Assembly: GCF_001613795.1 (NCBI RefSeq)
Contig: NZ_LPVZ01000024.1
Coordinates: forward strand, 124,001 to 188,000
Direction of reading: 5' to 3'
Length of the DNA: 64,000 nucleotides
Source of the DNA: Thalassospira sp. MCCC 1A01148
GTDB lineage: Bacteria > Pseudomonadota > Alphaproteobacteria > Rhodospirillales > Thalassospiraceae
Below the pieces are notes generated by a model. That model saw only the letters and a program-made list of their open reading frames with translations. It searched no databases and had not been told where the DNA came from. This document shows positions 1 to 64,000 of the stretch, one piece after another. The position numbers and the translations under genes were made by a program. How positions within the stretch are numbered: position 1 is the stretch's first letter; each line of letters begins with the position of its first letter.

Positions 1-255
1 CTTGAGGGACGCACCTTCATTGCCGGTGATGACTACACCATCGCTGACATGGCCTGCTACCCGTGGATTGTCAGCCATGAAAAGCAGCAGCAGGACCTGA
101 ATGAGTTCCCGAACCTGAAACGCTGGTTTGAAGCCATCGAGGCCCGACCGGCAACGATTGCTGCCTATAAGGCCGGCGAAGGTCTTAGAGCTGGTGAAAT
201 GAGTGAAGAGGACAAAAAAGTCCTGTTTGGCCAGACTGCCAAAACCACGAAATAA
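1..255 (+). CDS. Glutathione S-transferase family protein, C-terminal part (cut by left edge)
   Basis: The reading frame is open from base 1 and ends at a TAA at 253-255; the start codon and the N-terminal thioredoxin-like domain lie outside the window. The 84 visible residues fit the C-terminal helical domain of bacterial glutathione S-transferases: the segment FIAGDDYTIADMACYPW carries the conserved N-capping/hydrophobic staple region (usually G-D-x-x-[ST]-x-A-D), followed by a PNLKRWFEAIEARPA stretch typical of the YfcG/YghU-like disulfide-bond oxidoreductase branch. These are cytosolic GSH-dependent enzymes; the substrate cannot be told. A good intrinsic terminator follows 17 bases downstream, so this is the last gene of its transcript. 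Confidence 0.85.
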   Translation, partial: LEGRTFIAGDDYTIADMACYPWIVSHEKQQQDLNEFPNLKRWFEAIEARPATIAAYKAGEGLRAGEMSEEDKKVLFGQTAKTTK

Positions 256-272
256 ACCTCAATCACGCCAAA

Positions 273-310
273 CGCCCTGCATTGATATGATGCAGGGCGG
301 TTTCATTTTC
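273..310 (+). terminator. Intrinsic terminator after the GST gene
   Basis: Perfect inverted repeat CGCCCTGCAT / ATGCAGGGCG around a short TGATATG loop, followed by GTTTCATTTT. It isolates the GST gene from the lipoprotein gene downstream. Confidence 0.8.
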
Positions 311-426
311 AGTGGCCAAAACAAACCAACAGTGATCGGCCGACGTGACGTTCGGCGTATATTTTCAAGCAGTTGCGCGAATTTTTGTCGCCGCTGCCTG
401 ACGACCAACCACGCAACGGGGATCAT

Positions 427-1647
427 ATGCGTCGAGACAATATCGCTTCGGACATGGTGAAAGACTGGCTATGTCGCATCGCTGAGGTCGCCCGCACGAT
501 CCTTGTCGTTCTGATCCCGACGCTTGCCATTTCATCTTGTGCCTTTCCGCCCGAGAGCGAACTTTATCAGCAGTCGCCCGATATACCGCCCTACAAACAA
601 GACAGCTTCGACGAATATGTTGTGCAAACCCGTAACTGGATTGCCGAGCATCGCGTGTTTATCACTGACGACCACGAAACCGAGCTGGCACGCAATATCC
701 CGTTTGAACTTGGACGCACCAACGAAAACAACCACACCGCAGAACGCGGTATTCTGTTTGTTCATGGCCTTGGTGCAAGCCCGTGGTATTTCCACGACAT
801 CGCAAGCGAAATGGCCCAGAACGGTTGGCTGGCGCGCTCCATGCTCCTGCCCGGTCACGGCACCCGACCGGCGGATCTCAGCATCCCGGATTATGCCGAC
901 TGGACCGCAGCGGTCGCCCATCAGGTCGCCTTGCTCGAGCGTGAAGTTGATGAAGTCTGGCTTGGCGGGTTTTCGACCGGCGGCAATCTTGTCACCAGCT
1001 ACGCATCAGAGCATCCGGAGATCGAAGGATTGCTTCTGTTTTCACCGGGCATCTATTCCGATAATGGACTTTTGTTTCTGACCCCGGTGATCAAATACCT
1101 TTGGGACTGGATTGACGTCGACCCCGAAGACAATGCCATCAATTACCAGTCGCTTTCCTCCAAGGCGTCAGAACTTTATTACCGAACCGTTGCGGATGCG
1201 CAGGACCATCTTGAGGCCAAACCGTTTGATCGTCCGGTTCTCCTGACCATGAGTGCCGACGACAGTGTTCTGGCACCGGATGAAACATTGCGCGCGTTTG
1301 AGAAACGCTTCACCCATCCAAAATCACGCTTTATCTGGTATGATGACGCCAAGGCACCCAGCGATGACAACCGGGTGACAACGCTTAACAGCAGACTGCC
1401 CGATCAGCAGATCAGTACGTTTTCACATCTGAGCGTGCTGTTCTCACCTGCCAATCCGTATTACGGTGTGAAGGGAAGTTTTGTTTTTGTTGAAAACGGT
1501 CAGGAAGACATCGCCTTGCCTGATGACCTGTCGACCATATGGCGCAGTAGTTGGGGTTATACAGAGCCGGGCAAGTATCATGGCCGCCTGACCTGGAACC
1601 CCTATTTCGATGCATTGATCAACACCATCGGCGACGTCACCAACTAA
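427..1647 (+). CDS. Alpha/beta-hydrolase lipoprotein (lipase/esterase-like)
   Basis: A 406-residue protein with an N-terminal lipoprotein signal: a basic start, a hydrophobic stretch RTILVVLIPTLA, then the lipobox ISSC. It should therefore be exported and lipid-anchored. The mature part is an alpha/beta-hydrolase fold: HGLGASPWYF forms the oxyanion-side loop, GFSTG is the nucleophile elbow (G-x-S-x-G), SADDSVL carries the acid and FSHLSVLF a plausible catalytic histidine. This resembles monoacylglycerol-lipase-like and carboxylesterase enzymes; the substrate is unknown. Start chosen at 427 because GGGG sits 5 bases upstream; a start at 373 would lengthen the protein ahead of the signal, and 454 is a shorter alternative without a Shine-Dalgarno. 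It stands alone between the terminator at 273-310 and the tspO-like gene 21 bases downstream. Confidence 0.8.
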   Translation: MRRDNIASDMVKDWLCRIAEVARTILVVLIPTLAISSCAFPPESELYQQSPDIPPYKQDSFDEYVVQTRNWIAEHRVFITDDHETELARNIPFELGRTNENNHTAERGILFVHGLGASPWYFHDIASEMAQNGWLARSMLLPGHGTRPADLSIPDYADWTAAVAHQVALLEREVDEVWLGGFSTGGNLVTSYASEHPEIEGLLLFSPGIYSDNGLLFLTPVIKYLWDWIDVDPEDNAINYQSLSSKASELYYRTVADAQDHLEAKPFDRPVLLTMSADDSVLAPDETLRAFEKRFTHPKSRFIWYDDAKAPSDDNRVTTLNSRLPDQQISTFSHLSVLFSPANPYYGVKGSFVFVENGQEDIALPDDLSTIWRSSWGYTEPGKYHGRLTWNPYFDALINTIGDVTN

Positions 1648-1668
1648 TGCCAGGGACCGGCTAGCATC

Positions 1669-2181
1669 ATGACCGAAACCACACAGCAAACGATTGCGCC
1701 CCGCACCAACCATCGCACCCGGGTCTTTGCCCTGATTGCCTTTATGGTGTTGTGCCTGATCATTTCGGCATTTGGCGGTGCTGTCACGGCCACCAGCGTC
1801 AATGACTGGTATGCGGCGTTAAACAAGCCATTCTTCAACCCACCCGACTGGCTGTTTGCGCCGGTCTGGACCGTGATTTATTTCATGATCGCCTTTAGTG
1901 GCTGGCGGGTGTGGCTCAAGACAGGGATTGCAAACGCAAAAGGACCGTTTGGCCTGTATGCTGCGCAGCTTGCGCTTAATCTTGCGTGGTCATTCATGTT
2001 TTTTGGCGCGCAATCGCCGATCCTCGGCCTGATTGATGTTGTCATCCTGCTTGCGGTGATCATCGCCAATATGATCGCCTTCTGGAAAATTGATCGTCTG
2101 GCCGGGATCCTTTTGGTTCCCTATGCGCTTTGGGTAGCATTTGCGACCTTGCTGAACGCCGCCATCTGGCACCTTAATTAA
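1669..2181 (+). CDS. tspO: TspO/MBR family tryptophan-rich sensory protein
   Basis: A 170-residue membrane protein with five predicted hydrophobic segments and the family signature: the W-Y-x-x-L-x-K-P-x-F-x-P-P loop (WYAALNKPFFNPPDW) after the first helix, then aromatic-rich helices (PVWTVIYFMIAFSGWRVW, NLAWSFMFFGAQSP). Members bind porphyrins and other hydrophobic ligands and in alphaproteobacteria modulate tetrapyrrole or stress responses. The N-terminus carries about 20 extra polar residues before helix 1, so a slightly later start is possible. Its last four bases overlap the stop of the convergent DUF3750 gene. Confidence 0.92.
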   Translation: MTETTQQTIAPRTNHRTRVFALIAFMVLCLIISAFGGAVTATSVNDWYAALNKPFFNPPDWLFAPVWTVIYFMIAFSGWRVWLKTGIANAKGPFGLYAAQLALNLAWSFMFFGAQSPILGLIDVVILLAVIIANMIAFWKIDRLAGILLVPYALWVAFATLLNAAIWHLN

Positions 2182-3032
2182 CTGCTGGGCTCAAGCGTGC
2201 CCTCGGCGCTTTCAGCCTTGGCCGCGCCATCGCTTTTGGACTGTTCGGCCTTGACCTGTGCGACGCTGTCCATACCAAGCCGACCGATCGACGGCAGACG
2301 CAAGGCCGGGCGGTTGAAATCAATCCCGAAATTCAGGCCAAGCAGGTTAAGTTCAATCCCTTCCTCAAGACCAAGCGACATGCCAAGCACACCCAGAAGG
2401 TTGGCCTGCACGCCCTGCCCGCTTGAAGACAATCCAACCGGATTGGTGATCGGGCGGTAATCCTTGCCAATCGCATTGGCTGGCATATCAAGGTTCAGTC
2501 CGGGCACCTCACGGCCGATATGGGCGATGAAGGTGTTGCTGTTTGGCCCGGGATAGCTGCGATATTCGCGTGGGAACGGATAGGATTTTATCGCTTCCTC
2601 GATCTCGGGGATCAGCTTTTCCGCCGCCGCGCCGCGATGATCGACAATCAGTTCCGGTTCCGAACCATACCAAAGACCATCCGGGATCGCGTAGTTCTGG
2701 CGCACCACATTACCACTGCCCCAGCCAACCACATCATAGCGGGTATAGCGGGTTTCACCGGCACGCTTGTAGATGATCCATGGATGCACCGCGAAATAGC
2801 TGCGCCAGCCAAATGTATCGGCCGCCATCACCATGACAATGGCCTGATCTCGATTGGCTTCGGCATCTGGTGCCACGCCCGAAGAATGGCGCGGCGCATT
2901 ACGCCACGTATAGCGTTCCTTGGCTTTCTCCCCGGGTGGGTCTTCTGCGAGACTAATGCCAAAGGGCAGGACAAGAACGGCCAACAGACCAAGAAACAGG
3001 GTTTTGCCTTTACGCAAGGTCGATCCAATCAA
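2178..3032 (-). CDS. DUF3750 domain-containing exported protein
   Basis: A 284-residue protein with an N-terminal signal-like segment (KTLFLGLLAVLVLPFGISLAED) followed by a DUF3750-type domain: HPWIIYKRAGETRYTRYDVVGWG, then NTFIAHIGREVPGL and a Gly/Pro-rich tail. The last 25 residues are low in complexity and rich in Ala, Lys and Ser. Proteins of this family are uncharacterised; they look like periplasmic or membrane-attached proteins with a distant NlpC/P60-like feel (conserved N-T-F and H), but I see no proof of peptidase activity. It converges with tspO, the two stops overlapping by four bases (2178-2181). Confidence 0.7.
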   Translation of the reverse strand: MIGSTLRKGKTLFLGLLAVLVLPFGISLAEDPPGEKAKERYTWRNAPRHSSGVAPDAEANRDQAIVMVMAADTFGWRSYFAVHPWIIYKRAGETRYTRYDVVGWGSGNVVRQNYAIPDGLWYGSEPELIVDHRGAAAEKLIPEIEEAIKSYPFPREYRSYPGPNSNTFIAHIGREVPGLNLDMPANAIGKDYRPITNPVGLSSSGQGVQANLLGVLGMSLGLEEGIELNLLGLNFGIDFNRPALRLPSIGRLGMDSVAQVKAEQSKSDGAAKAESAEGTLEPSS

Positions 3033-3153
3033 ACTAACAGGTCATGACTTTACTATTACGGTTAGAGCAAAGAAGTAGGATCAAAAAAAGGCAATGCAAT
3101 CTTTTGTCAGCAAGGGAATAAACAGGCCCCGGCCCCAAACCGCTACGCCGGAC

Positions 3154-4140
3154 CTAAGGCCAGGCAGCAAAGGTATCGTCACGGACCCGCTCAAGCGCAC
3201 GTCGCAACCGGCGATAGGCCCCCGGTGCCTCACCCATGTAACGCTTGAAGAAGCGGCTGAAATAGGCCGGATCGCGAAACCCCAAGCCATAGGCAATCTG
3301 CGCCACCCCAAGCGGTGATTGTTCAAGTCGCATGCAAGCTTCGCGCAGCACCCGTTCATGGATAATGGTCAGGGGTGGCTTGCCCGTCGCACGCAATACC
3401 GCAGACCCCAATCTGCGTTCACTAATTCCAAGCGCCGTCGCGTAATCGGCAACATTCCAGTGTTCGCGAAAATGCAGTTCCAGCACCTGCAAAAATCGCT
3501 GAAAAGTGATCGAACCCGGACCATGCTGGTTGCGTTGCGCCATCACGCCTTCTGCCAGACGCAGAACCATGGTCAAGATGATCTGCAGATGCGCACCGAT
3601 CACAAGACTGGCACCAAGCGCATTTCCCATCAGTTCAGATCGGATCGCTTCAAAGCTGCGCTCAAGCAACACTAGATTTTCGCTTTCATCTGGCGGAGCA
3701 ACATTATGAACGGTGTCTGCCACAAAGCGCAGGGGCAAACCGTTGCCAGCCGCACCACTTGCAACGCCACTGCCATCACCACAGTGGCGTGCCACCAGAT
3801 CTTCGGCGACAGACAACAAATAACCATTACTGCCCGGACTGACACTGAACCGCTGTGTTTCGCCAAGCGGCAACCAGACAAGGGCGGGTGCCTTGCAGGT
3901 AATCGTACCCTGACGCAAACCGATCTCGGCCTGTCCACCAAGCAACAGCACGGCATAACAGCGGTCCCGACGACCGGGATCATTCATCACCCAGGACTGT
4001 GCGGACAACGGATGGTCAAAGCGATCCATCACCGCCTGTGTCGTAACCGGCAGCAGATCCTCGAACGGGTTGTCGGTCAGTGTTTCTGAACGCGTAACCG
4101 GGCTTGAAACAGGAATTTGACGGGGAGGTTGATCAGCCAT
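3154..4140 (-). CDS. AraC-family transcriptional regulator, divergent from the Liv operon
   Basis: A 328-residue regulator. The N-terminal ~200 residues form an AraC-binding-like sensory domain and the C-terminal ~100 residues a double helix-turn-helix: WNVADYATALGISERRLGSAVLRATGKPPL for the first and SPLGVAQIAYGLGFRDPAYFSRFFKRYMGEAPGAYR for the second, the latter a textbook AraC signature. It is transcribed away from the importer and aldehyde dehydrogenase genes (4459-10548) across a 318-base gap holding two inverted repeats, so it is most likely the activator of that operon and responds to its substrate. The N-terminal domain resembles those of AraC regulators of aromatic-acid and amine catabolism, but the inducer is not deducible. 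Confidence 0.88.
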   Translation of the reverse strand: MADQPPRQIPVSSPVTRSETLTDNPFEDLLPVTTQAVMDRFDHPLSAQSWVMNDPGRRDRCYAVLLLGGQAEIGLRQGTITCKAPALVWLPLGETQRFSVSPGSNGYLLSVAEDLVARHCGDGSGVASGAAGNGLPLRFVADTVHNVAPPDESENLVLLERSFEAIRSELMGNALGASLVIGAHLQIILTMVLRLAEGVMAQRNQHGPGSITFQRFLQVLELHFREHWNVADYATALGISERRLGSAVLRATGKPPLTIIHERVLREACMRLEQSPLGVAQIAYGLGFRDPAYFSRFFKRYMGEAPGAYRRLRRALERVRDDTFAAWP

Positions 4141-4186
4141 GCCTTTTTGTCGCGCATCTATTCCAAATGGTTATATGTAAAAATGT

Positions 4187-4208
4187 ACAATTTTTCGTCT
4201 TAAATTGT
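4187..4208. promoter_or_regulatory. Inverted repeat near the AraC gene start (candidate operator)
   Basis: Arms ACAATTT (4187-4193) and AAATTGT (4202-4208) are perfectly complementary around an 8-base spacer in the AT-rich segment just upstream of the AraC start codon. Position suits autoregulation, but no experimental consensus is known to me. Confidence 0.3.
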
Positions 4209-4352
4209 CAATTTCGTCGTCTTTACATTGGAACGGTTCCATCGCTTACTAGGATTGCGGCCAAAGAAACCGTCAAAAGCAACAATACATATAAAGAATG
4301 CGTTCCCATTATTTTGCATATGCGAACTAATGGGCGGGAGGTTACGCCGGAG

Positions 4353-4377
4353 ATTTACTTCACACTGTGAAGTAAAT
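4353..4377. promoter_or_regulatory. 12-bp perfect palindrome upstream of the Liv operon
   Basis: ATTTACTTCACA and its exact reverse complement flank a single central C, ending 81 bases before the binding-protein start codon. The rest of the 4141-4458 gap is AT-rich promoter DNA. The symmetry is that of a dimeric repressor or activator site and is not the direct-repeat layout usual for AraC proteins, so a second regulator may act here. Confidence 0.5.
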
Positions 4378-4458
4378 AACAGAATCTCTTTGCCTAAACT
4401 CCTGAAACTACGCGCAAACGGGAAAACCGTCTCTGCAAAAGAGATCAGGAGGAAAAGC

Positions 4459-5676
4459 ATGCAAATCTCAGCAAAACTGCGCCTCGCGACCATTGCTGCG
4501 GCAACCACCGCCGTCATGAGCACCGCGACGCTGTTTGGGGCCAATGCCCAGGAAACATACCGTATCGGTTATGCCATCTCGAAAACCGGCCCGGCCGCCC
4601 CGGGCGCGGCAACCAGCACCATCCCCAACTATGAAATGTGGGTAAAGGAAATCAACGACGCTGGCGGTCTTCAGGTTGGTGACAAGAAACTCCCCATCGA
4701 AGTTGTTGAATATGATGATCGCTCAAGCTCTGAAGAAGCGGTGCGCGCAATTGAACGCCTGATCAACCAGGACAAGGTTGATTTCATTCTCTCGCCATGG
4801 GGGACGGGCCTTAACCTTGCCGTGGCACCGATCCTTGATCGTGCGGGCTATGCCCATCTTGCCGGCACGGCCGTGACCGACAAGGCACCGCAACTTGCCA
4901 AGCGCTGGACGAATTCCTATTGGCTGCTGGGTACTGGTGAACAATATGCGGTTGAGCTGGCCAAGTTCCTTGAAGGCCTGAAAGCCGACGGCAAGATCAA
5001 TGACAAGGTCGCAATGATCGCCGTTGCCGACGGTTTTGGCATCGAACTTTCCAAGGCCGGTCGCGAAGCCCTTGAAGATCGTGACTTTGATCTTGTTTAT
5101 GACAAGACCTATCCGCTGGGCTCGCAGGATCTTGCGACCATTGTCAATGACATCAAGGCGCTGGGTGCGGATACATTCGTTGCCTTTTCCTACCCGCCGG
5201 GCACCCTTGGCCTGACTGAACAGTCACGCGTTCTGGACTTTAATCCCAAGGTCTTCTATGCCGGTGTTGGCACCGCCTTCCCGCTTTATAAAAACCGTTT
5301 TGGTGACAATGCCGAAGGCGTCGTCAGCCTTGGTGGTGCGAGCGAGGATGATCCGAAAATCGCCGACTACATCAAACGCCACGTTGAGTTCGCAGAACGT
5401 GAGCCGGACCGTTGGGCATCCATCGTGAACTGGGCAACGCTTCAATCCCTGCAACAGGCCATTGAGCGCGCTGGCACAACCGACCGCGAAGCGATCAATG
5501 CCGAACTGGCCAAAGGCGGCTTTGACACCATCCTTGGCACCTATAAGCCGGGCGATCAGACCTTCTGGCAGGTCGGTCAGTGGCAGAATGGCAAGTTTGT
5601 TGGCCTTGCCCCGACCGACATGGAAGGCGCAGCCGAGCTCGTCTTCCCGAAACCTGAATGGAAGGCTGCGCAGTAA
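4459..5676 (+). CDS. Branched-chain-amino-acid-type ABC transporter, periplasmic binding protein
   Basis: A 405-residue LivJ-class (type I fold, Peripla_BP_6) binding protein. The start at 4459 is supported by AGGAGG 8 bases upstream and gives a classic signal peptide (KLRLATIAAATTAVMSTATLFGANAQ, cleavage after AQ or AQA-like site). The mature protein begins ETYRIGYAISKTGPAA, the family's ligand-lobe opening, followed by VVEYDDRSSSEEAVRAIERLI and ILSPWGTGLNLAVAPI. It captures the operon's substrate in the periplasm. Such proteins bind amino acids but also amides, urea and aromatic acids; the neighbouring aldehyde dehydrogenase argues against a simple amino acid. First gene of the 4459-10548 operon; separated from the permease gene by a strong stem-loop. 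Confidence 0.93.
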   Translation: MQISAKLRLATIAAATTAVMSTATLFGANAQETYRIGYAISKTGPAAPGAATSTIPNYEMWVKEINDAGGLQVGDKKLPIEVVEYDDRSSSEEAVRAIERLINQDKVDFILSPWGTGLNLAVAPILDRAGYAHLAGTAVTDKAPQLAKRWTNSYWLLGTGEQYAVELAKFLEGLKADGKINDKVAMIAVADGFGIELSKAGREALEDRDFDLVYDKTYPLGSQDLATIVNDIKALGADTFVAFSYPPGTLGLTEQSRVLDFNPKVFYAGVGTAFPLYKNRFGDNAEGVVSLGGASEDDPKIADYIKRHVEFAEREPDRWASIVNWATLQSLQQAIERAGTTDREAINAELAKGGFDTILGTYKPGDQTFWQVGQWQNGKFVGLAPTDMEGAAELVFPKPEWKAAQ

Positions 5677-5690
5677 GCGCGCCACATAAC

Positions 5691-5743
5691 GTCGTCGGGG
5701 TTCCTTACACACCCAAGCTCCCGGGAGCCCCGACGACCGTTTT
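5691..5743 (+). terminator. Stem-loop between binding-protein and permease genes
   Basis: GTCGTCGGGG (5691-5700) pairs perfectly with CCCCGACGAC (5728-5737), followed by CGTTTT. Intrinsic-terminator-like but inside the operon; most likely partial termination or 3-prime-end stabilisation that keeps the binding protein in excess over the membrane components. Confidence 0.65.
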
Positions 5744-5754
5744 GGATGAAGTGA

Positions 5755-6627
5755 ATGTTTAGCTACGCACTCTTTTCCGGGATTACACTTGGCGGGATGT
5801 ATGCCCTCGTCGCGATGGGTTTGACCCTGCAATATGGTGTTTCGCGCATCATGAACCTTGCCTATGGCGAGCTGGTGATTGTCGCATCCTTTGTTGCCTT
5901 TGTTTTCATGACCTCGGTCGGGATCAACCCGCTTGTCGGTCTGTTGATCATCATTCCCGCAAGCTTTGTGCTGAACTGGGTGATTTATCGCATTCTGCTG
6001 ACCCCGCTAGTCGCACGCGCAAAGAACCGCGGCATGCTTGAAGTTGACAGTATTCTGGCCACGTTTGGCCTGCTGTTCATCGTTCAGGGTGTTTTGCTGG
6101 TCTGGTTCGGTGGCAATTATTACAGCTATGATTTTCTCAATAATGCCGTTGATATCTTTGGCGCGACGATTGCTGCCAACCGGCTTGTCGCCCTTGGCTT
6201 TGCGGTTGTCATCGGACTTGGCTTCTATCTGATCCTGACGCGTACCCGCATGGGAACGGCGCTGCGTGCAGTTGCGGTTGATCCGACCTCGGCCCGGCTG
6301 GTGGCGATCGATGTCAATTTCGCATCCTGCTTTGCCTTTGCCCTTGGCGGCGCAATGGCAGCCGTGGGCGGCGTTCTGGTCAGTATGTTTTTGACCTTCT
6401 CCACCTCGATGGGCGTTGTCTTTACCATGAAGGCGCTCATCGTTGTGATCATGGGCGGGGTTGGTAACATGCTGGGCGCGCTGATTGCCGGACTTATCCT
6501 TGGTGTCGCAGAAAGTCTGGTCGCGACCTATATCGATCCGGGCCTGACCATTGCCGTGACCTATGTGATCTTCCTGCTGGTACTGCTGATCAAGCCATCC
6601 GGTCTGTTCGGGAGGGCGACGTCATGA
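5755..6627 (+). CDS. LivH-type ABC transporter permease
   Basis: A 290-residue polytopic inner-membrane protein of the branched-chain amino acid permease family. The opening FSYALFSGITLGGMYALVAMGLTLQYGVSRIMNLAYGELV is the LivH hallmark, and the cytoplasmic coupling loop GTALRAVAVDPTSARLVAIDV (EAA-like) is present. About eight hydrophobic segments. The gene ends in an ATGA overlap with the next permease gene, which indicates translational coupling. Confidence 0.93.
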   Translation: MFSYALFSGITLGGMYALVAMGLTLQYGVSRIMNLAYGELVIVASFVAFVFMTSVGINPLVGLLIIIPASFVLNWVIYRILLTPLVARAKNRGMLEVDSILATFGLLFIVQGVLLVWFGGNYYSYDFLNNAVDIFGATIAANRLVALGFAVVIGLGFYLILTRTRMGTALRAVAVDPTSARLVAIDVNFASCFAFALGGAMAAVGGVLVSMFLTFSTSMGVVFTMKALIVVIMGGVGNMLGALIAGLILGVAESLVATYIDPGLTIAVTYVIFLLVLLIKPSGLFGRATS

Positions 6628-7598
6628 GCATGCTTAAACCCGATTTCATCAAGCCTGTCGGCCTTGGTGCGGTGATCTTTGCCGCCCTTGCTTTCATGCC
6701 CACCCTTGTTGACAGCTATTACATGTCACTTGCGATCAGTGTCGTCAGCTTTGCGATTCTCGCAACCGCATGGTCGATGTTCTCCGGCCCGACGCGCTAT
6801 ATCTCGCTTGCAACCGTGGTATTCTTTGGCATTGGTGCCTATACGGTTGCGGTTCTGGGGGAAGTTCTGCCCTTCCCGCTGGTGCTGGTGTGTGCGGGGC
6901 TTGCCGGGACGGTGATCGCTCTTCTGGTTGGCTTTTCCACGCTGCGTCTCGCAGGTGTGTATTTTGTGATCTTTACCTTCGGCCTGACCGAACTGGTCCG
7001 TCAGGTCGTCAGTTGGTACGAAGTCAACGTTACCCGCGAAATGGGGCGTTATGTCTTTCTTGATATCACCCAGAATGACATTTACTGGCAGCTGCTTGCC
7101 CTGTTTGCCGTACTACTGGTGACCGGGTTTATTCTGGGTCGATCACGACTTGGCTTTGCACTGCGCATCATTGGCGAGGATGAAACCGTCGCCAAGCATT
7201 GCGGCATTGATGTCACCCGGGTGAAAGTTGCGCTGTTTGTTCTGTCTGCCTTGTTCATGACACTGACCGGCGCCATCATGGCACCGCGCTGGACCTATAT
7301 TGATCCGGTGATTGCCTTTAACCCGATGCTGTCATTCCAGGTTGTCATCATGGCACTTCTGGGTGGTCCGCGTCGCTTGCTGGGACCACTTTTGGGCGTC
7401 ATTCCGCTGACCCTTCTGTTTGAGGTCCTGACCGCAAGCTTCCCGAACCATTTCAGCATCCTGCTTGGCTGCGTGTTCATGGTGATTGTCTATCTTCTGC
7501 CCGGCGGGGTTGTCGGATTGTATGAAAAGTACCGCGCACCGAAAAAGCGCGTGCTCGCAACCGATCAAAACGCCGAACCCGGGGGGAACGCAGCATGA
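6624..7598 (+). CDS. LivM-type ABC transporter permease
   Basis: A 324-residue polytopic membrane protein pairing with the LivH-type permease. Typical features are the segment GVYFVIFTFGLTELVRQVVSWYEVNVTREMG and the coupling loop SRLGFALRIIGEDETVAKHCGIDVTRVKV, followed by the conserved AIMAPRWTYIDP. Starts inside the previous gene's stop (ATGA) and ends overlapping the ATP-binding gene by four bases, so the membrane part and the ATPases are coupled in translation. Confidence 0.92.
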   Translation: MSMLKPDFIKPVGLGAVIFAALAFMPTLVDSYYMSLAISVVSFAILATAWSMFSGPTRYISLATVVFFGIGAYTVAVLGEVLPFPLVLVCAGLAGTVIALLVGFSTLRLAGVYFVIFTFGLTELVRQVVSWYEVNVTREMGRYVFLDITQNDIYWQLLALFAVLLVTGFILGRSRLGFALRIIGEDETVAKHCGIDVTRVKVALFVLSALFMTLTGAIMAPRWTYIDPVIAFNPMLSFQVVIMALLGGPRRLLGPLLGVIPLTLLFEVLTASFPNHFSILLGCVFMVIVYLLPGGVVGLYEKYRAPKKRVLATDQNAEPGGNAA

Positions 7599-8329
7599 AT
7601 ACCGAAATCCTTCTGTCGATTTCAGGGCTGCATAAGGCTTTTGGCGGGTTGATTGCCGTCAATCAGATGCAGTTCGATGTCCATCAGGGCGAAATCCTTG
7701 GTCTGCTTGGCCCCAACGGATCTGGCAAGACCACGGTGATGAACCTGATTTCAGGTGCTCTTCAATCCAATGACGGCAAGGTTGTCATCAGCGGCAAGGA
7801 CATCACCAACCTGCCTGCGCACAAGATCAGCCATTCCGGCATTGCACGTACCTTCCAGTTGGTGCGTGTTCTGCCCGACCTTGATTGCGTGGAAAACATA
7901 GAAGCCGGTCTTGCATATCGGACCAAGCCGCTCTGGGGCGATGCCGCGCACGCTGCGGCCCTTGAATTGCTTGATCGTATCGGCCTTTCAAAACAGGCCC
8001 ACATCCCGGCGGGTGATCTGACCTACATTGACCAGAAACGCCTTGAACTAGGGCGCGCGCTTGCCCTTCAACCCAAGCTGCTTTTGCTTGATGAATGGCT
8101 GGCCGGGTTAAATCCTTCCGAACTTCAGGATGGAATTGCCCTTGTGCGCAAGCTCAAGAACGAGGGGCTTACCATCATCATGGTTGAACATGTCATGGAT
8201 GCGATCAGAAGCCTGTGTGATCGCTGTGTGGTGATGAATGCCGGGGCGAAAATCGCCGATGGCACACCAGATGAAGTGCTTTCCGATCCGGAAGTTGTCC
8301 GCGCCTATCTCGGAGACAGTCATGCTTGA
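7595..8329 (+). CDS. LivG-type ABC transporter ATP-binding protein
   Basis: A 244-residue ATPase. Walker A is GPNGSGKTT (residues 39-47), the Q-loop region FQLVRVLPDLDCVENI and Walker B LLLLDEWLAGLNP are intact, and the switch histidine sits in MVEHVMDAI. The C-terminal tail AKIADGTPDEVLSDPEVVRAYLG is characteristic of LivG/LivF proteins. Oddity: the ABC signature reads LTYIDQKRLELGRAL, without the usual second glycine of LSGGQ. It energises uptake with the LivF-type partner whose start codon lies within this gene (8322). Confidence 0.92.
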   Translation: MNTEILLSISGLHKAFGGLIAVNQMQFDVHQGEILGLLGPNGSGKTTVMNLISGALQSNDGKVVISGKDITNLPAHKISHSGIARTFQLVRVLPDLDCVENIEAGLAYRTKPLWGDAAHAAALELLDRIGLSKQAHIPAGDLTYIDQKRLELGRALALQPKLLLLDEWLAGLNPSELQDGIALVRKLKNEGLTIIMVEHVMDAIRSLCDRCVVMNAGAKIADGTPDEVLSDPEVVRAYLGDSHA

Positions 8330-9038
8330 TATCAAAAACCTGTCTGTGTCCTATGGCAAGCACGCCGCCCTTCGCGAAGTCGACCTTACTGTCGACCGTG
8401 GCGAGATCGTTGTCATGCTGGGTGCCAATGGCGCAGGCAAAAGCAGCCTGCTCAAAGCCTGCGCGGGTTTGATCACACCCCATGACGGCACCCACATTGA
8501 TCTTTCTGGCAACGAACTGACCGCCCTTTCGGCGCACAAGATTGTCGAAACGGGACTTGCCCTTGTCCCGGAAGGGCGCGGCATTTTCGGCGAACTGACC
8601 GTTCGTGAGAACCTTGCGCTTGGCGCCTTTGCCAAACGAGCACGGGCGGCTGAAAAGCAAAACCTTGATCGCGTTATTGATTTGTTCCCGAAGCTGGCTG
8701 AACGACTTGATCAGGCGGCTCGTACCATGAGTGGTGGCGAACAGCAGATGGTGGCCATTGGCCGTGCGCTGATGTCCAACCCGGATATTCTTCTGCTTGA
8801 TGAGCCATCCCTTGGCTTGTCGCCGATCATGACCGGGGAATTGTTCAAGGCCCTTGCAGCCATTCGTAAAACCGGGGTTGGTGTGCTTCTGGTAGAACAG
8901 AACGCCCATCAATCCCTTGCCATATCAGATCGGGGATACCTGATCGAAAACGGGGCCATAACCGGGCAAGATACCGCCAAGGCCCTGCAATCCGACCCGG
9001 CTGTGCAAAAGGCATTCCTTGGCCTTGGGGCTGCGTGA
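8322..9038 (+). CDS. LivF-type ABC transporter ATP-binding protein
   Basis: A 238-residue ATPase with Walker A GANGAGKSS, canonical signature MSGGEQQMVAIGRALM, Walker B LLLDEPSLGLSP and switch histidine after VEQNAH. The start at 8322 gives the usual LivF opening MLDIKNLSVSYGKHAALREV and overlaps the previous stop by eight bases. Because its partner has an irregular signature motif, this subunit supplies the fully canonical signature of the heterodimer. Confidence 0.92.
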   Translation: MLDIKNLSVSYGKHAALREVDLTVDRGEIVVMLGANGAGKSSLLKACAGLITPHDGTHIDLSGNELTALSAHKIVETGLALVPEGRGIFGELTVRENLALGAFAKRARAAEKQNLDRVIDLFPKLAERLDQAARTMSGGEQQMVAIGRALMSNPDILLLDEPSLGLSPIMTGELFKALAAIRKTGVGVLLVEQNAHQSLAISDRGYLIENGAITGQDTAKALQSDPAVQKAFLGLGAA

Positions 9039-9090
9039 TGCAGCCTTTCGCCACCGCACAGCAACCCACAAGAAAGTCAGGAGAAACGTC

Positions 9091-10548
9091 ATGAACGACA
9101 CGAAATTGTTGATCAACAATCAGGACGTCAATGCGTCCAACAATCGTACTTTTGAACGCAAGAACCCGGTCACCGGTGAAGTTGCGACTGTGGCTGCTGC
9201 GGCCAATGCCGCCGATGCCCGCAAGGCGGCGGATGCAGCTGCCGCGGCCTTCCCGGAATGGTCAAAAATGGGGCCCGGCGCGCGGCGCAAGATCCTGCTC
9301 AAGGCTGCCGACATCATGGAAGCCAAGGGTGACGAATTCGGCCAGCTGGTTCTCGATGAAACCGGCAGCACGCGCATGTGGGGAGGTTTTAACGCCCACC
9401 TTGCCGCCAACATGCTGCGCGAAGCCGGTGGCATGACCACCCAAATTCAGGGCGATGTCATTCCGTCTGACACGCCAGGCCTGATGGCCATGGGCATTCG
9501 CCAACCGGTTGGCGTTGTTCTGGGTATCGCACCATGGAACGCGCCGGTGATTCTTGGCACGCGCGCGATTGCCATGCCGCTTGCATGCGGCAACACCGTC
9601 ATCCTTAAGGCGTCCGAACTCTGCCCGGCCCTGCATCGCCTGATCGGTGATTGCCTGGTCGAGGCCGGCGCACCGGAAGGCGTTGTAAACGTCGTGACCA
9701 ATGCGCCTGAAGACGCCCCGGAAATCGTTGAAACCCTGATTGCCCATCCGGCCGTGCGTCGCATCAACTTTACCGGCTCGACCCGCGTTGGGCGCATCAT
9801 CGCCAAACTCGGCGCAGAACACCTTAAACCGGTTCTGCTTGAACTGGGTGGCAAGGCACCATTCCTCGTGCTTGACGATGCCGACCTTGACGAAGCGGTC
9901 AATGGTGCTGCCTTCGGTGCCTATATGAACCAGGGCCAGATTTGCATGTCGACCGAACGTCTGATCGTTGACAATGCGGTTGCCGATGACTTTGTTGCCA
10001 AACTGGCCGCCAAGGCCAAAACACTCACCGCTGGCGATCCGGCCAAGGCCGAAAACATCCTTGGCGGTGTTGTCAGTGTCGAGGCGGTCAATCGCATCGA
10101 GGAACTGGTCGAAGACGCCGTTTCCAAGGGTGCGAAACTGGTTGCCGGTTCTGGCAAGGCCAAGGATGGCGTGTTGATGGATGCGACCCTGCTTGATCAT
10201 GTGACACCGGCGATGAAAATCTATTCCGAGGAAAGCTTCGGTCCGATTTGTGTCGTTATTCGTGCTGGCGATGAAGACGAGGCTGTGCGCATCGCCAATG
10301 ACAGCGAATATGGTCTTTCCTCAGCGGTCTTCTCGACCAACATTCCGCGTGCGATGGAAGTTGCCAAACGCATTGAAAGCGGCATCTGCCACATCAACAG
10401 CCCGACCGTTCAGGACGAGGCACAGATGCCGTTTGGTGGTGTGAAGTCTTCGGGCTATGGCCGTTTCGGTTCACAGGCATCGATTGATGAATTCACCGAA
10501 ATGCGCTGGATCACGGTTCAGAGCGGCAAGCGCCACTACCCGTTCTAA
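9091..10548 (+). CDS. NAD(P)-dependent aldehyde dehydrogenase (aromatic-aldehyde-type)
   Basis: A 485-residue member of the aldehyde dehydrogenase superfamily. Start at 9091 is preceded by CAGGAGAAA. The cofactor motif GFTGSTRVG region (INFTGSTRVGR), the general-base glutamate in LELGGKAPFLVL and the catalytic cysteine C285 in GQICMS are all present. Overall composition and the segment GIAPWNAPVILGTRAIAMPLACGNTVILKASE resemble salicylaldehyde, vanillin and benzaldehyde dehydrogenases. As the last gene of the Liv-type operon (52 bases after the ATPase gene) it probably oxidises an aldehyde imported by, or derived from the ligand of, the transporter. Substrate assignment is inference. Confidence 0.88.
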   Translation: MNDTKLLINNQDVNASNNRTFERKNPVTGEVATVAAAANAADARKAADAAAAAFPEWSKMGPGARRKILLKAADIMEAKGDEFGQLVLDETGSTRMWGGFNAHLAANMLREAGGMTTQIQGDVIPSDTPGLMAMGIRQPVGVVLGIAPWNAPVILGTRAIAMPLACGNTVILKASELCPALHRLIGDCLVEAGAPEGVVNVVTNAPEDAPEIVETLIAHPAVRRINFTGSTRVGRIIAKLGAEHLKPVLLELGGKAPFLVLDDADLDEAVNGAAFGAYMNQGQICMSTERLIVDNAVADDFVAKLAAKAKTLTAGDPAKAENILGGVVSVEAVNRIEELVEDAVSKGAKLVAGSGKAKDGVLMDATLLDHVTPAMKIYSEESFGPICVVIRAGDEDEAVRIANDSEYGLSSAVFSTNIPRAMEVAKRIESGICHINSPTVQDEAQMPFGGVKSSGYGRFGSQASIDEFTEMRWITVQSGKRHYPF

Positions 10549-10562
10549 GCCACAAGAAGTGC

Positions 10563-10592
10563 AAGACCGTGCGGAACACCCGCGCGGTCTTC
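10563..10592 (+). terminator. Stem-loop after the aldehyde dehydrogenase gene
   Basis: AGACCGTGCGG pairs with CCGCGCGGTCT with one internal T-G wobble or mismatch; followed by TCTCGTTATT. First of three hairpins in the 167-base gap before the convergent DUF188 gene. Confidence 0.55.
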
Positions 10593-10621
10593 TCGTTATT
10601 CTGGGATACGCAGGGGGGAAG

Positions 10622-10657
10622 CCTGATTTGTGAGAATTGTTCCCTCACCAAATCAGG
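10622..10657. repeat. Inverted repeat between convergent genes
   Basis: CCTGATTTG-TGAG (10622-10634) and CTCA-C-CAAATCAGG (10644-10657) pair around a 9-base loop with a single bulged C. No T-tract, so it is not a standard terminator. Confidence 0.45.
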
Positions 10658-10665
10658 ACCTGTGT

Positions 10666-10705
10666 GCGGGCCGTCAGATGCGTCATCTGGCGGCCCGCTT
10701 TTTAT
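10666..10705 (+). terminator. Strong intrinsic terminator closing the Liv operon
   Basis: GCGGGCCG-T-CAGATG pairs with CATCTG-G-CGGCCCGC and is followed directly by TTTTTAT, a canonical Rho-independent terminator on the plus strand, ten bases before the stop of the convergent gene. Confidence 0.85.
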
Positions 10706-10715
10706 AATGAGCAGA

Positions 10716-11189
10716 TCAGGCGCGCAGAACGGCCTGTATCAATACTTCAAGTGCGCTTGAAAATTTTGACCGGTCTTTCTGGGTAAAGGCGGCATTTCGC
10801 CCCTGCTCGCCGGTAACTTCGCGCATATGGGCAGCGATTTCACGGCCTGCCAGCGCATTGCCAATATTGGCCTCGGTAAATTCTTGACCATTGGCCTTCA
10901 GGACGCGGGCACCGATTTCGATCCCGCGCGATGCCAGCGGAATATCATTGGTAATGATCACATCACGTGCGCGCGCGTTTTCCGCAATCCAGTCATCGGC
11001 GGCATCGGGTTCCGGTGGGACAATCACGATTTTGATCAAAGGATTGCGTGACGGGCGAATGCCGCCGTTTGATACCATGATCATCTCGATCCGGTGGCGT
11101 TCAGCCACGCGTTCGCACTCTGCCTTGACCGGGCAGGCATCGGCATCAACCAGCAAACGGGGGCGGGTGTTTTCAGTATTTTCGTTCAT
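10716..11189 (-). CDS. yaiI: YaiI/YqxD family (DUF188) protein
   Basis: A 157-residue protein beginning MNENTENTRPRLLVDADACPVKAE. The opening VDADACPVK, the later GADDWIAENARARDVIITNDIPLA-like stretch (DAADDWIAENA, VIITNDIPLASR) and the loop ARVLKANGQEFTEANI define the UPF0178/YaiI family, which has a PIN-like fold with conserved acidic residues and may be a nuclease; no function is established. ATG at 11189 is preferred over an upstream TTG at 11213. It is followed on the minus strand by nothing co-directional and lies downstream of the MFS gene. Confidence 0.85.
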   Translation of the reverse strand: MNENTENTRPRLLVDADACPVKAECERVAERHRIEMIMVSNGGIRPSRNPLIKIVIVPPEPDAADDWIAENARARDVIITNDIPLASRGIEIGARVLKANGQEFTEANIGNALAGREIAAHMREVTGEQGRNAAFTQKDRSKFSSALEVLIQAVLRA

Positions 11190-11230
11190 GCCGCGATAAT
11201 CGCCGGGACGCAACCAAAGTCAAGCCATCA

Positions 11231-12472
11231 TCAACCCGGCCGGACCGGGTCCGAATGCTTTGCATCGCGCATCACGGCCAAAACCACTGCCCCGACAAAG
11301 GCAAACGCGCAGGCCATCAAAACGGTTGTCTGGAAATCAAAGGCACTGGCAACCACCCCGGTCAAAAGGTTGCCGATCAACCCGCCAACAAACAGCGTGC
11401 TGACATAGTAACTTGTCGCAACGCCGGGCTGATCGGTGGCGAAGTTTTGAACGAATGTCATGCTGATTCCGGCAAAGATACCGTAATAGATACCATCAAG
11501 GGCGGCGAGTGCGAGGACATCTACAAGGGTGGTCGCCTGATAAATCAGGCCAAAGAAAACCGCGCCCAGAAGGGCCGCGATCAGCATGCCTTTGCGCTCT
11601 CCCGTGTGTTTGATGAGCGAAGCACAGAAATAGATCACGACGACCTCAACAAAGCACTTCACGGTCAGCGCGAAGCCCGCCGAAGACGCGATCAAGCCAA
11701 GCTCGGTCGAGAAATAAAGCGGCATGGCCGAGACAAACACCACATTGGCCGCCCCGATAAAAAACACCGGCACACAGGCAAGCAAAAGCCCGACATTCAG
11801 CGGCACCTTACCACCCTGCGCCAGACTGTTGGGATGATGGGTTTTGAAGGCATTGGGCACGGTTAGCAGACAGATCGCAAACCAGATCAATGCCAACCCG
11901 GCAATGGCGTAATAGGTCGCCGAAAACCCGAATGCGCCATAAAAGGATAACGCCGCCGCTGGCCCGACCATCCAGCCAAGTGACGTCTGCATGCGCAGGA
12001 AGCCATTGAATTTGATGACGTCACGTTTTGTCTGTTCGGCAAACAAGCGGCCAAAGCTATACATCACCGAAAGCGCACCCGCCCCGACCCCAAGCAGGAC
12101 CGAAACAACCGCCAGATAAATCCAATAAACCTGAAACGTCGCGAGCATGACCATCCCGGCGGTGAAACACAGGATGCTGGTCACCAATAAAATCTTGACC
12201 GGAATACCGCGATCAATCGCACGGCCAAATGTGCGGTTGGCAAGTAACGTGACGCTGACCTGAACAATCATCACCATGCTGAGCTTCCATGGCGGCTCCC
12301 CAAGGCCTTCGACCACGTAAAGCCCTGCCAAGGGCACCGCCCCGGATGACGTAAAAGCCCCCATCAAAAGCAGCCCCAACACCAGAAACGGATACCGGTC
12401 CAGCATCGCGACAACGGGACCATTACCGTTTGTCACATCGGTCTGTGTTGGGGATGTAGCATCATTATCCAT
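11231..12472 (-). CDS. MFS transporter, sugar-efflux (SetA/SotA)-like
   Basis: A 413-residue membrane protein with about twelve hydrophobic segments. The family fit is to sugar efflux and related major-facilitator proteins: an early helix with SSGAVPLAGLYVVEGLG, the loop NRTFGRAIDRGIPVK in the place of the MFS A-motif, the R-rich GFLRMQTSLGWMVGPAAA helix typical of SetA/B, and AALDGIYYGIFAGISMTFVQNFA in the second half. Start at ATG 12472 is chosen because residues added by the upstream frame are not membrane-like. Substrate unknown; possibly efflux of sugars or analogues. Confidence 0.8.
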   Translation of the reverse strand: MDNDATSPTQTDVTNGNGPVVAMLDRYPFLVLGLLLMGAFTSSGAVPLAGLYVVEGLGEPPWKLSMVMIVQVSVTLLANRTFGRAIDRGIPVKILLVTSILCFTAGMVMLATFQVYWIYLAVVSVLLGVGAGALSVMYSFGRLFAEQTKRDVIKFNGFLRMQTSLGWMVGPAAALSFYGAFGFSATYYAIAGLALIWFAICLLTVPNAFKTHHPNSLAQGGKVPLNVGLLLACVPVFFIGAANVVFVSAMPLYFSTELGLIASSAGFALTVKCFVEVVVIYFCASLIKHTGERKGMLIAALLGAVFFGLIYQATTLVDVLALAALDGIYYGIFAGISMTFVQNFATDQPGVATSYYVSTLFVGGLIGNLLTGVVASAFDFQTTVLMACAFAFVGAVVLAVMRDAKHSDPVRPG

Positions 12473-12593
12473 CGGCACGATCAGATCCTGGAGGTTGCAC
12501 GACCATCCGATCCTTCTAGCGCCTTGTTCTGAAATCACTAAGCCTTTCCGGCCCCTGGAAAGAAGATGTCACAAAAGCATCATCCAGACCGGC

Positions 12594-12635
12594 GGAAAAA
12601 ACAAAACCCCCACCCGGTTTCCCGGATGGGGGTTT
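12594..12635 (-). terminator. Intrinsic terminator of the cold-shock gene
   Basis: On the minus strand AAACCCCCA-T-CCGG pairs with CCGG-G-TGGGGGTTT and is followed by TGTTTTTTCC, 40 bases beyond the cspA-type stop codon. Confidence 0.85.
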
Positions 12636-12674
12636 CGTTAATACGGTGTCCTTCACAAGGAAGGACAAGCCGAA

Positions 12675-12884
12675 TTAGGCAGCGGTCAGGTCATCAGCCG
12701 AAACGCGACCCGAACGGGAGTCGGTGCGCAGTTCGTAGTTGATTTTGTCGCCTTCCTGCGGGTGGCCCATGCCAGCGCGTTCTACAGCGCTGATGTGCAG
12801 GAATACGTCATTTCCGCCTTCGTCCGGCTGAATGAAACCAAAACCTTTAGTTGCGTTGAACCATTTAACGGTACCAGTTGCCAT
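12675..12884 (-). CDS. cspA: Cold-shock domain protein (CspA family)
   Basis: A 69-residue single cold-shock domain. RNP1 (KGFGFIQP) and RNP2 (DVFLHISAV) single-strand-nucleic-acid-binding motifs are both visible after the canonical opening MATGTVKWFNATKGFGF. The ATG at 12884 is preceded by AGGAGAT. Csp proteins melt RNA secondary structure. The gene lies 80 bases downstream of, and in the same direction as, the DEAD-box helicase gene, a functional pairing often seen for cold adaptation; it has its own terminator and probably its own promoter. Confidence 0.95.
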   Translation of the reverse strand: MATGTVKWFNATKGFGFIQPDEGGNDVFLHISAVERAGMGHPQEGDKINYELRTDSRSGRVSADDLTAA

Positions 12885-12964
12885 CTTTAAATCTCCTATC
12901 GAGTATTGATTGGCGTTGTGACACACCCCGCGTGGGTGCGCCTATTTTTGTTCGGTCAATCAAA

Positions 12965-14743
12965 TCAGGCGCGGTCACGCCGTCTCTGATTGTCCGAGGA
13001 AGTCTTGTGGCCTCCGCCGCCCGGCTGCCCGCCAGACTGGGATCCACGATGATTGCGGTTACGGTTTGCACCGCCGCTTTTACCTTGCGGTCTGGCATTC
13101 CGGGGACCTCTGCCCCCATTGCCATTCGCGCGGCGTTCTTCGGTGCTGCCCATAAAAGACAAACCGGAAGAAATTGAATTGTCGCCCTTTGACTGATCGC
13201 GACGATTGCCATCAGACGAGACACGCTTGGTCGGGCGTTTACGTCCGTCGTTGGAACGCGCACCATTTTCGGCGCCGTTGCCACGATCATTGGCGGATTT
13301 CGATTTCAGGCCACCCTTGTAGCGGCTTTTGGATTTTTCAAGCGCCGGGTTGGTCGCAGCTTGATCGCCAGAAGCAGCTTCGGCATTGCGGCCACCTTCG
13401 CCTTCGCGGCGCGGATTGGACTTGCCAGCTGCATCATTACGATCACGACGCGGTGCATTGCCACGTGCGTCTTGACGCTGACCACGACCATTGCCGCGGT
13501 TCCCACCAGCAGCACGACCACCGTTGCCACGACCCTGGCCACCGCCATTATTGCGGCGACCCTTGTTGGCTTCGCGTGCGATCTCGGACTGTGCTTCCTG
13601 CTCGGCAGCGGCCTTGGCATCACGACGATCAATGACGGGGATCGATTGACGGGTGGTTTTTTCAATATCGCGCAGAAGACCACGTTCCTCGTCATCACAA
13701 AAGGCGATGGCGGTACCACTTGCACCGCCGCGGGCGGTACGACCGATACGGTGCACATAGCTTTCCGGAACGTTCGGAAGTTCGAAGTTTACAACGTGGC
13801 TCACGCTATCAACATCAATACCGCGGGCGGCGATATCGGTTGCAACAAGCACACCGATCTGACCGTCCTTAAAGGCATTAAGCGCACGTTCACGCTGGTT
13901 CTGGCTTTTATTGCCGTGAATGGCAGCCGCACTGATTTTGTTGGCTTCCAGATGGCGTGCCACACGATCCGCCCCGCGCTTGGTGCGGGTAAAGACGAGG
14001 GTACGTTTGAAAACCGGATTATCAAGAAGCTCTGCCAGAAGCTGGCGCTTGCGGGTCCGTTCGATCAGGTAAACCGACTGTTCGACACGTTCCTGGGTGG
14101 TGGCAACCGGGGTTACCGACACCTTGACCGGGTCAGACAGCATATCACCTGCAAGCTGACCAATCTGTCCTGGCATGGTGGCCGAGAAGAACAGGTTCTG
14201 ACGGTCGCGCGGCAACATCTTGATGATACGCTTGATCGGCGGCAAGAAGCCAAGATCAAGCATGTGATCGGCTTCATCAAGCACAACCACTTCAACATGT
14301 TTAAGGCTCAGCTTGCCGCTATCAACATGGTCGAGCAAACGACCAGGTGTCGCGACAAGAACCTCGACACCGGGGTTAATTGCCTTGATCTGCGGACCCG
14401 GGGCAACGCCACCAACAACGACAGCGGTGCGCACATTCAAAAAGCGGCCATAGGCACGGAAACTGTCGCCAATCTGGGCGGCAAGCTCACGCGTTGGCGC
14501 AAGAACAAGCACACGGCATGCCCCTTTGGGCGTGCGGGTCTCGGATTTGGAAAGACGGTCAAGGATAGGCAGCGCAAACGCCGCCGTCTTGCCGGTACCG
14601 GTCTGGGCGATCCCAAGCAGGTCTTTGCCTTCAAGAAGCGATGGGATCGACTGTTCTTGGATCGGGGTCGGCGCGTCATAGCCTTCTTGAGCAAGCGCGC
14701 GCAGGACCGGCTCGGCCAGGCCGAGTTCGGAAAACTGGGTCAA
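12965..14743 (-). CDS. DEAD-box ATP-dependent RNA helicase (RhlE-like) with RG/NR-rich tail
   Basis: A 592-residue helicase. Residues 1-210 carry the Q-motif (FSELGLAEPVLRALAQEGYDAPTPIQEQSIP), motif I AQTGTGKT, motif Ia PTRELAAQI, motif II DEAD (VVLDEADHMLDLGF) and motif III SAT; residues 215-370 carry motifs IV-VI including TDIAARGIDV and HRIGRTARGG. The remaining ~200 residues are disordered, rich in Arg, Gly, Asn and Ser (many RGN/GGN blocks), like the RNA-binding tails of RhlE and related helicases. It acts in ribosome assembly or RNA turnover. The same-strand csp gene follows. Confidence 0.93.
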   Translation of the reverse strand: MTQFSELGLAEPVLRALAQEGYDAPTPIQEQSIPSLLEGKDLLGIAQTGTGKTAAFALPILDRLSKSETRTPKGACRVLVLAPTRELAAQIGDSFRAYGRFLNVRTAVVVGGVAPGPQIKAINPGVEVLVATPGRLLDHVDSGKLSLKHVEVVVLDEADHMLDLGFLPPIKRIIKMLPRDRQNLFFSATMPGQIGQLAGDMLSDPVKVSVTPVATTQERVEQSVYLIERTRKRQLLAELLDNPVFKRTLVFTRTKRGADRVARHLEANKISAAAIHGNKSQNQRERALNAFKDGQIGVLVATDIAARGIDVDSVSHVVNFELPNVPESYVHRIGRTARGGASGTAIAFCDDEERGLLRDIEKTTRQSIPVIDRRDAKAAAEQEAQSEIAREANKGRRNNGGGQGRGNGGRAAGGNRGNGRGQRQDARGNAPRRDRNDAAGKSNPRREGEGGRNAEAASGDQAATNPALEKSKSRYKGGLKSKSANDRGNGAENGARSNDGRKRPTKRVSSDGNRRDQSKGDNSISSGLSFMGSTEERRANGNGGRGPRNARPQGKSGGANRNRNHRGSQSGGQPGGGGHKTSSDNQRRRDRA

Positions 14744-15002
14744 ATAATGATAACTCGTGGATTAGAGGCTGCAGACAGCTGGGAAATGTCCCGGAAAAAT
14801 AAAGTAATCAGGTCTGCGCCTTGCAGTTCTGGAAGCATCCGCGTAGCTGGACACCTCAATGCGTTCTTAGGTCAATCACTCGACAGTAGGGTCTTTTAAT
14901 TCCCTCTACGCTTCTGGAGCGATCAAATATCGACCTCACCATGCGCAGAGTTTTATCCCCTTGTCAAACGGGATATTTGTTACAGCCCCGCGTTTTACGC
15001 AC
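14744..15002. promoter_or_regulatory. Upstream region of the helicase gene
   Basis: Gap of 323 bases (14744-15066) between the helicase start and the stop of the NPC-repeat gene. It should hold the helicase promoter and a long leader; I see no convincing structure or consensus in it except the hairpin at 15003-15035. Cold-inducible genes often have long leaders, but nothing here proves that. Confidence 0.3.
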
Positions 15003-15035
15003 AACGGCACGGCAGATTTGCACTGCCGTGCCGTT
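15003..15035 (-). terminator. 13-bp stem-loop after the NPC-repeat gene
   Basis: AACGGCACGGCAG and its exact complement CTGCCGTGCCGTT flank a 7-base loop, 32 bases past the stop codon. It lacks a good U-tract on the minus strand, so it may end transcription weakly or protect the mRNA 3-prime end. Confidence 0.6.
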
Positions 15036-15066
15036 AAAACCTCAGAACCACCGGGCCGTTTTGGCG

Positions 15067-15768
15067 TCAATACGCCGCACACGGGTTCCCCGCGCCACAT
15101 GGATTATAGGCTGCACAGGGATTGGTTGCGGCACACGGATTGGCAACCGCCGGCGCACATGGGGACGCCGCACAGGGCGCCGCAGCGCATGGGTTAAAAG
15201 CAGCACACGGATTCCCCGCCGCACAGGGACTGCCAGCCGAGCAAGGATTATATGCCGCACAAGGGTTGGCGCTGCACGGTGCTGCCGCGCACGGATTTAC
15301 CGAGCGAACCCCGCTTGGGCTGAAGGCCCCGCACGGGCTACTGACATTTCCCGCGCCGCAAGGATTATAGGCGGCACATGGATTGGCAGAACACGGACTT
15401 GCAGCACATGGACTTGCAGCACACGGATTCGCAGCGCAGGGATTATAGCCAGCGCCGCAAGGGTTACCCGCACACGGGTTGGCCGCACACGGATTATATC
15501 CCGCACCACATGGATTCGCACCGCACGGGTTATACCCGGCCGCGCATGGGTTGGCTGAACAAGGGTTCGCGGCACAAGGGTTCGCGGCACAAGGGTTTGC
15601 GGCGCACGGGTTGGCACCACACGGATTGCTGCCCGCACCCGGAAGTTTGACCGGGACCGGATTGGCAACAGCCGGGATGTTTGCGGTGTGGCTATAGTGA
15701 TCAAGCGCAACGGCACCGGTTGCCGCAAGGAACACTGCGCCAAACAGAAGTGTGTTTTTCTCGCTCAT
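15067..15768 (-). CDS. Exported Cys-rich protein built of Asn-Pro-Cys pentapeptide repeats
   Basis: A 233-residue protein of a kind I cannot assign to any named family. Residues 6-22 (TLLFGAVFLAATGAVAL) form a hydrophobic export signal or anchor. A short linker is followed from residue 48 to the end by repeats of the type N-P-C-A-A, N-P-C-G-A, S-P-C-A-A and A-P-C-S-A. I count 31 cysteines, every one preceded by proline, most spaced exactly five residues apart, with Tyr or Phe inserted now and then (AAYNPC, AGYNPC). There is almost no charge beyond the N-terminal region. The start codon overlaps the stop of the YeeE/YedE transporter gene as ATGA, so it is translationally coupled to a sulfur transporter and lies two genes from an exported rhodanese. 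Possible roles, all inference: a thiol/persulfide store, a metal-binding protein, or a disulfide-cross-linked envelope protein. Confidence 0.8.
   Translation of the reverse strand: MSEKNTLLFGAVFLAATGAVALDHYSHTANIPAVANPVPVKLPGAGSNPCGANPCAANPCAANPCAANPCSANPCAAGYNPCGANPCGAGYNPCAANPCAGNPCGAGYNPCAANPCAASPCAASPCSANPCAAYNPCGAGNVSSPCGAFSPSGVRSVNPCAAAPCSANPCAAYNPCSAGSPCAAGNPCAAFNPCAAAPCAASPCAPAVANPCAATNPCAAYNPCGAGNPCAAY
15070..15627 (-). repeat. 15-bp tandem repeat array encoding the N-P-C pentapeptides
   Basis: The coding sequence is a degenerate 15-base tandem array. Adjacent units around 15557-15610 are nearly identical (minus-strand core CCTTGTGCCGCG), whereas others differ mainly at third positions. 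The pattern implies growth by unequal crossing-over or slippage under selection to keep Pro-Cys. Confidence 0.85.
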
Positions 15769-16976
15769 TTCCGGAAACCATCCATTCCAAAGACAGGACG
15801 CAGTGCAATGCCAATCCAGCTACCGGCAAAGGCCAGGGCAAACCAAAGCCAGCCATGCACACTGCCCGAGGCGATCCCGCTAAAGAACGCGCCGATATTG
15901 CAACCAAATGCCAACCGCGCACCATAGCCCATCAGAAGCCCGCCAATGGCCGCCGCCAAAAGGGATGCGACAGGCACAGATACCTTTGGGGCGAATTTAC
16001 CTGCCAGCGCCGCGGCAAAGGCAGCCCCGATCACGATGCCGAAATTCATCACCGATGTGTTGTCTTGCAGGACCGAGTTGCCAAGCGCACGCGCCGGACC
16101 ACCCCAGTTCCAGAATTCCCAGGTCTCAACCGGAATCCCCATCACCTGTGCGATCTTCGCCCCCCAAAGGCCAAAGCCAAAGGTGATCGACCACGGATGA
16201 CCGGCAATCAAAAGCGTCGCGACATTCAGCCCGGCCAGAAGCACCCCGGTCCAGATCATCGGCCACGGGCCGTGAATGAAGCGTGCCAGACCTTCACGTG
16301 GCGCAGTTGACACCACTTCAAGCCCGCCATGGGCACGCTTTTCAACAATAACCGTCAACAGCGCCACCAGTGCGAGACCACCAAAGGTCACCGCAAGACC
16401 ACCGCCAACACCGTATTCGCGCCCAAGGCTCATCGGTGGCAAGGATGGCAGTTCCAGCCACATCGGCAAATGGGCCGTGCCGATGACAGCACCAACAATA
16501 AAGAAGACAAGTGTGACCAGCATGCGCGCACTACCGCCGCCAACCGTAAACAGCGTGCCAGAGCCACAACCCCCACCAAGCTGCATGCCAAGACCAAACA
16601 GAAACGCCCCGATCAGAACTGACATACCAACAGGCGCAACCGCACCAACGACCGATCCGCCCAGCGGACTACCAAGCGAAAGCATCGGAATGAAGGCCGC
16701 AGCCGCAATGCCGATCATCAAAAGCTGCGCACGCAGGGCACGGCCGCGCTTTTCAACGGAAAACCGCCGCCAGCCGCCGGTGAAGCCAAAGGATGCATGA
16801 TAAAGCGCGATACCGAGCATCCCGCCAAGGCCATAAAGAACAGCCTGTTTCAGATCGACGGCCTGCGAAATTGCAATGCCGACAATGACAAACAGGACGG
16901 CGGTGATGGCGGCCGGTCCCTTGTCAAAGGTAAAACCCGGGGACACCGGATTTGCTTTTAGGGTCGTTTCAGACAT
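15765..16976 (-). CDS. YeeE/YedE family (TsuA-like) sulfur transporter
   Basis: A 403-residue inner-membrane protein of the YeeE/YedE (Sulf_transp, DUF395) family, whose characterised member TsuA imports thiosulfate. About ten hydrophobic segments in two related halves, with the family's conserved cysteines in GMQLGGGCGSGTLFTVGGG and GYGARLAFGCNIGAFFSGIASGS, which in TsuA relay thiosulfate. ATG at 16976 is chosen; an in-frame TTG at 16988 adds four residues. Lies between the rhodanese gene and the NPC-repeat gene on one strand; overlaps the latter by four bases. Together they suggest handling of thiosulfate or another sulfane-sulfur compound. Confidence 0.9.
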   Translation of the reverse strand: MSETTLKANPVSPGFTFDKGPAAITAVLFVIVGIAISQAVDLKQAVLYGLGGMLGIALYHASFGFTGGWRRFSVEKRGRALRAQLLMIGIAAAAFIPMLSLGSPLGGSVVGAVAPVGMSVLIGAFLFGLGMQLGGGCGSGTLFTVGGGSARMLVTLVFFIVGAVIGTAHLPMWLELPSLPPMSLGREYGVGGGLAVTFGGLALVALLTVIVEKRAHGGLEVVSTAPREGLARFIHGPWPMIWTGVLLAGLNVATLLIAGHPWSITFGFGLWGAKIAQVMGIPVETWEFWNWGGPARALGNSVLQDNTSVMNFGIVIGAAFAAALAGKFAPKVSVPVASLLAAAIGGLLMGYGARLAFGCNIGAFFSGIASGSVHGWLWFALAFAGSWIGIALRPVFGMDGFRK

Positions 16977-17012
16977 GGTGAGGCTCAATAACCTGAAATC
17001 AGATACTTAAAT

Positions 17013-17040
17013 GAAAACGGAACCGGGCGACCGGTTCCGT
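17013..17040 (-). terminator. Terminator/attenuator between rhodanese and transporter genes
   Basis: Perfect 10-bp stem ACGGAACCGG / CCGGTTCCGT with a four-base loop, followed on the minus strand by TTTTCATTT. It lies in the 107-base gap, so either the downstream pair has its own promoter or transcription reads through in part. Confidence 0.75.
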
Positions 17041-17083
17041 CCAGAATGTTCGCGGCTTGGTGGAAGCCGTATAGGTTATCCGG

Positions 17084-18007
17084 TTATTCCGGGATAACCA
17101 TTTCACGGTTCGGATCCGCCGCCCATTCGGTCATGGAGCCATCATACATGGCCGTGTTCTTGTTGCCCATCACTTCGGAAAGACCGAACCACGCGACCGA
17201 GGCCCAATGACCAGTGTTGCAATAGGTGATTTCCTTGGCATCCTTGGAAACACCGGCATCCGCAACAAGGTTTTCAATCACATCAGCGGCAACAAAGGCA
17301 CCGTCCTGATCGCTATAGAACTGCGACTGCGGGATGTTTTTTGCACCCGGAACGGCACCGGGACGGGCAACCACGCCACTTTTTGCCTGACCGGTGAACT
17401 GTGAAACCGGGCGGGCATCCACAAGCTCGACACCGTTTTCCCGCGCCTTCGCAACATCATCAGCGGTTGCAAGAAGTTCGGGGCGGAAATCAGCATTAAA
17501 CGCCACGGCACGCGGTGAAACCGGGTCGGTCGAAACGGCCTTGCCTGCTGCAAGCCATGCGCGCTGACCACCATCAAGAATGGTCACCGCATCATGTCCC
17601 AGAACCTTGAAGGTCCAGTATACACGGGTGGCGGAGCCAAAGTCGGAGCTGTTTTGACCGGCGGGGACAACAACGACCTGCTTGTCATTGTCGATGCCCA
17701 GCGCACCGATGCGTTTGGAAATCACATCAACCGGCGGCAGCATGCCAACCACATTGTCGACTTTTGCACGCCAGCCAAATTTCCCATAGGGCGCATACAC
17801 CGCACCGGGAATATGCCCGGCATCATAAGGATTGCCATCCTTGGTCATGGACCGGATATCAACAACAACCAGTGACGGGTTATCGAGATTTTCCTCGACC
17901 CAGTTGGCATCAACCAACGGCTTTTCGGTAAGGCGTTCGGCCTGCGCAGCACTTCCGGCAAAGACAAAAGTGACCGCTGCAACGGCAGAAAGAATAAGGG
18001 AACGCAT
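17084..18007 (-). CDS. Exported thiosulfate sulfurtransferase (two-domain rhodanese)
   Basis: A 307-residue protein with a signal peptide (MRSLILSAVAAVTFVFAGSAAQA) and two rhodanese domains. The first lacks a catalytic cysteine (VVVVPAGQNSSDFG at that place) while the second has the active-site loop CNTGHWAS with C263, the usual division of labour in tandem rhodaneses. It should transfer sulfane sulfur in the periplasm. The start at 18007 is supported by GGAGA upstream; a longer reading would need a TTG. Head of the sulfur gene set on the minus strand, with the YeeE/YedE transporter and the NPC-repeat protein behind it. Confidence 0.92.
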   Translation of the reverse strand: MRSLILSAVAAVTFVFAGSAAQAERLTEKPLVDANWVEENLDNPSLVVVDIRSMTKDGNPYDAGHIPGAVYAPYGKFGWRAKVDNVVGMLPPVDVISKRIGALGIDNDKQVVVVPAGQNSSDFGSATRVYWTFKVLGHDAVTILDGGQRAWLAAGKAVSTDPVSPRAVAFNADFRPELLATADDVAKARENGVELVDARPVSQFTGQAKSGVVARPGAVPGAKNIPQSQFYSDQDGAFVAADVIENLVADAGVSKDAKEITYCNTGHWASVAWFGLSEVMGNKNTAMYDGSMTEWAADPNREMVIPE

Positions 18008-18159
18008 GGGGCTGTCTCCAATGATCAATTCATCATGATTTTGTGCATCATACCTAATTCGTCACAGCGAAATGTCAATAGACTCAGTATAACACATAAT
18101 ATATGTATTAATGAATCAACACTTGCCGTACAGTGGCAACCTTCGGCCCGATTCAACGC

Positions 18160-18894
18160 CTAGGGACGCAGGTTATTCAAATAACGGGCAAATTCGCGTG
18201 CAAAGGAATCCTGGGTTTCCAGATTGCGCAAGGCGGGCGGCCGTGTGAGGAAGCCGTGCAGTGAGGCAATGATGAACTCGGCAACGGCAGATGGTTCGAT
18301 ATCGGTGCGCACGGTCTTGTTGAACTGGGCCTTGCCGATGTGCGATGCCAATCCGCGCCGCCAATAGCGATAAACACCATCGATACGCTTGCGCAGGTTT
18401 TCATCCAGCTCACCTGCCCCCGATGCCAAACGCGCCAAAGGGCATCCGCCCGCCAGCATGTCCGGGGCATTTTCACCGCCCAGCCGATCCACCTGCCCCA
18501 TCAGAACCGGCAGGATATCATCTGCCCCTTCAAGGTCACTCAGCCAGACGTCATCCACATAGCCCGGCAGGCATTCCTCAATCACGGCGTTAACCAGTTT
18601 GGCCTTGCCCGAAAAGTGATGATACAGCGCACCTTTCGTACAGCCGCTTTGTTCAAGGATGTTGCTGATGGAAGCGCCCCCGAACCCCGCCCGGCGGATT
18701 TCACCAAAGGCCGCGTCGAGAAGCTTCTGGCGGGTGGCATCCGGATTGCGCACCCGTTTTGGCACCAGTGCCGTTTCAGACGAACCGTCCAGTTCCATGC
18801 TTTCGCCGACTTCCAAAACATCGTCGTCGGGATTTTCATCGGGACGCGAAATTCGGGAAAGGGCAGCAGAGAAACTGAATGGTTCTTTGGACAT
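18160..18894 (-). CDS. TetR-family transcriptional regulator with N-terminal extension
   Basis: A 244-residue regulator. The DNA-binding domain begins near residue 50 (NPDATRQKLLDAAFGEIRRAGFGGASISNILEQSGCTKGALYHHFSGKAKLVNAVIEECL), an unmistakable TetR helix-turn-helix; the C-terminal part is helical with the segment MLAGGCPLARLASGAG common in AcrR/NemR-like repressors. Unusual is the roughly 45-residue acidic, probably disordered N-terminus before the HTH. A start at 18894 is used; a later start is possible. It is transcribed divergently from nadK and, on the other side, towards the rhodanese promoter; its target is unknown. Confidence 0.82.
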   Translation of the reverse strand: MSKEPFSFSAALSRISRPDENPDDDVLEVGESMELDGSSETALVPKRVRNPDATRQKLLDAAFGEIRRAGFGGASISNILEQSGCTKGALYHHFSGKAKLVNAVIEECLPGYVDDVWLSDLEGADDILPVLMGQVDRLGGENAPDMLAGGCPLARLASGAGELDENLRKRIDGVYRYWRRGLASHIGKAQFNKTVRTDIEPSAVAEFIIASLHGFLTRPPALRNLETQDSFAREFARYLNNLRP

Positions 18895-19105
18895 TGAGCC
18901 GTACTGTTTTGTTTTGAACCGGGGATAGGAACCCGTGTCTGTCACGTTCCACTGTTTTTTTCGTGACGTCAATAACACAGCGGTCCAATCGAGACCTCTG
19001 TATAGGGGTGATCGTCACGCAGCCCCTTGCAATTCAGATCAAAGCGTACTCTATTGTTTGCCCATGCCCTTTCGGGCCGAGCCCCAATCGTCCTTCGGAT
19101 CGCAA

Positions 19106-19873
19106 ATGCAGCTTGATTCCATCGCCTTCGTTGCAGCCGACACCAAAATCGCACAGGATGCGATGTACCGGCTAAAACATCGATACGGCCACATTGCCCC
19201 CGACAAGGCCGATGTGATTGTAGCCCTTGGTGGTGACGGGTTCATGCTTGAAACCCTGCACCGCTATATGGGGCGCAAGGTTCCGATTTACGGCATGAAC
19301 CGGGGTACGGTCGGCTTCCTGATGAATGAATTCCGGGAAATGGATCTGACCGACCGCATTGCAGAGGCCCAGACAGTCGAACTCCATCCCCTTCAGATGG
19401 AAGCACATACTGTATCGGGCGAAAGCCTGTGTGCGCTTGCAATCAACGAAGTGTCGCTTCTGCGTGAAACCCGTCAGGCCGCCAAACTGCGCATCAAGGT
19501 CGATGGCGTTGAACGTTTGGCAGAACTGGTTTGCGACGGTGCGCTTGTGTGCACACCGGCGGGCAGCACGGCCTATAACCTGTCGGCACACGGTCCGATC
19601 CTGCCGATGGGAAGTGGTCTTTTGGCCCTGACCCCGATCAGCCCGTTTCGCCCCAGGCGCTGGCGCGGTGCGCTTTTGCCCCATGGTGCAGAAGTCGTCT
19701 TCCAGATCGAGAACCCCGAAAAGCGCCCGGTTTCGGCCGTTGCCGACTATACCGAGGTGCGCGATGTCTCCAGCGTGAAAATCCGCGAAGACCGCAGCAT
19801 GAAGATCAAATTGCTGTTTGATCCGGAACACAATCTTGAAGAACGTATTCTCAAGGAACAATTCGTCGAATGA
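19106..19873 (+). CDS. nadK: NAD kinase
   Basis: A 255-residue enzyme phosphorylating NAD to NADP. The nucleotide motif [15 protein letters not shown] (GGDG) and [11 protein letters not shown] are diagnostic, as is the later [18 protein letters not shown] segment with the NE/D and GPI substrate loops. Start at 19106 gives the length usual for alphaproteobacterial NadK; an ATG at 19064 would add 14 residues without a clearly better ribosome-binding site. Ends in an ATGA overlap with the argE gene. Confidence 0.93.
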
Positions 19874-21048
19874 CCTCCGCTCCGCTTGCCCCGTCGAACG
19901 ATACCATTGAATGGTGCCGCAACCTGATCCGCCACCAGTCCGTCAGCATGACGCCAAATCTGGCGCTGATTGACGAGGTAAAGGCATTCCTTTACGGGTT
20001 GGGCTATGACACGCTGGTGGTGCGCGACCCGTCTGAGACCAAGGCCAATCTTTATGCCACCATCGGCCCGAAAGTGGATGGCGGCGTGATCCTGTCGGGC
20101 CATAGTGATGTGGTCCCGACCGAAGGCCAGAACTGGGCATCCGACCCGTACGAGATTGATATCCGCGACGAGAAGCTTTATGGCCGTGGCGCCTGTGACA
20201 TGAAGGGTTTTCTGGCCTGCCTGCTGACCAAGGCGGAAGCCTTCAAGAATGCCGACCTTCGTGTACCAATCCATCTGGCTTTCACCTATGACGAGGAAGT
20301 CGGCTGCCTTGGTGTGCCCAGCCTGGTCGAGGCAATCAACAATCTGCCGCATAAACCGGCCATGTGTATTGTTGGCGAACCGACCGAGATGAAGGTCATT
20401 ACCCAGCACAAGGGCAAGTTTTCAGCCCGTGCCCATTTCACGGGCCGTTCCGGGCATTCGTCGCTGCCCGCCGAAGGCGTCAATGCGGTTGAGTTTGCAT
20501 CAGAATTCGTCGTCTTCCTGCGCAAGCTTGGTCGCAAGTGCCGTGAAGAAGGGCCGCATGATGATGAGTTTGAGCCAAACCACACCACCTTCCACACCGG
20601 CGTGATCAAGGGCGGCACACAGCTCAACATCATTCCGCAGAACTGTTTTGTTGATTTCGAATTCCGCAATCTGCCCAATGATGACCGCGAATCCCTGAAG
20701 GCAGAGATTTACGATTATGTCGAAAATACCCTGCAGCCCGAAATGCGCGAGATCTATCCAGATGTTGGCATCGAGATCGAAGTCATTTCCGATATGCCGG
20801 GCCTTGCCACCGGCGATGACGAGGAAGTCACCAAACTCGTCATGGCGCTGACCGGTGCGAACACCACAGGCAAGGTCAGCTTCGGCACAGAGGCCGGTGT
20901 GTTTTCCGCCCTTGGCGATATCCCCACGGTGGTTTGCGGCCCGGGCAGTATCGAACAGGCCCATAAACCAGACGAGTTCATCGAACTTGACCAACTGGGC
21001 CGTTGCGAAGTGTTCCTCGACAAGCTTCTGGCTGTATTGGTCAAGTAA
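19870..21048 (+). CDS. argE: Acetylornithine deacetylase (M20 peptidase family)
   Basis: A 392-residue zinc-dependent amidohydrolase. Metal and catalytic motifs of the M20 family are intact: SGHSDVVP (metal His and catalytic Asp), [13 protein letters not shown] (bridging Asp), YDEEVGCLG (general base Glu plus ligand) and a C-terminal [34 protein letters not shown] containing the last histidine. Length and the [11 protein letters not shown] tail match the ArgE branch that makes ornithine from N-acetylornithine; related acyl-amino-acid deacylases cannot be excluded. Overlaps nadK by four bases. Confidence 0.88.
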
Positions 21049-21097
21049 CCGAACGCGCGAAAATCCCACTTTTTGGCCGGCACTTCATCCCGGTACT

Positions 21098-21658
21098 TTA
21101 TGAAGTAGATCGTTTGAATGCCGTGGCACCGGCATCAAGGATCAATTCGCGCGTTACGACATCATCGACAAGTCGGGCCAGGGTTATTGTACCGACAAGT
21201 AAGGCAAGTTTTTCGTATCCTTCCTGCTTGTCATCCCCATCCGCAAGCAATGCCGCGACGCGATCGACGCTGGCTGCGGCCTCTTTCTTTGCCGCACCAT
21301 CGCCACGCCCAAGCTCCGCACCCAGTGCGGCAATCGGACAGCCTGTCCCCCTGCTTTCAACATGCTCCTGTGACAGGTATGTCGCGACATACCTTTTACG
21401 CTCCTCTTCCCGAGCGCCTTTGGTTTCAGGAACGTCCATTGCCCCGACCGACCTGTCGACCGCTTCCTGAAACGCGGCGCGAACCAGTTCGTCCTTGTTG
21501 GCGAAATGGCGATAGAACCCGCCATGAGTCATCCCGGCTGCTGTCATGACATCTGCCACACTGGTTGCTTCAACACCGTTCTCGCGGATAAGGCGTGCGG
21601 CCGCATCAAGAATGCGTTTGCGGGATTTCTTTTTTTCCGCTTCGGAAACACGCGGCAT
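21098..21658 (-). CDS. TetR/AcrR-family transcriptional regulator
   Basis: A 186-residue repressor. The HTH is SRKRILDAAARLIRENGVEATSVADVMTAAGMTHGGFYRHFANKDELVRAAF; the ligand domain includes GTGCPIAALGAELGRGD, a pattern of AcrR-type repressors of efflux or membrane proteins. It is divergent from the membrane protein gene at 21854, with a large inverted repeat in between, so that gene is the probable target. Confidence 0.88.
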   Translation of the reverse strand: MPRVSEAEKKKSRKRILDAAARLIRENGVEATSVADVMTAAGMTHGGFYRHFANKDELVRAAFQEAVDRSVGAMDVPETKGAREEERKRYVATYLSQEHVESRGTGCPIAALGAELGRGDGAAKKEAAASVDRVAALLADGDDKQEGYEKLALLVGTITLARLVDDVVTRELILDAGATAFKRSTS

Positions 21659-21683
21659 AGGGAACTCTCAAATTCGGGATTGA

Positions 21684-21739
21684 CATTATAGATTTCGTAT
21701 ATCATCTAAATAAAAAGATGACAATCATCATCTATAATG
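21684..21739. promoter_or_regulatory. Long inverted repeat between divergent TetR and membrane-protein genes
   Basis: CATTATAGAT (21684-21693) and ATCTATAATG (21730-21739) are exact complements 36 bases apart, and the spacer holds further ATCATCT / AGATGA elements. TTGACA at 21680-21685 could be a -35 box for the plus-strand gene. Candidate TetR operator. Confidence 0.5.
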
Positions 21740-21853
21740 GCGCGTGATAGCAAACGTGACCGTTGCGGCACCAAGACAGACAGCGTGCAACGGTTTCTGA
21801 CGTTCGGAATAATTTGCTGGCATGCACCACAACAAAACGGAGTTACCAAAACC

Positions 21854-22591
21854 ATGTTCGGTTTTTATGAGTTCTATGTGCATGCATTCGGGATCGGCAT
21901 TCCACTTCTTGCTGTCGCGATTGCCAGCATGGGTGCATTTCGCGCTTCCCTGACAGCCAATCAAATCGCTGTATTTGTGACTGCCTCTGCAGTTGTCCTT
22001 GGGGCGTGGTTTGCTGCTGTCCTGCCGTTCTCTCGGTCGGGGGTTTTCAATGTCCCCGCCGAAATTGGCGACCCACCCTATGTCCTGATGTTTCTGTTCG
22101 GCGGCGCGACCCTGATCTGGGGCCTTGCCTGGCTGACACCGCTTGGCAGACGCATCACCGAAGCCACCCCCCTGAGTTCAATCGCCGCGTTTCAAATCCC
22201 GCGCATAATGGGTGGGCTGTTTCTGATCGGATGGATCGCCGGGGATATTCCAGCACTGTTTGCTTTGCCTGCGGGACTGGGAGACATTCTTGCCGGGATT
22301 GCCGGATGGCAAGCAAGTCGCGCACTTGCCAAAGGGGAACCGAATGCAAGATCCCTTCTGGCACGCGCGATCTTCATCGGGATCGCCGATTTCTTCTTTG
22401 CTGTCCTGTTTGGGATTATTACGTCACCGGGATTTGCCCATCTTTATGCACTGGATGCACCAAACATCATCAATGCCTATCCGCTTGCAATGTTCCCGGC
22501 GTTTTTCGTTCCGATTTTTCTTGGCTTCCATTTCATCGCAATCTCCCGACTACGTCAGGAATCCGCAATGGAATCAAAAGCGCACGCATGA
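21854..22591 (+). CDS. Uncharacterised polytopic membrane protein
   Basis: A 245-residue protein with about seven hydrophobic segments; I do not recognise a family. Start at 21854 gives MFGFYEFYVHAFGIGIPLLAVAIASMG, with GGAG about 12 bases upstream. Notable are short polar loops (PVPFSRSGVFNVPAEIGDPP-like RSGVFNVPAEIGDP) and a basic C-terminal tail. Its divergent TetR neighbour suggests that it is inducible, perhaps in response to a small toxic molecule; that is inference. Confidence 0.7.
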   Translation: MFGFYEFYVHAFGIGIPLLAVAIASMGAFRASLTANQIAVFVTASAVVLGAWFAAVLPFSRSGVFNVPAEIGDPPYVLMFLFGGATLIWGLAWLTPLGRRITEATPLSSIAAFQIPRIMGGLFLIGWIAGDIPALFALPAGLGDILAGIAGWQASRALAKGEPNARSLLARAIFIGIADFFFAVLFGIITSPGFAHLYALDAPNIINAYPLAMFPAFFVPIFLGFHFIAISRLRQESAMESKAHA

Positions 22592-22623
22592 CCGCGCGCA
22601 AATAAATTGATCACGCCACAAAC

Positions 22624-22649
22624 GGGCGGAGCACTTAAATGCTCCGCCC
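22624..22649. terminator. Stem-loop between convergent genes
   Basis: Perfect 10-bp stem GGGCGGAGCA / TGCTCCGCCC with loop CTTAAA in the 116-base gap between the membrane protein and the soxG-like gene; no strong T-tract on either side. Confidence 0.55.
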
Positions 22650-22707
22650 CTACCGTGTTTTGTTTGAACCGAAACGCCGATGAACGAACATACCCCGCGA
22701 TGTCCAT

Positions 22708-23256
22708 TCAAGGGTGGCGGAACTCTGCGGCCATATGTTGCAATTCATCCCACAGGGTGCTCGCAAAGCTGCGCAAAACAATAAGTTCGAAACTGTCATC
22801 CGCAGTACGGGTGATCATTGCGCCGATATGCCCGATCTGGGTCATGGTCGACTGACCAATTGCAAACATCTCTGGCGACAGATCGACCATGGTGCCCTTG
22901 GCCAGAACGCTCCGCGATGATGCGCCGAAAAGCACCATGCGTAATCGCCCATGCGTCTGATCGGCCAGAACGAACTGTTCAGGGATTTCGGCCTGAATTT
23001 CGGCAAGCCGACTATCCGATACATCAGCGCCACCAACCCAGAACCATTGATTTGGTGACGGGCTTCGCAGGTCGGTGCCAAGTTCCGGGGCAATTTTTAC
23101 AAGTGCCTGCTTCAGGTCGACTTCATTGCTGTTGGCATCGCCCAGAACATGAAAGACAAAACCGTCCCTGATCGGAGCAAGGTTGATCGATGCCCCCGCG
23201 CCTGCCGCGTCATTGGACGGGAATGCGAAACGGTTTTCTAATGGATATTCATGCAT
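22708..23256 (-). CDS. soxG: Sarcosine oxidase gamma subunit-like (possible MgdD)
   Basis: A 182-residue protein of the SoxG family. Start at 23256 (MHEYPLENRFAFPS) overlaps the stop of the alpha-subunit gene by eight bases. Family marks are the segment NQWFWVGGADVSDSRLAEIQAEIP and the C-terminal DSFELIVLRSFASTLWDELQHMAAEF. In the heterotetrameric complex gamma binds folate-domain surfaces of alpha. Last gene of the beta-delta-alpha-gamma operon. Because N-methylglutamate dehydrogenase is built from homologous subunits, this could equally be MgdD. Confidence 0.85.
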   Translation of the reverse strand: MHEYPLENRFAFPSNDAAGAGASINLAPIRDGFVFHVLGDANSNEVDLKQALVKIAPELGTDLRSPSPNQWFWVGGADVSDSRLAEIQAEIPEQFVLADQTHGRLRMVLFGASSRSVLAKGTMVDLSPEMFAIGQSTMTQIGHIGAMITRTADDSFELIVLRSFASTLWDELQHMAAEFRHP

Positions 23257-26224
23257 GAAGTTTCTCATTTTCCGGATCAACGAAGGCAGGATCACACAGG
23301 ATGCCGGTGACAGTCGTTCCGGCCAGACCATTCCAGATAACAACTTCCTCGCCGTGACGTTTGGGGCCGTTTTTAACCAGCGCCAAACCAACCGGATGCC
23401 CCAATGTCGGTGAATGACACATCGAGGTGACATAGCCCTGATCATTGGCAAGGCTGACATCGTCACCGGGATTAAGGATATGCGATCCGGTGGCGAACTT
23501 GTCAGACGGCGATTTCGGCTTGATCCCGACAAGCGACGGGCGTGATGGATCGACCAGCCCTTCGCGCAGGTTCATGACCCGGCCAATGAAATCATCCTTC
23601 TTGGCTGACACCATCCTGCCCATGCCCAGATCGGCAGGTGTGACCGTGCCGTTAATTTCAGCGTGCGTGACATGGCCCTTTTCAATCCGCATCACGCCAA
23701 GGGCCTCTGTGCCATATGGCGCAATACCGAATTCTTCGCCCGCTATCATAACGGCATCCGCAACGCTTTCGCCATATCCGGCAGGCACCGCGATTTCATA
23801 GGCGAGTTCGCCCGAGAACGAAATTCGGAACAACCGCCCCTTCAGGCGTCCCCCAAACATCGATACCTCGCGCGCAGCCAGGAACGGGAATGCCTCGTTC
23901 GAGATATCGTCATCAATGATTTTGGACAGCACCTCACGCGACCTGGGTCCGGCGACCGCCATCTGCGCCCATTGGTCGGTGGCGGATGCCAAACGGACAT
24001 CCAACTCCGGCCACAGCACCTGCGCACAGAATTCCAGATGGGTCAAAACCCCGGCGGCAAGGGCCGTCGTCGTCGTCATGAAGTAATGATTTTCGCCAAG
24101 ACAGCTTGTCGTGCCGTCATCGTATACAAAGCCATCCTCGCGCAGCATGATGCCATAGCGCGCCTTGCCCACCGGCAGTTTCAGGAAGGCATTGCAATAA
24201 ACCCGGTTCAGGAACTCTGCCGCATCGGTGCCAAAAACCTCGATCTTGCCAAGGGTGGACACATCACAAATGCCGACCTTGGTTCGCACGGTATTGACTT
24301 CACGATCCACGCTATCACGCCAAAAGGTCTCGCCATCCTTCGGGAACCAGCTGGATCGGTACCAAAGCCCGGTTTCAACGAACTTTGCACCATGGCGTTC
24401 TGCCCAGCCATGCAGCGGTGATTTGCGCACCGGCTGAAAATCCATTCCCTTGGACGCCCCGACCAGCGCACCGAAACATACCGGCGTGTAAAACGGACGG
24501 AAGGTTGTTGTGCCGATTTCGCCGGGCGAAACACGCTTGTTTTCGGCCAGGATGCCAATGGCGTTTACATTCGATGTCTTGCCCTGATCCGTTGCCATAC
24601 CATTGGTGGTATAGCGTTTGGCAAGTTCGACATGATCATAGCCTTCGCGCATGGCAAGCGTGATGTCGGATGCCGCAACGTCATTCTGGAAGTCAACAAA
24701 CGCCTTGCCCTTGCTTGATGCCACCCGCCAGACCGGCTGGATGTGATCGACTGTTTCCGCGGTCTGCTCGACCCCCGGAAGTGATGCGGCCTCGCCCATC
24801 ACACCCAGTTCCGCCAACGCCTTGACGGCGGCAACGCCACCGGCTGCAAAACAGGCAGCAATACCAGCTTTTCCGGCAACTGCCCCGCAAGGCGTCATGC
24901 CATCGGTCTTTTCCGGCGGCATGAAACCGATATGCGCGTCCGACCAGACAGGTTTGCCTCCGCGATGGCAGGCCAGATGCACAATCGGGCTGTACCCGCC
25001 TGATACGCCAAGGGCATCAACCGCAATCACTTCGTCACTGCCATCGTCATGGCGCACCGTGATCGACTTGATCGCCCTGCGACCCGCTGTATCACGCACC
25101 ATCGCACCGGCAATCAGGCGCGCCTTGCCCGCGTAGTTAATGTTCGGGCAGGTGCGCGGATCAATGATCGCGGCAACCTCGATACCACGCGCCTCAAGGT
25201 CCACCGCGGTTTGATAGGCCTGACTGTTATTGGCAAACAACGCCACCCGTTTGCCCGGTGCCACGCCATAGGCATTCAAATAGGTGCGCATGGCCCCGGC
25301 CATCATCACACCGGGCCGATCATTGCCACCAAAGACAATCGGGCGTTCTTCCGCCCCGGTCGCCAGCACCACCTGTCGCGCGACAATCCGCCACAGACGT
25401 TCCATCGCACGGTGCGGGTTGATCTCGTTCTCTGGCAGATGCTTCTGCACCCGTTCGACCGCGCCAAACACCTGATCGTCATAGGCGGCAAAAACGGTGG
25501 TGCGTTTTCTGATCTCGACATTGGGAAGCGCGTGCAATTCACCAATGATATCGGCAAGCACCGTGTCGGCTGGTTTACCACCCACCGGGCTTCCTTCGGC
25601 CAGGAAACCACCGCCAGGTTGCGCCCCTTCATCAGCAATGATCACCCGCGCCCCGGCCCGCCCGGCCGTCAGGGCAGCAGCAAGCCCAGTTGGTCCTGCC
25701 CCGATCACCAAAAGATCACAATGCGCCCAGCATTTTTCGTAATAGCCGGGATCGGGATCATAGCTTGCCCGCCCCAAACCAGCAGCCTTGCGGATCAAGG
25801 GCTCATAGACCTTTTCCCAAAAGGCGGCTGGCCACATGAATGTCTTGTAATAGAACCCGGCGCCCAATAGCGGCCCAAGCAAACCGTTGGCCGCCCCGAT
25901 ATCAAAACTGACATTCGGCCAGCAGTTCTGCGATCGCGCCTCAAGACCGTCATACAGTTCTGCCATGGTCGCACGGGTATTGGGATCACGCCTCCCGTCA
26001 CGCCCGATGGTCAGAAGGGCATTGGGTTCCGCCGCCCCGGCGGTCAGGATGCCGCGTGGCCGGTGATATTTGAAACTGCGGCCAACCAGCTGCTTGCCAT
26101 TCGCCAAAAGGGCGGATGCCACCGTATCGCCGCCAATGCCACTCAGGGCTTCGCCGTTAAAGGTGAAGCGGCGCACATCACTGCGGTCAATCAGCGTACC
26201 GCCTTCAATCCGGAAACTGGTCAT
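23249..26224 (-). CDS. soxA: Sarcosine oxidase alpha subunit-like (possible MgdC)
   Basis: A 991-residue subunit. The N-terminal ~100 residues form the SoxA 2Fe-2S-like opening domain (GISAL-type FNGEALSGIGGDTVASALLANG), then a pyridine-nucleotide-disulfide-oxidoreductase fold with GAGPTGLAAALTAGRAGARVIIADEG (near residue 175), and the C-terminal ~390 residues a GcvT-type tetrahydrofolate-binding domain (SRTG-equivalent FSGELAYEIAVPAGYG, ALGVMRIEKGHV). In the family the demethylated C1 unit is handed to THF as 5,10-methylene-THF. Overlaps the delta gene by four bases and the gamma gene by eight. Homology does not separate sarcosine from N-methylglutamate as substrate; context favours the latter. 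Confidence 0.9.
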   Translation of the reverse strand: MTSFRIEGGTLIDRSDVRRFTFNGEALSGIGGDTVASALLANGKQLVGRSFKYHRPRGILTAGAAEPNALLTIGRDGRRDPNTRATMAELYDGLEARSQNCWPNVSFDIGAANGLLGPLLGAGFYYKTFMWPAAFWEKVYEPLIRKAAGLGRASYDPDPGYYEKCWAHCDLLVIGAGPTGLAAALTAGRAGARVIIADEGAQPGGGFLAEGSPVGGKPADTVLADIIGELHALPNVEIRKRTTVFAAYDDQVFGAVERVQKHLPENEINPHRAMERLWRIVARQVVLATGAEERPIVFGGNDRPGVMMAGAMRTYLNAYGVAPGKRVALFANNSQAYQTAVDLEARGIEVAAIIDPRTCPNINYAGKARLIAGAMVRDTAGRRAIKSITVRHDDGSDEVIAVDALGVSGGYSPIVHLACHRGGKPVWSDAHIGFMPPEKTDGMTPCGAVAGKAGIAACFAAGGVAAVKALAELGVMGEAASLPGVEQTAETVDHIQPVWRVASSKGKAFVDFQNDVAASDITLAMREGYDHVELAKRYTTNGMATDQGKTSNVNAIGILAENKRVSPGEIGTTTFRPFYTPVCFGALVGASKGMDFQPVRKSPLHGWAERHGAKFVETGLWYRSSWFPKDGETFWRDSVDREVNTVRTKVGICDVSTLGKIEVFGTDAAEFLNRVYCNAFLKLPVGKARYGIMLREDGFVYDDGTTSCLGENHYFMTTTTALAAGVLTHLEFCAQVLWPELDVRLASATDQWAQMAVAGPRSREVLSKIIDDDISNEAFPFLAAREVSMFGGRLKGRLFRISFSGELAYEIAVPAGYGESVADAVMIAGEEFGIAPYGTEALGVMRIEKGHVTHAEINGTVTPADLGMGRMVSAKKDDFIGRVMNLREGLVDPSRPSLVGIKPKSPSDKFATGSHILNPGDDVSLANDQGYVTSMCHSPTLGHPVGLALVKNGPKRHGEEVVIWNGLAGTTVTGILCDPAFVDPENEKLHA

Positions 26225-26499
26225 CGCGCACCCTCCGTCTTCAAGGTGCTTGCATCGACCACATCAGACGTTTCATGGGTCAGGGTATTACGGCTTAAAA
26301 CCAGCCAGCGACGACAACCGCCCGCATGATGCCAGTATTCGCGATGTTCACCACGCGGGTTGTCGCGCAGGTAAACATGATCAAACCAAGTGGCTTCATC
26401 GGCACCGGCACTTGGGCGCGGAGCGGCGACTTCGCCGCGGATTGTGAATTCCTCGCGTGGGCGCAGGCCGCAATGAGGACATTTGACAAGACTACTCAT
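26221..26499 (-). CDS. soxD: Sarcosine oxidase delta subunit-like (possible MgdB)
   Basis: A 92-residue zinc-binding subunit: CPHCG near the N-terminus and a later HHAGGCRRW provide Cys/His ligands, and DHVYLRDNPRGEHREYWHH is the family signature. The ATG at 26499 follows GAGGAAG; an in-frame TTG at 26505 is less likely. Sits between beta and alpha genes, twelve bases after the former and overlapping the latter as ATGA. Confidence 0.9.
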   Translation of the reverse strand: MSSLVKCPHCGLRPREEFTIRGEVAAPRPSAGADEATWFDHVYLRDNPRGEHREYWHHAGGCRRWLVLSRNTLTHETSDVVDASTLKTEGAR

Positions 26500-26511
26500 T
26501 TCCAAACTTCC

Positions 26512-27765
26512 TCAATGCAGGTTCGCCTGGGCACCAACGCCCTTTTCGTCCAGAAGGTATCCGCGTGCAAAGCGGTCCATGCGAAATGCGGTTGCGGTTT
26601 CATGCGGCGTATCGGTTGCGAGCAAATGGGCAAAGCAATATCCCGACGCCGGGGTTGCCTTGAACCCGCCATAACACCAACCACCATTGAAATAGAGATT
26701 GCCAAGATGGGTGCGATCCATGATCGGCGATCCATCCATGCTCATATCCATGATCCCGCCCCAACTGCGCAGGATACGCACCCGGGAAAGTGCGGGTATC
26801 ATCGCCATACCAGCCTCGGCCACATGTTCCACGCACGCAAGGTTTCCGCGCTGGGCGTAGGAATTATAGCCTTCGATATCCCCGCCAAACACAAGGCCAC
26901 CCTTGTCAGATTGCGACACATAGAAATGCCCCGCACCAAATGTGACCACGGTATCGATGAACGGTTTCAATCCTTCGGACACAAAGGCCTGCAAGGCGTG
27001 GCTTTCAATCGGCAGGCGCATATCGACCATTTTGGCGACATGGCTTGAACTGCCTGCCACCGCCATGGCGAGTTTGTTGCACGTGATCGCACCGCGTGTG
27101 GTTTGAACCCCGGTGATTTGATTGCCATCGCGGTCAATGCCGGTGACTTCGCAATTCTGGATGATATCAACGCCGTTCTGATCGGCCCCGCGCGCAAAGC
27201 CCCACGCAACGGCGTCATGGCGCACCGTGCCGCCGCGCGCCTGCATCAGCCCGCCCATGATCGGGAAACGGGCATTCTCATAGTCCAGAAATGGCAGCTT
27301 TTCACGCAGCTGATCACGGTCAAGAAGTTCCGCATCCACCCCATGCAGACGCATGGCATTGCCACGCCGCGTGTAGGCATCGCGCTGGGCATCGGAATGG
27401 AACAGATTGATCACGCCGCGCTGGGACACCATGGCGTTGAAATTGAAATCCTGCTCAAGGCCTTCCCACAGTTTCATCGAAAACTCGTAGAACGGGTTGT
27501 TGCCTTCAAGCAGGTAGTTGGATCGAATGATCGTCGTATTCCGCCCGATATTCCCCGATCCGAGATAGCCCTTTTCAAGCACGGCAACATTGCGCACGCC
27601 AAACACCTTGGAAAGGTAGTAGGCGGTTGCCAATCCATGCCCGCCACCCCCGATGATGATCACATCGTAATGGGGTTTTGGATCCGGATTGCGCCATGCC
27701 GGCTTCCAGTTCTTGTTCTTGGAAAACGCATTGCCAAGCAATGACAGGGCTGAGTAACGCATCAT
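26512..27765 (-). CDS. soxB: Sarcosine oxidase beta subunit-like (possible MgdA)
   Basis: A 417-residue FAD-dependent oxidoreductase. The dinucleotide motif VIIIGGGGHGLATAYYL starts near residue 35. RHDAVAWG contains H183, matching the histidine that holds FMN covalently in heterotetrameric sarcosine oxidases. The C-terminal INFTGGWCYGGFKATPASG-like stretch (YFNGGWCYGGFKATPASGYCFA) is the FAD/substrate end of the family. First gene of the beta-delta-alpha-gamma operon, divergent from a GATase1-AraC regulator. It would oxidise an N-methyl amino acid: sarcosine, or N-methylglutamate if the complex is MgdABCD. Confidence 0.9.
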   Translation of the reverse strand: MMRYSALSLLGNAFSKNKNWKPAWRNPDPKPHYDVIIIGGGGHGLATAYYLSKVFGVRNVAVLEKGYLGSGNIGRNTTIIRSNYLLEGNNPFYEFSMKLWEGLEQDFNFNAMVSQRGVINLFHSDAQRDAYTRRGNAMRLHGVDAELLDRDQLREKLPFLDYENARFPIMGGLMQARGGTVRHDAVAWGFARGADQNGVDIIQNCEVTGIDRDGNQITGVQTTRGAITCNKLAMAVAGSSSHVAKMVDMRLPIESHALQAFVSEGLKPFIDTVVTFGAGHFYVSQSDKGGLVFGGDIEGYNSYAQRGNLACVEHVAEAGMAMIPALSRVRILRSWGGIMDMSMDGSPIMDRTHLGNLYFNGGWCYGGFKATPASGYCFAHLLATDTPHETATAFRMDRFARGYLLDEKGVGAQANLH

Positions 27766-27841
27766 CGATCTTTCGCTGTTGCCCGCATCGGTTATGTGCG
27801 GTCATGACCAATCAATCTTGACAGAGACGGGAATTGCAGCT

Positions 27842-27856
27842 TGTCTTATAAAGACA
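27842..27856. promoter_or_regulatory. Palindrome in the divergent promoter region of soxB-like and glxA-like genes
   Basis: TGTCTT-ATA-AAGACA, perfect 6-bp arms, midway in the 143-base gap between the two divergent genes. Candidate operator for the GATase1-AraC regulator or overlapping promoter. Confidence 0.4.
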
Positions 27857-27908
27857 TCGAATAACACAAATGCGACATCAGCATATTATTGTCGGGACAA
27901 AGGCCATC

Positions 27909-28919
27909 ATGACAGCGGAAACCCAATCGAAGGCCATGCCTGCCGCGCGCGCCGGACAACCTGGCACCAAACCGGTTCCGGCGACGCAGCATATCGGGTT
28001 TATGCTTCTGCCCGACTTTGCCTTGATGTCCTATGCCTCGGCGATTGAGCCTTTGCGCGCAGCCAACCTTCTGGCCGGTCAACCGATCTACAAGGTTCTG
28101 AATTATTCTGCGACGGGCGGGAATGTCCTGTCCTCTTCCGGCACGATGGTCCCGACAACCCCGCTTTCCCAAGCCCCGACCAGCCTGCACACCCTTTTTG
28201 TCTGTGCTGGCGGACATCCGTCGCAATGGCAAGCACCGGGCATGCTGGGCAGTTTGCGGAAACTGGCATTGTGGGGCGTGCGCATGGGGGGCATTTCAAG
28301 CGGGGCTTATGTTCTGGCCGCTGCCGGGCTTCTGGGTCAGCGACGGTTTACCATCCATTGGGAACATGCCCCCGCCCTGATCGAAGCGTTTCCCGACCTG
28401 GAACCCGAACGCGCCCGCTTTGTCATTGACGCTGATCGTATCACGTGTGGTGGCGGGGTGGCCCCGCTGGACATGATGCATGCCATGATCGCCGAAAATC
28501 TTGGGTCGGATTTTGCCACCCGCGTCTCGGACTGGTATCTGCACACCCAGGTTGGGCAATCAGGCGGGTCGCAGCGCGCGTCGCTTGCCGAACGCTACAA
28601 CCTGCATCATCCGGGATTGCTTCGGGTTCTTGAAAAGATGGAAACCACCATCGAGGACCCGAAAACCCGTGACGAGATGGCCCGGTTTGCTAGGCTTTCG
28701 ACCCGCCAGCTTGATCGGCTATTTGATCAGCATCTGGGCAAGTCGTTTCTGGAAACCTATCGACAGGTTCGCCTTGAACACGCGCACAAGCTTCTGACGC
28801 AAAGTGCCCTGACCATTTCCGAAATCGCCTTTGCCACCGGTTTTTCCAACAGCAGCCATTTTTCGCGCAGCTACAAGACAGTTTATGGTGTGAAACCAAG
28901 CGAAGCACGCCGTCACTGA
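27909..28919 (+). CDS. GlxA-family regulator (DJ-1/PfpI-like domain plus AraC HTH)
   Basis: A 336-residue transcription factor. Residues ~30-190 form a class-I amidotransferase-like (DJ-1/PfpI) sensory domain (HIGFMLLPDFALMSYASAIEPLRAANLL, LFVCAGGHPS), and the C-terminal 100 residues an AraC HTH pair (LSTRQLDRLFDQHLGKSFLETYRQVRLEHAHKLL and SALTISEIAFATGFSNSSHFSRSYKTVYGVKPSEAR). The same architecture is found in GbdR, CdhR and SouR, which activate genes for betaine, carnitine and sarcosine breakdown. The start at 27909 is preceded by AAAGG. Divergent from the sox/mgd-like operon, which it most likely activates on a methylated amine or amino acid. Confidence 0.88.
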   Translation: MTAETQSKAMPAARAGQPGTKPVPATQHIGFMLLPDFALMSYASAIEPLRAANLLAGQPIYKVLNYSATGGNVLSSSGTMVPTTPLSQAPTSLHTLFVCAGGHPSQWQAPGMLGSLRKLALWGVRMGGISSGAYVLAAAGLLGQRRFTIHWEHAPALIEAFPDLEPERARFVIDADRITCGGGVAPLDMMHAMIAENLGSDFATRVSDWYLHTQVGQSGGSQRASLAERYNLHHPGLLRVLEKMETTIEDPKTRDEMARFARLSTRQLDRLFDQHLGKSFLETYRQVRLEHAHKLLTQSALTISEIAFATGFSNSSHFSRSYKTVYGVKPSEARRH

Positions 28920-29211
28920 CGCCGCACGGATCCCCGACGCCCTATCCAACCGACGGGCGCATTTCCAACGCCCAATTCCGACAGAATCGGCATAACGCCA
29001 CGAGTCTGCATATTTGATATGCAGTCAATTCTGACGTCTATTTTTTGCGCAAATTCCTTATAATTCAATTTAGCGTTTTTATAATGCATTGTTTTTATTG
29101 ATTTTATTGCATCGCACAACAAAAAACACATTATAACTTGTTCACTAGAAGGAATTGATTTTTAATAAAAGGAATGTCCATCGGGGGGCATTATGTGATG
29201 GAGAGACTAAA
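28920..29211. promoter_or_regulatory. AT-rich promoter region of the amt operon
   Basis: A 292-base non-coding stretch, markedly AT-rich from 29030 onward. It contains the perfect inverted repeat CTGCATAT-TTG-ATATGCAG at 29006-29024 and the palindrome TTTGCGCAAA at 29044-29053. Regulator unknown; I see no convincing -24/-12 sigma-54 promoter. Confidence 0.45.
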
Positions 29212-30558
29212 ATGGAACAATCCGTACCAGAGTTGATGGCAAGGCTGGACAGCCTTGAAGCATCGCTCAGCATGGCAACGACCATCAATTCCGAAGTATT
29301 CTATTGGTGGTGTACTGCACTGATGCTTGCCATCCACGCAGGCTTCCTTGCGTATGAAATGGGTGCATCGCGCGCGAAGAACGCGCTGGCATCCGGCATG
29401 AAAAACCTGATCGCTTTCGCATTCCTGGTCCCGACCTTCTATTATGTAGGTTGGTGGATCTATCTTGCGTTTCCGACAGGCTTCACGATTTCCGACGGTT
29501 CCGAGGCAGGCCTGCCCTGGAGCGAATATATGGGGCCGAACCTGACCGATAACGCATCGGGCATTTTCTATGCGGCCTTCACGCTGTTTGCTGCAACCAC
29601 CGCCTCGATCATGTCGGGCTCGGTGATCGAACGTATCCGTATTTCCGGCTTCACGATCCTTGCGATCTTCCTGGGCTCGGTTGTCTGGATTCTTGGCGCA
29701 TCCTGGGGCTGGCACCCGGATGGCTGGCTCACCACCGAGTGGGGCCTGCATGACGTTGGCGCGGCGGGTGCCGTTCACACCGTGGCTGGCTTCTTTACCC
29801 TTGGTGTTCTGATCAACCTTGGTCCGCGTATCGGTCGCTTCAATGCCGATGGTTCGGTCAACAACATCGACGGTCACAACATGCCGATGTCGCTGATTGG
29901 CCTGATGCTTATCGTTATGGGCTTCTTCGGCTTCCTTGGCGGCTGCATCATCTATACCGGCGACACCTGGATGACCATTTACAACACCCCGGCAACCCTG
30001 TCGGCATTCGCATTCAACACCCTGATGGGCGTTGCAGGCGGCATGATCGGTGCGTATCTGGTCACCCGCGATCCGTTCTGGATGATGTCCGGTGCCCTGA
30101 TCGGTGTGATCTCTTCTGCACCAGCACTTGACCTTTACTATCCGGGTCTTGCCTTCCTGGTCAGCTTCGGCGGCGGCTGTGTCATGCCGAAACTCAACGA
30201 CATCCTGGTCGAGAAATTCAAAATCGACGATGCCGTTGGTGCTGTTGCCGTTCACGGCTTTGGCGGTGTCTGGGGCCTCGTGATGGCCGGTATCTTTGCG
30301 TCGGGTTACCCGAACGTTGCCGGTCCGGAGATCTCGTTTGTTGGTCAGCTTTCAAGTGCTGTCGTCTTCATGATCCTTGGCTTCGCACCGGGTTACGTTC
30401 TGTCCCTGGTTCTGAAGGTTGTTGGTCTGCTGCGCGTTTCTGAAAACGCAGAGCTGGCTGGCCTCGACAAGGCTGAAGTTCCGGCAAGCGCATATCCGGA
30501 AAGCTCTGTTCCGGCAGCGTTCACCAACGATCCGACTTCGCCGACCCCGGCCGAGTAA
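29212..30558 (+). CDS. amt: Ammonium/methylammonium transporter (Amt family)
   Basis: A 448-residue channel protein with about eleven membrane segments. Both pore histidines of the family are present, in AAGAVHTVAGFF and AVAVHGFGGVWG, as is the hydrophobic gate/twin motif FAATTASIMSGSVIERI. The N-terminus is a short amphipathic, coiled-coil-like stretch (VPELMARLDSLEASLSMAT) in place of a signal sequence, marking a subfamily apart from AmtB. GGAGAG precedes the ATG. No glnK gene is adjacent; instead a 54-residue membrane protein follows at 30596 and tdm lies just downstream, so uptake of methylammonium rather than only ammonium is plausible. Confidence 0.92.
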   Translation: MEQSVPELMARLDSLEASLSMATTINSEVFYWWCTALMLAIHAGFLAYEMGASRAKNALASGMKNLIAFAFLVPTFYYVGWWIYLAFPTGFTISDGSEAGLPWSEYMGPNLTDNASGIFYAAFTLFAATTASIMSGSVIERIRISGFTILAIFLGSVVWILGASWGWHPDGWLTTEWGLHDVGAAGAVHTVAGFFTLGVLINLGPRIGRFNADGSVNNIDGHNMPMSLIGLMLIVMGFFGFLGGCIIYTGDTWMTIYNTPATLSAFAFNTLMGVAGGMIGAYLVTRDPFWMMSGALIGVISSAPALDLYYPGLAFLVSFGGGCVMPKLNDILVEKFKIDDAVGAVAVHGFGGVWGLVMAGIFASGYPNVAGPEISFVGQLSSAVVFMILGFAPGYVLSLVLKVVGLLRVSENAELAGLDKAEVPASAYPESSVPAAFTNDPTSPTPAE

Positions 30559-30595
30559 TCGCGATCTGAATTATTCGAGACAAGGAAACTGAAAA

Positions 30596-30760
30596 ATGAA
30601 TACAGCTCCGCTTACAACCTGGGAAGGTGCAGAAGCTTACTTCACCTTCGCAGACAAGCCGGCACTGCTTGTTCTCTTCACGCTGGTTGGTATCGGTGTG
30701 TGCGTATGGACCATCGCTTCGATGGCCCGTCACGAGAGCAAAGCCTACAAAGACATGTAA
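30596..30760 (+). CDS. 54-residue single-pass membrane protein linked to Amt
   Basis: A short gene that is easily missed: ATG at 30596, TAA at 30758-30760, with AAGGAAA 7-8 bases upstream and only 37 bases after the amt stop. The product opens MNTAPLTTWEGAEAYF, has one hydrophobic segment (residues ~23-42, ALLVLFTLVGIGVCVWTIAS) and a charged tail ARHESKAYKDM. Codon use is like its neighbours. A hairpin follows at 30831, so amt and this gene form a two-gene transcript. I know no named family; an accessory or regulatory subunit of the transporter is an inference from position. Confidence 0.8.
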   Translation: MNTAPLTTWEGAEAYFTFADKPALLVLFTLVGIGVCVWTIASMARHESKAYKDM

Positions 30761-30830
30761 TCTGATTGACGTGAAGCAGGACCATTCTGCCCTGAACCTT
30801 AAGGTGCTGCTTCGCTCAACCGGCACAGCG

Positions 30831-30860
30831 AGAGGCCAGTATCAAAACTGGCCTCTCTGC
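30831..30860 (+). terminator. Stem-loop ending the amt transcript
   Basis: AGAGGCCAGT and ACTGGCCTCT form a perfect 10-bp stem around ATCAAA; the T-tract (CTGCCTTTG) is poor, so termination may be partial and tdm could receive read-through. Confidence 0.65.
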
Positions 30861-31005
30861 CTTTGTGCAAAAGACGAAATATCCAAGAAGAATTCCGGCA
30901 CGCCTGATCGGCATGCCAACAGGGGAAACAGGCCAACTCCCGATCCGGTTCTTCGGGCCATCTGACTTCCCGTCGCTTTCAGATCATTCACCGTACGAGG
31001 CCATA

Positions 31006-33390
31006 ATGATCGATCTCACCCGTCCGCCGGAAACCTATCCTCATTCAGTCCGCGCCGCGCGTCCCAGTCGCATCATCAATGCAGGACGAACCGCCATGGC
31101 GCGCAACCGCGAACGCTATGAAATTCCCGGACGCGGTGCGATCATGATTTCCGTGCGCGCGGGCGATCAACTTGGTCTTCGAAACTGCGAAGGCATGCAA
31201 ACCGTTGAATTGGTGGGCCTGACCACAGCCGGTAAACCCTGCCCTGGTATCTTTGATCAAATGCCCTACGGCGCGCCGCAAGGATTGATGGAGCTGCTGA
31301 ACGCGCCGTTTGATAACAGCCTTGGCCGCTTTGCCCAAACGCTGCGCCGTCGTAACATCCGCCTTGAAGACTGTCGGGCGCAACGGCTGTTTGGAAATGG
31401 CAGCCCGCCGAGCGACACAGTGGAAATGACCGTGCATCTGGATGGCTTTGTCATCATTGCCACGCCTGCGCCACTGATGCAGATTGACGCGCACAACACC
31501 GCAACGCCGATCACCGCACTGGTCAAACGCGCCCATCATTCTGATAGCTACAGCTTTGCGCTGCCCGATCCGCTGGCCGATCCGGTGGTAGATTTGCGTG
31601 TTCATTCCTCGACCGCCGAGGCCTATGAAATCAAGGCCGGGGACTATATCCAGATTCTGGACGTCGACGGGCGGCAATGCACCGATTTTCAGTGCTTTGA
31701 TGCGCGCAAACTTGACCGCGGCATACAGAACCCGCTGGATGTGACCACCACACGCACATTGATGGGCCACGCCTATCCAATGCCGGGTCTGCACGGCAAG
31801 TACTTTGATCAGGATATGGACCCGCTGGTCGAGGTCGTTCAGGACACCTGCGGACGTCATGACGCGTTTGCCATGGCCTGTGCGGCGAAATATTACGATG
31901 ATATCGGCTATCCCGGCCACGTGAACTGCACGGACAACTTCAACGCAGCCCTTGCCATACATGGCGTTGATCCGCGACCCGGCTGGATGGCGATCAACTT
32001 CTTTTTCAACACTGGTATCGATGATCACGGCGTGATGTATGCCGATCAGCCCTGGTCGCGTCCGGGCGATTATGTGTTGCTGCGCGCAATGACGGACCTT
32101 GTCTGCGTCTCGTCAGCCTGCCCGGATGATACATCGGCGGCCAATGCGTGGAAACCGACCGACATCCATATCCGAAGCTATGACGGCAAAGAAAAATTCA
32201 CCCATGCCGTTGCCTGGCGCCCGACTGCAGAGGCCGAAGCAAAAATGACCAAAGAAACTGCCTTCCACCCGCGTCTGAGTGAACTGACCCGCAACTTCGT
32301 CGAATATAAGGGCTTCTGGCTGGCGCATGAATATACCGGCCACGGCATGATCGAAGAATATTATGCCTGCCGTGAAAAGGCGGTGGTGATTGATCTGTCT
32401 GCTTTGCGCAAGTTTGAAATCACCGGACCTGACAGCGAAACGCTGATGCAATATTGCCTGACGCGCAATGTCAAAAAGCTTGGTATCGGACAGGTTGTCT
32501 ATTCCGCGATGTGTTATCCGCATGGCGGCATGATTGATGATGGTACGCTGCTGCGTCTGGGTCAGGATAACTTCCGCTGGATTTGCGGTTATGACTACAG
32601 TGGCGTGTGGCTGCGTGAACAGGCCGAAAAGCTTGGCCTCCAGGTCCTGATCCGCTCATCAACCGATCAGATGCACAATATCGCCGTTCAAGGCCCCGAA
32701 AGCCGTGAGATCCTCCGCGAAGTGATCTGGACACCCGCGCATCAGCCCAAGTTTGATGAAGTCGACTGGTTCAAATTCACCATCGGCCGGATCGGTGACG
32801 CCAAAGGCGCACCTGTGGTCGTCTCACGCACCGGCTATACCGGCGAACTGGGCTACGAAGTTTGGTGCCACCCCAAGGACGCAGCCACCGTCTTTGACGC
32901 CGTCTGGGACGCGGGCAAGCCACACGGGCTGACGCCGATGGGGCTGGCCGCTCTTGATATGGTCCGTATCGAGGCGGGCCTGATCTTTGCCGATTATGAA
33001 TTCTCCGATCAGACCGACCCGTTTGAAGCCGGGATCGGCTTTACCGTGCCGCTGAAGTCCAAGGAAGATGACTTTATCGGGCGTGATGCCCTGATCCGGC
33101 GCAAGGAACATCCATCGCACAAACTGGTAGGCATCGAGATTGATGGCAATGTCACGGTCGGCCATGGCGATTGCGTCCATATTGGCCGCGCCCAAATTGG
33201 CGTAATTACCAGTGCCGTCCGATCGCCCATTCTTGGCAAAAACATCGCCCTTGCCCGGGTCGACATTGCACATGCCGATATCGGGACAGAGGTCGAGATT
33301 GGCAAACTGGACGGCCATATGGTTCGCCTGCCCGCCACCATCACAGCCTTCCCGCATTACGACCCGAAAAAGGAAAAGCCACGGTCCTAG
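31006..33390 (+). CDS. tdm: Trimethylamine N-oxide demethylase (DUF1989-GcvT fusion)
   Basis: A 794-residue fusion with the architecture of characterised Tdm enzymes: an N-terminal DUF1989 domain (to ~residue 400) and a C-terminal GcvT-type tetrahydrofolate-binding domain. Cysteines at C282 (DTCGR), C308 (VNCTDNF) and C372 (SACPDD) are the expected zinc ligands of the DUF1989 part. The GcvT part includes SRTGYTGELGYEVWCHP and LDMVRIEAGLIFADYEF. Tdm cleaves TMAO to dimethylamine and formaldehyde, with the THF domain able to capture formaldehyde. Start at 31006 is preceded by GAGG; a reading from 30865 is in frame but lacks homology. Convergent with tmm, whose product makes TMAO. Confidence 0.9.
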   Translation: MIDLTRPPETYPHSVRAARPSRIINAGRTAMARNRERYEIPGRGAIMISVRAGDQLGLRNCEGMQTVELVGLTTAGKPCPGIFDQMPYGAPQGLMELLNAPFDNSLGRFAQTLRRRNIRLEDCRAQRLFGNGSPPSDTVEMTVHLDGFVIIATPAPLMQIDAHNTATPITALVKRAHHSDSYSFALPDPLADPVVDLRVHSSTAEAYEIKAGDYIQILDVDGRQCTDFQCFDARKLDRGIQNPLDVTTTRTLMGHAYPMPGLHGKYFDQDMDPLVEVVQDTCGRHDAFAMACAAKYYDDIGYPGHVNCTDNFNAALAIHGVDPRPGWMAINFFFNTGIDDHGVMYADQPWSRPGDYVLLRAMTDLVCVSSACPDDTSAANAWKPTDIHIRSYDGKEKFTHAVAWRPTAEAEAKMTKETAFHPRLSELTRNFVEYKGFWLAHEYTGHGMIEEYYACREKAVVIDLSALRKFEITGPDSETLMQYCLTRNVKKLGIGQVVYSAMCYPHGGMIDDGTLLRLGQDNFRWICGYDYSGVWLREQAEKLGLQVLIRSSTDQMHNIAVQGPESREILREVIWTPAHQPKFDEVDWFKFTIGRIGDAKGAPVVVSRTGYTGELGYEVWCHPKDAATVFDAVWDAGKPHGLTPMGLAALDMVRIEAGLIFADYEFSDQTDPFEAGIGFTVPLKSKEDDFIGRDALIRRKEHPSHKLVGIEIDGNVTVGHGDCVHIGRAQIGVITSAVRSPILGKNIALARVDIAHADIGTEVEIGKLDGHMVRLPATITAFPHYDPKKEKPRS

Positions 33391-33419
33391 GGACTGTGGC
33401 ATCCAGGCCCGAAAAGAAA

Positions 33420-33444
33420 CCCCGCCGCCATAACGGCTGCGGGG
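33420..33444. repeat. GC stem-loop in the tdm-tmm intergenic region
   Basis: CCCCGC-c-GCC pairs with GGC-t-GCGGGG around ATAAC. First of three hairpins in the 126-base gap between the convergent genes. Confidence 0.5.
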
Positions 33445-33472
33445 GTGACTGCGAGTTTGGTTAAGGGAGACG

Positions 33473-33495
33473 GCGGGCTTCCGCCCGCTTCTTTA
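33473..33495 (+). terminator. Terminator-like hairpin downstream of tdm
   Basis: GCGGGC-TTCC-GCCCGC followed by TTCTTTAAAG. Short stem, partial T-tract. Confidence 0.5.
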
Positions 33496-33508
33496 AAGGT
33501 CTTGCAAT

Positions 33509-33540
33509 ACGGCTGCCTATTCGGCAGCCGTTTTCTTTTC
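33509..33540 (+). terminator. Intrinsic terminator of tdm overlapping the 3-prime end of tmm
   Basis: ACGGCTGCC (33509-33517) pairs with GGCAGCCGT (33523-33531), then TTTTCTTTTC. The second arm and the T-tract are also the last codons of the convergent tmm gene, whose stop is at 33517-33519. Confidence 0.75.
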
Positions 33541-34878
33541 GATCTGCAAATAGGCTTCAAGGCTGTCATCAAGCTCGTCCAGCCACGGTGTGTGATGGGC
33601 CGGTGACATAGTGCCCGTCATCAGGGACCGATAGGACTTGTTGCGATAGCCCATGATGTCGTCGGCCTTGTCATGCTCCCACTCTTCGAAGGTCTTGTTC
33701 ACCCCTTCGATGTCGAACATCGGATAGTCCGTCATTTCGATCAGATGGGCGGTGTAATCCCCCTGGAACCAGATCATGTCATGATCGTCTTTCAGGCCTT
33801 CCTCGCGATCCCGCCAGGCTTTGCTGTCGGCCTTCATCTCATCCTTCGAGGGCAGAGGAATGCGCCCCATGATGACATCGCGGGCAAACCATGCCTGCGC
33901 GTCAAACATGTTAAAGGTATAGAACTGGTCCTGCATGCCAAGATACATCATCTTCGGATTTTCTTCCCAGACGACACCCTTATAAAGGCCCAGCGGCCAC
34001 AGGCGGTTATCTGTCTTCAGGCGCAGATCATCGGTCAGGAACGGGAAGTAATGCTGATAGCCGGTGCACAGAATGATCGCATCAACATCGCGCGATGAGC
34101 CATCCTTGAAATAGGCGGTATTGCCATCAACCTTGGTCAGAAGCGGCACTTCGGCCCAGTTATCAGGCCAGTCAAAACCGATCGGATTGGTCCGGTGGCT
34201 GACCGTGACGGATTTACAGCCATACTTGTAACATTGCGATCCGATATCCTCGGCCGAATAGGACGTGCCGATGATCAGGATATCCTTGTCCTTGAATTCC
34301 AGTGCATCGCGGAAATCATGGGCGTGCAGAACGCGCCCGCCAAAGGTATCAAAACCCGGAAATTCCGGCACATTCGGGGTCGAGAAATGACCATTGGCAA
34401 CAATCACATGATCAAACTCCTCGGTCGAAACCACATCACTTTTCAGATCATGAGCCGTCACCAAAAATGTTTGGCTTTCCTCGTCAAACTCAACGGTGCG
34501 GACCGGTGTTCTGAAACGCACCCATGGCCGGACGTTGGCCTTTTCAACGCGCCCTTTGATGTAATCCCAAATCACCGCGCGCGGCGGATAGGATGCGATG
34601 GGTTTGCCAAAATGTTCCTCAAACGTGTAGTCGGCAAATTCAAGGCATTCCTTTGGCCCGTTTGACCACAAATAGCGATACATCGACCCATGGATCGGTT
34701 CGCCATATTCATCAAGACCGGTGCGCCAGGTGTAGTTCCACAAGCCACCCCAGTCTTCCTGACGTTCAAAACACACTATTTCGGGGATTTCGGCCCCTTT
34801 GGCGGCAGCAGATTGAAACGCACGCATCTGCGCCATGCCCGACGGACCGGCGCCAATAATCGCAACACGAAGTGTCAT
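33517..34878 (-). CDS. tmm: Trimethylamine monooxygenase (flavin-containing monooxygenase)
   Basis: A 453-residue FMO. FAD motif GAGPSG at residues 9-14, the FMO fingerprint [12 protein letters not shown] (F-x-G-x-x-x-H-x-x-x-[FY]) near 180, the NADPH motif GTSYSAED near 205 and [13 protein letters not shown] near 290 are all visible. The opening [18 protein letters not shown] and [18 protein letters not shown] closely match bacterial Tmm enzymes that oxidise trimethylamine to TMAO. Last gene of the gcvT-dmmA-dmmB-demethylase-tmm minus-strand cluster (33517-38801), 78 bases behind the DUF3445 gene. Confidence 0.92.
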
Positions 34879-34956
34879 AGCCTTAATTCCCCAATAAAAG
34901 CGTTATTCGTTTCCTCCGTCCGGCTTTCTGCCGGTTCGTTTTTCAGGGTCAAAGCC

Positions 34957-35997
34957 CTAGTCGGGGAAAATCCCCGGTGACGTCGGCGCGCCGTCGTCAA
35001 ATTGTGAAAGCCATTCGACCAGGATCGGGTGGTAGCGTGACAGCCCCTTGTAATCGACAAGTTCAGGCCGAAGATCACGCATCACACGATGCAGGCGACG
35101 CGCCCATTTCGGCTGGGTCACCACTTCGTTCATCGCCATCAGATATGTGCGAATGGGAAACAGGATCGCGTTGGAGCGCGGCAGACGCCAAAACGTCTGA
35201 AGCTCCACGCGCAGATGGATCTTTTCGCCGATATTCTCGGGCGTCACTGTCAGTTTGTCCGGGCCCCATTTGGGATAGTTTTCAGGGCTGGTATCCAGAC
35301 GTGGATTAACGGTCAGCGTCCAGTTCAGGCGCCGCGATGGCTGGCCTTGTGGCAGGGTCAGAAGGAATTTCAGCGCACGCTGGAACACACCCAGTTCGTG
35401 GGCAAGCGGGACAGGCGCATGCCATTCAAAGAAATTCATGCCAATGTCGAAATCAAGCGACCAGTCGGCCTGTGCCGTGATGATCCCGGCATCCATCCAA
35501 AGATTGCCATCGCGTTGATCAAGGATAGCGTGATCGCCTTGAACCTGACGTCCGATATATTCCATCGGGTGGCAGGGCAGTGTCGAACTGTCACCAAAGG
35601 TAAAGGTATCGTCGATCTGAAGCGGCTTGTTGATCCAGTGCCAGCGATCACCATCCATGGTCAGTTTGAACAGATCAGGATAATCGCGCGCCTTGGACAC
35701 CATCACGAGTTCAAGGAAATCCCACCCGGCGGTTTCCATATGCGGCAGGGCCTGGCACCGACCGGGATCCTCGGCCAGAACAAGGGCGCGGTCCTTCATT
35801 TCCGCGACGTAATGTTCATCAACATCGAACGCATTTTCAAACGGGCTGCCGGCACGCGCAGCATGATGCGGTTCGATATTGGTGGAATACATATATTCGT
35901 CTTCCGGGAACGGAAACGGAAAACGCGGAATGTTTGACGGGCTGTTGGCGTAGGTGAAATCACCGCGGAAGGTTTCGTCTTTAAACTGGATTGTCAT
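34957..35997 (-). CDS. Heme-dependent oxidative N-demethylase (DUF3445), dimethylamine monooxygenase component
   Basis: A 346-residue protein of the DUF3445 family, whose characterised members are heme-dependent oxidative N-demethylases and the catalytic part of dimethylamine monooxygenase. Visible family features: FPFPFPEDEYMYSTNIEPHH at the N-terminus, the WHWINKPL segment, DSSTLPCHPMEYIGRQVQGD and LNWTLTVNPRLDTSPENYPKWGPD, and a C-terminal LRVELQTFWRLPRSNAILFPIRTYL with the conserved R-P-R/R-L-P-R signature. It would convert dimethylamine to methylamine and formaldehyde using electrons from the neighbouring reductase (36012-36977). I leave the subunit letter open because I am not sure which dmm letter belongs to this component. 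Confidence 0.87.
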   Translation of the reverse strand: MTIQFKDETFRGDFTYANSPSNIPRFPFPFPEDEYMYSTNIEPHHAARAGSPFENAFDVDEHYVAEMKDRALVLAEDPGRCQALPHMETAGWDFLELVMVSKARDYPDLFKLTMDGDRWHWINKPLQIDDTFTFGDSSTLPCHPMEYIGRQVQGDHAILDQRDGNLWMDAGIITAQADWSLDFDIGMNFFEWHAPVPLAHELGVFQRALKFLLTLPQGQPSRRLNWTLTVNPRLDTSPENYPKWGPDKLTVTPENIGEKIHLRVELQTFWRLPRSNAILFPIRTYLMAMNEVVTQPKWARRLHRVMRDLRPELVDYKGLSRYHPILVEWLSQFDDGAPTSPGIFPD

Positions 35998-36011
35998 GGC
36001 TGAAATCCCCT

Positions 36012-36977
36012 TTACAGATCAAGTTCAAGGCGTTTGCCACGGAACCGCGAAACACACGGCATGATCCGCTGCTTGGCTGCGCGCTGTTCTTCATCAAGCC
36101 AATGGTCGTTGTGCATGATCTCGCCGTCACAGGCGACGACAACCGTTTCGCATTGACCACATGCCCCGCCCCGGCACATGCAATTGATCGGGGTTCCCGA
36201 TGCCTCGACCGCTTCAAGCAGGCTTTGCTCCGCACCCACCGTGATATCAATCCCGGCCTTGGCCAGATGCACTTCAAAGGGCTCGCCAACCGGCGGGGCC
36301 AGGAAGTGTTCAAAATGAACGTGTGCTGCAGGCCAACCAAGACTTGTGGCGGTTTCAACCACCCGTTCGATCATGCCCTTTGGGCCGCAAACATAAACGT
36401 GCGTGCCCAGTGGCTGACTGGATAGAAGGGTTTCGAAATCAACGCTTTCGCCCTGATCGTCGCAATAGCACGACACATGATCGCCAAAACGATCTGCAAG
36501 GCTGTCCATATAGGCCGCCTGAGATGCTGAACGCGCGGCATAGTGCAGTTCAAACGGCACGCCAAGTTTATCGGCCTGCGTCATCTGTGCGATGAACGGC
36601 GTGATGCCGATGCCGCCCGCAATCATCAGATGCTTTCTGGCGCGCAAGTCGAGCGCGAACAGATTGACCGGGGCAGAGATTTTCATCTGCATACCGGGTG
36701 TGACCTGTTCATGCATGAATTTCGATCCGCCACGCCCGGTATCGTCGCGACGTACTGAAATGGCATACTGGTCACGCTCGAACGGGGAACTCATCAACGA
36801 ATAGGGATTTTTGCGTTTGGTGCCATCATCAAGCATCTCGACAACGATATGCGCCCCGCCCGAAAAGGCGGGCAGTTCATCGCCATTCACGTGCTTGAAT
36901 TCGAACCGTTTAATGATCGGGTTGACCTCGACCACATTGCTGACGACAACCGGAATCAAATGATCGGACGCACTCAT
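36012..36977 (-). CDS. dmmB: PDR/VanB-type oxidoreductase, reductase of dimethylamine monooxygenase
   Basis: A 321-residue flavin-ferredoxin reductase. The FMN/FAD loop KNPYSLMSSP, nucleotide-binding GGIGITPFIAQM, YVCGPKGMIERV and a C-terminal plant-type 2Fe-2S domain (C-x4-C-x2-C in CMCRGGACGQC with a fourth Cys in IMPCVSR) are present. It should pass electrons from NAD(P)H to the DUF3445 heme demethylase 14 bases downstream. Start ATG at 36977 overlaps the preceding dmmA stop as ATGA. Confidence 0.88.
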   Translation of the reverse strand: MSASDHLIPVVVSNVVEVNPIIKRFEFKHVNGDELPAFSGGAHIVVEMLDDGTKRKNPYSLMSSPFERDQYAISVRRDDTGRGGSKFMHEQVTPGMQMKISAPVNLFALDLRARKHLMIAGGIGITPFIAQMTQADKLGVPFELHYAARSASQAAYMDSLADRFGDHVSCYCDDQGESVDFETLLSSQPLGTHVYVCGPKGMIERVVETATSLGWPAAHVHFEHFLAPPVGEPFEVHLAKAGIDITVGAEQSLLEAVEASGTPINCMCRGGACGQCETVVVACDGEIMHNDHWLDEEQRAAKQRIMPCVSRFRGKRLELDL

Positions 36978-37585
36978 TTGAACACCTCCTTGATCTCGAT
37001 TTCTTCAGACGGGTCTTCGGCATTGATGCAGCCCCCCTGAAACGCCGCCAGTCGACGTGAATAGTGATCGCGCACGAGCAGAAGCAAATCGCAAGACGGG
37101 CATTTGACCGGCTGCGTGGTGACATCCTCGATCATGGTTTTGCAATGAACACACTGGACACGACGTGCCAAACTGCCGCGATGCTCACACTGCACCGCTG
37201 TATGATCGAGGCCGCATGCTTCGCCCTTGGCAACGCCCTGCCCGACAAGGCCTTCGGTCCCGGCAAGATAAAGCTGGCTGCCCATCTTGGCGTCTGACAG
37301 CCATTCACCAAGCTTGGCGACGGCGTCGTCAATGGTCGGGAAATGTTCGAACCGGTTGGCGCCGAGCGCATAAAGTGACGTGATCAGCGCAGTTTCGCCC
37401 GGGGTCGGTACATACAGGATATGTACCTTTTCCATCATGTCGCGGGGCAATTCCTGCACGACCCGAATGACACATTCGGCACCGGATGCATCGGCCAGAA
37501 AATAATGCGCCAGACCGGGCACAATTTTTAACGCGCCATAGGTCGGGCGGGAGATAATGCTTTCTTCTATCAAACTCTCAGACAT
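36974..37585 (-). CDS. dmmA: DmmA-like subunit of dimethylamine monooxygenase
   Basis: A 203-residue protein with an N-terminal domain resembling a reductase-like fold (YFLADASGAECVIRVVQELP, ILYVPTPGETALITSLYALGANRFEHF) and a C-terminal zinc ribbon: CVHC and CPSC pairs in VQCVHCKTMIEDVTTQPVKCPSCDLLLLVRDHYSRRL. This matches the DmmA family that accompanies the reductase and heme demethylase. ATG at 37585 is preferred over a GTG at 37615. Coupled to dmmB by an ATGA overlap. Confidence 0.83.
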   Translation of the reverse strand: MSESLIEESIISRPTYGALKIVPGLAHYFLADASGAECVIRVVQELPRDMMEKVHILYVPTPGETALITSLYALGANRFEHFPTIDDAVAKLGEWLSDAKMGSQLYLAGTEGLVGQGVAKGEACGLDHTAVQCEHRGSLARRVQCVHCKTMIEDVTTQPVKCPSCDLLLLVRDHYSRRLAAFQGGCINAEDPSEEIEIKEVFK

Positions 37586-37667
37586 GGTAGCGGGTCCCAT
37601 TCTGTCAGAAACCACAAGGATCAGGGCGTTTGATCCGGGGGCCTCTGACAGCCCCCGGTCGCCGACC

Positions 37668-38801
37668 TTAACCCTTGGCTGTTCTTTTCAATTTTTTGGG
37701 GTCATCAAATGGCATGGTATGGGCCATTCCGCCGAGCATGCCTTTTTCACCGGTCACTTCAAGACGCACACCCTGTTCGGCGCAATCGACCGCCAGACGG
37801 GCAATGGCCATGGTCTGATCCTTGAGCGGTGAATACATCGCACAGGTCACAACGCCGACCTTGGCCCCGTCCTTGAACACCTCGGCCCCTTCGGCCGGGA
37901 CTTCCTTGCCATCAAACAGGATGCCAAAGATCTTGAAGCGTTCCTTGCCTTTCAGGCGGTAATGTTCCTCGGCACCGCGGAAACCGGTCTTGCCCGGGCT
38001 GACGGTGAAATCAAGGCCAAGCTCCCACAGGGTATCGCCCGGACCTTCGTTTTCGAACGGGTACATCTGCGAGTTATCATAGGGATAAAACAGCAGGTAA
38101 CTTTCAACACGCAGCATATCAAGCGTGGTAAAGCGGGTCGGGATAATGCCCATATCCTTGCCCTCGGCAACGATGCGATCCCAGATCATTCCGGCATCCT
38201 GTGCGCGGCAGAAAATCTCATAACCACGTTCGCCGGTGTAACCCGTACGTGAAATCATCACAGGCGCGCCAAACAACTGGGTCTGTGTATGATGGAAATA
38301 GGGCAGATCGCGAATGCCCGGCACATATTCCGCCAGGTAATCCACCGCAAGCGGTCCTTGCAGTGACAAATCATGCAGGTTGTCATCAAAACGAACCGAT
38401 ACATCACGGCCAATCGCGGCCTTGGTCAGTTCTTCGTGGCCGGTGCCCGATCCGTGGACAACCATCCATGAATTCGGCCCCATGCGATAGATCACGCAGT
38501 CATCGGTGAACTTGCCCTGATCATTGAGCATGCAGGCATAGACCGATTTGCCCGGATAGATTTTTTCAACATTGCGCGTGGTGGCATAGTCGATCACGTG
38601 GGATGCGTGCGGGCCGGTGATATGAACCTTTTTCAGACCCGAAACATCCATGATCCCGGCTTTGGTACGGATCGCGATATATTCCTCATCCCAGTCCTTG
38701 TCATAGGTCCAGGCCGTGCCCATCCCGCTCCAGTCTTCAAGATTGGAACCAAGCGCACGATGCCGGTCGGCAAGGGCTGAAAATCTCCAGCTCGCAGTCA
38801 T
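37668..38801 (-). CDS. GcvT-family aminomethyltransferase (THF-dependent)
   Basis: A 377-residue stand-alone GcvT-fold protein. Typical segments: IMDVSGLKKVHITGPHASHVIDYATTRN, the folate motif SRTGYTGERGYEIFCRAQD and TTLDMLRVESYLLFYPYDN, then the C-terminal barrel KIFGILFDGKEVP. In a cluster that produces formaldehyde from dimethylamine, it may trap the C1 unit as 5,10-methylene-THF or demethylate a methylated intermediate; neither is shown by the sequence. First gene of the minus-strand dmm/tmm cluster, 82 bases ahead of dmmA. Confidence 0.85.
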   Translation of the reverse strand: MTASWRFSALADRHRALGSNLEDWSGMGTAWTYDKDWDEEYIAIRTKAGIMDVSGLKKVHITGPHASHVIDYATTRNVEKIYPGKSVYACMLNDQGKFTDDCVIYRMGPNSWMVVHGSGTGHEELTKAAIGRDVSVRFDDNLHDLSLQGPLAVDYLAEYVPGIRDLPYFHHTQTQLFGAPVMISRTGYTGERGYEIFCRAQDAGMIWDRIVAEGKDMGIIPTRFTTLDMLRVESYLLFYPYDNSQMYPFENEGPGDTLWELGLDFTVSPGKTGFRGAEEHYRLKGKERFKIFGILFDGKEVPAEGAEVFKDGAKVGVVTCAMYSPLKDQTMAIARLAVDCAEQGVRLEVTGEKGMLGGMAHTMPFDDPKKLKRTAKG

Positions 38802-39196
38802 AATGATGGCCTCCTGATATGATTGCCTCTGCGCACAATCAGCGCGCTATTTTCGGCTTATTTTGTTCTATATTTTGGCGGCATCTTGTTCGCGAACGCA
38901 ATAATTATTTTTCATTTTATTCAAATTTTATTCCTGCAAGGCTATTTTCTGCGGCATCGCAACAACTTCGCTTAAAGCCATTGGTATAGGGAATTGGGAT
39001 TTTTATTTTCCCTGTAGTTGATAAATATTTCCTGCCAGTGTAAGTCATGCAGTGGCGTATAAGCGATCCGGGATGGCAAAAGTCCGGACCTCATACGACC
39101 GCCATAAAAGCAGGCCCGATCAACGGACCGTTTTGAGGAAACCAGAAACGAGCAGGACCCGCACCGGGAAAAACCGGTGACGGAGGACAAGCCAGA
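38802..39196. promoter_or_regulatory. Divergent promoter region between the dmm/tmm cluster and the XRE regulator
   Basis: A 395-base AT-rich gap without a gene. GTTCGCGAAC, a perfect palindrome, lies at 38888-38897, about 90 bases from the gcvT-like start; the same core recurs upstream of mgsA. A GGAGG Shine-Dalgarno for the regulator is at 39181-39185. Nothing else stands out. Confidence 0.5.
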
Positions 39197-39901
39197 ATGG
39201 CAAGCACCAATAAAAACCAAGCACCGCACACCACCGACAAAAGCGACCAAGGATCAGGCATGGATTCCATGAGCAAACCCGCCGCCCTCACCCAGGACCC
39301 GCACGCGCTTCGCGAACCAAAGGAAAACAATCTGGAAATCGCCATCGGCCATGAAGTCCGTGCGCTGCGCAAGAAACTGGGCATCACAATTTCCGACCTG
39401 GCCTCGGCAACGGGCATTTCAATGGGGATGCTGTCCAAGATAGAAAACGGTGTGACATCGCCATCCCTGACATCGCTTCAGGCACTGGCAAGTGCGCTGG
39501 GTGTGCCTCTGACTGATTTCTTCCGCCGCTATGAAGAGCCGCGCAATGCGGTCTTTGTCAAAGCCGGTGAAGGTATCGCGATCGAGCGCCGCGGCACACG
39601 TGCGGGCCATGAATACAACCTGCTGGGTCATATCGATAACAACACCAGCGGCGTTGTGGTTGAGCCGTATTTGCTGACCCTGACCGAGGAGTCGAGCAGC
39701 TTCCCCGCCTTCCAGCATGAAGGCATGGAGCTCATCTATATGCTTGAGGGTGAAGTCCGCTACCGCCATGGCGATCAGCTTTACTACATGAAAGAAGGCG
39801 ACAGCCTGTTCTTTGATGCAGATGCCCGCCACGGACCGGAAGAACTTCTTTCATTTCCAATACGTTACCTGTCGATCATCTGCTATCCCGCCCGTGGATA
39901 A
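39197..39901 (+). CDS. XRE-family regulator with C-terminal cupin domain
   Basis: A 234-residue regulator. Residues ~45-105 are an HTH_3 domain (EVRALRKKLGITISDLASATGISMGMLSKIENGVTSPSLTSLQALASALGVPLTDFF) and the C-terminal ~90 residues a cupin (HEGMELIYMLEGEVRYRHGDQLYYMKEGDSLFFDADARHGPEEL). Such proteins govern amine and amino-acid catabolism with a small ligand bound in the cupin. It sits exactly between the dmm/tmm cluster (divergent) and the mgs-gmaS-purU operon (downstream), both of which have a TTCGCGAA palindrome in the promoter, and is the best candidate for their common regulator. Confidence 0.87.
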   Translation: MASTNKNQAPHTTDKSDQGSGMDSMSKPAALTQDPHALREPKENNLEIAIGHEVRALRKKLGITISDLASATGISMGMLSKIENGVTSPSLTSLQALASALGVPLTDFFRRYEEPRNAVFVKAGEGIAIERRGTRAGHEYNLLGHIDNNTSGVVVEPYLLTLTEESSSFPAFQHEGMELIYMLEGEVRYRHGDQLYYMKEGDSLFFDADARHGPEELLSFPIRYLSIICYPARG

Positions 39902-39933
39902 GCATTCACTCTGGTGAAAACATCAATTCACTG

Positions 39934-39977
39934 AGAAGAAATTTTTATTCTTCTTAGTTGATTCCGCATTCGCGAAC
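39934..39977. promoter_or_regulatory. Promoter region of the mgs operon with two symmetric elements
   Basis: AGAAGAA-ATTTTTA-TTCTTCT (39934-39954) is a perfect inverted repeat that may end the regulator transcript or serve as an operator; TTCGCGAA at 39969-39976, 44 bases before the mgsA start, repeats the core found at 38889-38896. Confidence 0.45.
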
Positions 39978-40019
39978 AGGTAGTCTCCATTTCAGAAACA
40001 GAATGGAGACTGTCCTGCC

Positions 40020-40916
40020 ATGTGCGGCATTGTTGGTTTATTCCTCAAAGATAAAAGTCTGGAACCGCAACTCGGCACTTTGTTGTCGGAAATGCTGGTG
40101 ACCATGACCGACCGTGGTCCCGATAGCGCGGGCATCGCAATTTATGGTGCGGACCAGAATGATCTGGTCAAACTCACGATCCAGTCTCCGGCCCCGGAAA
40201 CAGATTTTGCCGGACTGACCGAAGACCTGCGCAAGGCCGGGGTCACAAATGCATCGATCCTGCCGAAAAGCACCCATGCCGTCATAACGGTTTCAAGCGA
40301 CCAGCTTGATGTGACCCGGACGGCCCTTGAAGAACTGCGCCCGGATGTCCGCATCATGGGAACCGGGAGCGCGATGGAAATCTACAAGGAAGTCGGCCTG
40401 CCCAAGGACGTGCTTGAACGTTTCAAGATTTCCGACATGACCGGCACCCATGGCATTGGCCATACCCGGATGGCCACCGAAAGTGCCGTCACCACCCTTG
40501 GTGCCCACCCCTTCTCGACCGGATCGGACCAGTGCCTGGTGCATAATGGTTCACTGTCAAACCACAACAACCTTCGCCGCGAACTGACCCGCGAAGGCAT
40601 TCGCCTTGAAACCCAGAATGACTCAGAAGTCGCAGCGGCCTATCTGACCGGTGAAATGGCCAAGGGCAAGAACCTGGGAGAGGCACTGACCAGTGCGCTT
40701 GATGACCTTGATGGCTTCTTCACCTTTGTGGTTGGCACCAAATCGGGCTTTGGCGTTGTGCGCGATCCGATTGCCTGCAAACCAGCCGTGATGGCGGAAA
40801 CCGATGCCTATGTCGCATTCGGGTCCGAATACCGCGCACTGGTCAACCTGCCGGGCATTGAAGACGCCAAGGTGTGGGAGCCGGAACCGGCCACCGTTTA
40901 CTTCTGGGAACACTGA
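40020..40916 (+). CDS. mgsA: N-methylglutamate synthase subunit A (class II glutamine amidotransferase-like)
   Basis: A 298-residue Ntn-hydrolase. The mature N-terminal cysteine nucleophile would be C2 (MCGIVGLFLKD), followed by DRGPDSAGIAIYG and the glutaminase motif GIGHTRMATES with LVHNGSLSNHNNLRREL. It corresponds to the amidotransferase domain of glutamate synthase made as a separate subunit. In MgsABC it acts on gamma-glutamylmethylamide, transferring methylamine to form N-methylglutamate. Start preceded by GGAGA; first gene of the mgsABC-gmaS-purU operon. Confidence 0.9.
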   Translation: MCGIVGLFLKDKSLEPQLGTLLSEMLVTMTDRGPDSAGIAIYGADQNDLVKLTIQSPAPETDFAGLTEDLRKAGVTNASILPKSTHAVITVSSDQLDVTRTALEELRPDVRIMGTGSAMEIYKEVGLPKDVLERFKISDMTGTHGIGHTRMATESAVTTLGAHPFSTGSDQCLVHNGSLSNHNNLRRELTREGIRLETQNDSEVAAAYLTGEMAKGKNLGEALTSALDDLDGFFTFVVGTKSGFGVVRDPIACKPAVMAETDAYVAFGSEYRALVNLPGIEDAKVWEPEPATVYFWEH

Positions 40917-40998
40917 TTAACACGAACCCTGTCGGCTGCTGCGATGGCGCGCCGACCCGACCGCTGACACATCGCGGTCAACTGAGGAAGGAACACAC

Positions 40999-41685
40999 AT
41001 GCCAGTGTTTGATCTTGCAACCACCGAACTGCGCGCGCTCAATCAGGCGCTTCATGCGCTTGATAAAAGTGGTGCGAACGAGGATTTCGAAGTCACCAAT
41101 CCGCGTGGCTCGCATGCTGTTGCCGTTGGCATTGACGCACCCGTCAATGTCACGATTGACGGCAGTGTCGGCTATTACTGTGCGGGCATGAACGAACAGG
41201 CCACCATCACGGTCAAAGGCAATGCCGGCCCCGGTGTGGCGGAAAACATGATGTCGGGCAAAGTCGTGATCAAGGGCGATGCCAGCCAGTATGCCGGGGC
41301 CACCGCCCATGGCGGATTGCTGGTGATCGAAGGCAATGCATCCTCGCGCTGTGGCATTTCGATGAAAGGTGTCGATATCGTCGTCAAGGGCAATATCGGC
41401 CATATGTCGGCCTTCATGGCGCAGTCGGGCAACCTTGTTGTTCTGGGCGATGCCGGCGATGCGCTGGGTGATTCGCTTTATGAAGCGCGCCTTTTTGTGC
41501 GCGGCACGGTCAAAAGCCTCGGTGCCGATTGCGAGAAAAAGGAAATGCGGGCCGAACATATCGAACTGCTGACCAAGCTTCTTGCAGATGCAGGCATCAC
41601 GGATGTGAAGCCCGAGGAATTCACGCGCTATGGCTCGGCCAGAACACTTTACAACTTCAGTGTCGATAATTTCGACGCCTATTGA
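40999..41685 (+). CDS. mgsB: N-methylglutamate synthase subunit B (GXGXG domain)
   Basis: A 228-residue protein equal to the C-terminal GXGXG beta-helix domain of glutamate synthase: repeated right-handed helix turns such as VTIDGSVGYYCAGMNEQATITVKGNAGPGVAENMMSGKVVIKGDASQYAGATAHGGLLVIEGNASSRCG. It should be structural and help channel ammonia or methylamine between MgsA and MgsC. AGGAAGG precedes the ATG. Between mgsA and mgsC in the order known from methylotrophs. Confidence 0.9.
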   Translation: MPVFDLATTELRALNQALHALDKSGANEDFEVTNPRGSHAVAVGIDAPVNVTIDGSVGYYCAGMNEQATITVKGNAGPGVAENMMSGKVVIKGDASQYAGATAHGGLLVIEGNASSRCGISMKGVDIVVKGNIGHMSAFMAQSGNLVVLGDAGDALGDSLYEARLFVRGTVKSLGADCEKKEMRAEHIELLTKLLADAGITDVKPEEFTRYGSARTLYNFSVDNFDAY

Positions 41686-41693
41686 TGCGGCAC

Positions 41694-41733
41694 GCTGAAA
41701 GCTGCGCAGCAAATCAAACTTGCGCATTTCAGC
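41694..41733 (+). other. Stem-loop between mgsB and mgsC
   Basis: GCTGAAA and TTTCAGC form the outer stem, TGCGCA repeats the inner stem, in the 67-base junction. No T-tract; likely an mRNA-processing or stability element. Confidence 0.45.
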
Positions 41734-41752
41734 CCAAAGACAGGATCAGAAC

Positions 41753-43081
41753 ATGAGCTACAAAAATCCCGTTACGACGCCGCGTAAATCGGCAACGTTT
41801 GATGATTATACCCTTTCTGAAATCCGCCGGGCTGCTGCGACCGGCATTTACGACATCCGCGGTGGCGGCGCCAAACGCAAGGTCCCGCATTTCGACGACC
41901 TTTTGTTCCTTGGGGCATCCATGTCGCGTTACCCGCTCGAAGGCTACCGCGAGAAATGCGAAACCGCCGTCACGCTGGGTACGCGTTTTGCCAAGAAACC
42001 GATCGAACTTAAAATTCCGATCACCATTGCCGGTATGAGCTTTGGCTCCCTGTCCGGTCCGGCCAAGGAGGCGCTTGGACGCGGCGCATCTGCTGCTGGC
42101 ACCTCGACCACCACGGGCGATGGCGGCATGACCGAGGAAGAGCGCGGCCATTCCACCCAGCTTGTTTATCAGTACCTGCCGTCACGCTATGGCATGAACC
42201 CGCGCGACCTGAAACGTGCCGATGCAATTGAGATTGTCATTGGTCAGGGCGCAAAACCGGGCGGCGGCGGTATGTTGCTGGGTCAGAAGATTTCAGACCG
42301 TGTTGCCGAAATGCGCAACCTGCCGATGGGCATTGATCAGCGATCCGCCTGCCGTCATCCCGACTGGACCGGCCCGGATGATCTTGAGATCAAAATTCAG
42401 GAAATCCGCGAAATCACCGATTGGGAAAAGCCGATCTTCATCAAGGTTGGTGGCGCACGCCCCTATTATGACGTGGCCCTTGCGGTCAAGGCCGGTGCCG
42501 ATGTCATCGTGCTTGATGGTATGCAGGGTGGCACGGCAGCCACCCAGGAAGTCTTTATCGAACATGTCGGTCAGCCAACCCTTGCCTGCATCCGCCCGGC
42601 GGTAAAAGCATTGCAAGACATGGGCATGCACCGCAAAGTACAGCTGATCGTTTCGGGCGGCATCCGCAATGGTGCCGATGTTGCCAAGGCACTTGCCCTT
42701 GGCGCAGATGCTGTTTCCATCGGGACTGCGGCCCTTGTCGCGATTGGGGATAATGACCCGAAATGGGAAGAAGAATATAACGAACTTGGCACCACCGCTG
42801 GTGCCTATGACGATTGGCATGAAGGTCGTGATCCCGCAGGCATCACGACACAGGATGCCGACCTGATGAAGCGGGTTGACCCGATTGCCGCCGGGCGGCG
42901 ACTGGCCAACTATCTGAAGGTCATGACCCTCGAAGCGCAAACAATTGCGCGCGCCTGCGGCAAAAATCATGTGCACAACCTCGAACCCGAGGATCTCTGC
43001 GCACTGAATATCGAAGCGGCCGCCATGGCTGGTGTACCGCTTGCCGGAACCAACTGGGTTCCGGGTCAGGGAGGATTCTAG
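41753..43081 (+). CDS. mgsC: N-methylglutamate synthase subunit C (FMN-binding glutamate-synthase domain)
   Basis: A 442-residue TIM-barrel flavoprotein like the synthase domain of GltB. ITIAGMSFGSLSGPAKEALGRGASAAGTSTTTGDGGM carries the FMN phosphate region, KPGGGGMLLGQKIS and VIVLDGMQGGTAATQEVFIEHVGQPTLACI continue the barrel, and GADAVSIGTAALVAIG is the FMN-phosphate C-terminal loop. The start at 41753 avoids an 11-residue non-homologous N-terminus. Synthesises N-methylglutamate from methylamine released by MgsA. Confidence 0.92.
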   Translation: MSYKNPVTTPRKSATFDDYTLSEIRRAAATGIYDIRGGGAKRKVPHFDDLLFLGASMSRYPLEGYREKCETAVTLGTRFAKKPIELKIPITIAGMSFGSLSGPAKEALGRGASAAGTSTTTGDGGMTEEERGHSTQLVYQYLPSRYGMNPRDLKRADAIEIVIGQGAKPGGGGMLLGQKISDRVAEMRNLPMGIDQRSACRHPDWTGPDDLEIKIQEIREITDWEKPIFIKVGGARPYYDVALAVKAGADVIVLDGMQGGTAATQEVFIEHVGQPTLACIRPAVKALQDMGMHRKVQLIVSGGIRNGADVAKALALGADAVSIGTAALVAIGDNDPKWEEEYNELGTTAGAYDDWHEGRDPAGITTQDADLMKRVDPIAAGRRLANYLKVMTLEAQTIARACGKNHVHNLEPEDLCALNIEAAAMAGVPLAGTNWVPGQGGF

Positions 43082-43102
43082 AACAGTTAACGTACCACCG
43101 GA

Positions 43103-43129
43103 CCCGGTGCGCCTTCTGGCGCGCCCGGG
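43103..43129 (+). other. Stem-loop between mgsC and gmaS
   Basis: CCCGG-t-GCGCC pairs with GGCGC-gc-CCGGG around TTCT in the 54-base junction; GGGGAACC next to it is the gmaS Shine-Dalgarno region. Confidence 0.45.
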
Positions 43130-43135
43130 GAACCG

Positions 43136-44473
43136 ATGGATATTGATAAAATTCGTCAGGGGACTTCGATGACCAAGGATCTATCAGCCTTTGCCCGGGA
43201 ACGCGGCATCAAATACTTCATGATCAGCTTTACCGATCTGTTTGGCGGACAGCGCGCCAAACTTGTCCCGACCCAGGCAATTGCCGACATGCAGGAAGAA
43301 GGTGCGGGCTTTGCCGGTTTCGCCACATGGCTTGACCTCAGCCCGGCCCACCCCGACATGTTCGCCATTCCTGATCCGGATTCTGTCATCCAGTTGCCCT
43401 GGAAACCGGAAGTCGCATGGGTTGCCGCCGATTGCATCATGGAAGGCACACCGGTCGAACAGGCACCGCGCAACGTGCTGAAAGCGCAGATCGCCAAGGC
43501 GGCAGAACTTGGCCTGAATGTCAAAACCGGGGTTGAGGCGGAATTCTTCCTTGTCACCACCGACGGGTCGGAAATTTCCGACCCGGCCGATACGGCGGAA
43601 AAGCCCTGTTACGACCAGCAGGCTGTCATGCGCCGCTATGACGTCATCGCCGAGATTTGCGATTACATGCTTGAACTTGGTTGGGGTGCCTATCAGAACG
43701 ACCATGAAGACGCCAATGGTCAGTTTGAAATGAACTGGGAATTTGATGACGCACTTAAAACTGCAGACAAGCATTCCTTTTTCAAGTTCATGGTCAAATC
43801 GATTGCTGAAAAACACGGTCTTCGCGCAACCTTCATGCCCAAGCCCTTCCCGGGCCTGACCGGCAATGGGTGTCATTGCCATGTTTCGGTCTGGGACAAT
43901 GATGGTGCCAATGCCTTTGCCGATGACGACATGCCATTTGGCCTGTCAGCGAAGGGCAAGACTTTCCTTGGCGGGATCATGAAGCATGCCTCTGCCATGG
44001 CGGTGATCACCAACCCGACGGTCAATTCCTATAAGCGAATCAACGCCCCGCGCACCATGTCCGGTGCGACCTGGGCCCCGAACACCGTGACCTGGACGGG
44101 CAACAACCGTACACACATGGTGCGTGTGCCGGGACCGGGCCGTTTTGAACTGCGCCTGCCTGATGGCGCCACCAACCCGTATCTGCTTCAGGCCGTAATC
44201 ATTGCCGCGGGTCTGGATGGCATGGCAACCAATGCCGATCCGGGACCGCATTACGATATCGACATGTATCAGGAAGGTCATCTGATCAAGGATGCGCCGC
44301 GTTTGCCGCTGAACCTGCTTGATGCCCTGCGCGAGATGGGATCAAACACAGATCTCCAACTTGCGATGGGCAAGGAATTCTCGAGTGCCTACCTCAAGCT
44401 CAAACAAACCGAGTGGAATTCTTATGTTTCTCACTTTTCCCGCTGGGAACGTGAGAACACACTTGATATTTAA
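43136..44473 (+). CDS. gmaS: Gamma-glutamylmethylamide synthetase (GlnA/GlnT family)
   Basis: A 445-residue ATP-dependent ligase of the glutamine synthetase superfamily that joins methylamine to glutamate. Features: N-terminal beta-grasp (IKYFMISFTDLFGGQRAKLVP), EAEFFLVTTDGSEISD and QNDHEDANGQFEMNWEFDDALKTADKHSFFKFMVKSIAEKHGLRATFMPKPFPGLTGNGCHCHVSVWD in the catalytic domain, then RINAPRTMSGATWAPNTVTWTGNNRTHMVRVPGPGRFELRLPDG. Lying directly behind mgsABC it is the first enzyme of the N-methylglutamate pathway, not a housekeeping glutamine synthetase. A start at 43169 (also with GGGGA upstream) is a shorter alternative. Confidence 0.92.
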   Translation: MDIDKIRQGTSMTKDLSAFARERGIKYFMISFTDLFGGQRAKLVPTQAIADMQEEGAGFAGFATWLDLSPAHPDMFAIPDPDSVIQLPWKPEVAWVAADCIMEGTPVEQAPRNVLKAQIAKAAELGLNVKTGVEAEFFLVTTDGSEISDPADTAEKPCYDQQAVMRRYDVIAEICDYMLELGWGAYQNDHEDANGQFEMNWEFDDALKTADKHSFFKFMVKSIAEKHGLRATFMPKPFPGLTGNGCHCHVSVWDNDGANAFADDDMPFGLSAKGKTFLGGIMKHASAMAVITNPTVNSYKRINAPRTMSGATWAPNTVTWTGNNRTHMVRVPGPGRFELRLPDGATNPYLLQAVIIAAGLDGMATNADPGPHYDIDMYQEGHLIKDAPRLPLNLLDALREMGSNTDLQLAMGKEFSSAYLKLKQTEWNSYVSHFSRWERENTLDI

Positions 44474-44479
44474 TGCTTC

Positions 44480-44526
44480 TGCCCGGCCTCATCTTATTCC
44501 CCGATGGACGGGGCCGGGCAATTTTG
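44480..44526 (+). terminator. Terminator-like stem-loop between gmaS and purU
   Basis: TGCCCGGCC (44480-44488) pairs with GGCCGGGCA (44512-44520) with an inner CCCCGATGGACGGGG hairpin, followed by ATTTTGATT. Probably partial termination within the operon. Confidence 0.6.
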
Positions 44527-44554
44527 ATTACAGCAAACGAGAAAGCCAAACGCG

Positions 44555-45439
44555 ATGAAAAGCTACGTCCTGACCGTTTCCTGCGACTCTCAACGCGGGG
44601 TGGTTGCTGCTATTTCGACCTATTTGGCCGAACATGGCTGCAACATTACCGACAGCTCACAGTTTGACGACCAGGAAACCGGTCTGTTCTTTATGCGGGT
44701 CGCCTTCGTAAGCGAAGAAGGTGTTGATCAGGAAACGCTGGCCAAAGGCTTTGCGGGTCCGGCGTCAGAGCTTGGCATGACGTATGAGATCCACGACAGT
44801 TCCGAGAAGATGAAAGTTCTTCTGATGGTGTCGCGCTTTGGTCACTGCCTGAACGATCTGCTTTACCGCTGGAAAATCGGTGCACTGCCGATTGATATCG
44901 TTGGTGTGGTATCAAACCACCTTGATTATCAGAAGGTGGTCGTTAATCACGACATTCCGTTCCACCACATCCCGGTGACCAAGGATAACAAGCCGGAAGC
45001 CGAGAAAAAGCTGCTTGATCTCGTATCGGATTACGATGTCGAACTGATCGTTCTCGCACGCTACATGCAAGTCCTGTCAGACAGCCTGTGCAAGAAGATG
45101 AGCGGCAAGATCATCAACATTCATCATTCCTTCCTGCCAAGTTTCAAGGGTGCCAACCCGTATCGACAGGCCTATGTGCGCGGGGTCAAACTGATTGGGG
45201 CGACCGCACACTATGTGACCGCCGATCTTGATGAGGGTCCGATCATCGAGCAGGACATTGCGCGCATCACCCACGCCCAGAACTCTGCCGATTATGTGTC
45301 GATTGGCCGTGATGTTGAAAGCCAGGTGCTGGCACGTGCCGTCCACGCGCATATCCACCACCGTTCATTTATCAACGGCAACCGGACAATTGTTTTCCCG
45401 CCAAGTCCGGGAAGCTATGCATCAGAACGCATGGGCTAA
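44555..45439 (+). CDS. purU: Formyltetrahydrofolate deformylase
   Basis: A 294-residue enzyme: an N-terminal ACT domain (VLTVSCDSQRGVVAAISTYLAEHGCNITDSSQFDDQETGLFFMRVAF) and a formyltransferase-fold domain with VLLMVSRFGHCLNDLLYRW, INIHHSFLPSFKGANPYRQAY and IGATAHYVTADLDEGPIIEQD (catalytic His/Asp region). It releases formate from 10-formyl-THF. In this operon it is the exit by which the methyl groups of methylamines, carried on THF, leave as formate, to be oxidised by the formate dehydrogenase encoded at the right end of the window. Confidence 0.95.
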   Translation: MKSYVLTVSCDSQRGVVAAISTYLAEHGCNITDSSQFDDQETGLFFMRVAFVSEEGVDQETLAKGFAGPASELGMTYEIHDSSEKMKVLLMVSRFGHCLNDLLYRWKIGALPIDIVGVVSNHLDYQKVVVNHDIPFHHIPVTKDNKPEAEKKLLDLVSDYDVELIVLARYMQVLSDSLCKKMSGKIINIHHSFLPSFKGANPYRQAYVRGVKLIGATAHYVTADLDEGPIIEQDIARITHAQNSADYVSIGRDVESQVLARAVHAHIHHRSFINGNRTIVFPPSPGSYASERMG

Positions 45440-45461
45440 GTGCCCCAGGATCAGCTCAAAC

Positions 45462-45498
45462 GAAAACGCCCCGGCCAGACATGGCACGGGGCGTTTTC
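45462..45498. terminator. Bidirectional terminator between purU and the IlvD/Edd dehydratase gene
   Basis: Perfect 12-bp stem GAAAACGCCCCG / CGGGGCGTTTTC with loop containing GCCA/TGGC; gives a T-run on either strand, suiting the convergent genes on both sides. Confidence 0.85.
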
Positions 45499-45525
45499 CG
45501 TTCTTGCATCAAGACCCGGTGGTGC

Positions 45526-47691
45526 TTAGCGCCAGGATTTGGTTGCACGCCGGTCCACAGCACGGGGAACAATGCCACGCGCAGCATTCCCGATAGCGTC
45601 AAGCACATTGCTTGCCGCAATATCGCACTGGCGATCTGCCATACGCTTGAACCGTTCGTCAAATAGCGGCTTGCGATCTGCGATTTCACGCGGGTCGGAT
45701 GCTCGTTCCTGACCTTTTTTGAAGGCTTCGGGCTCCAACCAGTCAAGTGTCAACCTGGTCAAATCAAGGCGAAGCACGTCACCATCTTTGAGATAGCCGA
45801 CCGCCCCACCTGTAAATGCCTCTGGCACCATATGGCCGATGCAGGCCCCTTTGGTCACCCCGGAATAACGGCCATCCGTAATCAGCATTGATGATGCTTC
45901 AAGGATGCGATGGTGTCGCAGGTTCTGGGACGGAGAGAACATTTCAGGCATGCCATATGCTTCTGGCCCCTGCCCGCCAATGACAAAGGCAAAGGACAGG
46001 TGCCCCTGCTCAAGCATGTCCTTTGGCGCATCCATATCCACGCGGTTTCCGCCATTTCGCTGAACGATGGCAGATATCAGATCTTCATCCACGCCATCGG
46101 TTTCAATCAGTCGGGAAATCAAATCCGGCGAGGCAAAATCCGCATTGCAGACGTGCTCGTTTTCGTAATAGCGCACGATGAATACGTGATCATCAAAGTG
46201 CGAAAGCAAATGATCACTCATGCCCGATGTCTTGACCGCACAGTTTTCAAAGAAGCTGCCCGTAAGAACATCAACACCTGAACGCTGCCGGACTGGTGTT
46301 GCGCGAATAACCGACGCATCACCAAGAGAGAGATCAACCGGGTTTTCAAGGTCGGCGATCCGCTCCGCCCAGGATTTGCCAAGGACAGTTGGCGCATCAA
46401 GGTCCATCGCAACCCCCAGATCGGCAAGAACACGATAGATGCTTTCCATGCCCCGATTTTTGCCTTCGGCCATTTGCTGCGCCAGAACAAAGGTATCGCG
46501 GTTTTCCGTCAGGCTGTGGGCGAAAATCTCGGGCACAGGTGTCTGGGTGCGGACATCCTGATAATCGTCAATCGAGATATCGAAACCGGCATAGCGCATC
46601 ATGAAGGGCAAATGCAAAAGCATGTTGCTGCTTGAACCGGTTGCGTTGTGAATGCGCACAAAATTGGCGAAGTTGGCCTTAAGCAGGTTGCCGATGGCAT
46701 ATTCCGGCTTGTTGAAAACCCCGAACAGGGCATCAACCCCCGCTGCAACGGCCTCGAACGGCGGGACATCGGTCAGCAATTCCAGTTCAGGCGGGGTCAG
46801 ACCAAAGGCCGCCAGCATGGTCCGCGAAGAATTTCCGGTCCCGTTAAAGGCACAGATACCGCCCTTTGAATCACAAGTCGCCGTCGCAAGCTCATCAAGC
46901 ACCTTGCGTTCCTGCGCTGCGTCGATGATCCCAAGCAACCTTGCACGTTCGAGCAAACCGGCAAAAGCCTCGTCAGAGGTACATTGCAGGATATATCGCA
47001 TGTTTTCGCGGATATCCGCGCCAAGGTCGTCATGCCCGGCTGCATCGGCGTCCGCTGCAATACGATCAAGCAACCGCCGGGTTCCATCGGGAATTTCACC
47101 GCCTTTAAGAACGTGGGATGGCGCAAACACCGCCCAGACCGGCGCCTGATCACCACGCCAGGCGCGTGCATGATCGGCCGCGGCCAAACCGGCAACCACC
47201 GCAGCAGGCGACTTGTCGCACCCGGCAATCACATAGGCCGCATGATAGCTGTGACCTTCAAAGGTGATATTGACTGCCGCCGCAGTGTGGTTGCGCGACG
47301 CCAGTGAATAACTTTGTCCGATATTGTTTTGCGCTGTGCCATCACAAATGACCGGGACATGAAACAGGAAGGGAACACCCCCCATTTCCCAAATGCGAAT
47401 TGCCGCCATCAATGCCTGTGGACGGTCCAGAAGATGGGCCGGATGATCCGGTGCACCGCCGATGATTGCGATCCGCGGGCGGTTTTCCACCAAACGTCCG
47501 ACGACATCCTTGATCTCGGGCACGACAAAACCACGATCACGGCCAACAACCGGGTTCTCATTCACCGCATCACGCAGCAGACGGACCACTGTGATCGGTT
47601 GATTTGCCAATCCCTGAATGCAGTCGCGATACGGGTTGGCTTTTTCATCAATGATGATCGGGGTATTAGGCAGGTTTGCGGGCGACGACAT
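45526..47691 (-). CDS. IlvD/Edd family sugar-acid dehydratase, large (YjhG/YagF-like)
   Basis: A 721-residue dehydratase, well above the ~580-610 residues of standard IlvD/Edd enzymes. Fe-S ligands are suggested by AGCDKSPAAV and CDSKGGICAFNGTGNSS; NFVRIHNATGSSSNMLLHLPFMMRYAG and the C-terminal ITDGRYSGVTKGACIGHMVPEAFTGGAVGYLKDGD resemble the D-xylonate dehydratase (YjhG/YagF) branch. It would turn an aldonate into a 2-keto-3-deoxy acid. Start at 47691 has GGAAA upstream; a longer reading to 47739 has no support. Co-directional with and downstream of the SDR sugar dehydrogenase gene, divergent from the xylF-type operon. Exact sugar not fixed by sequence. Confidence 0.82.
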   Translation of the reverse strand: MSSPANLPNTPIIIDEKANPYRDCIQGLANQPITVVRLLRDAVNENPVVGRDRGFVVPEIKDVVGRLVENRPRIAIIGGAPDHPAHLLDRPQALMAAIRIWEMGGVPFLFHVPVICDGTAQNNIGQSYSLASRNHTAAAVNITFEGHSYHAAYVIAGCDKSPAAVVAGLAAADHARAWRGDQAPVWAVFAPSHVLKGGEIPDGTRRLLDRIAADADAAGHDDLGADIRENMRYILQCTSDEAFAGLLERARLLGIIDAAQERKVLDELATATCDSKGGICAFNGTGNSSRTMLAAFGLTPPELELLTDVPPFEAVAAGVDALFGVFNKPEYAIGNLLKANFANFVRIHNATGSSSNMLLHLPFMMRYAGFDISIDDYQDVRTQTPVPEIFAHSLTENRDTFVLAQQMAEGKNRGMESIYRVLADLGVAMDLDAPTVLGKSWAERIADLENPVDLSLGDASVIRATPVRQRSGVDVLTGSFFENCAVKTSGMSDHLLSHFDDHVFIVRYYENEHVCNADFASPDLISRLIETDGVDEDLISAIVQRNGGNRVDMDAPKDMLEQGHLSFAFVIGGQGPEAYGMPEMFSPSQNLRHHRILEASSMLITDGRYSGVTKGACIGHMVPEAFTGGAVGYLKDGDVLRLDLTRLTLDWLEPEAFKKGQERASDPREIADRKPLFDERFKRMADRQCDIAASNVLDAIGNAARGIVPRAVDRRATKSWR

Positions 47692-47748
47692 ATTGTTTTT
47701 CCAAGTTCGAACAGTGGCCTTCGGGCTTACACCCGTCAAAACAGGCGA

Positions 47749-48510
47749 TCAGACGATGCCGCCATCAACGATGAAGTTCTGCGATGAACAAGCCGATGAG
47801 ACATCTGATGCCAGAAATAGCACCATCTGTGCAACATCATCTCCCACCAATCGGCGCTTTACGCATTGCTGTTCCTGAATACGTTCCTCATCCGCAGGGG
47901 AAATCCACAGATCAAGCTGGCGCTGCGTAATGATGCATCCCGGCGTCACCGCGTTAACACGGATGCCATGTCCCCCCCAATCCCGCGCAAGAGCACGGGT
48001 AAGCCCGATGATTCCGGCCTTTGCAGTCTCATACGTTACGAGATCCGGCAAGCCCATCATATAACTTACGGAACTGAAATTAATAATACTGCCCGACCCT
48101 TTTTCCTTCATGCCCGGCGCCACAGCCTGAGCACAGAAAAAATGGTGATTCAAATTGACATCAAGTCCGTCACGCCATTTTTCAGGATCAATATCTTCCG
48201 GCGTGTGGCGGTCATCGCGCGCGGCATTATTTACCAGAACCTCTATCGGGCCGATTGCAACCGACATTTCACGGACCGCCTCGGAAATCGAGGATTGCTG
48301 CCGTAAATCAAGAGACTTGTAGACCGGGGTTACGCCGTATTCGTCCTGAATGGCTGCAATAAGTTTTTGCGCAGCAGCATCATCAATATCGAAAAATCCG
48401 ACACGCGCTCCTTGCGCACAGAATGCACGAACGATAGAGGCGCCAATCCCGGATGCGCCGCCTGTTACAAGCACGGACTTGCCGTCAATGTCGTGATAAC
48501 TCGCTGTCAT
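47749..48510 (-). CDS. SDR-family sugar (xylose/arabinose) 1-dehydrogenase-like
   Basis: A 253-residue short-chain dehydrogenase. Cofactor motif TGGASGIG, NNAARDD, and the active site S-(x)-Y-x-x-x-K as INFSSVSYMMGLPDLVTYETAKAG are intact; the C-terminus FIVDGGIV is typical. In the context of a pentose importer and a sugar-acid dehydratase it most likely oxidises D-xylose or another aldopentose to its lactone, as XylB does in Caulobacter. 57 bases upstream of the dehydratase gene on the same strand. Confidence 0.8.
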   Translation of the reverse strand: MTASYHDIDGKSVLVTGGASGIGASIVRAFCAQGARVGFFDIDDAAAQKLIAAIQDEYGVTPVYKSLDLRQQSSISEAVREMSVAIGPIEVLVNNAARDDRHTPEDIDPEKWRDGLDVNLNHHFFCAQAVAPGMKEKGSGSIINFSSVSYMMGLPDLVTYETAKAGIIGLTRALARDWGGHGIRVNAVTPGCIITQRQLDLWISPADEERIQEQQCVKRRLVGDDVAQMVLFLASDVSSACSSQNFIVDGGIV

Positions 48511-48541
48511 AACGTTCCCTGTCACTTTTCATATTATTTTA

Positions 48542-48654
48542 GGTGAATGAATTAAATGCTGCAGCGCACCATCCAATATCAGCCATAATTCAACCAATGA
48601 TTATGATTTAATCCCGATTGATACACCAAATTCGCTGTTTTTAATTTATTCACT
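48542..48654. promoter_or_regulatory. Divergent promoter region with a pair of opposed repeats
   Basis: GGTGAATGAATTAAA at 48542-48556 and, inverted, TTTAATTTATTCACT at 48640-48654 match in 13 of 15 bases. One copy faces each divergent operon (SDR/dehydratase and xylF), as expected for a ROK-type regulator such as the one encoded at 53303. Confidence 0.5.
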
Positions 48655-48750
48655 AAAAAATATTTGACAGGACGCCTTCTTCACGTCAACATTTTTTCGA
48701 CAACAAAAATAAATGTCATCTAAAGACACTCACATTCAGGGAAGAAACCG

Positions 48751-49782
48751 ATGAAAAAACTCCTATCGACGGCCATGTTGGCCGGAACCGTACTTCTGTC
48801 TGCAAATGCCTTTGCCGCTGACCTGACCGTTGGCGTCAGCTGGTCGAACTTCCAGGAAGAACGCTGGAAAACCGACGAAGCCGCCATCAAGGCCGCTCTT
48901 GATGCCGCTGGCGCCGATTACATCAGTGCTGATGCTCAGAGCAATCCTTCAAAACAGCTTGCCGATATCGAAAGCCTGATTGCCCGCGGTGCCGATGCAC
49001 TGATCGTACTGGCACAAGACTCCGCTTCGATTGGTCCGGCAGTCCAGCTTGCACTTAACGAAGGCATTCCGGTTGTCGGGTATGACCGCCTGATTGAAGA
49101 CCCGAACGCCTACTACATTACGTTCAACAACAAGGAAGTCGGTCGTCTTCAGGCCGAGGCTGTTTTTGCTGAGCAGCCAAAGGGCAACTATGTCTTCATC
49201 AAAGGCGCACCGACCGATCCGAACGCCAACCTTCTGCATGAAGGTCAGCTTGAAGTTCTTCAGGCAGCAATTGACGCTGGCGACATCAATGTCGTTGGCG
49301 AAGCTTACACCGACAGCTGGCAGCCTGCGATTGCCCAGCGCAACATGGAACAGTTCCTGACGGCTGCAGACAACAAGGTTGATGCAGTGGTGGCCTCGAA
49401 TGACGGCACCGCCGGTGGCGTGGTCGCGGCCTTGTCAGCACAGGGCATGCAGGGCATCCCGGTATCGGGTCAGGATGGTGACCATGCAGCACTTAACCGT
49501 GTTGCTCTTGGCACCCAGACTGTTTCGGTCTGGAAAGATGCCCGCCTTCTTGGTCAGCGCGCGGCTGAAATCGCCGTCGAACTGGCAGGTGGCACGAAAC
49601 TGGGCGATGTTGGTGGCACGCAAGACTGGCAAAGCCCGAATGGCGTAACGATGAAATCGTTCTTCCTTGATCCGGTTGCAATTACCCAGAACAAGCTCGA
49701 CCTGGTGATTGATGCCGGCTGGGTTTCCAAGGACGTTGTTTGCCAGGGCGTTACCAATAGCAAGGTTACTGCCTGCAACTAG
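48751..49782 (+). CDS. xylF: Sugar ABC transporter, periplasmic binding protein (XylF-like)
   Basis: A 343-residue ribose/xylose-type binding protein. Signal peptide [22 protein letters not shown]; mature opening [28 protein letters not shown] is the XylF pattern, followed by [47 protein letters not shown] and [16 protein letters not shown]. It ends with a cysteine pair ([16 protein letters not shown]). GGGAAGAAA precedes the start. First gene of an importer-enzyme-regulator operon; the ligand is probably D-xylose or a related pentose. Confidence 0.9.
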
Positions 49783-49815
49783 GCATCCCTGTTTCTTCTG
49801 ACCTTGCTTAAACCC

Positions 49816-49863
49816 GGGGCCGACTGCATTTCCCATCTCGCGCAGATATTGTATGTCGGCCCC
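49816..49863 (+). other. Stem-loop between xylF and xylH
   Basis: GGGGCCGAC (49816-49824) pairs exactly with GTCGGCCCC (49855-49863) over a 30-base loop; no T-tract. Same position and style as the stem-loop behind the Liv-type binding-protein gene. Confidence 0.55.
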
Positions 49864-49883
49864 GCTGTATTACGAGCTTATTC

Positions 49884-51149
49884 ATGTCACGACTGCTTTC
49901 AAAAATGGAAGTCGACCGCCGTCTGGTCGGCCTCGCCGTTGTCCTGCTGATCATCTGGGTCGGTTTTGACATTGCTTCTGGCGGGCGTTTTATAACCCCA
50001 CGCAACATCTTTAATCTGTCGGTTCAGACTGCCTCTGTTGCTGTAATGGCATGCGGTATGGTCCTGATCATTGTCACACGCCATATTGACCTGTCAGTTG
50101 GGGCTGTTCTTGGCGTTCTTGCCATGATCATGGGAGTTGTTCAGACTGATTTCCTGCCACAGTTTTTTGATTACAATCATCCTTTGACCTGGGTGCTTAC
50201 ACTGGCAATCGGCATTGCAGTCGGTGCGATGATTGGCGGCATACAAGGCGTTGCAGTCGGCTACCTTGGTGTCCCGGCCTTTATTGTAACGCTGGGCGGA
50301 CTTCTGGTCTGGCGCGGGGCGGCATGGTGGGTCACGCAGGGGCGCACCGTAGCACCGCTTGACCAAAACTTTATCCTGCTGGGTGGCGGCATCGAGGGAA
50401 CGATTGGCGCGACCTGGAGCTGGATTGTTGCTCTGTTGGCGACCCTGGCGATCATCTATGCCGCAATCATGGAACGCCGTCGTCGCCTTTCATTCGAGTT
50501 TCCGGTCAAACCGATCTGGGCCGAATATACCAACACCATCATCAAGGCCGGTCTTGTTCTGGTGGTCATTGCCACCTTGAACGCCTACCACCTGCCCACC
50601 CGCGCGGCAGAACGCCTTCTTGAAAACAAGGGCATTCCGGTAACGCCTGAAAACCTTGAAATTTCTCATGGCATTCCAATCCCGCTTCTGATCGTTGCTC
50701 TGGTCGCAATTGTGTTGACCATTGTGGTCAAGCGCACGCGCTTTGGCCGGTATGTCTTTGCGATTGGCGGCAACCCGCAAGCCGCCGAACTTGCCGGCAT
50801 CAACGTCAAGCGCATGACTGTTGCTGTCTTTGCGTTGATGGGTGTTCTGTGTGCGATCAGCGCGGCCATCTCGTCGGCACGCTTGCAGTCAGCAGGCAAT
50901 GATCTGGGCACACTTGATGAACTTCGTGTGATTGCTGCGGTTGTGATTGGCGGGACATCCCTTGCTGGCGGACTTGGTACGATCTATGGCGCACTGATCG
51001 GTGCGCTGGTGATGCAAAGCCTGCAAAGCGGTATGGCGCTTCTGGGTGTTGATACCTCGCTGCAAAGCATTGTCATTGGCCTTGTCCTTGTTCTGGCGGT
51101 CTTTAGCGACAAGTATTTCCACCGCCGCTACAGCGATCCCAGCGCGTAA
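49884..51149 (+). CDS. xylH: Sugar ABC transporter permease (XylH-like)
   Basis: A 421-residue inner-membrane permease of the ribose/xylose group, about ten to twelve hydrophobic segments. Features: [35 protein letters not shown] near the start, [32 protein letters not shown], and the coupling loop [22 protein letters not shown]. The central insertion (about residues 195-260) with a basic stretch [10 protein letters not shown] is typical of XylH rather than RbsC. Followed 11 bases later by the ATPase gene. Confidence 0.9.
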
Positions 51150-51160
51150 GGAGACCCGTA

Positions 51161-51988
51161 ATGACAGATACAAAGCAGACCACCGACCCACTGGTCGAAA
51201 TGCGCGACATCCACATCAGTTTTGGTGGTGTCAAAGCAGTCGATGGCGTCTCCATTGACCTTTATCCTGGCGAGGTTGTTGGCGTTCTGGGCCACAACGG
51301 CGCAGGAAAATCGACACTGATCAAAATCCTGTCCGGCGCCTACAAGGCTGATAGCGGCCAGATCGTTGTCGATGGCAAAGAAGCAAAGATCGAAACAGCC
51401 CGCGATGCGCGCGACAACAATATCGAAACCATCTATCAGAACCTGGCGCTTGCCGACAATCTTGACGCTGCCCAGAACCTGTTTCTTGGCCGTGAAATCA
51501 CCGACAAGTTCGGCTTTCTTGATGATGCGGCCATGGAACACAAGGCACGCGAAGTCCTTCATCGACTGAACCCGAACTTCAAAAAGTTCACATCCCCCGT
51601 CTCGGCGCTGTCCGGTGGGCAGCGTCAATCCGTGGCGATTGCACGAGCACTGCTGTTCGAAGCCCGCGTTCTGATCATGGATGAACCGTGTGCCGCCCTT
51701 GGCGTGCATGAAACAAAGATGGTCGGCGAACTGATTGATCAGCTCAAACGTGACGGTCTTGGTATTTTGTTGATTAGCCATGATCTTCATGATGTCTTTG
51801 ACCTTTCGGACCGACTGCATGTTATGAAGAACGGGAAGCTCGTCGGCAGCGTTCGAACCGAAGACGTCACCCATGACGACGTTCTTGGAATGATTATTTT
51901 GGGCAAAATGCCCGAACACCTTCTGCATCTGGCGGGTCCGGGCGCAACCAACGCCCCGGATGCACAATCTGCCGCCAACAACAGCTAA
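51161..51988 (+). CDS. xylG: Sugar ABC transporter ATP-binding protein, single domain (XylG/FrcA-like)
   Basis: A 275-residue ATPase with one ABC domain: Walker [11 protein letters not shown]-loop [17 protein letters not shown], signature [16 protein letters not shown], Walker [13 protein letters not shown], switch His in ISHDLHDV. E. coli XylG and RbsA carry two such domains (~500 residues), so this is the half-size form (as in FrcA), which must dimerise. GGAGA precedes the start. In the XylF-XylH-XylG gene order. Confidence 0.88.
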
Positions 51989-52005
51989 GCAAGCGAGATA
52001 CCGAG

Positions 52006-53187
52006 ATGACCAAAGGTTTTCCGACAAATACTTCCGATATCCTGCCTGATGACGCCAACCGAGCCGTCCTGATTGGTCGAATATGGGATCCACGCGTGGC
52101 AGGTCCGACGCCCGTCCTTCTTGATGGGGAAACGCTGCGTGACATCAGCAAGCTTGGCCCAACCATTAGCCAGATCTTGGAACGTGATGATCTGCTGGAA
52201 AGTCTTTCAAACGCTGCAAACTTCCCAACAGTAGCGTCGCTTGACGAAATTCTTGATCAATCGCGTCCGGATGCTGATGAAAACAACCCGCATCTTTTGG
52301 CACCGAACGATCTTCATGCGATCAAGGCCAGCGGCGTGACATTTGTCGCAAGCCTTCTGGAACGCGTCATCGAAGAACAAGCACGCGGTGACGCCAGCAA
52401 GGCCGACCAGATCCGAACCGAGATTACAGGCATCATCGGCGATGACCTGTCACAGATCGAGCCGGGCTCTGCAAAGTCTGCCGACATCAAAAAGGTGCTG
52501 ATCGAAAAAGGCGCCTGGTCTCAGTACCTTGAAGTCGGTATCGGACCCGATGCCGAGATCTTTACCAAAGCCCCGGTCATGTCCGCAGTTGGGCACGGCG
52601 CGCATGTCGGCTTGCATCCGATCTCAAACTGGAACAACCCCGAACCGGAAGTGGTTCTGACGGTAACGTCGCTTGGTAAAATTGTCGGCGCGACCCTTGG
52701 CAATGATGTCAACCTGCGTGACGTCGAAGGGCGTTCGGCATTATTGCTTGGCAAGGCAAAAGACAATAACGGCTCCTGCGCCATTGGGCCGTTCATCCGC
52801 CTGTTTGACGATCACTTTACCCTTGAAACCGTCAAGTCGGCCGATATCGCCATGGCCGTTGATGGGCCGGATGGCTACCACCTTGATGCGGTCAGCTCGA
52901 TGAGCCAGATCAGCCGAACGCCGGAAAGCCTTGTTGGACAAGCGATTGGAAAACACCACCAATACCCGGACGGTCTCATGCTGTTTCTTGGGACGATGTT
53001 TGCACCGACCGACGACCGTGGCGGGGCCGGCAAGGGCTTTACCCACGAGATGGGCGACCTTGTCAGCATCTCCACGCCCAGCCTTGGCAAGCTGGTCAAT
53101 CAGGTTGATCGATCAGATGCCATCAAACCCTGGGATTTCGGAATCAGTGCCTTGATGAACAACCTTGCAGGTCGCGGATTACTGTAA
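52006..53187 (+). CDS. FAH-family 2-keto-3-deoxy-pentonate dehydratase
   Basis: A 393-residue fumarylacetoacetate-hydrolase-superfamily enzyme. The C-terminal two thirds hold the FAH fold with metal-site glutamates in NNPEPEVVLTVTSLG and the segment LGNDVNLRDVEGRSALLLGKAKDNNGSCAIGPFIRLFD. Length and the pattern match the Caulobacter XylX type, which dehydrates 2-keto-3-deoxy-D-xylonate to 2-oxoglutarate semialdehyde (third step of the Weimberg pathway), or the equivalent arabinonate enzyme. Placed directly after the importer genes, 17 bases from xylG. Confidence 0.85.
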   Translation: MTKGFPTNTSDILPDDANRAVLIGRIWDPRVAGPTPVLLDGETLRDISKLGPTISQILERDDLLESLSNAANFPTVASLDEILDQSRPDADENNPHLLAPNDLHAIKASGVTFVASLLERVIEEQARGDASKADQIRTEITGIIGDDLSQIEPGSAKSADIKKVLIEKGAWSQYLEVGIGPDAEIFTKAPVMSAVGHGAHVGLHPISNWNNPEPEVVLTVTSLGKIVGATLGNDVNLRDVEGRSALLLGKAKDNNGSCAIGPFIRLFDDHFTLETVKSADIAMAVDGPDGYHLDAVSSMSQISRTPESLVGQAIGKHHQYPDGLMLFLGTMFAPTDDRGGAGKGFTHEMGDLVSISTPSLGKLVNQVDRSDAIKPWDFGISALMNNLAGRGLL

Positions 53188-53302
53188 TAACGACCATGCA
53201 GGCAACCAATCCGCTTGCCAAAGCGGTGTTTGAGATGACCATATTGACCCGGTCGAGTACGTTTTTGATCGGGTTAATTTTAAAAGGATACAGTCCGACC
53301 TC

Positions 53303-54538
53303 ATGATGCGCCGCACAGAAAGCGAGACCCCACGCCAGCCATCCCAAACCGCCATTTTGCGGTATCTGCGGGTGCACGGCCCGGCTGCGCGTATTGATAT
53401 TGGCACAGCAACAGGATTGAGCCCGGCGACGGTGACCTCCCTGACAGCTGACCTTATGGCGCAAGGATTGGTCCGCGAAAGCGAAGGCGGCAACGGCAAC
53501 ACAAACGGCAACACACGTGGCCGCCCCAAGGTCCTGCTTGATCTTGTCCCGAATGCTGCTTGTGTCATCGGCGTTAAAATCACCATTAATCTGATCGAAA
53601 TCGCTTTGGGTAACTTCAAGGGCGAGATCGAACGCAGCATTGAACACAGCATCAATACGCGTGATCTGGGATCAGAGGAGCTCACCAGAACCCTGATTGC
53701 ACTGATTGATCGCTTTGTTGAACGCAATCAGGACTTCTGCAAACATCCACCGGCAGGTATCAGCATTGCCGTTCAGGGCGTGACAGATAGCAATAGCGGC
53801 GAAATCATCTGGTCTCCGGCCCTGCGCCATCGCCATATTCCGCTGGTTCGGTCTTTGACAGAGCGCTATGGCGGCGCCGTCCAGATGTCCAACGACGCAA
53901 ACTGTATCGCAACCGCGATATCGCAAAACACCAACCTGCATGATGGCGGTGACTTTGCCGTGATCATGCTGGGCTACGGGATTGGCATGGGGCTTGTGCT
54001 GAACGGAAACGTTTATAACGGCGATTTCGGCACCGCCGCCGAGTTTGGCCATACCAAGTTTCAGCCCGACGGCCCGCTTTGCAATTGCGGACGACGCGGC
54101 TGTCTTGAGGCCTATATCGGGGACTACGCCATCCTGCGCGATGCCCGCGGCCTGATTGACCTGCCCGAAGCCAACAACCTGCATCCCAGCGAAGATCAGA
54201 TGATGGATCTGGTTGCGCGCGCACGCAATGGCGATACAGGCCTGGCCGAGCTGTTCCGCCACGCTGGCAAGGTTCTGGGTTACGGGATTGCCAACCTGAT
54301 TGCCCTGTTAGGTCCAAAACAAATCTTCATTACCGGATCGGGCGCACGCGCCTTTGACATGATGGAACCGGAACTGCGGCGCGGTCTGGCAGAGGCACAA
54401 GTCCCGGAACTCAGTCGCGGGCCGACAATTACCCATCTGGCATGGGACAAGGACCTTGCCCTGCAAGGGGCAATTGGCCAAAGTCTGCTCAGGCATGACG
54501 AAAACATGTTTCAGGCCGCAGGAACAGCCCACAACTAA
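53303..54538 (+). CDS. ROK-family transcriptional regulator (XylR/NagC-like)
   Basis: A 411-residue repressor: N-terminal winged helix (QPSQTAILRYLRVHGPAARIDIGTATGLSPATVTSLTADLMAQGLVRESEG) and a ROK sugar-kinase-like domain with CNCGRRGCLEAYIGDYA, the Cys-rich zinc motif (C-x-C-G-x-x-G-C-x-E), and the phosphate/sugar loop VMLGYGIGMGLVLNG. It likely senses the pentose imported by XylFHG and controls the divergent operons at 48.5 kb. A stretch of Asn/Gly repeats (GGNGNTNGNTRGR) links the two domains. Confidence 0.9.
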   Translation: MMRRTESETPRQPSQTAILRYLRVHGPAARIDIGTATGLSPATVTSLTADLMAQGLVRESEGGNGNTNGNTRGRPKVLLDLVPNAACVIGVKITINLIEIALGNFKGEIERSIEHSINTRDLGSEELTRTLIALIDRFVERNQDFCKHPPAGISIAVQGVTDSNSGEIIWSPALRHRHIPLVRSLTERYGGAVQMSNDANCIATAISQNTNLHDGGDFAVIMLGYGIGMGLVLNGNVYNGDFGTAAEFGHTKFQPDGPLCNCGRRGCLEAYIGDYAILRDARGLIDLPEANNLHPSEDQMMDLVARARNGDTGLAELFRHAGKVLGYGIANLIALLGPKQIFITGSGARAFDMMEPELRRGLAEAQVPELSRGPTITHLAWDKDLALQGAIGQSLLRHDENMFQAAGTAHN

Positions 54539-54554
54539 ATCAGTCGCCCAATCA

Positions 54555-54585
54555 AAAAAGCCGCCCGGTTGGGCGGCTTTTCTTT
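54555..54585. terminator. Bidirectional terminator between the ROK and semialdehyde dehydrogenase genes
   Basis: AAAAGCCGCCC-GGTT-GGGCGGCTTTT with A-rich and T-rich flanks on the two sides; suits the convergent genes. Confidence 0.9.
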
Positions 54586-54613
54586 GATGTTTTCAAACGT
54601 CCTATTGCCAGGA

Positions 54614-56128
54614 TCAGGCAATGTCGGCTGGCAACACATCCGTCGGGATGTTCTGATAGCAGACCGGGCGCAGGAAGCGACGGATTGCCATCGTTCCGAC
54701 CGAGGTTGCCCCGAAGTTGGTCGAGGCCGGATACGGACCGCCATGTACCATGGTGTCAGATACCTCGACACCGGTCGGGAAGCCATTGGCCAGAACACGA
54801 CCAGCCTTGTGTTCAAGGATCGGCAGAAGCGAACGGGCATCCTCTGCGTCAGAGGCATCCAGATGCAGCGTGCAGGTCAGCTGACCTTCAAGTGATTTTG
54901 CAATCTTGCGCATCTCTGCGACATCCTTGACCCGGACAACAAGACCAAGCGGACCAAAGACCTCTTCGCCCAGTTCATGGTTGGCAAGCCAGTTTTCACC
55001 AGTGGTTTCGAACAGATACGGTGTTGCATTGCGCAGGTCACACGATGTGGTCAGAACCTCTTTGACACCTGACGTCGCGGCAACACGCTTTGCACCGGAA
55101 CGATAGGTTTCCGCCATGCCATCGGTCAGCATGGTCTGCGGGCCAACTTCCGACAGGCCTTCCTTGGCGGCCGCGACAAATGCATCCGCATCCGGGCCTT
55201 CGATCACAACGGCGATCCCCGGGTTGGTGCAGAACTGGCCGGCACCCATGGTAAGCGAACCTGCCCAGCCTTTGCCGATTTCCGCACCGCGCGCCTTAAC
55301 AGCATTCGGCAGCAGGAACATCGGGTTGACGGAACCGAGTTCACCAAAGAACGGGATCGGTTCAGGACGGGCAGCACAAAGATCATAAAGCGCACGACCA
55401 CCGCCAAGCGAACCGGTAAAGCCAACCGCCTTGATCAGCGGGTGCTGCACCAGGCTTTGTCCAACATCGCGCTTGCCACCCTGAATCAGGCTGAATACGC
55501 CCGGATGAACGCCGCATTTCTTGATGGCAGCGTCAATTGCCTGTGCGACAATTTCGCCCGTGCCCGGATGGGCAGAATGGCCTTTGACCACGACCGGGCA
55601 ACCAGCAGCCAATGCCGATGCAGTGTCACCCCCCGCGACAGAGAAAGCCAGCGGGAAGTTGGACGCACCAAAGACAGCAACCGGACCAATCGGACGCTGC
55701 ATCAAACGCAGGTCAGGACGCGGCAGCGGCGCACGATCCGGAAGGGCTTCGTCATAACGACGGTCCAGATATTCGCCATCAAGAATGTGGCTGGCAAACA
55801 GGCGGAGCTGACCAACGGTACGGCCACGTTCGCCCTGAAGGCGGGCTTCGGGCAGACCGGTTTCCTGCGTACCGATTTCGGTGATTTCTTCACCGCGCGC
55901 ATCAATCTCATCGGCAATGGTATTGATGAGTTTCGCGCGCTCTTCGCGGCTTGAATAACCATAGGTCCAAAACGCTTCTTCAGCCGCCTTTGCAGCCTGA
56001 TCAACAAGCGCAGGCGTTCCAACCGGGAAGGTATTGGCCGGACCATGGGCAGGTTCAGACTGGAAGGTCGTCTCGCCAGCGACCCAGTCTCCGGCAATCA
56101 GATGTTTTCCTGTCAGGGTATAAGACAT
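54614..56128 (-). CDS. 2-oxoglutarate semialdehyde dehydrogenase (aldehyde dehydrogenase family)
   Basis: A 504-residue aldehyde dehydrogenase of the 2,5-dioxovalerate/KGSADH type. Marks: GPVAVFGASNFPLAFSVAGGDTASALAAGCPVVVKGHSAHPGTG, the cofactor GFTGSLGGGRAL, the glutamate in FFGELGSVNPMFLLP (ELGSVNP is characteristic) and catalytic cysteine in GAGQFCTNPG. It oxidises 2-oxoglutarate semialdehyde to 2-oxoglutarate, the step shared by both pentose routes encoded on either side. The start at 56128 begins MSYTLTGKHLIAGDW; a reading from 56152 is longer without homology. Confidence 0.9.
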   Translation of the reverse strand: MSYTLTGKHLIAGDWVAGETTFQSEPAHGPANTFPVGTPALVDQAAKAAEEAFWTYGYSSREERAKLINTIADEIDARGEEITEIGTQETGLPEARLQGERGRTVGQLRLFASHILDGEYLDRRYDEALPDRAPLPRPDLRLMQRPIGPVAVFGASNFPLAFSVAGGDTASALAAGCPVVVKGHSAHPGTGEIVAQAIDAAIKKCGVHPGVFSLIQGGKRDVGQSLVQHPLIKAVGFTGSLGGGRALYDLCAARPEPIPFFGELGSVNPMFLLPNAVKARGAEIGKGWAGSLTMGAGQFCTNPGIAVVIEGPDADAFVAAAKEGLSEVGPQTMLTDGMAETYRSGAKRVAATSGVKEVLTTSCDLRNATPYLFETTGENWLANHELGEEVFGPLGLVVRVKDVAEMRKIAKSLEGQLTCTLHLDASDAEDARSLLPILEHKAGRVLANGFPTGVEVSDTMVHGGPYPASTNFGATSVGTMAIRRFLRPVCYQNIPTDVLPADIA

Positions 56129-56197
56129 TTCAATCAATCCTCTGGAATTCATGGATGGGGTAAAAATGGCTGCGTTACCGTCAAGGTAACCGGGACT

Positions 56198-56917
56198 TTA
56201 CCGAGTTGCCAGCCATTCCTCATACTTTTTCTGATTCTCTTCTTTGGTGCAGGGATAAAGTCCGATGATTGACGCACCATTGGCCACCTGTTCGATCACA
56301 AAGGCCTCGTAACTTTCCATACCTGCACAGGCATCGGCGATCTCGTCTGCAAGATGTGCGGGGATCACCATGACCCCGTCCGTATCGCCAACAAGCACAT
56401 CACCCGGGAAGACGGCAACATCACCACAGGCAATCGGAACGTTGATATCAAGCGCTTCATGCTTGGTCAGGTTGGTCGGGGCTGACGGGCCAGCATAGTA
56501 GGCAGGCATGTCAAGTTCACCGATCCCCTCGGCATCGCGGAAACCGGCATCTGAAACGATCCCGGCACCACCGCGCACCGCAAGACGGGTAACAAGGATC
56601 GACCCGGCCGATGCCGCTGAGGCATCCTTGCGACCATCCATCACCAGAACATGACCCGGCGGGCAGGTTTCAATCGCAACACGTTGCGGATGGTCTTCGT
56701 TGCGGAACACCTCGATCGGGTTGCGGTCTTCACGTGCCGGGATATAGCGCAGCGTAAAGGCCTGCCCGACCATGTTCTTCTTTTTCGGTGCCACCGGTCG
56801 GACACCCTGAATGAACTGGTTGCGCAGGCCCCGCTTGTAAAGCTGGGTTGCAACAGATGCAGTGGACGCGCGCATCAGTTTTTCGCGCGTGGCATCAGAC
56901 AATACATATTCCGTCAT
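56198..56917 (-). CDS. RraA-family protein
   Basis: A 239-residue protein of the RraA/4-hydroxy-4-methyl-2-oxoglutarate aldolase superfamily: VATQLYKRGLRNQFIQGVRPVAPKKKNMVGQAFTL, DGRKDASAASAGSILVTRLAVRGGAGIVSDAGFRDAEGI (the G-x-x-x-D-G-x-x-R-D metal/substrate loop) and GDVLVGDTDGVMVIPAHLADEIADA. Members include RNase E regulators and metal-dependent aldolases or decarboxylases. Between the dehydratase and dehydrogenase genes of a pentose pathway an enzymatic role on a keto acid is more likely than RNase control, but the reaction is unknown. Confidence 0.82.
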   Translation of the reverse strand: MTEYVLSDATREKLMRASTASVATQLYKRGLRNQFIQGVRPVAPKKKNMVGQAFTLRYIPAREDRNPIEVFRNEDHPQRVAIETCPPGHVLVMDGRKDASAASAGSILVTRLAVRGGAGIVSDAGFRDAEGIGELDMPAYYAGPSAPTNLTKHEALDINVPIACGDVAVFPGDVLVGDTDGVMVIPAHLADEIADACAGMESYEAFVIEQVANGASIIGLYPCTKEENQKKYEEWLATR

Positions 56918-56928
56918 GGTCGGTGTCC

Positions 56929-58662
56929 TTAGAAAATGTCAGGTTCGCCGGCAGTTTTGCCGAAATCGGTTTCAAGGAAGTCAAAATCGCAGCCCTGATC
57001 GGCCTGGGTCACATGGCGCGAGAACATATAGCCATAACCACGTTCGAACCGCGGCTCCGGCGGTGTCAGGGCCTTGCGCCGCGCTTCAAGCTCTTCTTCG
57101 GGCACGAGCATATCAAGCGAGCGATTTGGCAGATCAAGGCGGACCGTATCGCCATTTTTCAGAAGTGCGAGTGGCCCACCGATATAGCTTTCCGGGCTGA
57201 CATGCAAAACACACGCGCCGTACGATGTGCCCGACATACGGGCATCGGAAATCCGCAACATGTCACGATGGCCCTGTTTGATCAGCGCCTTGGGGATCGG
57301 CAGCATGCCCCATTCCGGGAAACCGGGACCACCTTGCGGACCGGCATTGCGCAGAACCATGACGTGATCCGGCGTGATATCAAGGTTCTCGTCGTCGACG
57401 GCCTTTTTCATTTCCGGATAGCTGTCAAAGACCAGTGCCGGTCCTTCATGCACATGGAATTTGGGGTCACAGGCGGCGGGCTTGATCACGGCACCCGTCG
57501 GGCACAGGTTGCCCTTGAGCACGGCAAGGGAGCCTTCCTTGTAGACCGGGTTATCAAGCGGACGGATGACATCGTCATTGTAAACTTCCGCCCCCTCAAG
57601 GTTTTCACCAAGGGTCTTGCCGGTGACGGTAACGCAACTGGTATCCAGACGATCTTCCATCTGTTTCATCAGGGCGCGCAAACCGCCCGCATAGAAGAAG
57701 TCCTCCATCAGGTAATCCTTGCCCGATGGCCGGACATTGGCAATCAGCGGCGTGTTGCGGCCAAGCTCGTCGAGATCTTCAAGCTTAAGACCCACACCAG
57801 CACGTTTGGCCATCGCAATCAGATGCACCACGGCATTGGTCGAACAACCGGTCGCCATGGCAACAATGGCCGCATTTCGGCAGGACGCGTCGGTGATGAT
57901 CTGATCGGGTGTCAGGTCTTCCCAGACCATTTCGACAATACGACGTCCACAATCAGCCGACATGCGCTGATGGCCGCTATCCACCGCCGGGATCGATGAC
58001 GCACCGGGCAAGGTAAGCCCCATGGAATCGGCAATGGCCGTCATGGTGGATGCGGTGCCCATGGTCATGCAGGTCCCGGCAGAACGGGCAATCCCGCCCT
58101 GAATGCCAAGCCATTCTTCGTCACTGATATTGCCTGCGCGCCGTTCATCCCAGTATTTCCAGGCATCCGAACCCGACCCCAGGATTTTACCGGCATAGTT
58201 ACCGCGCAACATCGGGCCGGCTGGCAGGTAGATCATCGGCACCCCGGCCGAAATCGCACCCATGACAAGACCCGGCGTGGTTTTGTCACAGCCCCCCATC
58301 AGGACCACACCATCAAGCGGGTGACAGCGAATGTTTTCCTCTGTCTCCATGGCAAGCAGGTTGCGATAAAGCATTGAGGTCGGCTTGGTGAAACTCTCAT
58401 CGACTGACAGGGACGGTAGTTCGACAGCAAAGCCGCCCGCCTGCGCGACACCGCGTTTGACATCAACCACCCTTTCTTTGAAATGGGCGTGACAGGTGTT
58501 GAGCTCCGACCAGGTATTGAGAATGCCGATAATTGGCTTTCCGCGAAAATCATCTTCGGAGTAGCCAAGCTGCATCATCCGGGACCGATGTCCAAATGAA
58601 CGCAGATCATCGGGGGAAAACCAGCGTGCCGATCTCAGGTCCTGAGGCTGTTTCTTACTCAT
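56929..58662 (-). CDS. L-arabinonate dehydratase-like (IlvD/Edd family)
   Basis: A 577-residue dehydratase. Fe-S cysteines lie in MGGCDKTTPG and GTCMTMGTASTMT; TWSELNTCHAHFKERVVDVKRGVAQAGGFAVELPSLSVDESFTKPTSMLYRNLLAMETEE and RISDARMSGTSYGACVLHVSPESYIGGPLALLKNGD match the sugar-acid dehydratase branch that includes L-arabinonate dehydratase. It would form L-2-keto-3-deoxyarabonate for the DapA-like dehydratase at 59626. ATG at 58662 follows GAGGATAA; the longer frame to 58749 lacks support. Divergent from a GntR regulator. Confidence 0.87.
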   Translation of the reverse strand: MSKKQPQDLRSARWFSPDDLRSFGHRSRMMQLGYSEDDFRGKPIIGILNTWSELNTCHAHFKERVVDVKRGVAQAGGFAVELPSLSVDESFTKPTSMLYRNLLAMETEENIRCHPLDGVVLMGGCDKTTPGLVMGAISAGVPMIYLPAGPMLRGNYAGKILGSGSDAWKYWDERRAGNISDEEWLGIQGGIARSAGTCMTMGTASTMTAIADSMGLTLPGASSIPAVDSGHQRMSADCGRRIVEMVWEDLTPDQIITDASCRNAAIVAMATGCSTNAVVHLIAMAKRAGVGLKLEDLDELGRNTPLIANVRPSGKDYLMEDFFYAGGLRALMKQMEDRLDTSCVTVTGKTLGENLEGAEVYNDDVIRPLDNPVYKEGSLAVLKGNLCPTGAVIKPAACDPKFHVHEGPALVFDSYPEMKKAVDDENLDITPDHVMVLRNAGPQGGPGFPEWGMLPIPKALIKQGHRDMLRISDARMSGTSYGACVLHVSPESYIGGPLALLKNGDTVRLDLPNRSLDMLVPEEELEARRKALTPPEPRFERGYGYMFSRHVTQADQGCDFDFLETDFGKTAGEPDIF

Positions 58663-58816
58663 TGTCTTATCCTCGGAATGTAAAACGTAACCGTGACAGC
58701 GTTGGGCGGCGATCAGACAGGCGATCTCCGATCTTGGACGCAAACACACTCATCCGAGGGTTTCCGCCGCCATCATCAAACACGGAAAGATATTCGCTTT
58801 TGACTGCTTGATATAG

Positions 58817-58855
58817 TAATATATTAGTGCATATCCAGCAAGACGCCTGTATACA
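58817..58855. promoter_or_regulatory. Two palindromes in the divergent GntR/dehydratase promoter region
   Basis: TAATATATTA at 58817-58826 and TGTATACA at 58848-58855. The latter has the T-G-T-n-n-A-C-A form often recognised by FCD-type GntR regulators and ends 35 bases before the GntR start codon. Confidence 0.5.
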
Positions 58856-58889
58856 AATTGCCTGACCAGACATGAATTGCGGGAACATC

Positions 58890-59600
58890 ATGGTCGAAAA
58901 CCTGTTCAAAGATGCACCGATTGCCAAGAAACGCCTGCCCAAACTCAAACGGGGTTCGGCCAGCACGCAACTCCATAATTCCTTGCGTGAGCGCATCATT
59001 GATCTTGAACTTGCGCCCGGCCAGTACCTGTCGCGGGTCGAAATTGCCGAAGCATATGGTGTCAGCCAGACGCCGGTTCGTGATGCTTTGCTCAAGCTAG
59101 AAGAAGAAGGTCTGGTAGATACCTTTCCGCAATCCAAGACAGAAGTTTCGCGCATTGACGTCGAACACGCGCTTGAAACGCAGTTCTTGCGCCTGTCGGT
59201 CGAGCTTGAAATCACCCGCCGTCTGGCAAATGCCAATGACCCTGCCCTGACTGTCAAAGCACACTCCATTCTTGCTCAGCAAAATGCGGTCAGCACCGCA
59301 AACGATCTTGATACCTTTGGCAAACTCGATCGCGATTTCCATTACGCGCTGTATGAGGCAGCCGGCGTTGCCCAACTCTATGGCGTGGTCGAGGCACGAT
59401 CCGGTCACATCGACCGCCTGCGCAAACTCAACCTGCCAGACCCGGGAAAATCGGCATCTATCCTTGATTGCCATAGCCGCATCCTGGATGCGATTGACAA
59501 GGGCGATGCCGATACCGCCTGCGAGGTTGTCCGCGAACATCTGATGGGCACGCTTGCCACCGTCGAAGACATTCGCGAACGTCATCCATCCTACTTCTAG
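58890..59600 (+). CDS. GntR-family (FCD) transcriptional regulator
   Basis: A 236-residue regulator. Winged HTH: QLHNSLRERIIDLELAPGQYLSRVEIAEAYGVSQTPVRDALLKLEEEGLVDTFPQSKTEVSRID; C-terminal all-helical FCD domain with metal-binding residues in DRDFHYALYEAAG and a final HSRILDAIDKGDADTACEVVREHLMGTL. Start at 58890 has GCGGGAA upstream; 58872 is possible. It most likely represses the divergent L-arabinonate dehydratase operon and perhaps the DapA-like gene opposite its 3-prime end, responding to a pentonate or keto acid. Confidence 0.9.
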   Translation: MVENLFKDAPIAKKRLPKLKRGSASTQLHNSLRERIIDLELAPGQYLSRVEIAEAYGVSQTPVRDALLKLEEEGLVDTFPQSKTEVSRIDVEHALETQFLRLSVELEITRRLANANDPALTVKAHSILAQQNAVSTANDLDTFGKLDRDFHYALYEAAGVAQLYGVVEARSGHIDRLRKLNLPDPGKSASILDCHSRILDAIDKGDADTACEVVREHLMGTLATVEDIRERHPSYF

Positions 59601-59625
59601 GACGGGTTGCCCAAACCCCTTCGAC

Positions 59626-60537
59626 TTAGCCGATCAACCCGTTGCTCTTCATGAAGCTTGCCAGTTTTTCCTGCTGCACATCCGTCAGCGGCCAGGCGGA
59701 TGGCGGACGGGTTGCGCCACAATCATCACCCAGCAGTTTGAGTGCCGCCTTTACGCCGGTAACGTTCGTGCCATTCATTTCCTCGGCCCGAACATCCTCG
59801 AATGCCTTCATCTCGGAAATCAGTTTGCGTGCCGTGGCGTAGTCACTGGCCTCAAGGGCGGCGTGAATGGCCATCGAACGTTCCGGCCAGACATTAATCA
59901 GGCCTGATGTAAAGCCGCGCGCGCCCACGGCATAGAATGCCGGCGCCCATGTTTCGGCCAACCCGCCGACCCAAACAATATCCGGGTCACAGGCATTGAT
60001 CGCCTCGGCCAGTTTCATCGGGTTTGGCGTTGCCCATTTAACCCCGGCAACACCTTCGACCGCGCACAAATCAGCGATTGCTTTGGTGCCAATAGCATCG
60101 TTGCGCAAATAGAGCATCATCGGCAGGCCACCGGATGCGTCAGCAACACGTTTGATGTAGTCAACCACGCCACGCGGGGCGACAAACGGGTCCGGCGGCT
60201 GATGGATCATAAGCGCCTCTGCCCCGGCCTCGGCCGAGGCCTTTGCAAGCGCACAGGCATCACGTACACCACGACCGATTCCGGCCAGCATCGGCGCACG
60301 GCCATCGAGCATTTCGGCAACCGACTTCGCCATCGTGATCGCCTCGTCGGTGGTCAGGGCGTAAAATTCACCGGTATTGCCATTCACAACCGGGAAATGA
60401 ACACCTGCAGCCAGCGCACGATCAATCACCGGCATGAGCTTCTTGGGCGCGACATCGCCATTGTCATCATAGGGCGTGACCAAAATGCCTGAAATCCCTG
60501 ACAAAACATCGCGCAATTCGGTTTTTGAAAGTGCCAT
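59626..60537 (-). CDS. DapA-family L-2-keto-3-deoxyarabonate dehydratase-like
   Basis: A 303-residue dihydrodipicolinate-synthase-superfamily TIM barrel. VNGNTGEFYALT (substrate loop G-N-T-G-E), ML YLRND for the catalytic tyrosine and GVAGVKWATPNPMKL with the Schiff-base lysine (GVKW) are visible. The combination with an L-arabinonate dehydratase and 2-oxoglutarate semialdehyde dehydrogenase matches the Azospirillum L-arabinose route, where a DapA-like enzyme dehydrates L-2-keto-3-deoxyarabonate. Related keto-deoxy-sugar aldolases are the alternative. Convergent with the GntR gene. Confidence 0.83.
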   Translation of the reverse strand: MALSKTELRDVLSGISGILVTPYDDNGDVAPKKLMPVIDRALAAGVHFPVVNGNTGEFYALTTDEAITMAKSVAEMLDGRAPMLAGIGRGVRDACALAKASAEAGAEALMIHQPPDPFVAPRGVVDYIKRVADASGGLPMMLYLRNDAIGTKAIADLCAVEGVAGVKWATPNPMKLAEAINACDPDIVWVGGLAETWAPAFYAVGARGFTSGLINVWPERSMAIHAALEASDYATARKLISEMKAFEDVRAEEMNGTNVTGVKAALKLLGDDCGATRPPSAWPLTDVQQEKLASFMKSNGLIG

Positions 60538-60559
60538 GGTTTCCTTATCCCCGTGCCGT

Positions 60560-60602
60560 ATCCCGCAGGTACCGAACCAGTCGGCACAGGCGTGTGCGGG
60601 AT
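60560..60602 (-). promoter_or_regulatory. Structured 5-prime leader of the DapA-like gene
   Basis: ATCCCGCA (60560-60567) pairs perfectly with TGCGGGAT (60595-60602), with an inner CCGA/TCGG hairpin, ending about 22 bases before the start codon. TGTAA/TTACA at 60608-60624 is a further small inverted repeat. The remaining part of the 237-base gap to fdhD shows nothing clear. Confidence 0.4.
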
Positions 60603-60774
60603 CGTCTTGTAATATTTACTTACATCTTGAATAACAAGTATCGCACGCGATGGCAATTCCCTTTGTTTACACACGGAGCTTTAAACCCCACACGCCAAGG
60701 ACATGTGCAGGTGCACCTGTCGTTAAGACAAGCAGTCAAAGGAAATTTACAAGTTCGGGAAGATTATTGGTCGG

Positions 60775-61584
60775 TCAGGCAAACCGGCGGAACAGCCCGC
60801 GCCGTTCACGGCAAATCATGGTAAGGCCCGCTTTTCGGGCAAGGTTCACTGCCGTCAAGGTGGGGCCCGAAAGCGTTACAAGCCCACCTACGCCAAACTG
60901 TACGGTCTTGATGACAATTTCATAGGAACAACGGCTGGTCATCAGAACGAAACCGCCAGCCGGATCAATCCCCAGCCGCGCCACAGCGCCAAGCACCTTG
61001 TCGAGTGCATTGTGACGACCGATATCTTCGCGGACCACAACGATGTTGCCGCGTCCATCAACAAATGCACTGGCATGCAGCAACCCGCCACCTTCGCGAT
61101 TGCGGGTCTGATGTTCGGGAAGCGCATCAATCGCGCGCAAGACGACATCCTGTGACAGGCTAGATGGGGTGACCGTCCCGATCTTGTCCATCGCAACAGC
61201 ATCAAGCGATTGCACACCACACAAACCACAGCCGGACCGGCCTTCAAGGGTGCGTTGACGATCTGCAAGGCGATCAAAAACATCCTCGTGAAGGTCTGCT
61301 TCAATCACATAACCCTGCAGGGTCTTGCGCACATCGCGCAGGGTGATCTGGGAACTACTGTCAGCAATTCCTTCTGACAGGGCAAAACCCACCATGAAAT
61401 CTTCAAGGTTGTGGGGCGACACCATCATCACAGCATAGGAGTGCCCATTGAATGTCAAAGCAGCCGGAACTTCCGGCTGCAACATGATGGGGGTATCATC
61501 AGTGCCATCATCGCCTGAAACGGCGCGCGCAAGATCAACGTCACGCCCGTCCAGAATGCGATTTTCAGATGGATTGGCCGTCAT
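60775..61584 (-). CDS. fdhD: Formate dehydrogenase accessory sulfurtransferase FdhD
   Basis: A 269-residue protein that carries sulfur from IscS to the bis-MGD molybdenum cofactor of formate dehydrogenase. The C-x-x-C motif sits in RSGCGLCGVQSLD, followed by LHASAFVDGRGNIVVVREDIGRHNALDKVLGA and LMTSRCSYEIVIKTVQFGVGGLVTLSGPT, all diagnostic of FdhD. Its start overlaps the FdsD stop by four bases (ATGA). Confidence 0.95.
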   Translation of the reverse strand: MTANPSENRILDGRDVDLARAVSGDDGTDDTPIMLQPEVPAALTFNGHSYAVMMVSPHNLEDFMVGFALSEGIADSSSQITLRDVRKTLQGYVIEADLHEDVFDRLADRQRTLEGRSGCGLCGVQSLDAVAMDKIGTVTPSSLSQDVVLRAIDALPEHQTRNREGGGLLHASAFVDGRGNIVVVREDIGRHNALDKVLGAVARLGIDPAGGFVLMTSRCSYEIVIKTVQFGVGGLVTLSGPTLTAVNLARKAGLTMICRERRGLFRRFA

Positions 61585-61805
61585 GCGTCTTCCTTGACCT
61601 TCCGGATCTTTGGTGCGGCTTTCAGAACCAGAGGATGGAAGTCGGCATTGCCTTCCGCGATCATGTCAAACAGTTGCTTGCGCATGCGCGGTTCCCAGAA
61701 ATCGCTGATATGGTTGGCGACACCTTCGGCAGCCTCATTCTCGGGCTGGGACTTGAAAAAGGTCGCGATCTGATTGGCCATGTAGACAAGTTTGTCAGGT
61801 GCCAT
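61581..61805 (-). CDS. fdsD: Formate dehydrogenase delta subunit
   Basis: A 74-residue protein: LVYMANQIATFFKSQPENEAAEGVANHISDFWEPRMRKQLFDMI is the FdsD signature. It is a small subunit found with soluble NAD-linked, molybdenum formate dehydrogenases and needed for a mature enzyme. Lies between fdsA (93 bases upstream) and fdhD (overlapping). Confidence 0.92.
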   Translation of the reverse strand: MAPDKLVYMANQIATFFKSQPENEAAEGVANHISDFWEPRMRKQLFDMIAEGNADFHPLVLKAAPKIRKVKEDA

Positions 61806-61897
61806 TGCGGTTCACTCTTTGACTGTAAACTTCAGAGACAGACAGGAAATACCAGACACTGGATCAGGTGACCCTAACACAGTGTCTGGCAGATATC

Positions 61898-64000
61898 CTA
61901 TTCAGCGGCATCAACGCGCGGTTTGATCCGACGCGACTGTTCGGCCTGACGATCATATTCCACCTGCCATTCGGTCGGGCCATTGCTTGGCGAGACCTGA
62001 ACCGCGGTTACCTTGTATTCCGGGCAGTTGGTCGCCCAGTCGGTATAGTCGGTGGTGATCACGTTGGCCTGCGTGCCGGGATGGTGGAATGTCGTGTAAA
62101 CCACACCCGGTGCGACACGGTCGGTAATGGTGGCACGAAGGGATGTTTCGCCCGACCGCGATGCCAGACGGATCCAGTCGCCTTCACGAATGCCCCGCTG
62201 TTCGGCATCGTGCGGATGGATTTCCAGCAAGTCTTCCTTATGCCACGTGCTGTTTTCCGTACGCCGGGTCTGCGCGCCCACATTATACTGACTAAGGATA
62301 CGTCCCGTGGTCAGCAAAAGCGGGAAGCGCGGACCGGTGCGTTCATCCGTCGCAACATATTCGGTTACAACAAACTTGCCCTTGCCACGGACAAAGCCAT
62401 CGATATGCATGACCGGGGTCCCTTCCGGGGCCGTGTCATTGCAAGGCCACTGGACCGAGCCTTTTTCTTCAAGCAGGTCATAGCTGACATTGGCAAAGCT
62501 TGGCGTGGTTGCGGCAACTTCGGCCATGATCTGTGACGGATGGGTGTAATTCCAGTCCAGCCCCATCGCCCGCGCAAGATTCTGGGTAACCTCCCAATCG
62601 GCAAAGCCGTTCATCGGGGTCATAACCTTGCGCACGCGGTTAATGCGGCGTTCGGCGTTGGTGAATGTCCCATCCTTTTCAAGGAAGGTCGAACCGGGCA
62701 GGAACACATGCGCGTAGTTGGCGGTTTCATTGAGGAACAGGTCGTGGACGACCACACATTCCATTGCTGCCAGACCAGCTGCCACATGTTTGGTATCCGG
62801 ATCTGACTGAAGGATATCTTCGCCCTGAATATAGATGCCCTTGAATGTGCCTTCGACAGCCGCATCAAGCATATTGGGGATACGAAGACCCGGTTCATCA
62901 TCCAGTTTGACACCCCAGATATCCTCGAAAACATCGCGGGTGGCGCTGTCCTGAATATGGCGATAGCCCGGCAGTTCGTGCGGGAACGATCCCATATCGC
63001 ACGAACCCTGCACATTGTTCTGACCACGCAGCGGGTTCACGCCCACACCCGGACGGCCGATATTACCGGTCGCCATGGCAAGGTTGGCAATCGCCATCAC
63101 GGTGGTGGAACCCTGGCTGTGTTCTGTCACACCAAGACCGTAATAGATCGCACCATTGCCGCCGGTGGCAAATTCACGTGCGGCCGTGCGCATGGTCTGG
63201 GCATCAACACCGATCATCTCGGCGATTGCTTCGGGGCTGTGTTTTGGATCGGAAACAAAGGTTGCCCAATCCTGGAATTCATCCCAGTCGCAGCGTTCAC
63301 GCACGAACGCTTCGTCAAACAGGCCTTCGGTGACGATCACATGGGCAAGCGATGTCAGAACCGCAACGTTCGTCCCCGGACGCAGCGGGATATGGGCGAC
63401 CGCCTCGATATGCGGGGAGCGCACAAGGTCAATACGACGCGGATCGATGACGATCAGTTTCGCACCTTCGCGCAGACGCTTTTTCAGGCGCGAGGCAAAG
63501 ACAGGATGGCCATCGGTCGGGTTGGCCCCGATCAGGATAACAACATCGGTATGTTCGACAGAATCAAAATCCTGCGTCCCGGCCGAAGTACCAAACGTGG
63601 TTTTCAGACCATAGCCGGTCGGCGAATGGCAAACACGCGCGCAGGTGTCGACGTTGTTATTGCCAAAACCGGCACGGATGAGTTTCTGAACAAGGAAGGT
63701 TTCCTCGTTCGTGCAGCGTGACGAGGTAATCCCGCCCAGCGCGCCCTTGCCGTATTTGGCCTGAATGCCCTTGAACTTGTCGGCTGTAAAACGAAGCGCT
63801 TCTTCCCAACTGACTTCCTGCCACGGATCGTCAACGTTCTCACGGATCATCGGGTTCAGGATGCGGTCCTTGTGACTGGCATAGCCATAGGCAAAACGCC
63901 CCTTCACACAGGAATGGCCGCGGTTGGCCTTACCATCCTTATAGGGGACCATGCGGACAAGTTCTTCGCCGCGCATTTCCGCCTTGAACGAGCAGCCAAC
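61898..64000 (-). CDS. fdsA: NAD-dependent formate dehydrogenase alpha subunit, C-terminal part (cut by right edge)
   Basis: The frame is open to base 64000; 701 residues are visible and the N-terminal iron-sulfur domains lie beyond the window. It is the molybdopterin catalytic subunit: the segment near the edge (VGCSFKAEMRGEELVRM, GHSCVKGRFAYGY) is the 4Fe-4S/Moco domain, NVDTCARVCHSPTGYGLKTTFGTSAGTQDFDSVEHTDVV contains the cysteine expected to bind molybdenum and the following histidine, and PLRGQNNVQGSCDMGSFPHELPGY and the C-terminal dinucleotide-binding domain (PLLLTTGRILSQYN, HPGTQANVITTDYTDW) follow. It oxidises formate to CO2, supplying NADH. The fdsG and fdsB genes would be expected just beyond the right edge. 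Confidence 0.93.
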   Translation of the reverse strand, partial: VGCSFKAEMRGEELVRMVPYKDGKANRGHSCVKGRFAYGYASHKDRILNPMIRENVDDPWQEVSWEEALRFTADKFKGIQAKYGKGALGGITSSRCTNEETFLVQKLIRAGFGNNNVDTCARVCHSPTGYGLKTTFGTSAGTQDFDSVEHTDVVILIGANPTDGHPVFASRLKKRLREGAKLIVIDPRRIDLVRSPHIEAVAHIPLRPGTNVAVLTSLAHVIVTEGLFDEAFVRERCDWDEFQDWATFVSDPKHSPEAIAEMIGVDAQTMRTAAREFATGGNGAIYYGLGVTEHSQGSTTVMAIANLAMATGNIGRPGVGVNPLRGQNNVQGSCDMGSFPHELPGYRHIQDSATRDVFEDIWGVKLDDEPGLRIPNMLDAAVEGTFKGIYIQGEDILQSDPDTKHVAAGLAAMECVVVHDLFLNETANYAHVFLPGSTFLEKDGTFTNAERRINRVRKVMTPMNGFADWEVTQNLARAMGLDWNYTHPSQIMAEVAATTPSFANVSYDLLEEKGSVQWPCNDTAPEGTPVMHIDGFVRGKGKFVVTEYVATDERTGPRFPLLLTTGRILSQYNVGAQTRRTENSTWHKEDLLEIHPHDAEQRGIREGDWIRLASRSGETSLRATITDRVAPGVVYTTFHHPGTQANVITTDYTDWATNCPEYKVTAVQVSPSNGPTEWQVEYDRQAEQSRRIKPRVDAAE

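Follow-up and report, generated by a model that had tools for sequence, protein, structure and literature searches.

What task is served by a protein in which every cysteine follows a proline, and why should its gene be joined to that of a sulfur transporter? The window analysed here, a stretch of 64,000 nucleotides from Thalassospira sp. MCCC 1A01148, carries such a gene, hereafter npc (family A), in a run of genes read from the same strand:

15067..15768, minus strand: npc gene (family A), 233 aa with 31 Pro-Cys, NPC-repeat protein with a signal-like start
15070..15627, minus strand: NPC repeat region, residues 48-233, predicted disordered, charged residues nearly absent
15703..15768, minus strand: signal-peptide-like N-terminus, residues 1-22, putative AxA-type cleavage site between AVA and LDH
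15765..15768, minus strand: ATGA overlap of the YeeE-type stop and the npc start
15765..16988, minus strand: YeeE/YedE-type sulfur transporter (PF04143 Sulf_transp), about 400 aa, start codon uncertain
17084..18028, minus strand: two-domain rhodanese (PF00581, two stretches), signal-like start, start codon uncertain
18160..18978, minus strand: TetR-type regulator (PF00440/PF16925), candidate regulator of the run

The npc gene and its run in Thalassospira

All 31 cysteines of the npc protein directly follow a proline (31/31), within the tripeptides NPC (24), SPC (5) and APC (2), and shuffling of the repeat part gives this arrangement a chance probability of about 10^-32.6. The initial annotation had the cysteine counts exactly right, together with the coordinates, the strand and the length of 233 aa. 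Its five-residue period is the commonest spacing, found in 16 of the 30 Cys-Cys intervals, but the rest measure 6 (eight intervals), 7 (three), or 8, 9 and 14 (one each), so the period is not strict. In line with the same annotation, the protein fits none of the named families scanned: a Pfam scan at E<=1 matched 0 families, leaving pentapeptide repeat proteins without a match, and the model of CefA, a RiPP peptide, stayed under its cut-off. Export and the cleavage site are putative, read from the N-terminal sequence. An AxA motif precedes the site in 25/27 distinct family A sequences, the other two having GVA and AVV, and the Asp-His right after it is invariant (27/27). AlphaFold2 predicts a disordered chain (mean pLDDT 37, pTM 0.11; alignment depth only 17 sequences) whose single predicted helix spans 12 residues (6-17). 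Examined for a right-handed beta-helix, the same model shows this disorder, and it lends no support to the proposal of a solenoid with its cysteines lined up as a ladder. The predicted disorder would suit a metallothionein-like sink just as well as a flexible carrier. Downstream of npc, at window positions 15003-15035, lies a perfect 13-base inverted repeat with a 7-base loop and no T run following on the npc strand.

A whole-genome search found a family A orthologue in 25/25 Thalassospira genomes (G000-G024). Across 17 orthologues the pooled pN/pS of the repeat is 0.166, an approximate value, since it depends on a MAFFT alignment of repeats and on a pS (0.78) close to saturation. At aligned cysteine codons, 1146 pair cells are synonymous (TGT/TGC) against 142 that lose the cysteine, about 8-fold. 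The number of cysteines varies freely, from 14 to 31 in Thalassospira and down to 7 and 8 in the other genus with family A orthologues. The overlap of the npc ATG with the stop of the YeeE/YedE gene, correctly noted at the outset, is kept as ATGA in 27/27 Thalassospira-type loci examined, a count that some genomes enter twice, from two collections. In 26 of these loci the YeeE stop can be seen; the remaining one (L148) is truncated by a contig end. In L099 and L100, from the other genus, the corresponding ATG stands just downstream of the YeeE stop instead. Since selection acts at the codon level, the gene occurs in all 25 genomes, its start overlap is conserved and an orthologue exists in another order, npc is a real gene under purifying selection and not a frame artefact.

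The upstream gene passes PF04143 (244.5 bits against a cut-off of 27), and its alignment with Spirochaeta thermophila TsuA keeps the cysteines of both GGGCGSG and AFGCNIG, which places it, on sequence, in the superfamily of TsuA. It falls under the cut-offs of the thiosulfate transporter models (67.5 bits against 400 for NF052577, 42.8 against 645 for NF041049), and among NCBIfam models it scores highest with that of the selenium protein YedE/FdhT, where 125 bits stay under the cut-off of 350. The rhodanese gene also lies where it had been described, upstream on the same strand, with a start that looks signal-like by eye. It scores 91 bits with PF00581, its best solved thiosulfate sulfurtransferase is 3aax (E 7.6e-40), and its CNTGHWAS aligns with the CRIGERSS loop in the thiosulfate sulfurtransferase comparison; it also matches a selenite/tellurite-operon model, with a score under the cut-off. 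Because both proteins score with selenium/tellurium models, these scores do not fix the substrate. The rhodanese accompanies the YeeE-npc pair in all Thalassospira loci compared except L040, L049 and L148. L040 lacks both the rhodanese and the TetR gene there, and the other two loci start at a contig end. TetR stands upstream of the rhodanese in 9/11 loci compared, with three frames between them in L039; it is absent in L040 and out of reach beyond the contig end in L049. Among 13 window neighbours scanned (8.2 to 22.6 kb), 12 were assigned and one has no Pfam family. Beyond the run they include a DEAD helicase, a cold-shock protein, NAD kinase, an M20 peptidase, an aldehyde dehydrogenase, ABC and MFS transport genes, DUF188 and a second TetR, and the 12 assigned include neither a metal gene nor a radical SAM gene.

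The wider group of NPC-repeat proteins and its partners

NPC-repeat matches occur in 42/385 genomes of an even sample of the class and in 44/398 of a phylum sample. The 42 genomes rest on a single query at E<=0.001, for which no more than 12 candidates were scored in each genome, and some matches with an internal stop (for example in G071, G239 and G363) may be false, all being kept in n. Named records include MAGs of Rhodospirillales, Thiotrichaceae, Deltaproteobacteria, Nitrospinota and Gemmatimonadota. NPC-repeat proteins thus form a widespread group and apparently an undescribed protein type. Family A itself is narrower: among 11 genomes searched in the order of the second lineage, 8 matched, with orthologues in 2, both of one genus, and the other 6 carry other NPC proteins (7 loci re-read).

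Thalassospira has a second NPC locus (family B), whose protein combines a signal-like start with NPCAA/NPCAAK repeats; it was matched in 22/25 genomes of the genus, one of them weakly, and was unmatched in G010, G019 and G023. An FGE-sulfatase-type gene lies near it in all 19 family B loci compared and a DUF6969 (PF22308) gene in 18, the Pfam check of this neighbourhood having been run on one locus. In the genome of the window the family B gene is at G000:C20:162095-162406 (L046:9958-10413), near genes for FGE-sulfatase, DUF6969, a fused TRAP transporter and what looks by eye like a cytochrome c, a neighbourhood mostly kept across the 19 loci.

NPC repeats are also fused to other domains. A Cytochrome_P460 domain is over cut-off in L168 and L188 and just under in L114, and other proteins share the tail by eye. 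SoxA/TsdA cytochrome c (PF21342) fusions occur in several lineages, over cut-off in L102, L121, L126, L143, L144, L165 and L184 and just under in L193, though none of the cytochrome domains scanned reaches the SoxA equivalog cut-off of 110 bits (best 54.5). The L075 protein joins the repeats to a phosphatase domain of BLH type, and its gene adjoins a YeeE split into two pieces. No YeeE-NPC fusion was found among 76 YeeE reading frames.

Do the partners of the window gene recur with the repeat? A YeeE gene (PF04143) lies within 5 kb of an NPC gene in 9/42 genomes from 7 genera, against 0.21 expected under random placement of genes, and no simulation exceeded 4. The test took matches over the curated cut-off and entered 32 genomes with both genes, the actual number being 33; in the one left out (G145) YeeE and the NPC gene are on separate contigs, which leaves the observed count untouched and the expected one hardly changed. 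In the remaining 33/42 genomes of the class sample no YeeE was found within 5 kb, although contig ends may hide some. This weakens the interpretation given in the initial annotation, while the link to sulfur genes does recur well outside the genus. DUF6969 is the more frequent neighbour, within 5 kb in 23/42 genomes (expected 0.17) and within 10 kb in 26. It is present in 36/42 NPC genomes against 54/343 others (Fisher p 6e-20, a value inflated by related species, for which adjacency is the better evidence). SoxY shows no association (11/42 NPC genomes, 90/343 others), and MNIO (PF05114) was found within 10 kb of an NPC gene in 0/42 genomes, the nearest at 11.4 kb, with 14/42 carrying any MNIO.

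Clustering of neighbours with no prior list, at the 62 of 76 listed loci that passed the NPC frame filter, again put DUF6969 first (21 loci), followed by a multihaem cytochrome (10) and cytochrome c (9). YeeE, an ArsS-type radical SAM and a cluster left unannotated came next at 7 loci each, then FGE (6); representatives of only some of the 28 largest clusters were annotated, and YeeE is undercounted, L100, L101 and L213 having failed the filter and some frames being masked. A tree of 31 rows, restricted to YeeE of NPC-bearing genomes (one of 20 stretches gave no frame), groups the YeeE of both orders with 99/99 support. Six rows are set apart by a long branch; by their coordinates, three of the six have SoxY within 3 kb, and 0 of the 12 NPC-adjacent YeeE belong to this group.

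Individual loci outside Thalassospira repeat the set in other arrangements. In another order of the class (L100), rhodanese, YeeE, npc and DUF6969 form a same-strand run; its rhodanese (311 aa) scores 383 bits with the profile of Thalassospira rhodaneses, its npc shares the N-terminus MKDRNTLLFG..AADH, and its YeeE belongs to the 99/99 group. In another class, G601 has in order a rhodanese-like gene, two PF04143 half genes, a 77-aa NPC gene, DUF6969, a rhodanese and an ArsR/BigR-like regulator (under the BigR cut-off). Past opposite-strand transporter-type genes, soxC, a cytochrome gene (by eye), soxY, soxZ, soxA, soxX and soxB begin 4.5 kb downstream, the six sox names being over NCBIfam cut-offs. 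G764, of the same class as G601, repeats the run of split YeeE, NPC, DUF6969 and rhodanese, with no sox genes noticed in the 19 kb read. YeeE lies beside NPC genes in four further named MAG loci (4/34 loci outside Thalassospira): L178, L181 and L185 each combine YeeE and DUF6969 with two NPC genes, and L177, which is cut short by a contig end, has YeeE and two NPC genes. Since the same gene set recurs despite different order and lineage, it is hard to explain other than by a shared task. Close to YeeE, some NPC loci also encode a small Cys-containing protein with a signal-like start (L181:3345-3818; also L109, L178 and L185), whose L181 copy matched neither Pfam nor NCBIfam, and a DUF302 gene directly precedes YeeE at L114:9725-10201 and L178:2555-3052.

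Other loci have a different surrounding. In L104 the neighbours of the NPC gene include an HMA gene and a flavoprotein disulfide reductase that looks MerA-like by eye. L102 (G383:C197) has split YeeE genes beside an NPC-SoxA/TsdA cytochrome fusion, with a MerA-type profile match on the other strand. L195 (8746-10561) carries an NPC-SoxA-type cytochrome fusion near an ArsS-type radical SAM, an arsenite methyltransferase and a multihaem cytochrome. ArsS-type genes also lie near NPC genes in L196, L199 and L210 (with L195, from one family outside the class), ArsS-like ones in L179, L180 and L194, and in L106 and L107 NPC genes adjoin VTT-domain membrane proteins. Given the mercury and arsenic neighbours, the P460 fusions, the selenium/tellurium model matches and the YeeE and SoxY counts, thiol-loving species in general may be what the wider family handles, family A being its branch tied to YeeE.

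DUF6969, as exemplified by L046:8029-8796, has no signal-like start. Its AlphaFold2 model is fairly confident (pLDDT 82, pTM 0.86), and five histidines (H81, H83, H92, H94 and H126) are invariant in 7 sequences, placed on or beside consecutive predicted strands, which suggests the HxH...HxH pattern as a candidate metal site. Neither sequence comparison at E<=1 nor the fold searches run gave a PDB relative, the papers searched do not mention the name, and no activity is known.

What the npc protein may do

We tentatively propose, as the reading ranked first although we hold it at somewhat less than an even chance, that the npc protein is an exported and flexible polythiol that keeps sulfane sulfur available to the YeeE importer. 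Thiosulfate or polysulfide would be the source of this sulfur. Aided by the exported rhodanese, the cysteines of npc, which proline and small residues keep apart, would bind it in the form of Cys-persulfide or Cys-thiosulfonate. The protein would then hold this sulfur or pass it to the transporter, acting as buffer and local donor, and DUF6969 might add a step by preparing the cysteines. In this way it could fill the place of a SoxYZ-type carrier or buffer where SoxYZ is missing, as in the genome of the window, in which SoxY (PF13501) has no match. The gene, its conservation, its coupling to YeeE and the set of partners are observed; the steps from the rhodanese through the npc thiols to YeeE are what we infer from them.

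SoxY is small and folded and has a single carrier cysteine, whereas the NPC protein is predicted to be disordered and has many; the 12 NPC-adjacent YeeE fall outside the long-branch group of six, three of which lie near SoxY. The likeness lies in the proposed arrangement, in which a periplasmic protein carries sulfane sulfur on cysteine beside a PF04143 importer. In PMC11582611 the YeeE-like SoxT1A is considered to take in the sulfur that SoxYZ, a periplasmic carrier, gives off from its persulfidated form.

A role in sulfur handling is favoured by the ATGA-coupled YeeE-npc pair across the genus loci examined, the four-gene run in a second order with its grouped YeeE, the excess of YeeE adjacency, the G601 run that precedes sox genes, and the SoxA/TsdA fusions. 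Several results pull the other way, namely the 33 genomes with no YeeE close by, the missing SoxY association, the lack of SoxY in the window genome, the mercury and arsenic neighbours, the lack of any YeeE-NPC fusion, the unreached SoxA equivalog cut-off, the substrate left unfixed by the selenium/tellurium scores, and the fusions to P460-type haem domains, for which we know of no sulfur role. The persulfide or sulfane-sulfur carrier or store suggested by the initial annotation accordingly stands in part: the link to sulfur genes recurs, but it is partial and metal neighbours occur, and sequence by itself cannot separate a store from a sink or a scaffold.

Ranked second is soft-metal sequestration, which we consider a serious rival, though less likely than the sulfur reading. 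Here the npc protein would be a periplasmic sink for Cu(I), Zn, Hg or As, and the sulfur genes would only supply or move thiol sulfur. Thirty-one thiols on a predicted disordered chain with almost no charge would suit such a sink. Metallothioneins likewise have many cysteines and little fold without metal, but the NPC protein differs from them in lacking a Pfam match, in its signal-like start and in the proline before each cysteine. The putative mature N-terminus, X-Asp-His, could form a Cu(II)/Ni(II) site of the ATCUN type; this idea rests on the putative cleavage site, however, and 2/27 sequences lack a strict AxA. The HMA/MerA-like (L104), MerA-type (L102) and ArsM/ArsS (L195) neighbours, with the ArsS-like cluster in 7/62 loci, also point towards metals, whereas no metal gene is among the 12 assigned window neighbours and family A recurs in the company of YeeE, rhodanese and DUF6969. 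PMC12452194 describes bufferins as exported Cys-rich copper chelators; like these and other MNIO-modified precursors, NPC proteins are apparently exported, variable in length and Cys-rich, some precursors having repeated cysteine motifs and many cysteines. NPC proteins differ in their motif (NPC, not EGKCG or CxxxxC) and in their partners, MNIO not being adjacent. The only MNIO match of the window genome is on another contig, where a cluster (G000:C12:322-2947, L068) is likely a bufferin-type RiPP locus. MNIO is accompanied there by three proteins named by eye, a probable DUF2063-type partner, a probable DoxX-like membrane protein and a small one that contains cysteine behind a signal-like start.

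A composite of these elements is rather more doubtful: DUF6969, as a cytoplasmic metalloenzyme or chaperone, would prepare the Pro-Cys thiols, and npc and the rhodanese would then gather sulfane sulfur in the periplasm and deliver it to a YeeE subfamily distinct from the sox-linked one or, in cytochrome-fused members, to a SoxA/TsdA-like or P460-like haem that would oxidise it.

That NPC proteins are RiPP-like substrates, with cysteines altered in the cytoplasm by DUF6969 or an FGE-like protein before they serve as sulfur or metal ligands, we regard as improbable. The strong co-occurrence and adjacency of DUF6969 argue for it, the invariant HxH pairs would suit a metal site, and FGE accompanies family B in every locus compared. 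Yet DUF6969 is an enzyme candidate with neither known activity nor PDB relative, kinship inflates its Fisher value, 54 genomes carry it with no detected NPC gene, and in the two Thalassospira genomes searched it stands at the family B locus and not beside the window npc. CefA (NF038108), a RiPP peptide with a tandem cysteine about every fifth residue, resembles npc in that spacing. CefA systems have a radical SAM partner gene, which is missing among the window neighbours scanned. As a candidate identity for npc, CefA was rejected at 15.3 bits against a cut-off of 30, with 0 matches at E<=0.001 in a genome scan.

Still less probable is a redox buffer or cross-linked envelope scaffold, in which npc disulfides within or between chains would protect the transporter and rhodanese or tether envelope proteins. 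Many close cysteines behind a signal-like start and the cytochrome-fused relatives are compatible with this, but the cysteine number is free (7 to 31 in family A), the spacing is loose, no anchor motif was noticed by eye, and the YeeE/DUF6969/rhodanese set would go unexplained. Finally, the tandem, length-variable repeats and the long frames on the opposite strand might be taken for a functionless low-complexity expansion or a spurious frame, which is hardly credible in the face of codon-level purifying selection, the conserved start overlap, presence in every genus genome and the L100 orthologue in another order.

Possible meaning for sulfur handover and for Cys-rich proteins

The shared repeat, partners and fusions group scattered, unnamed Cys-rich proteins and give DUF6969 a context. 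If the protein were a metal sink, it would stand for a non-MNIO class of exported Cys-rich metal sinks. To our knowledge there is no settled route for sulfur handover to YeeE-family importers without SoxYZ, and the NPC/DUF6969/YeeE set is a compact candidate for one in a cultivable genus.
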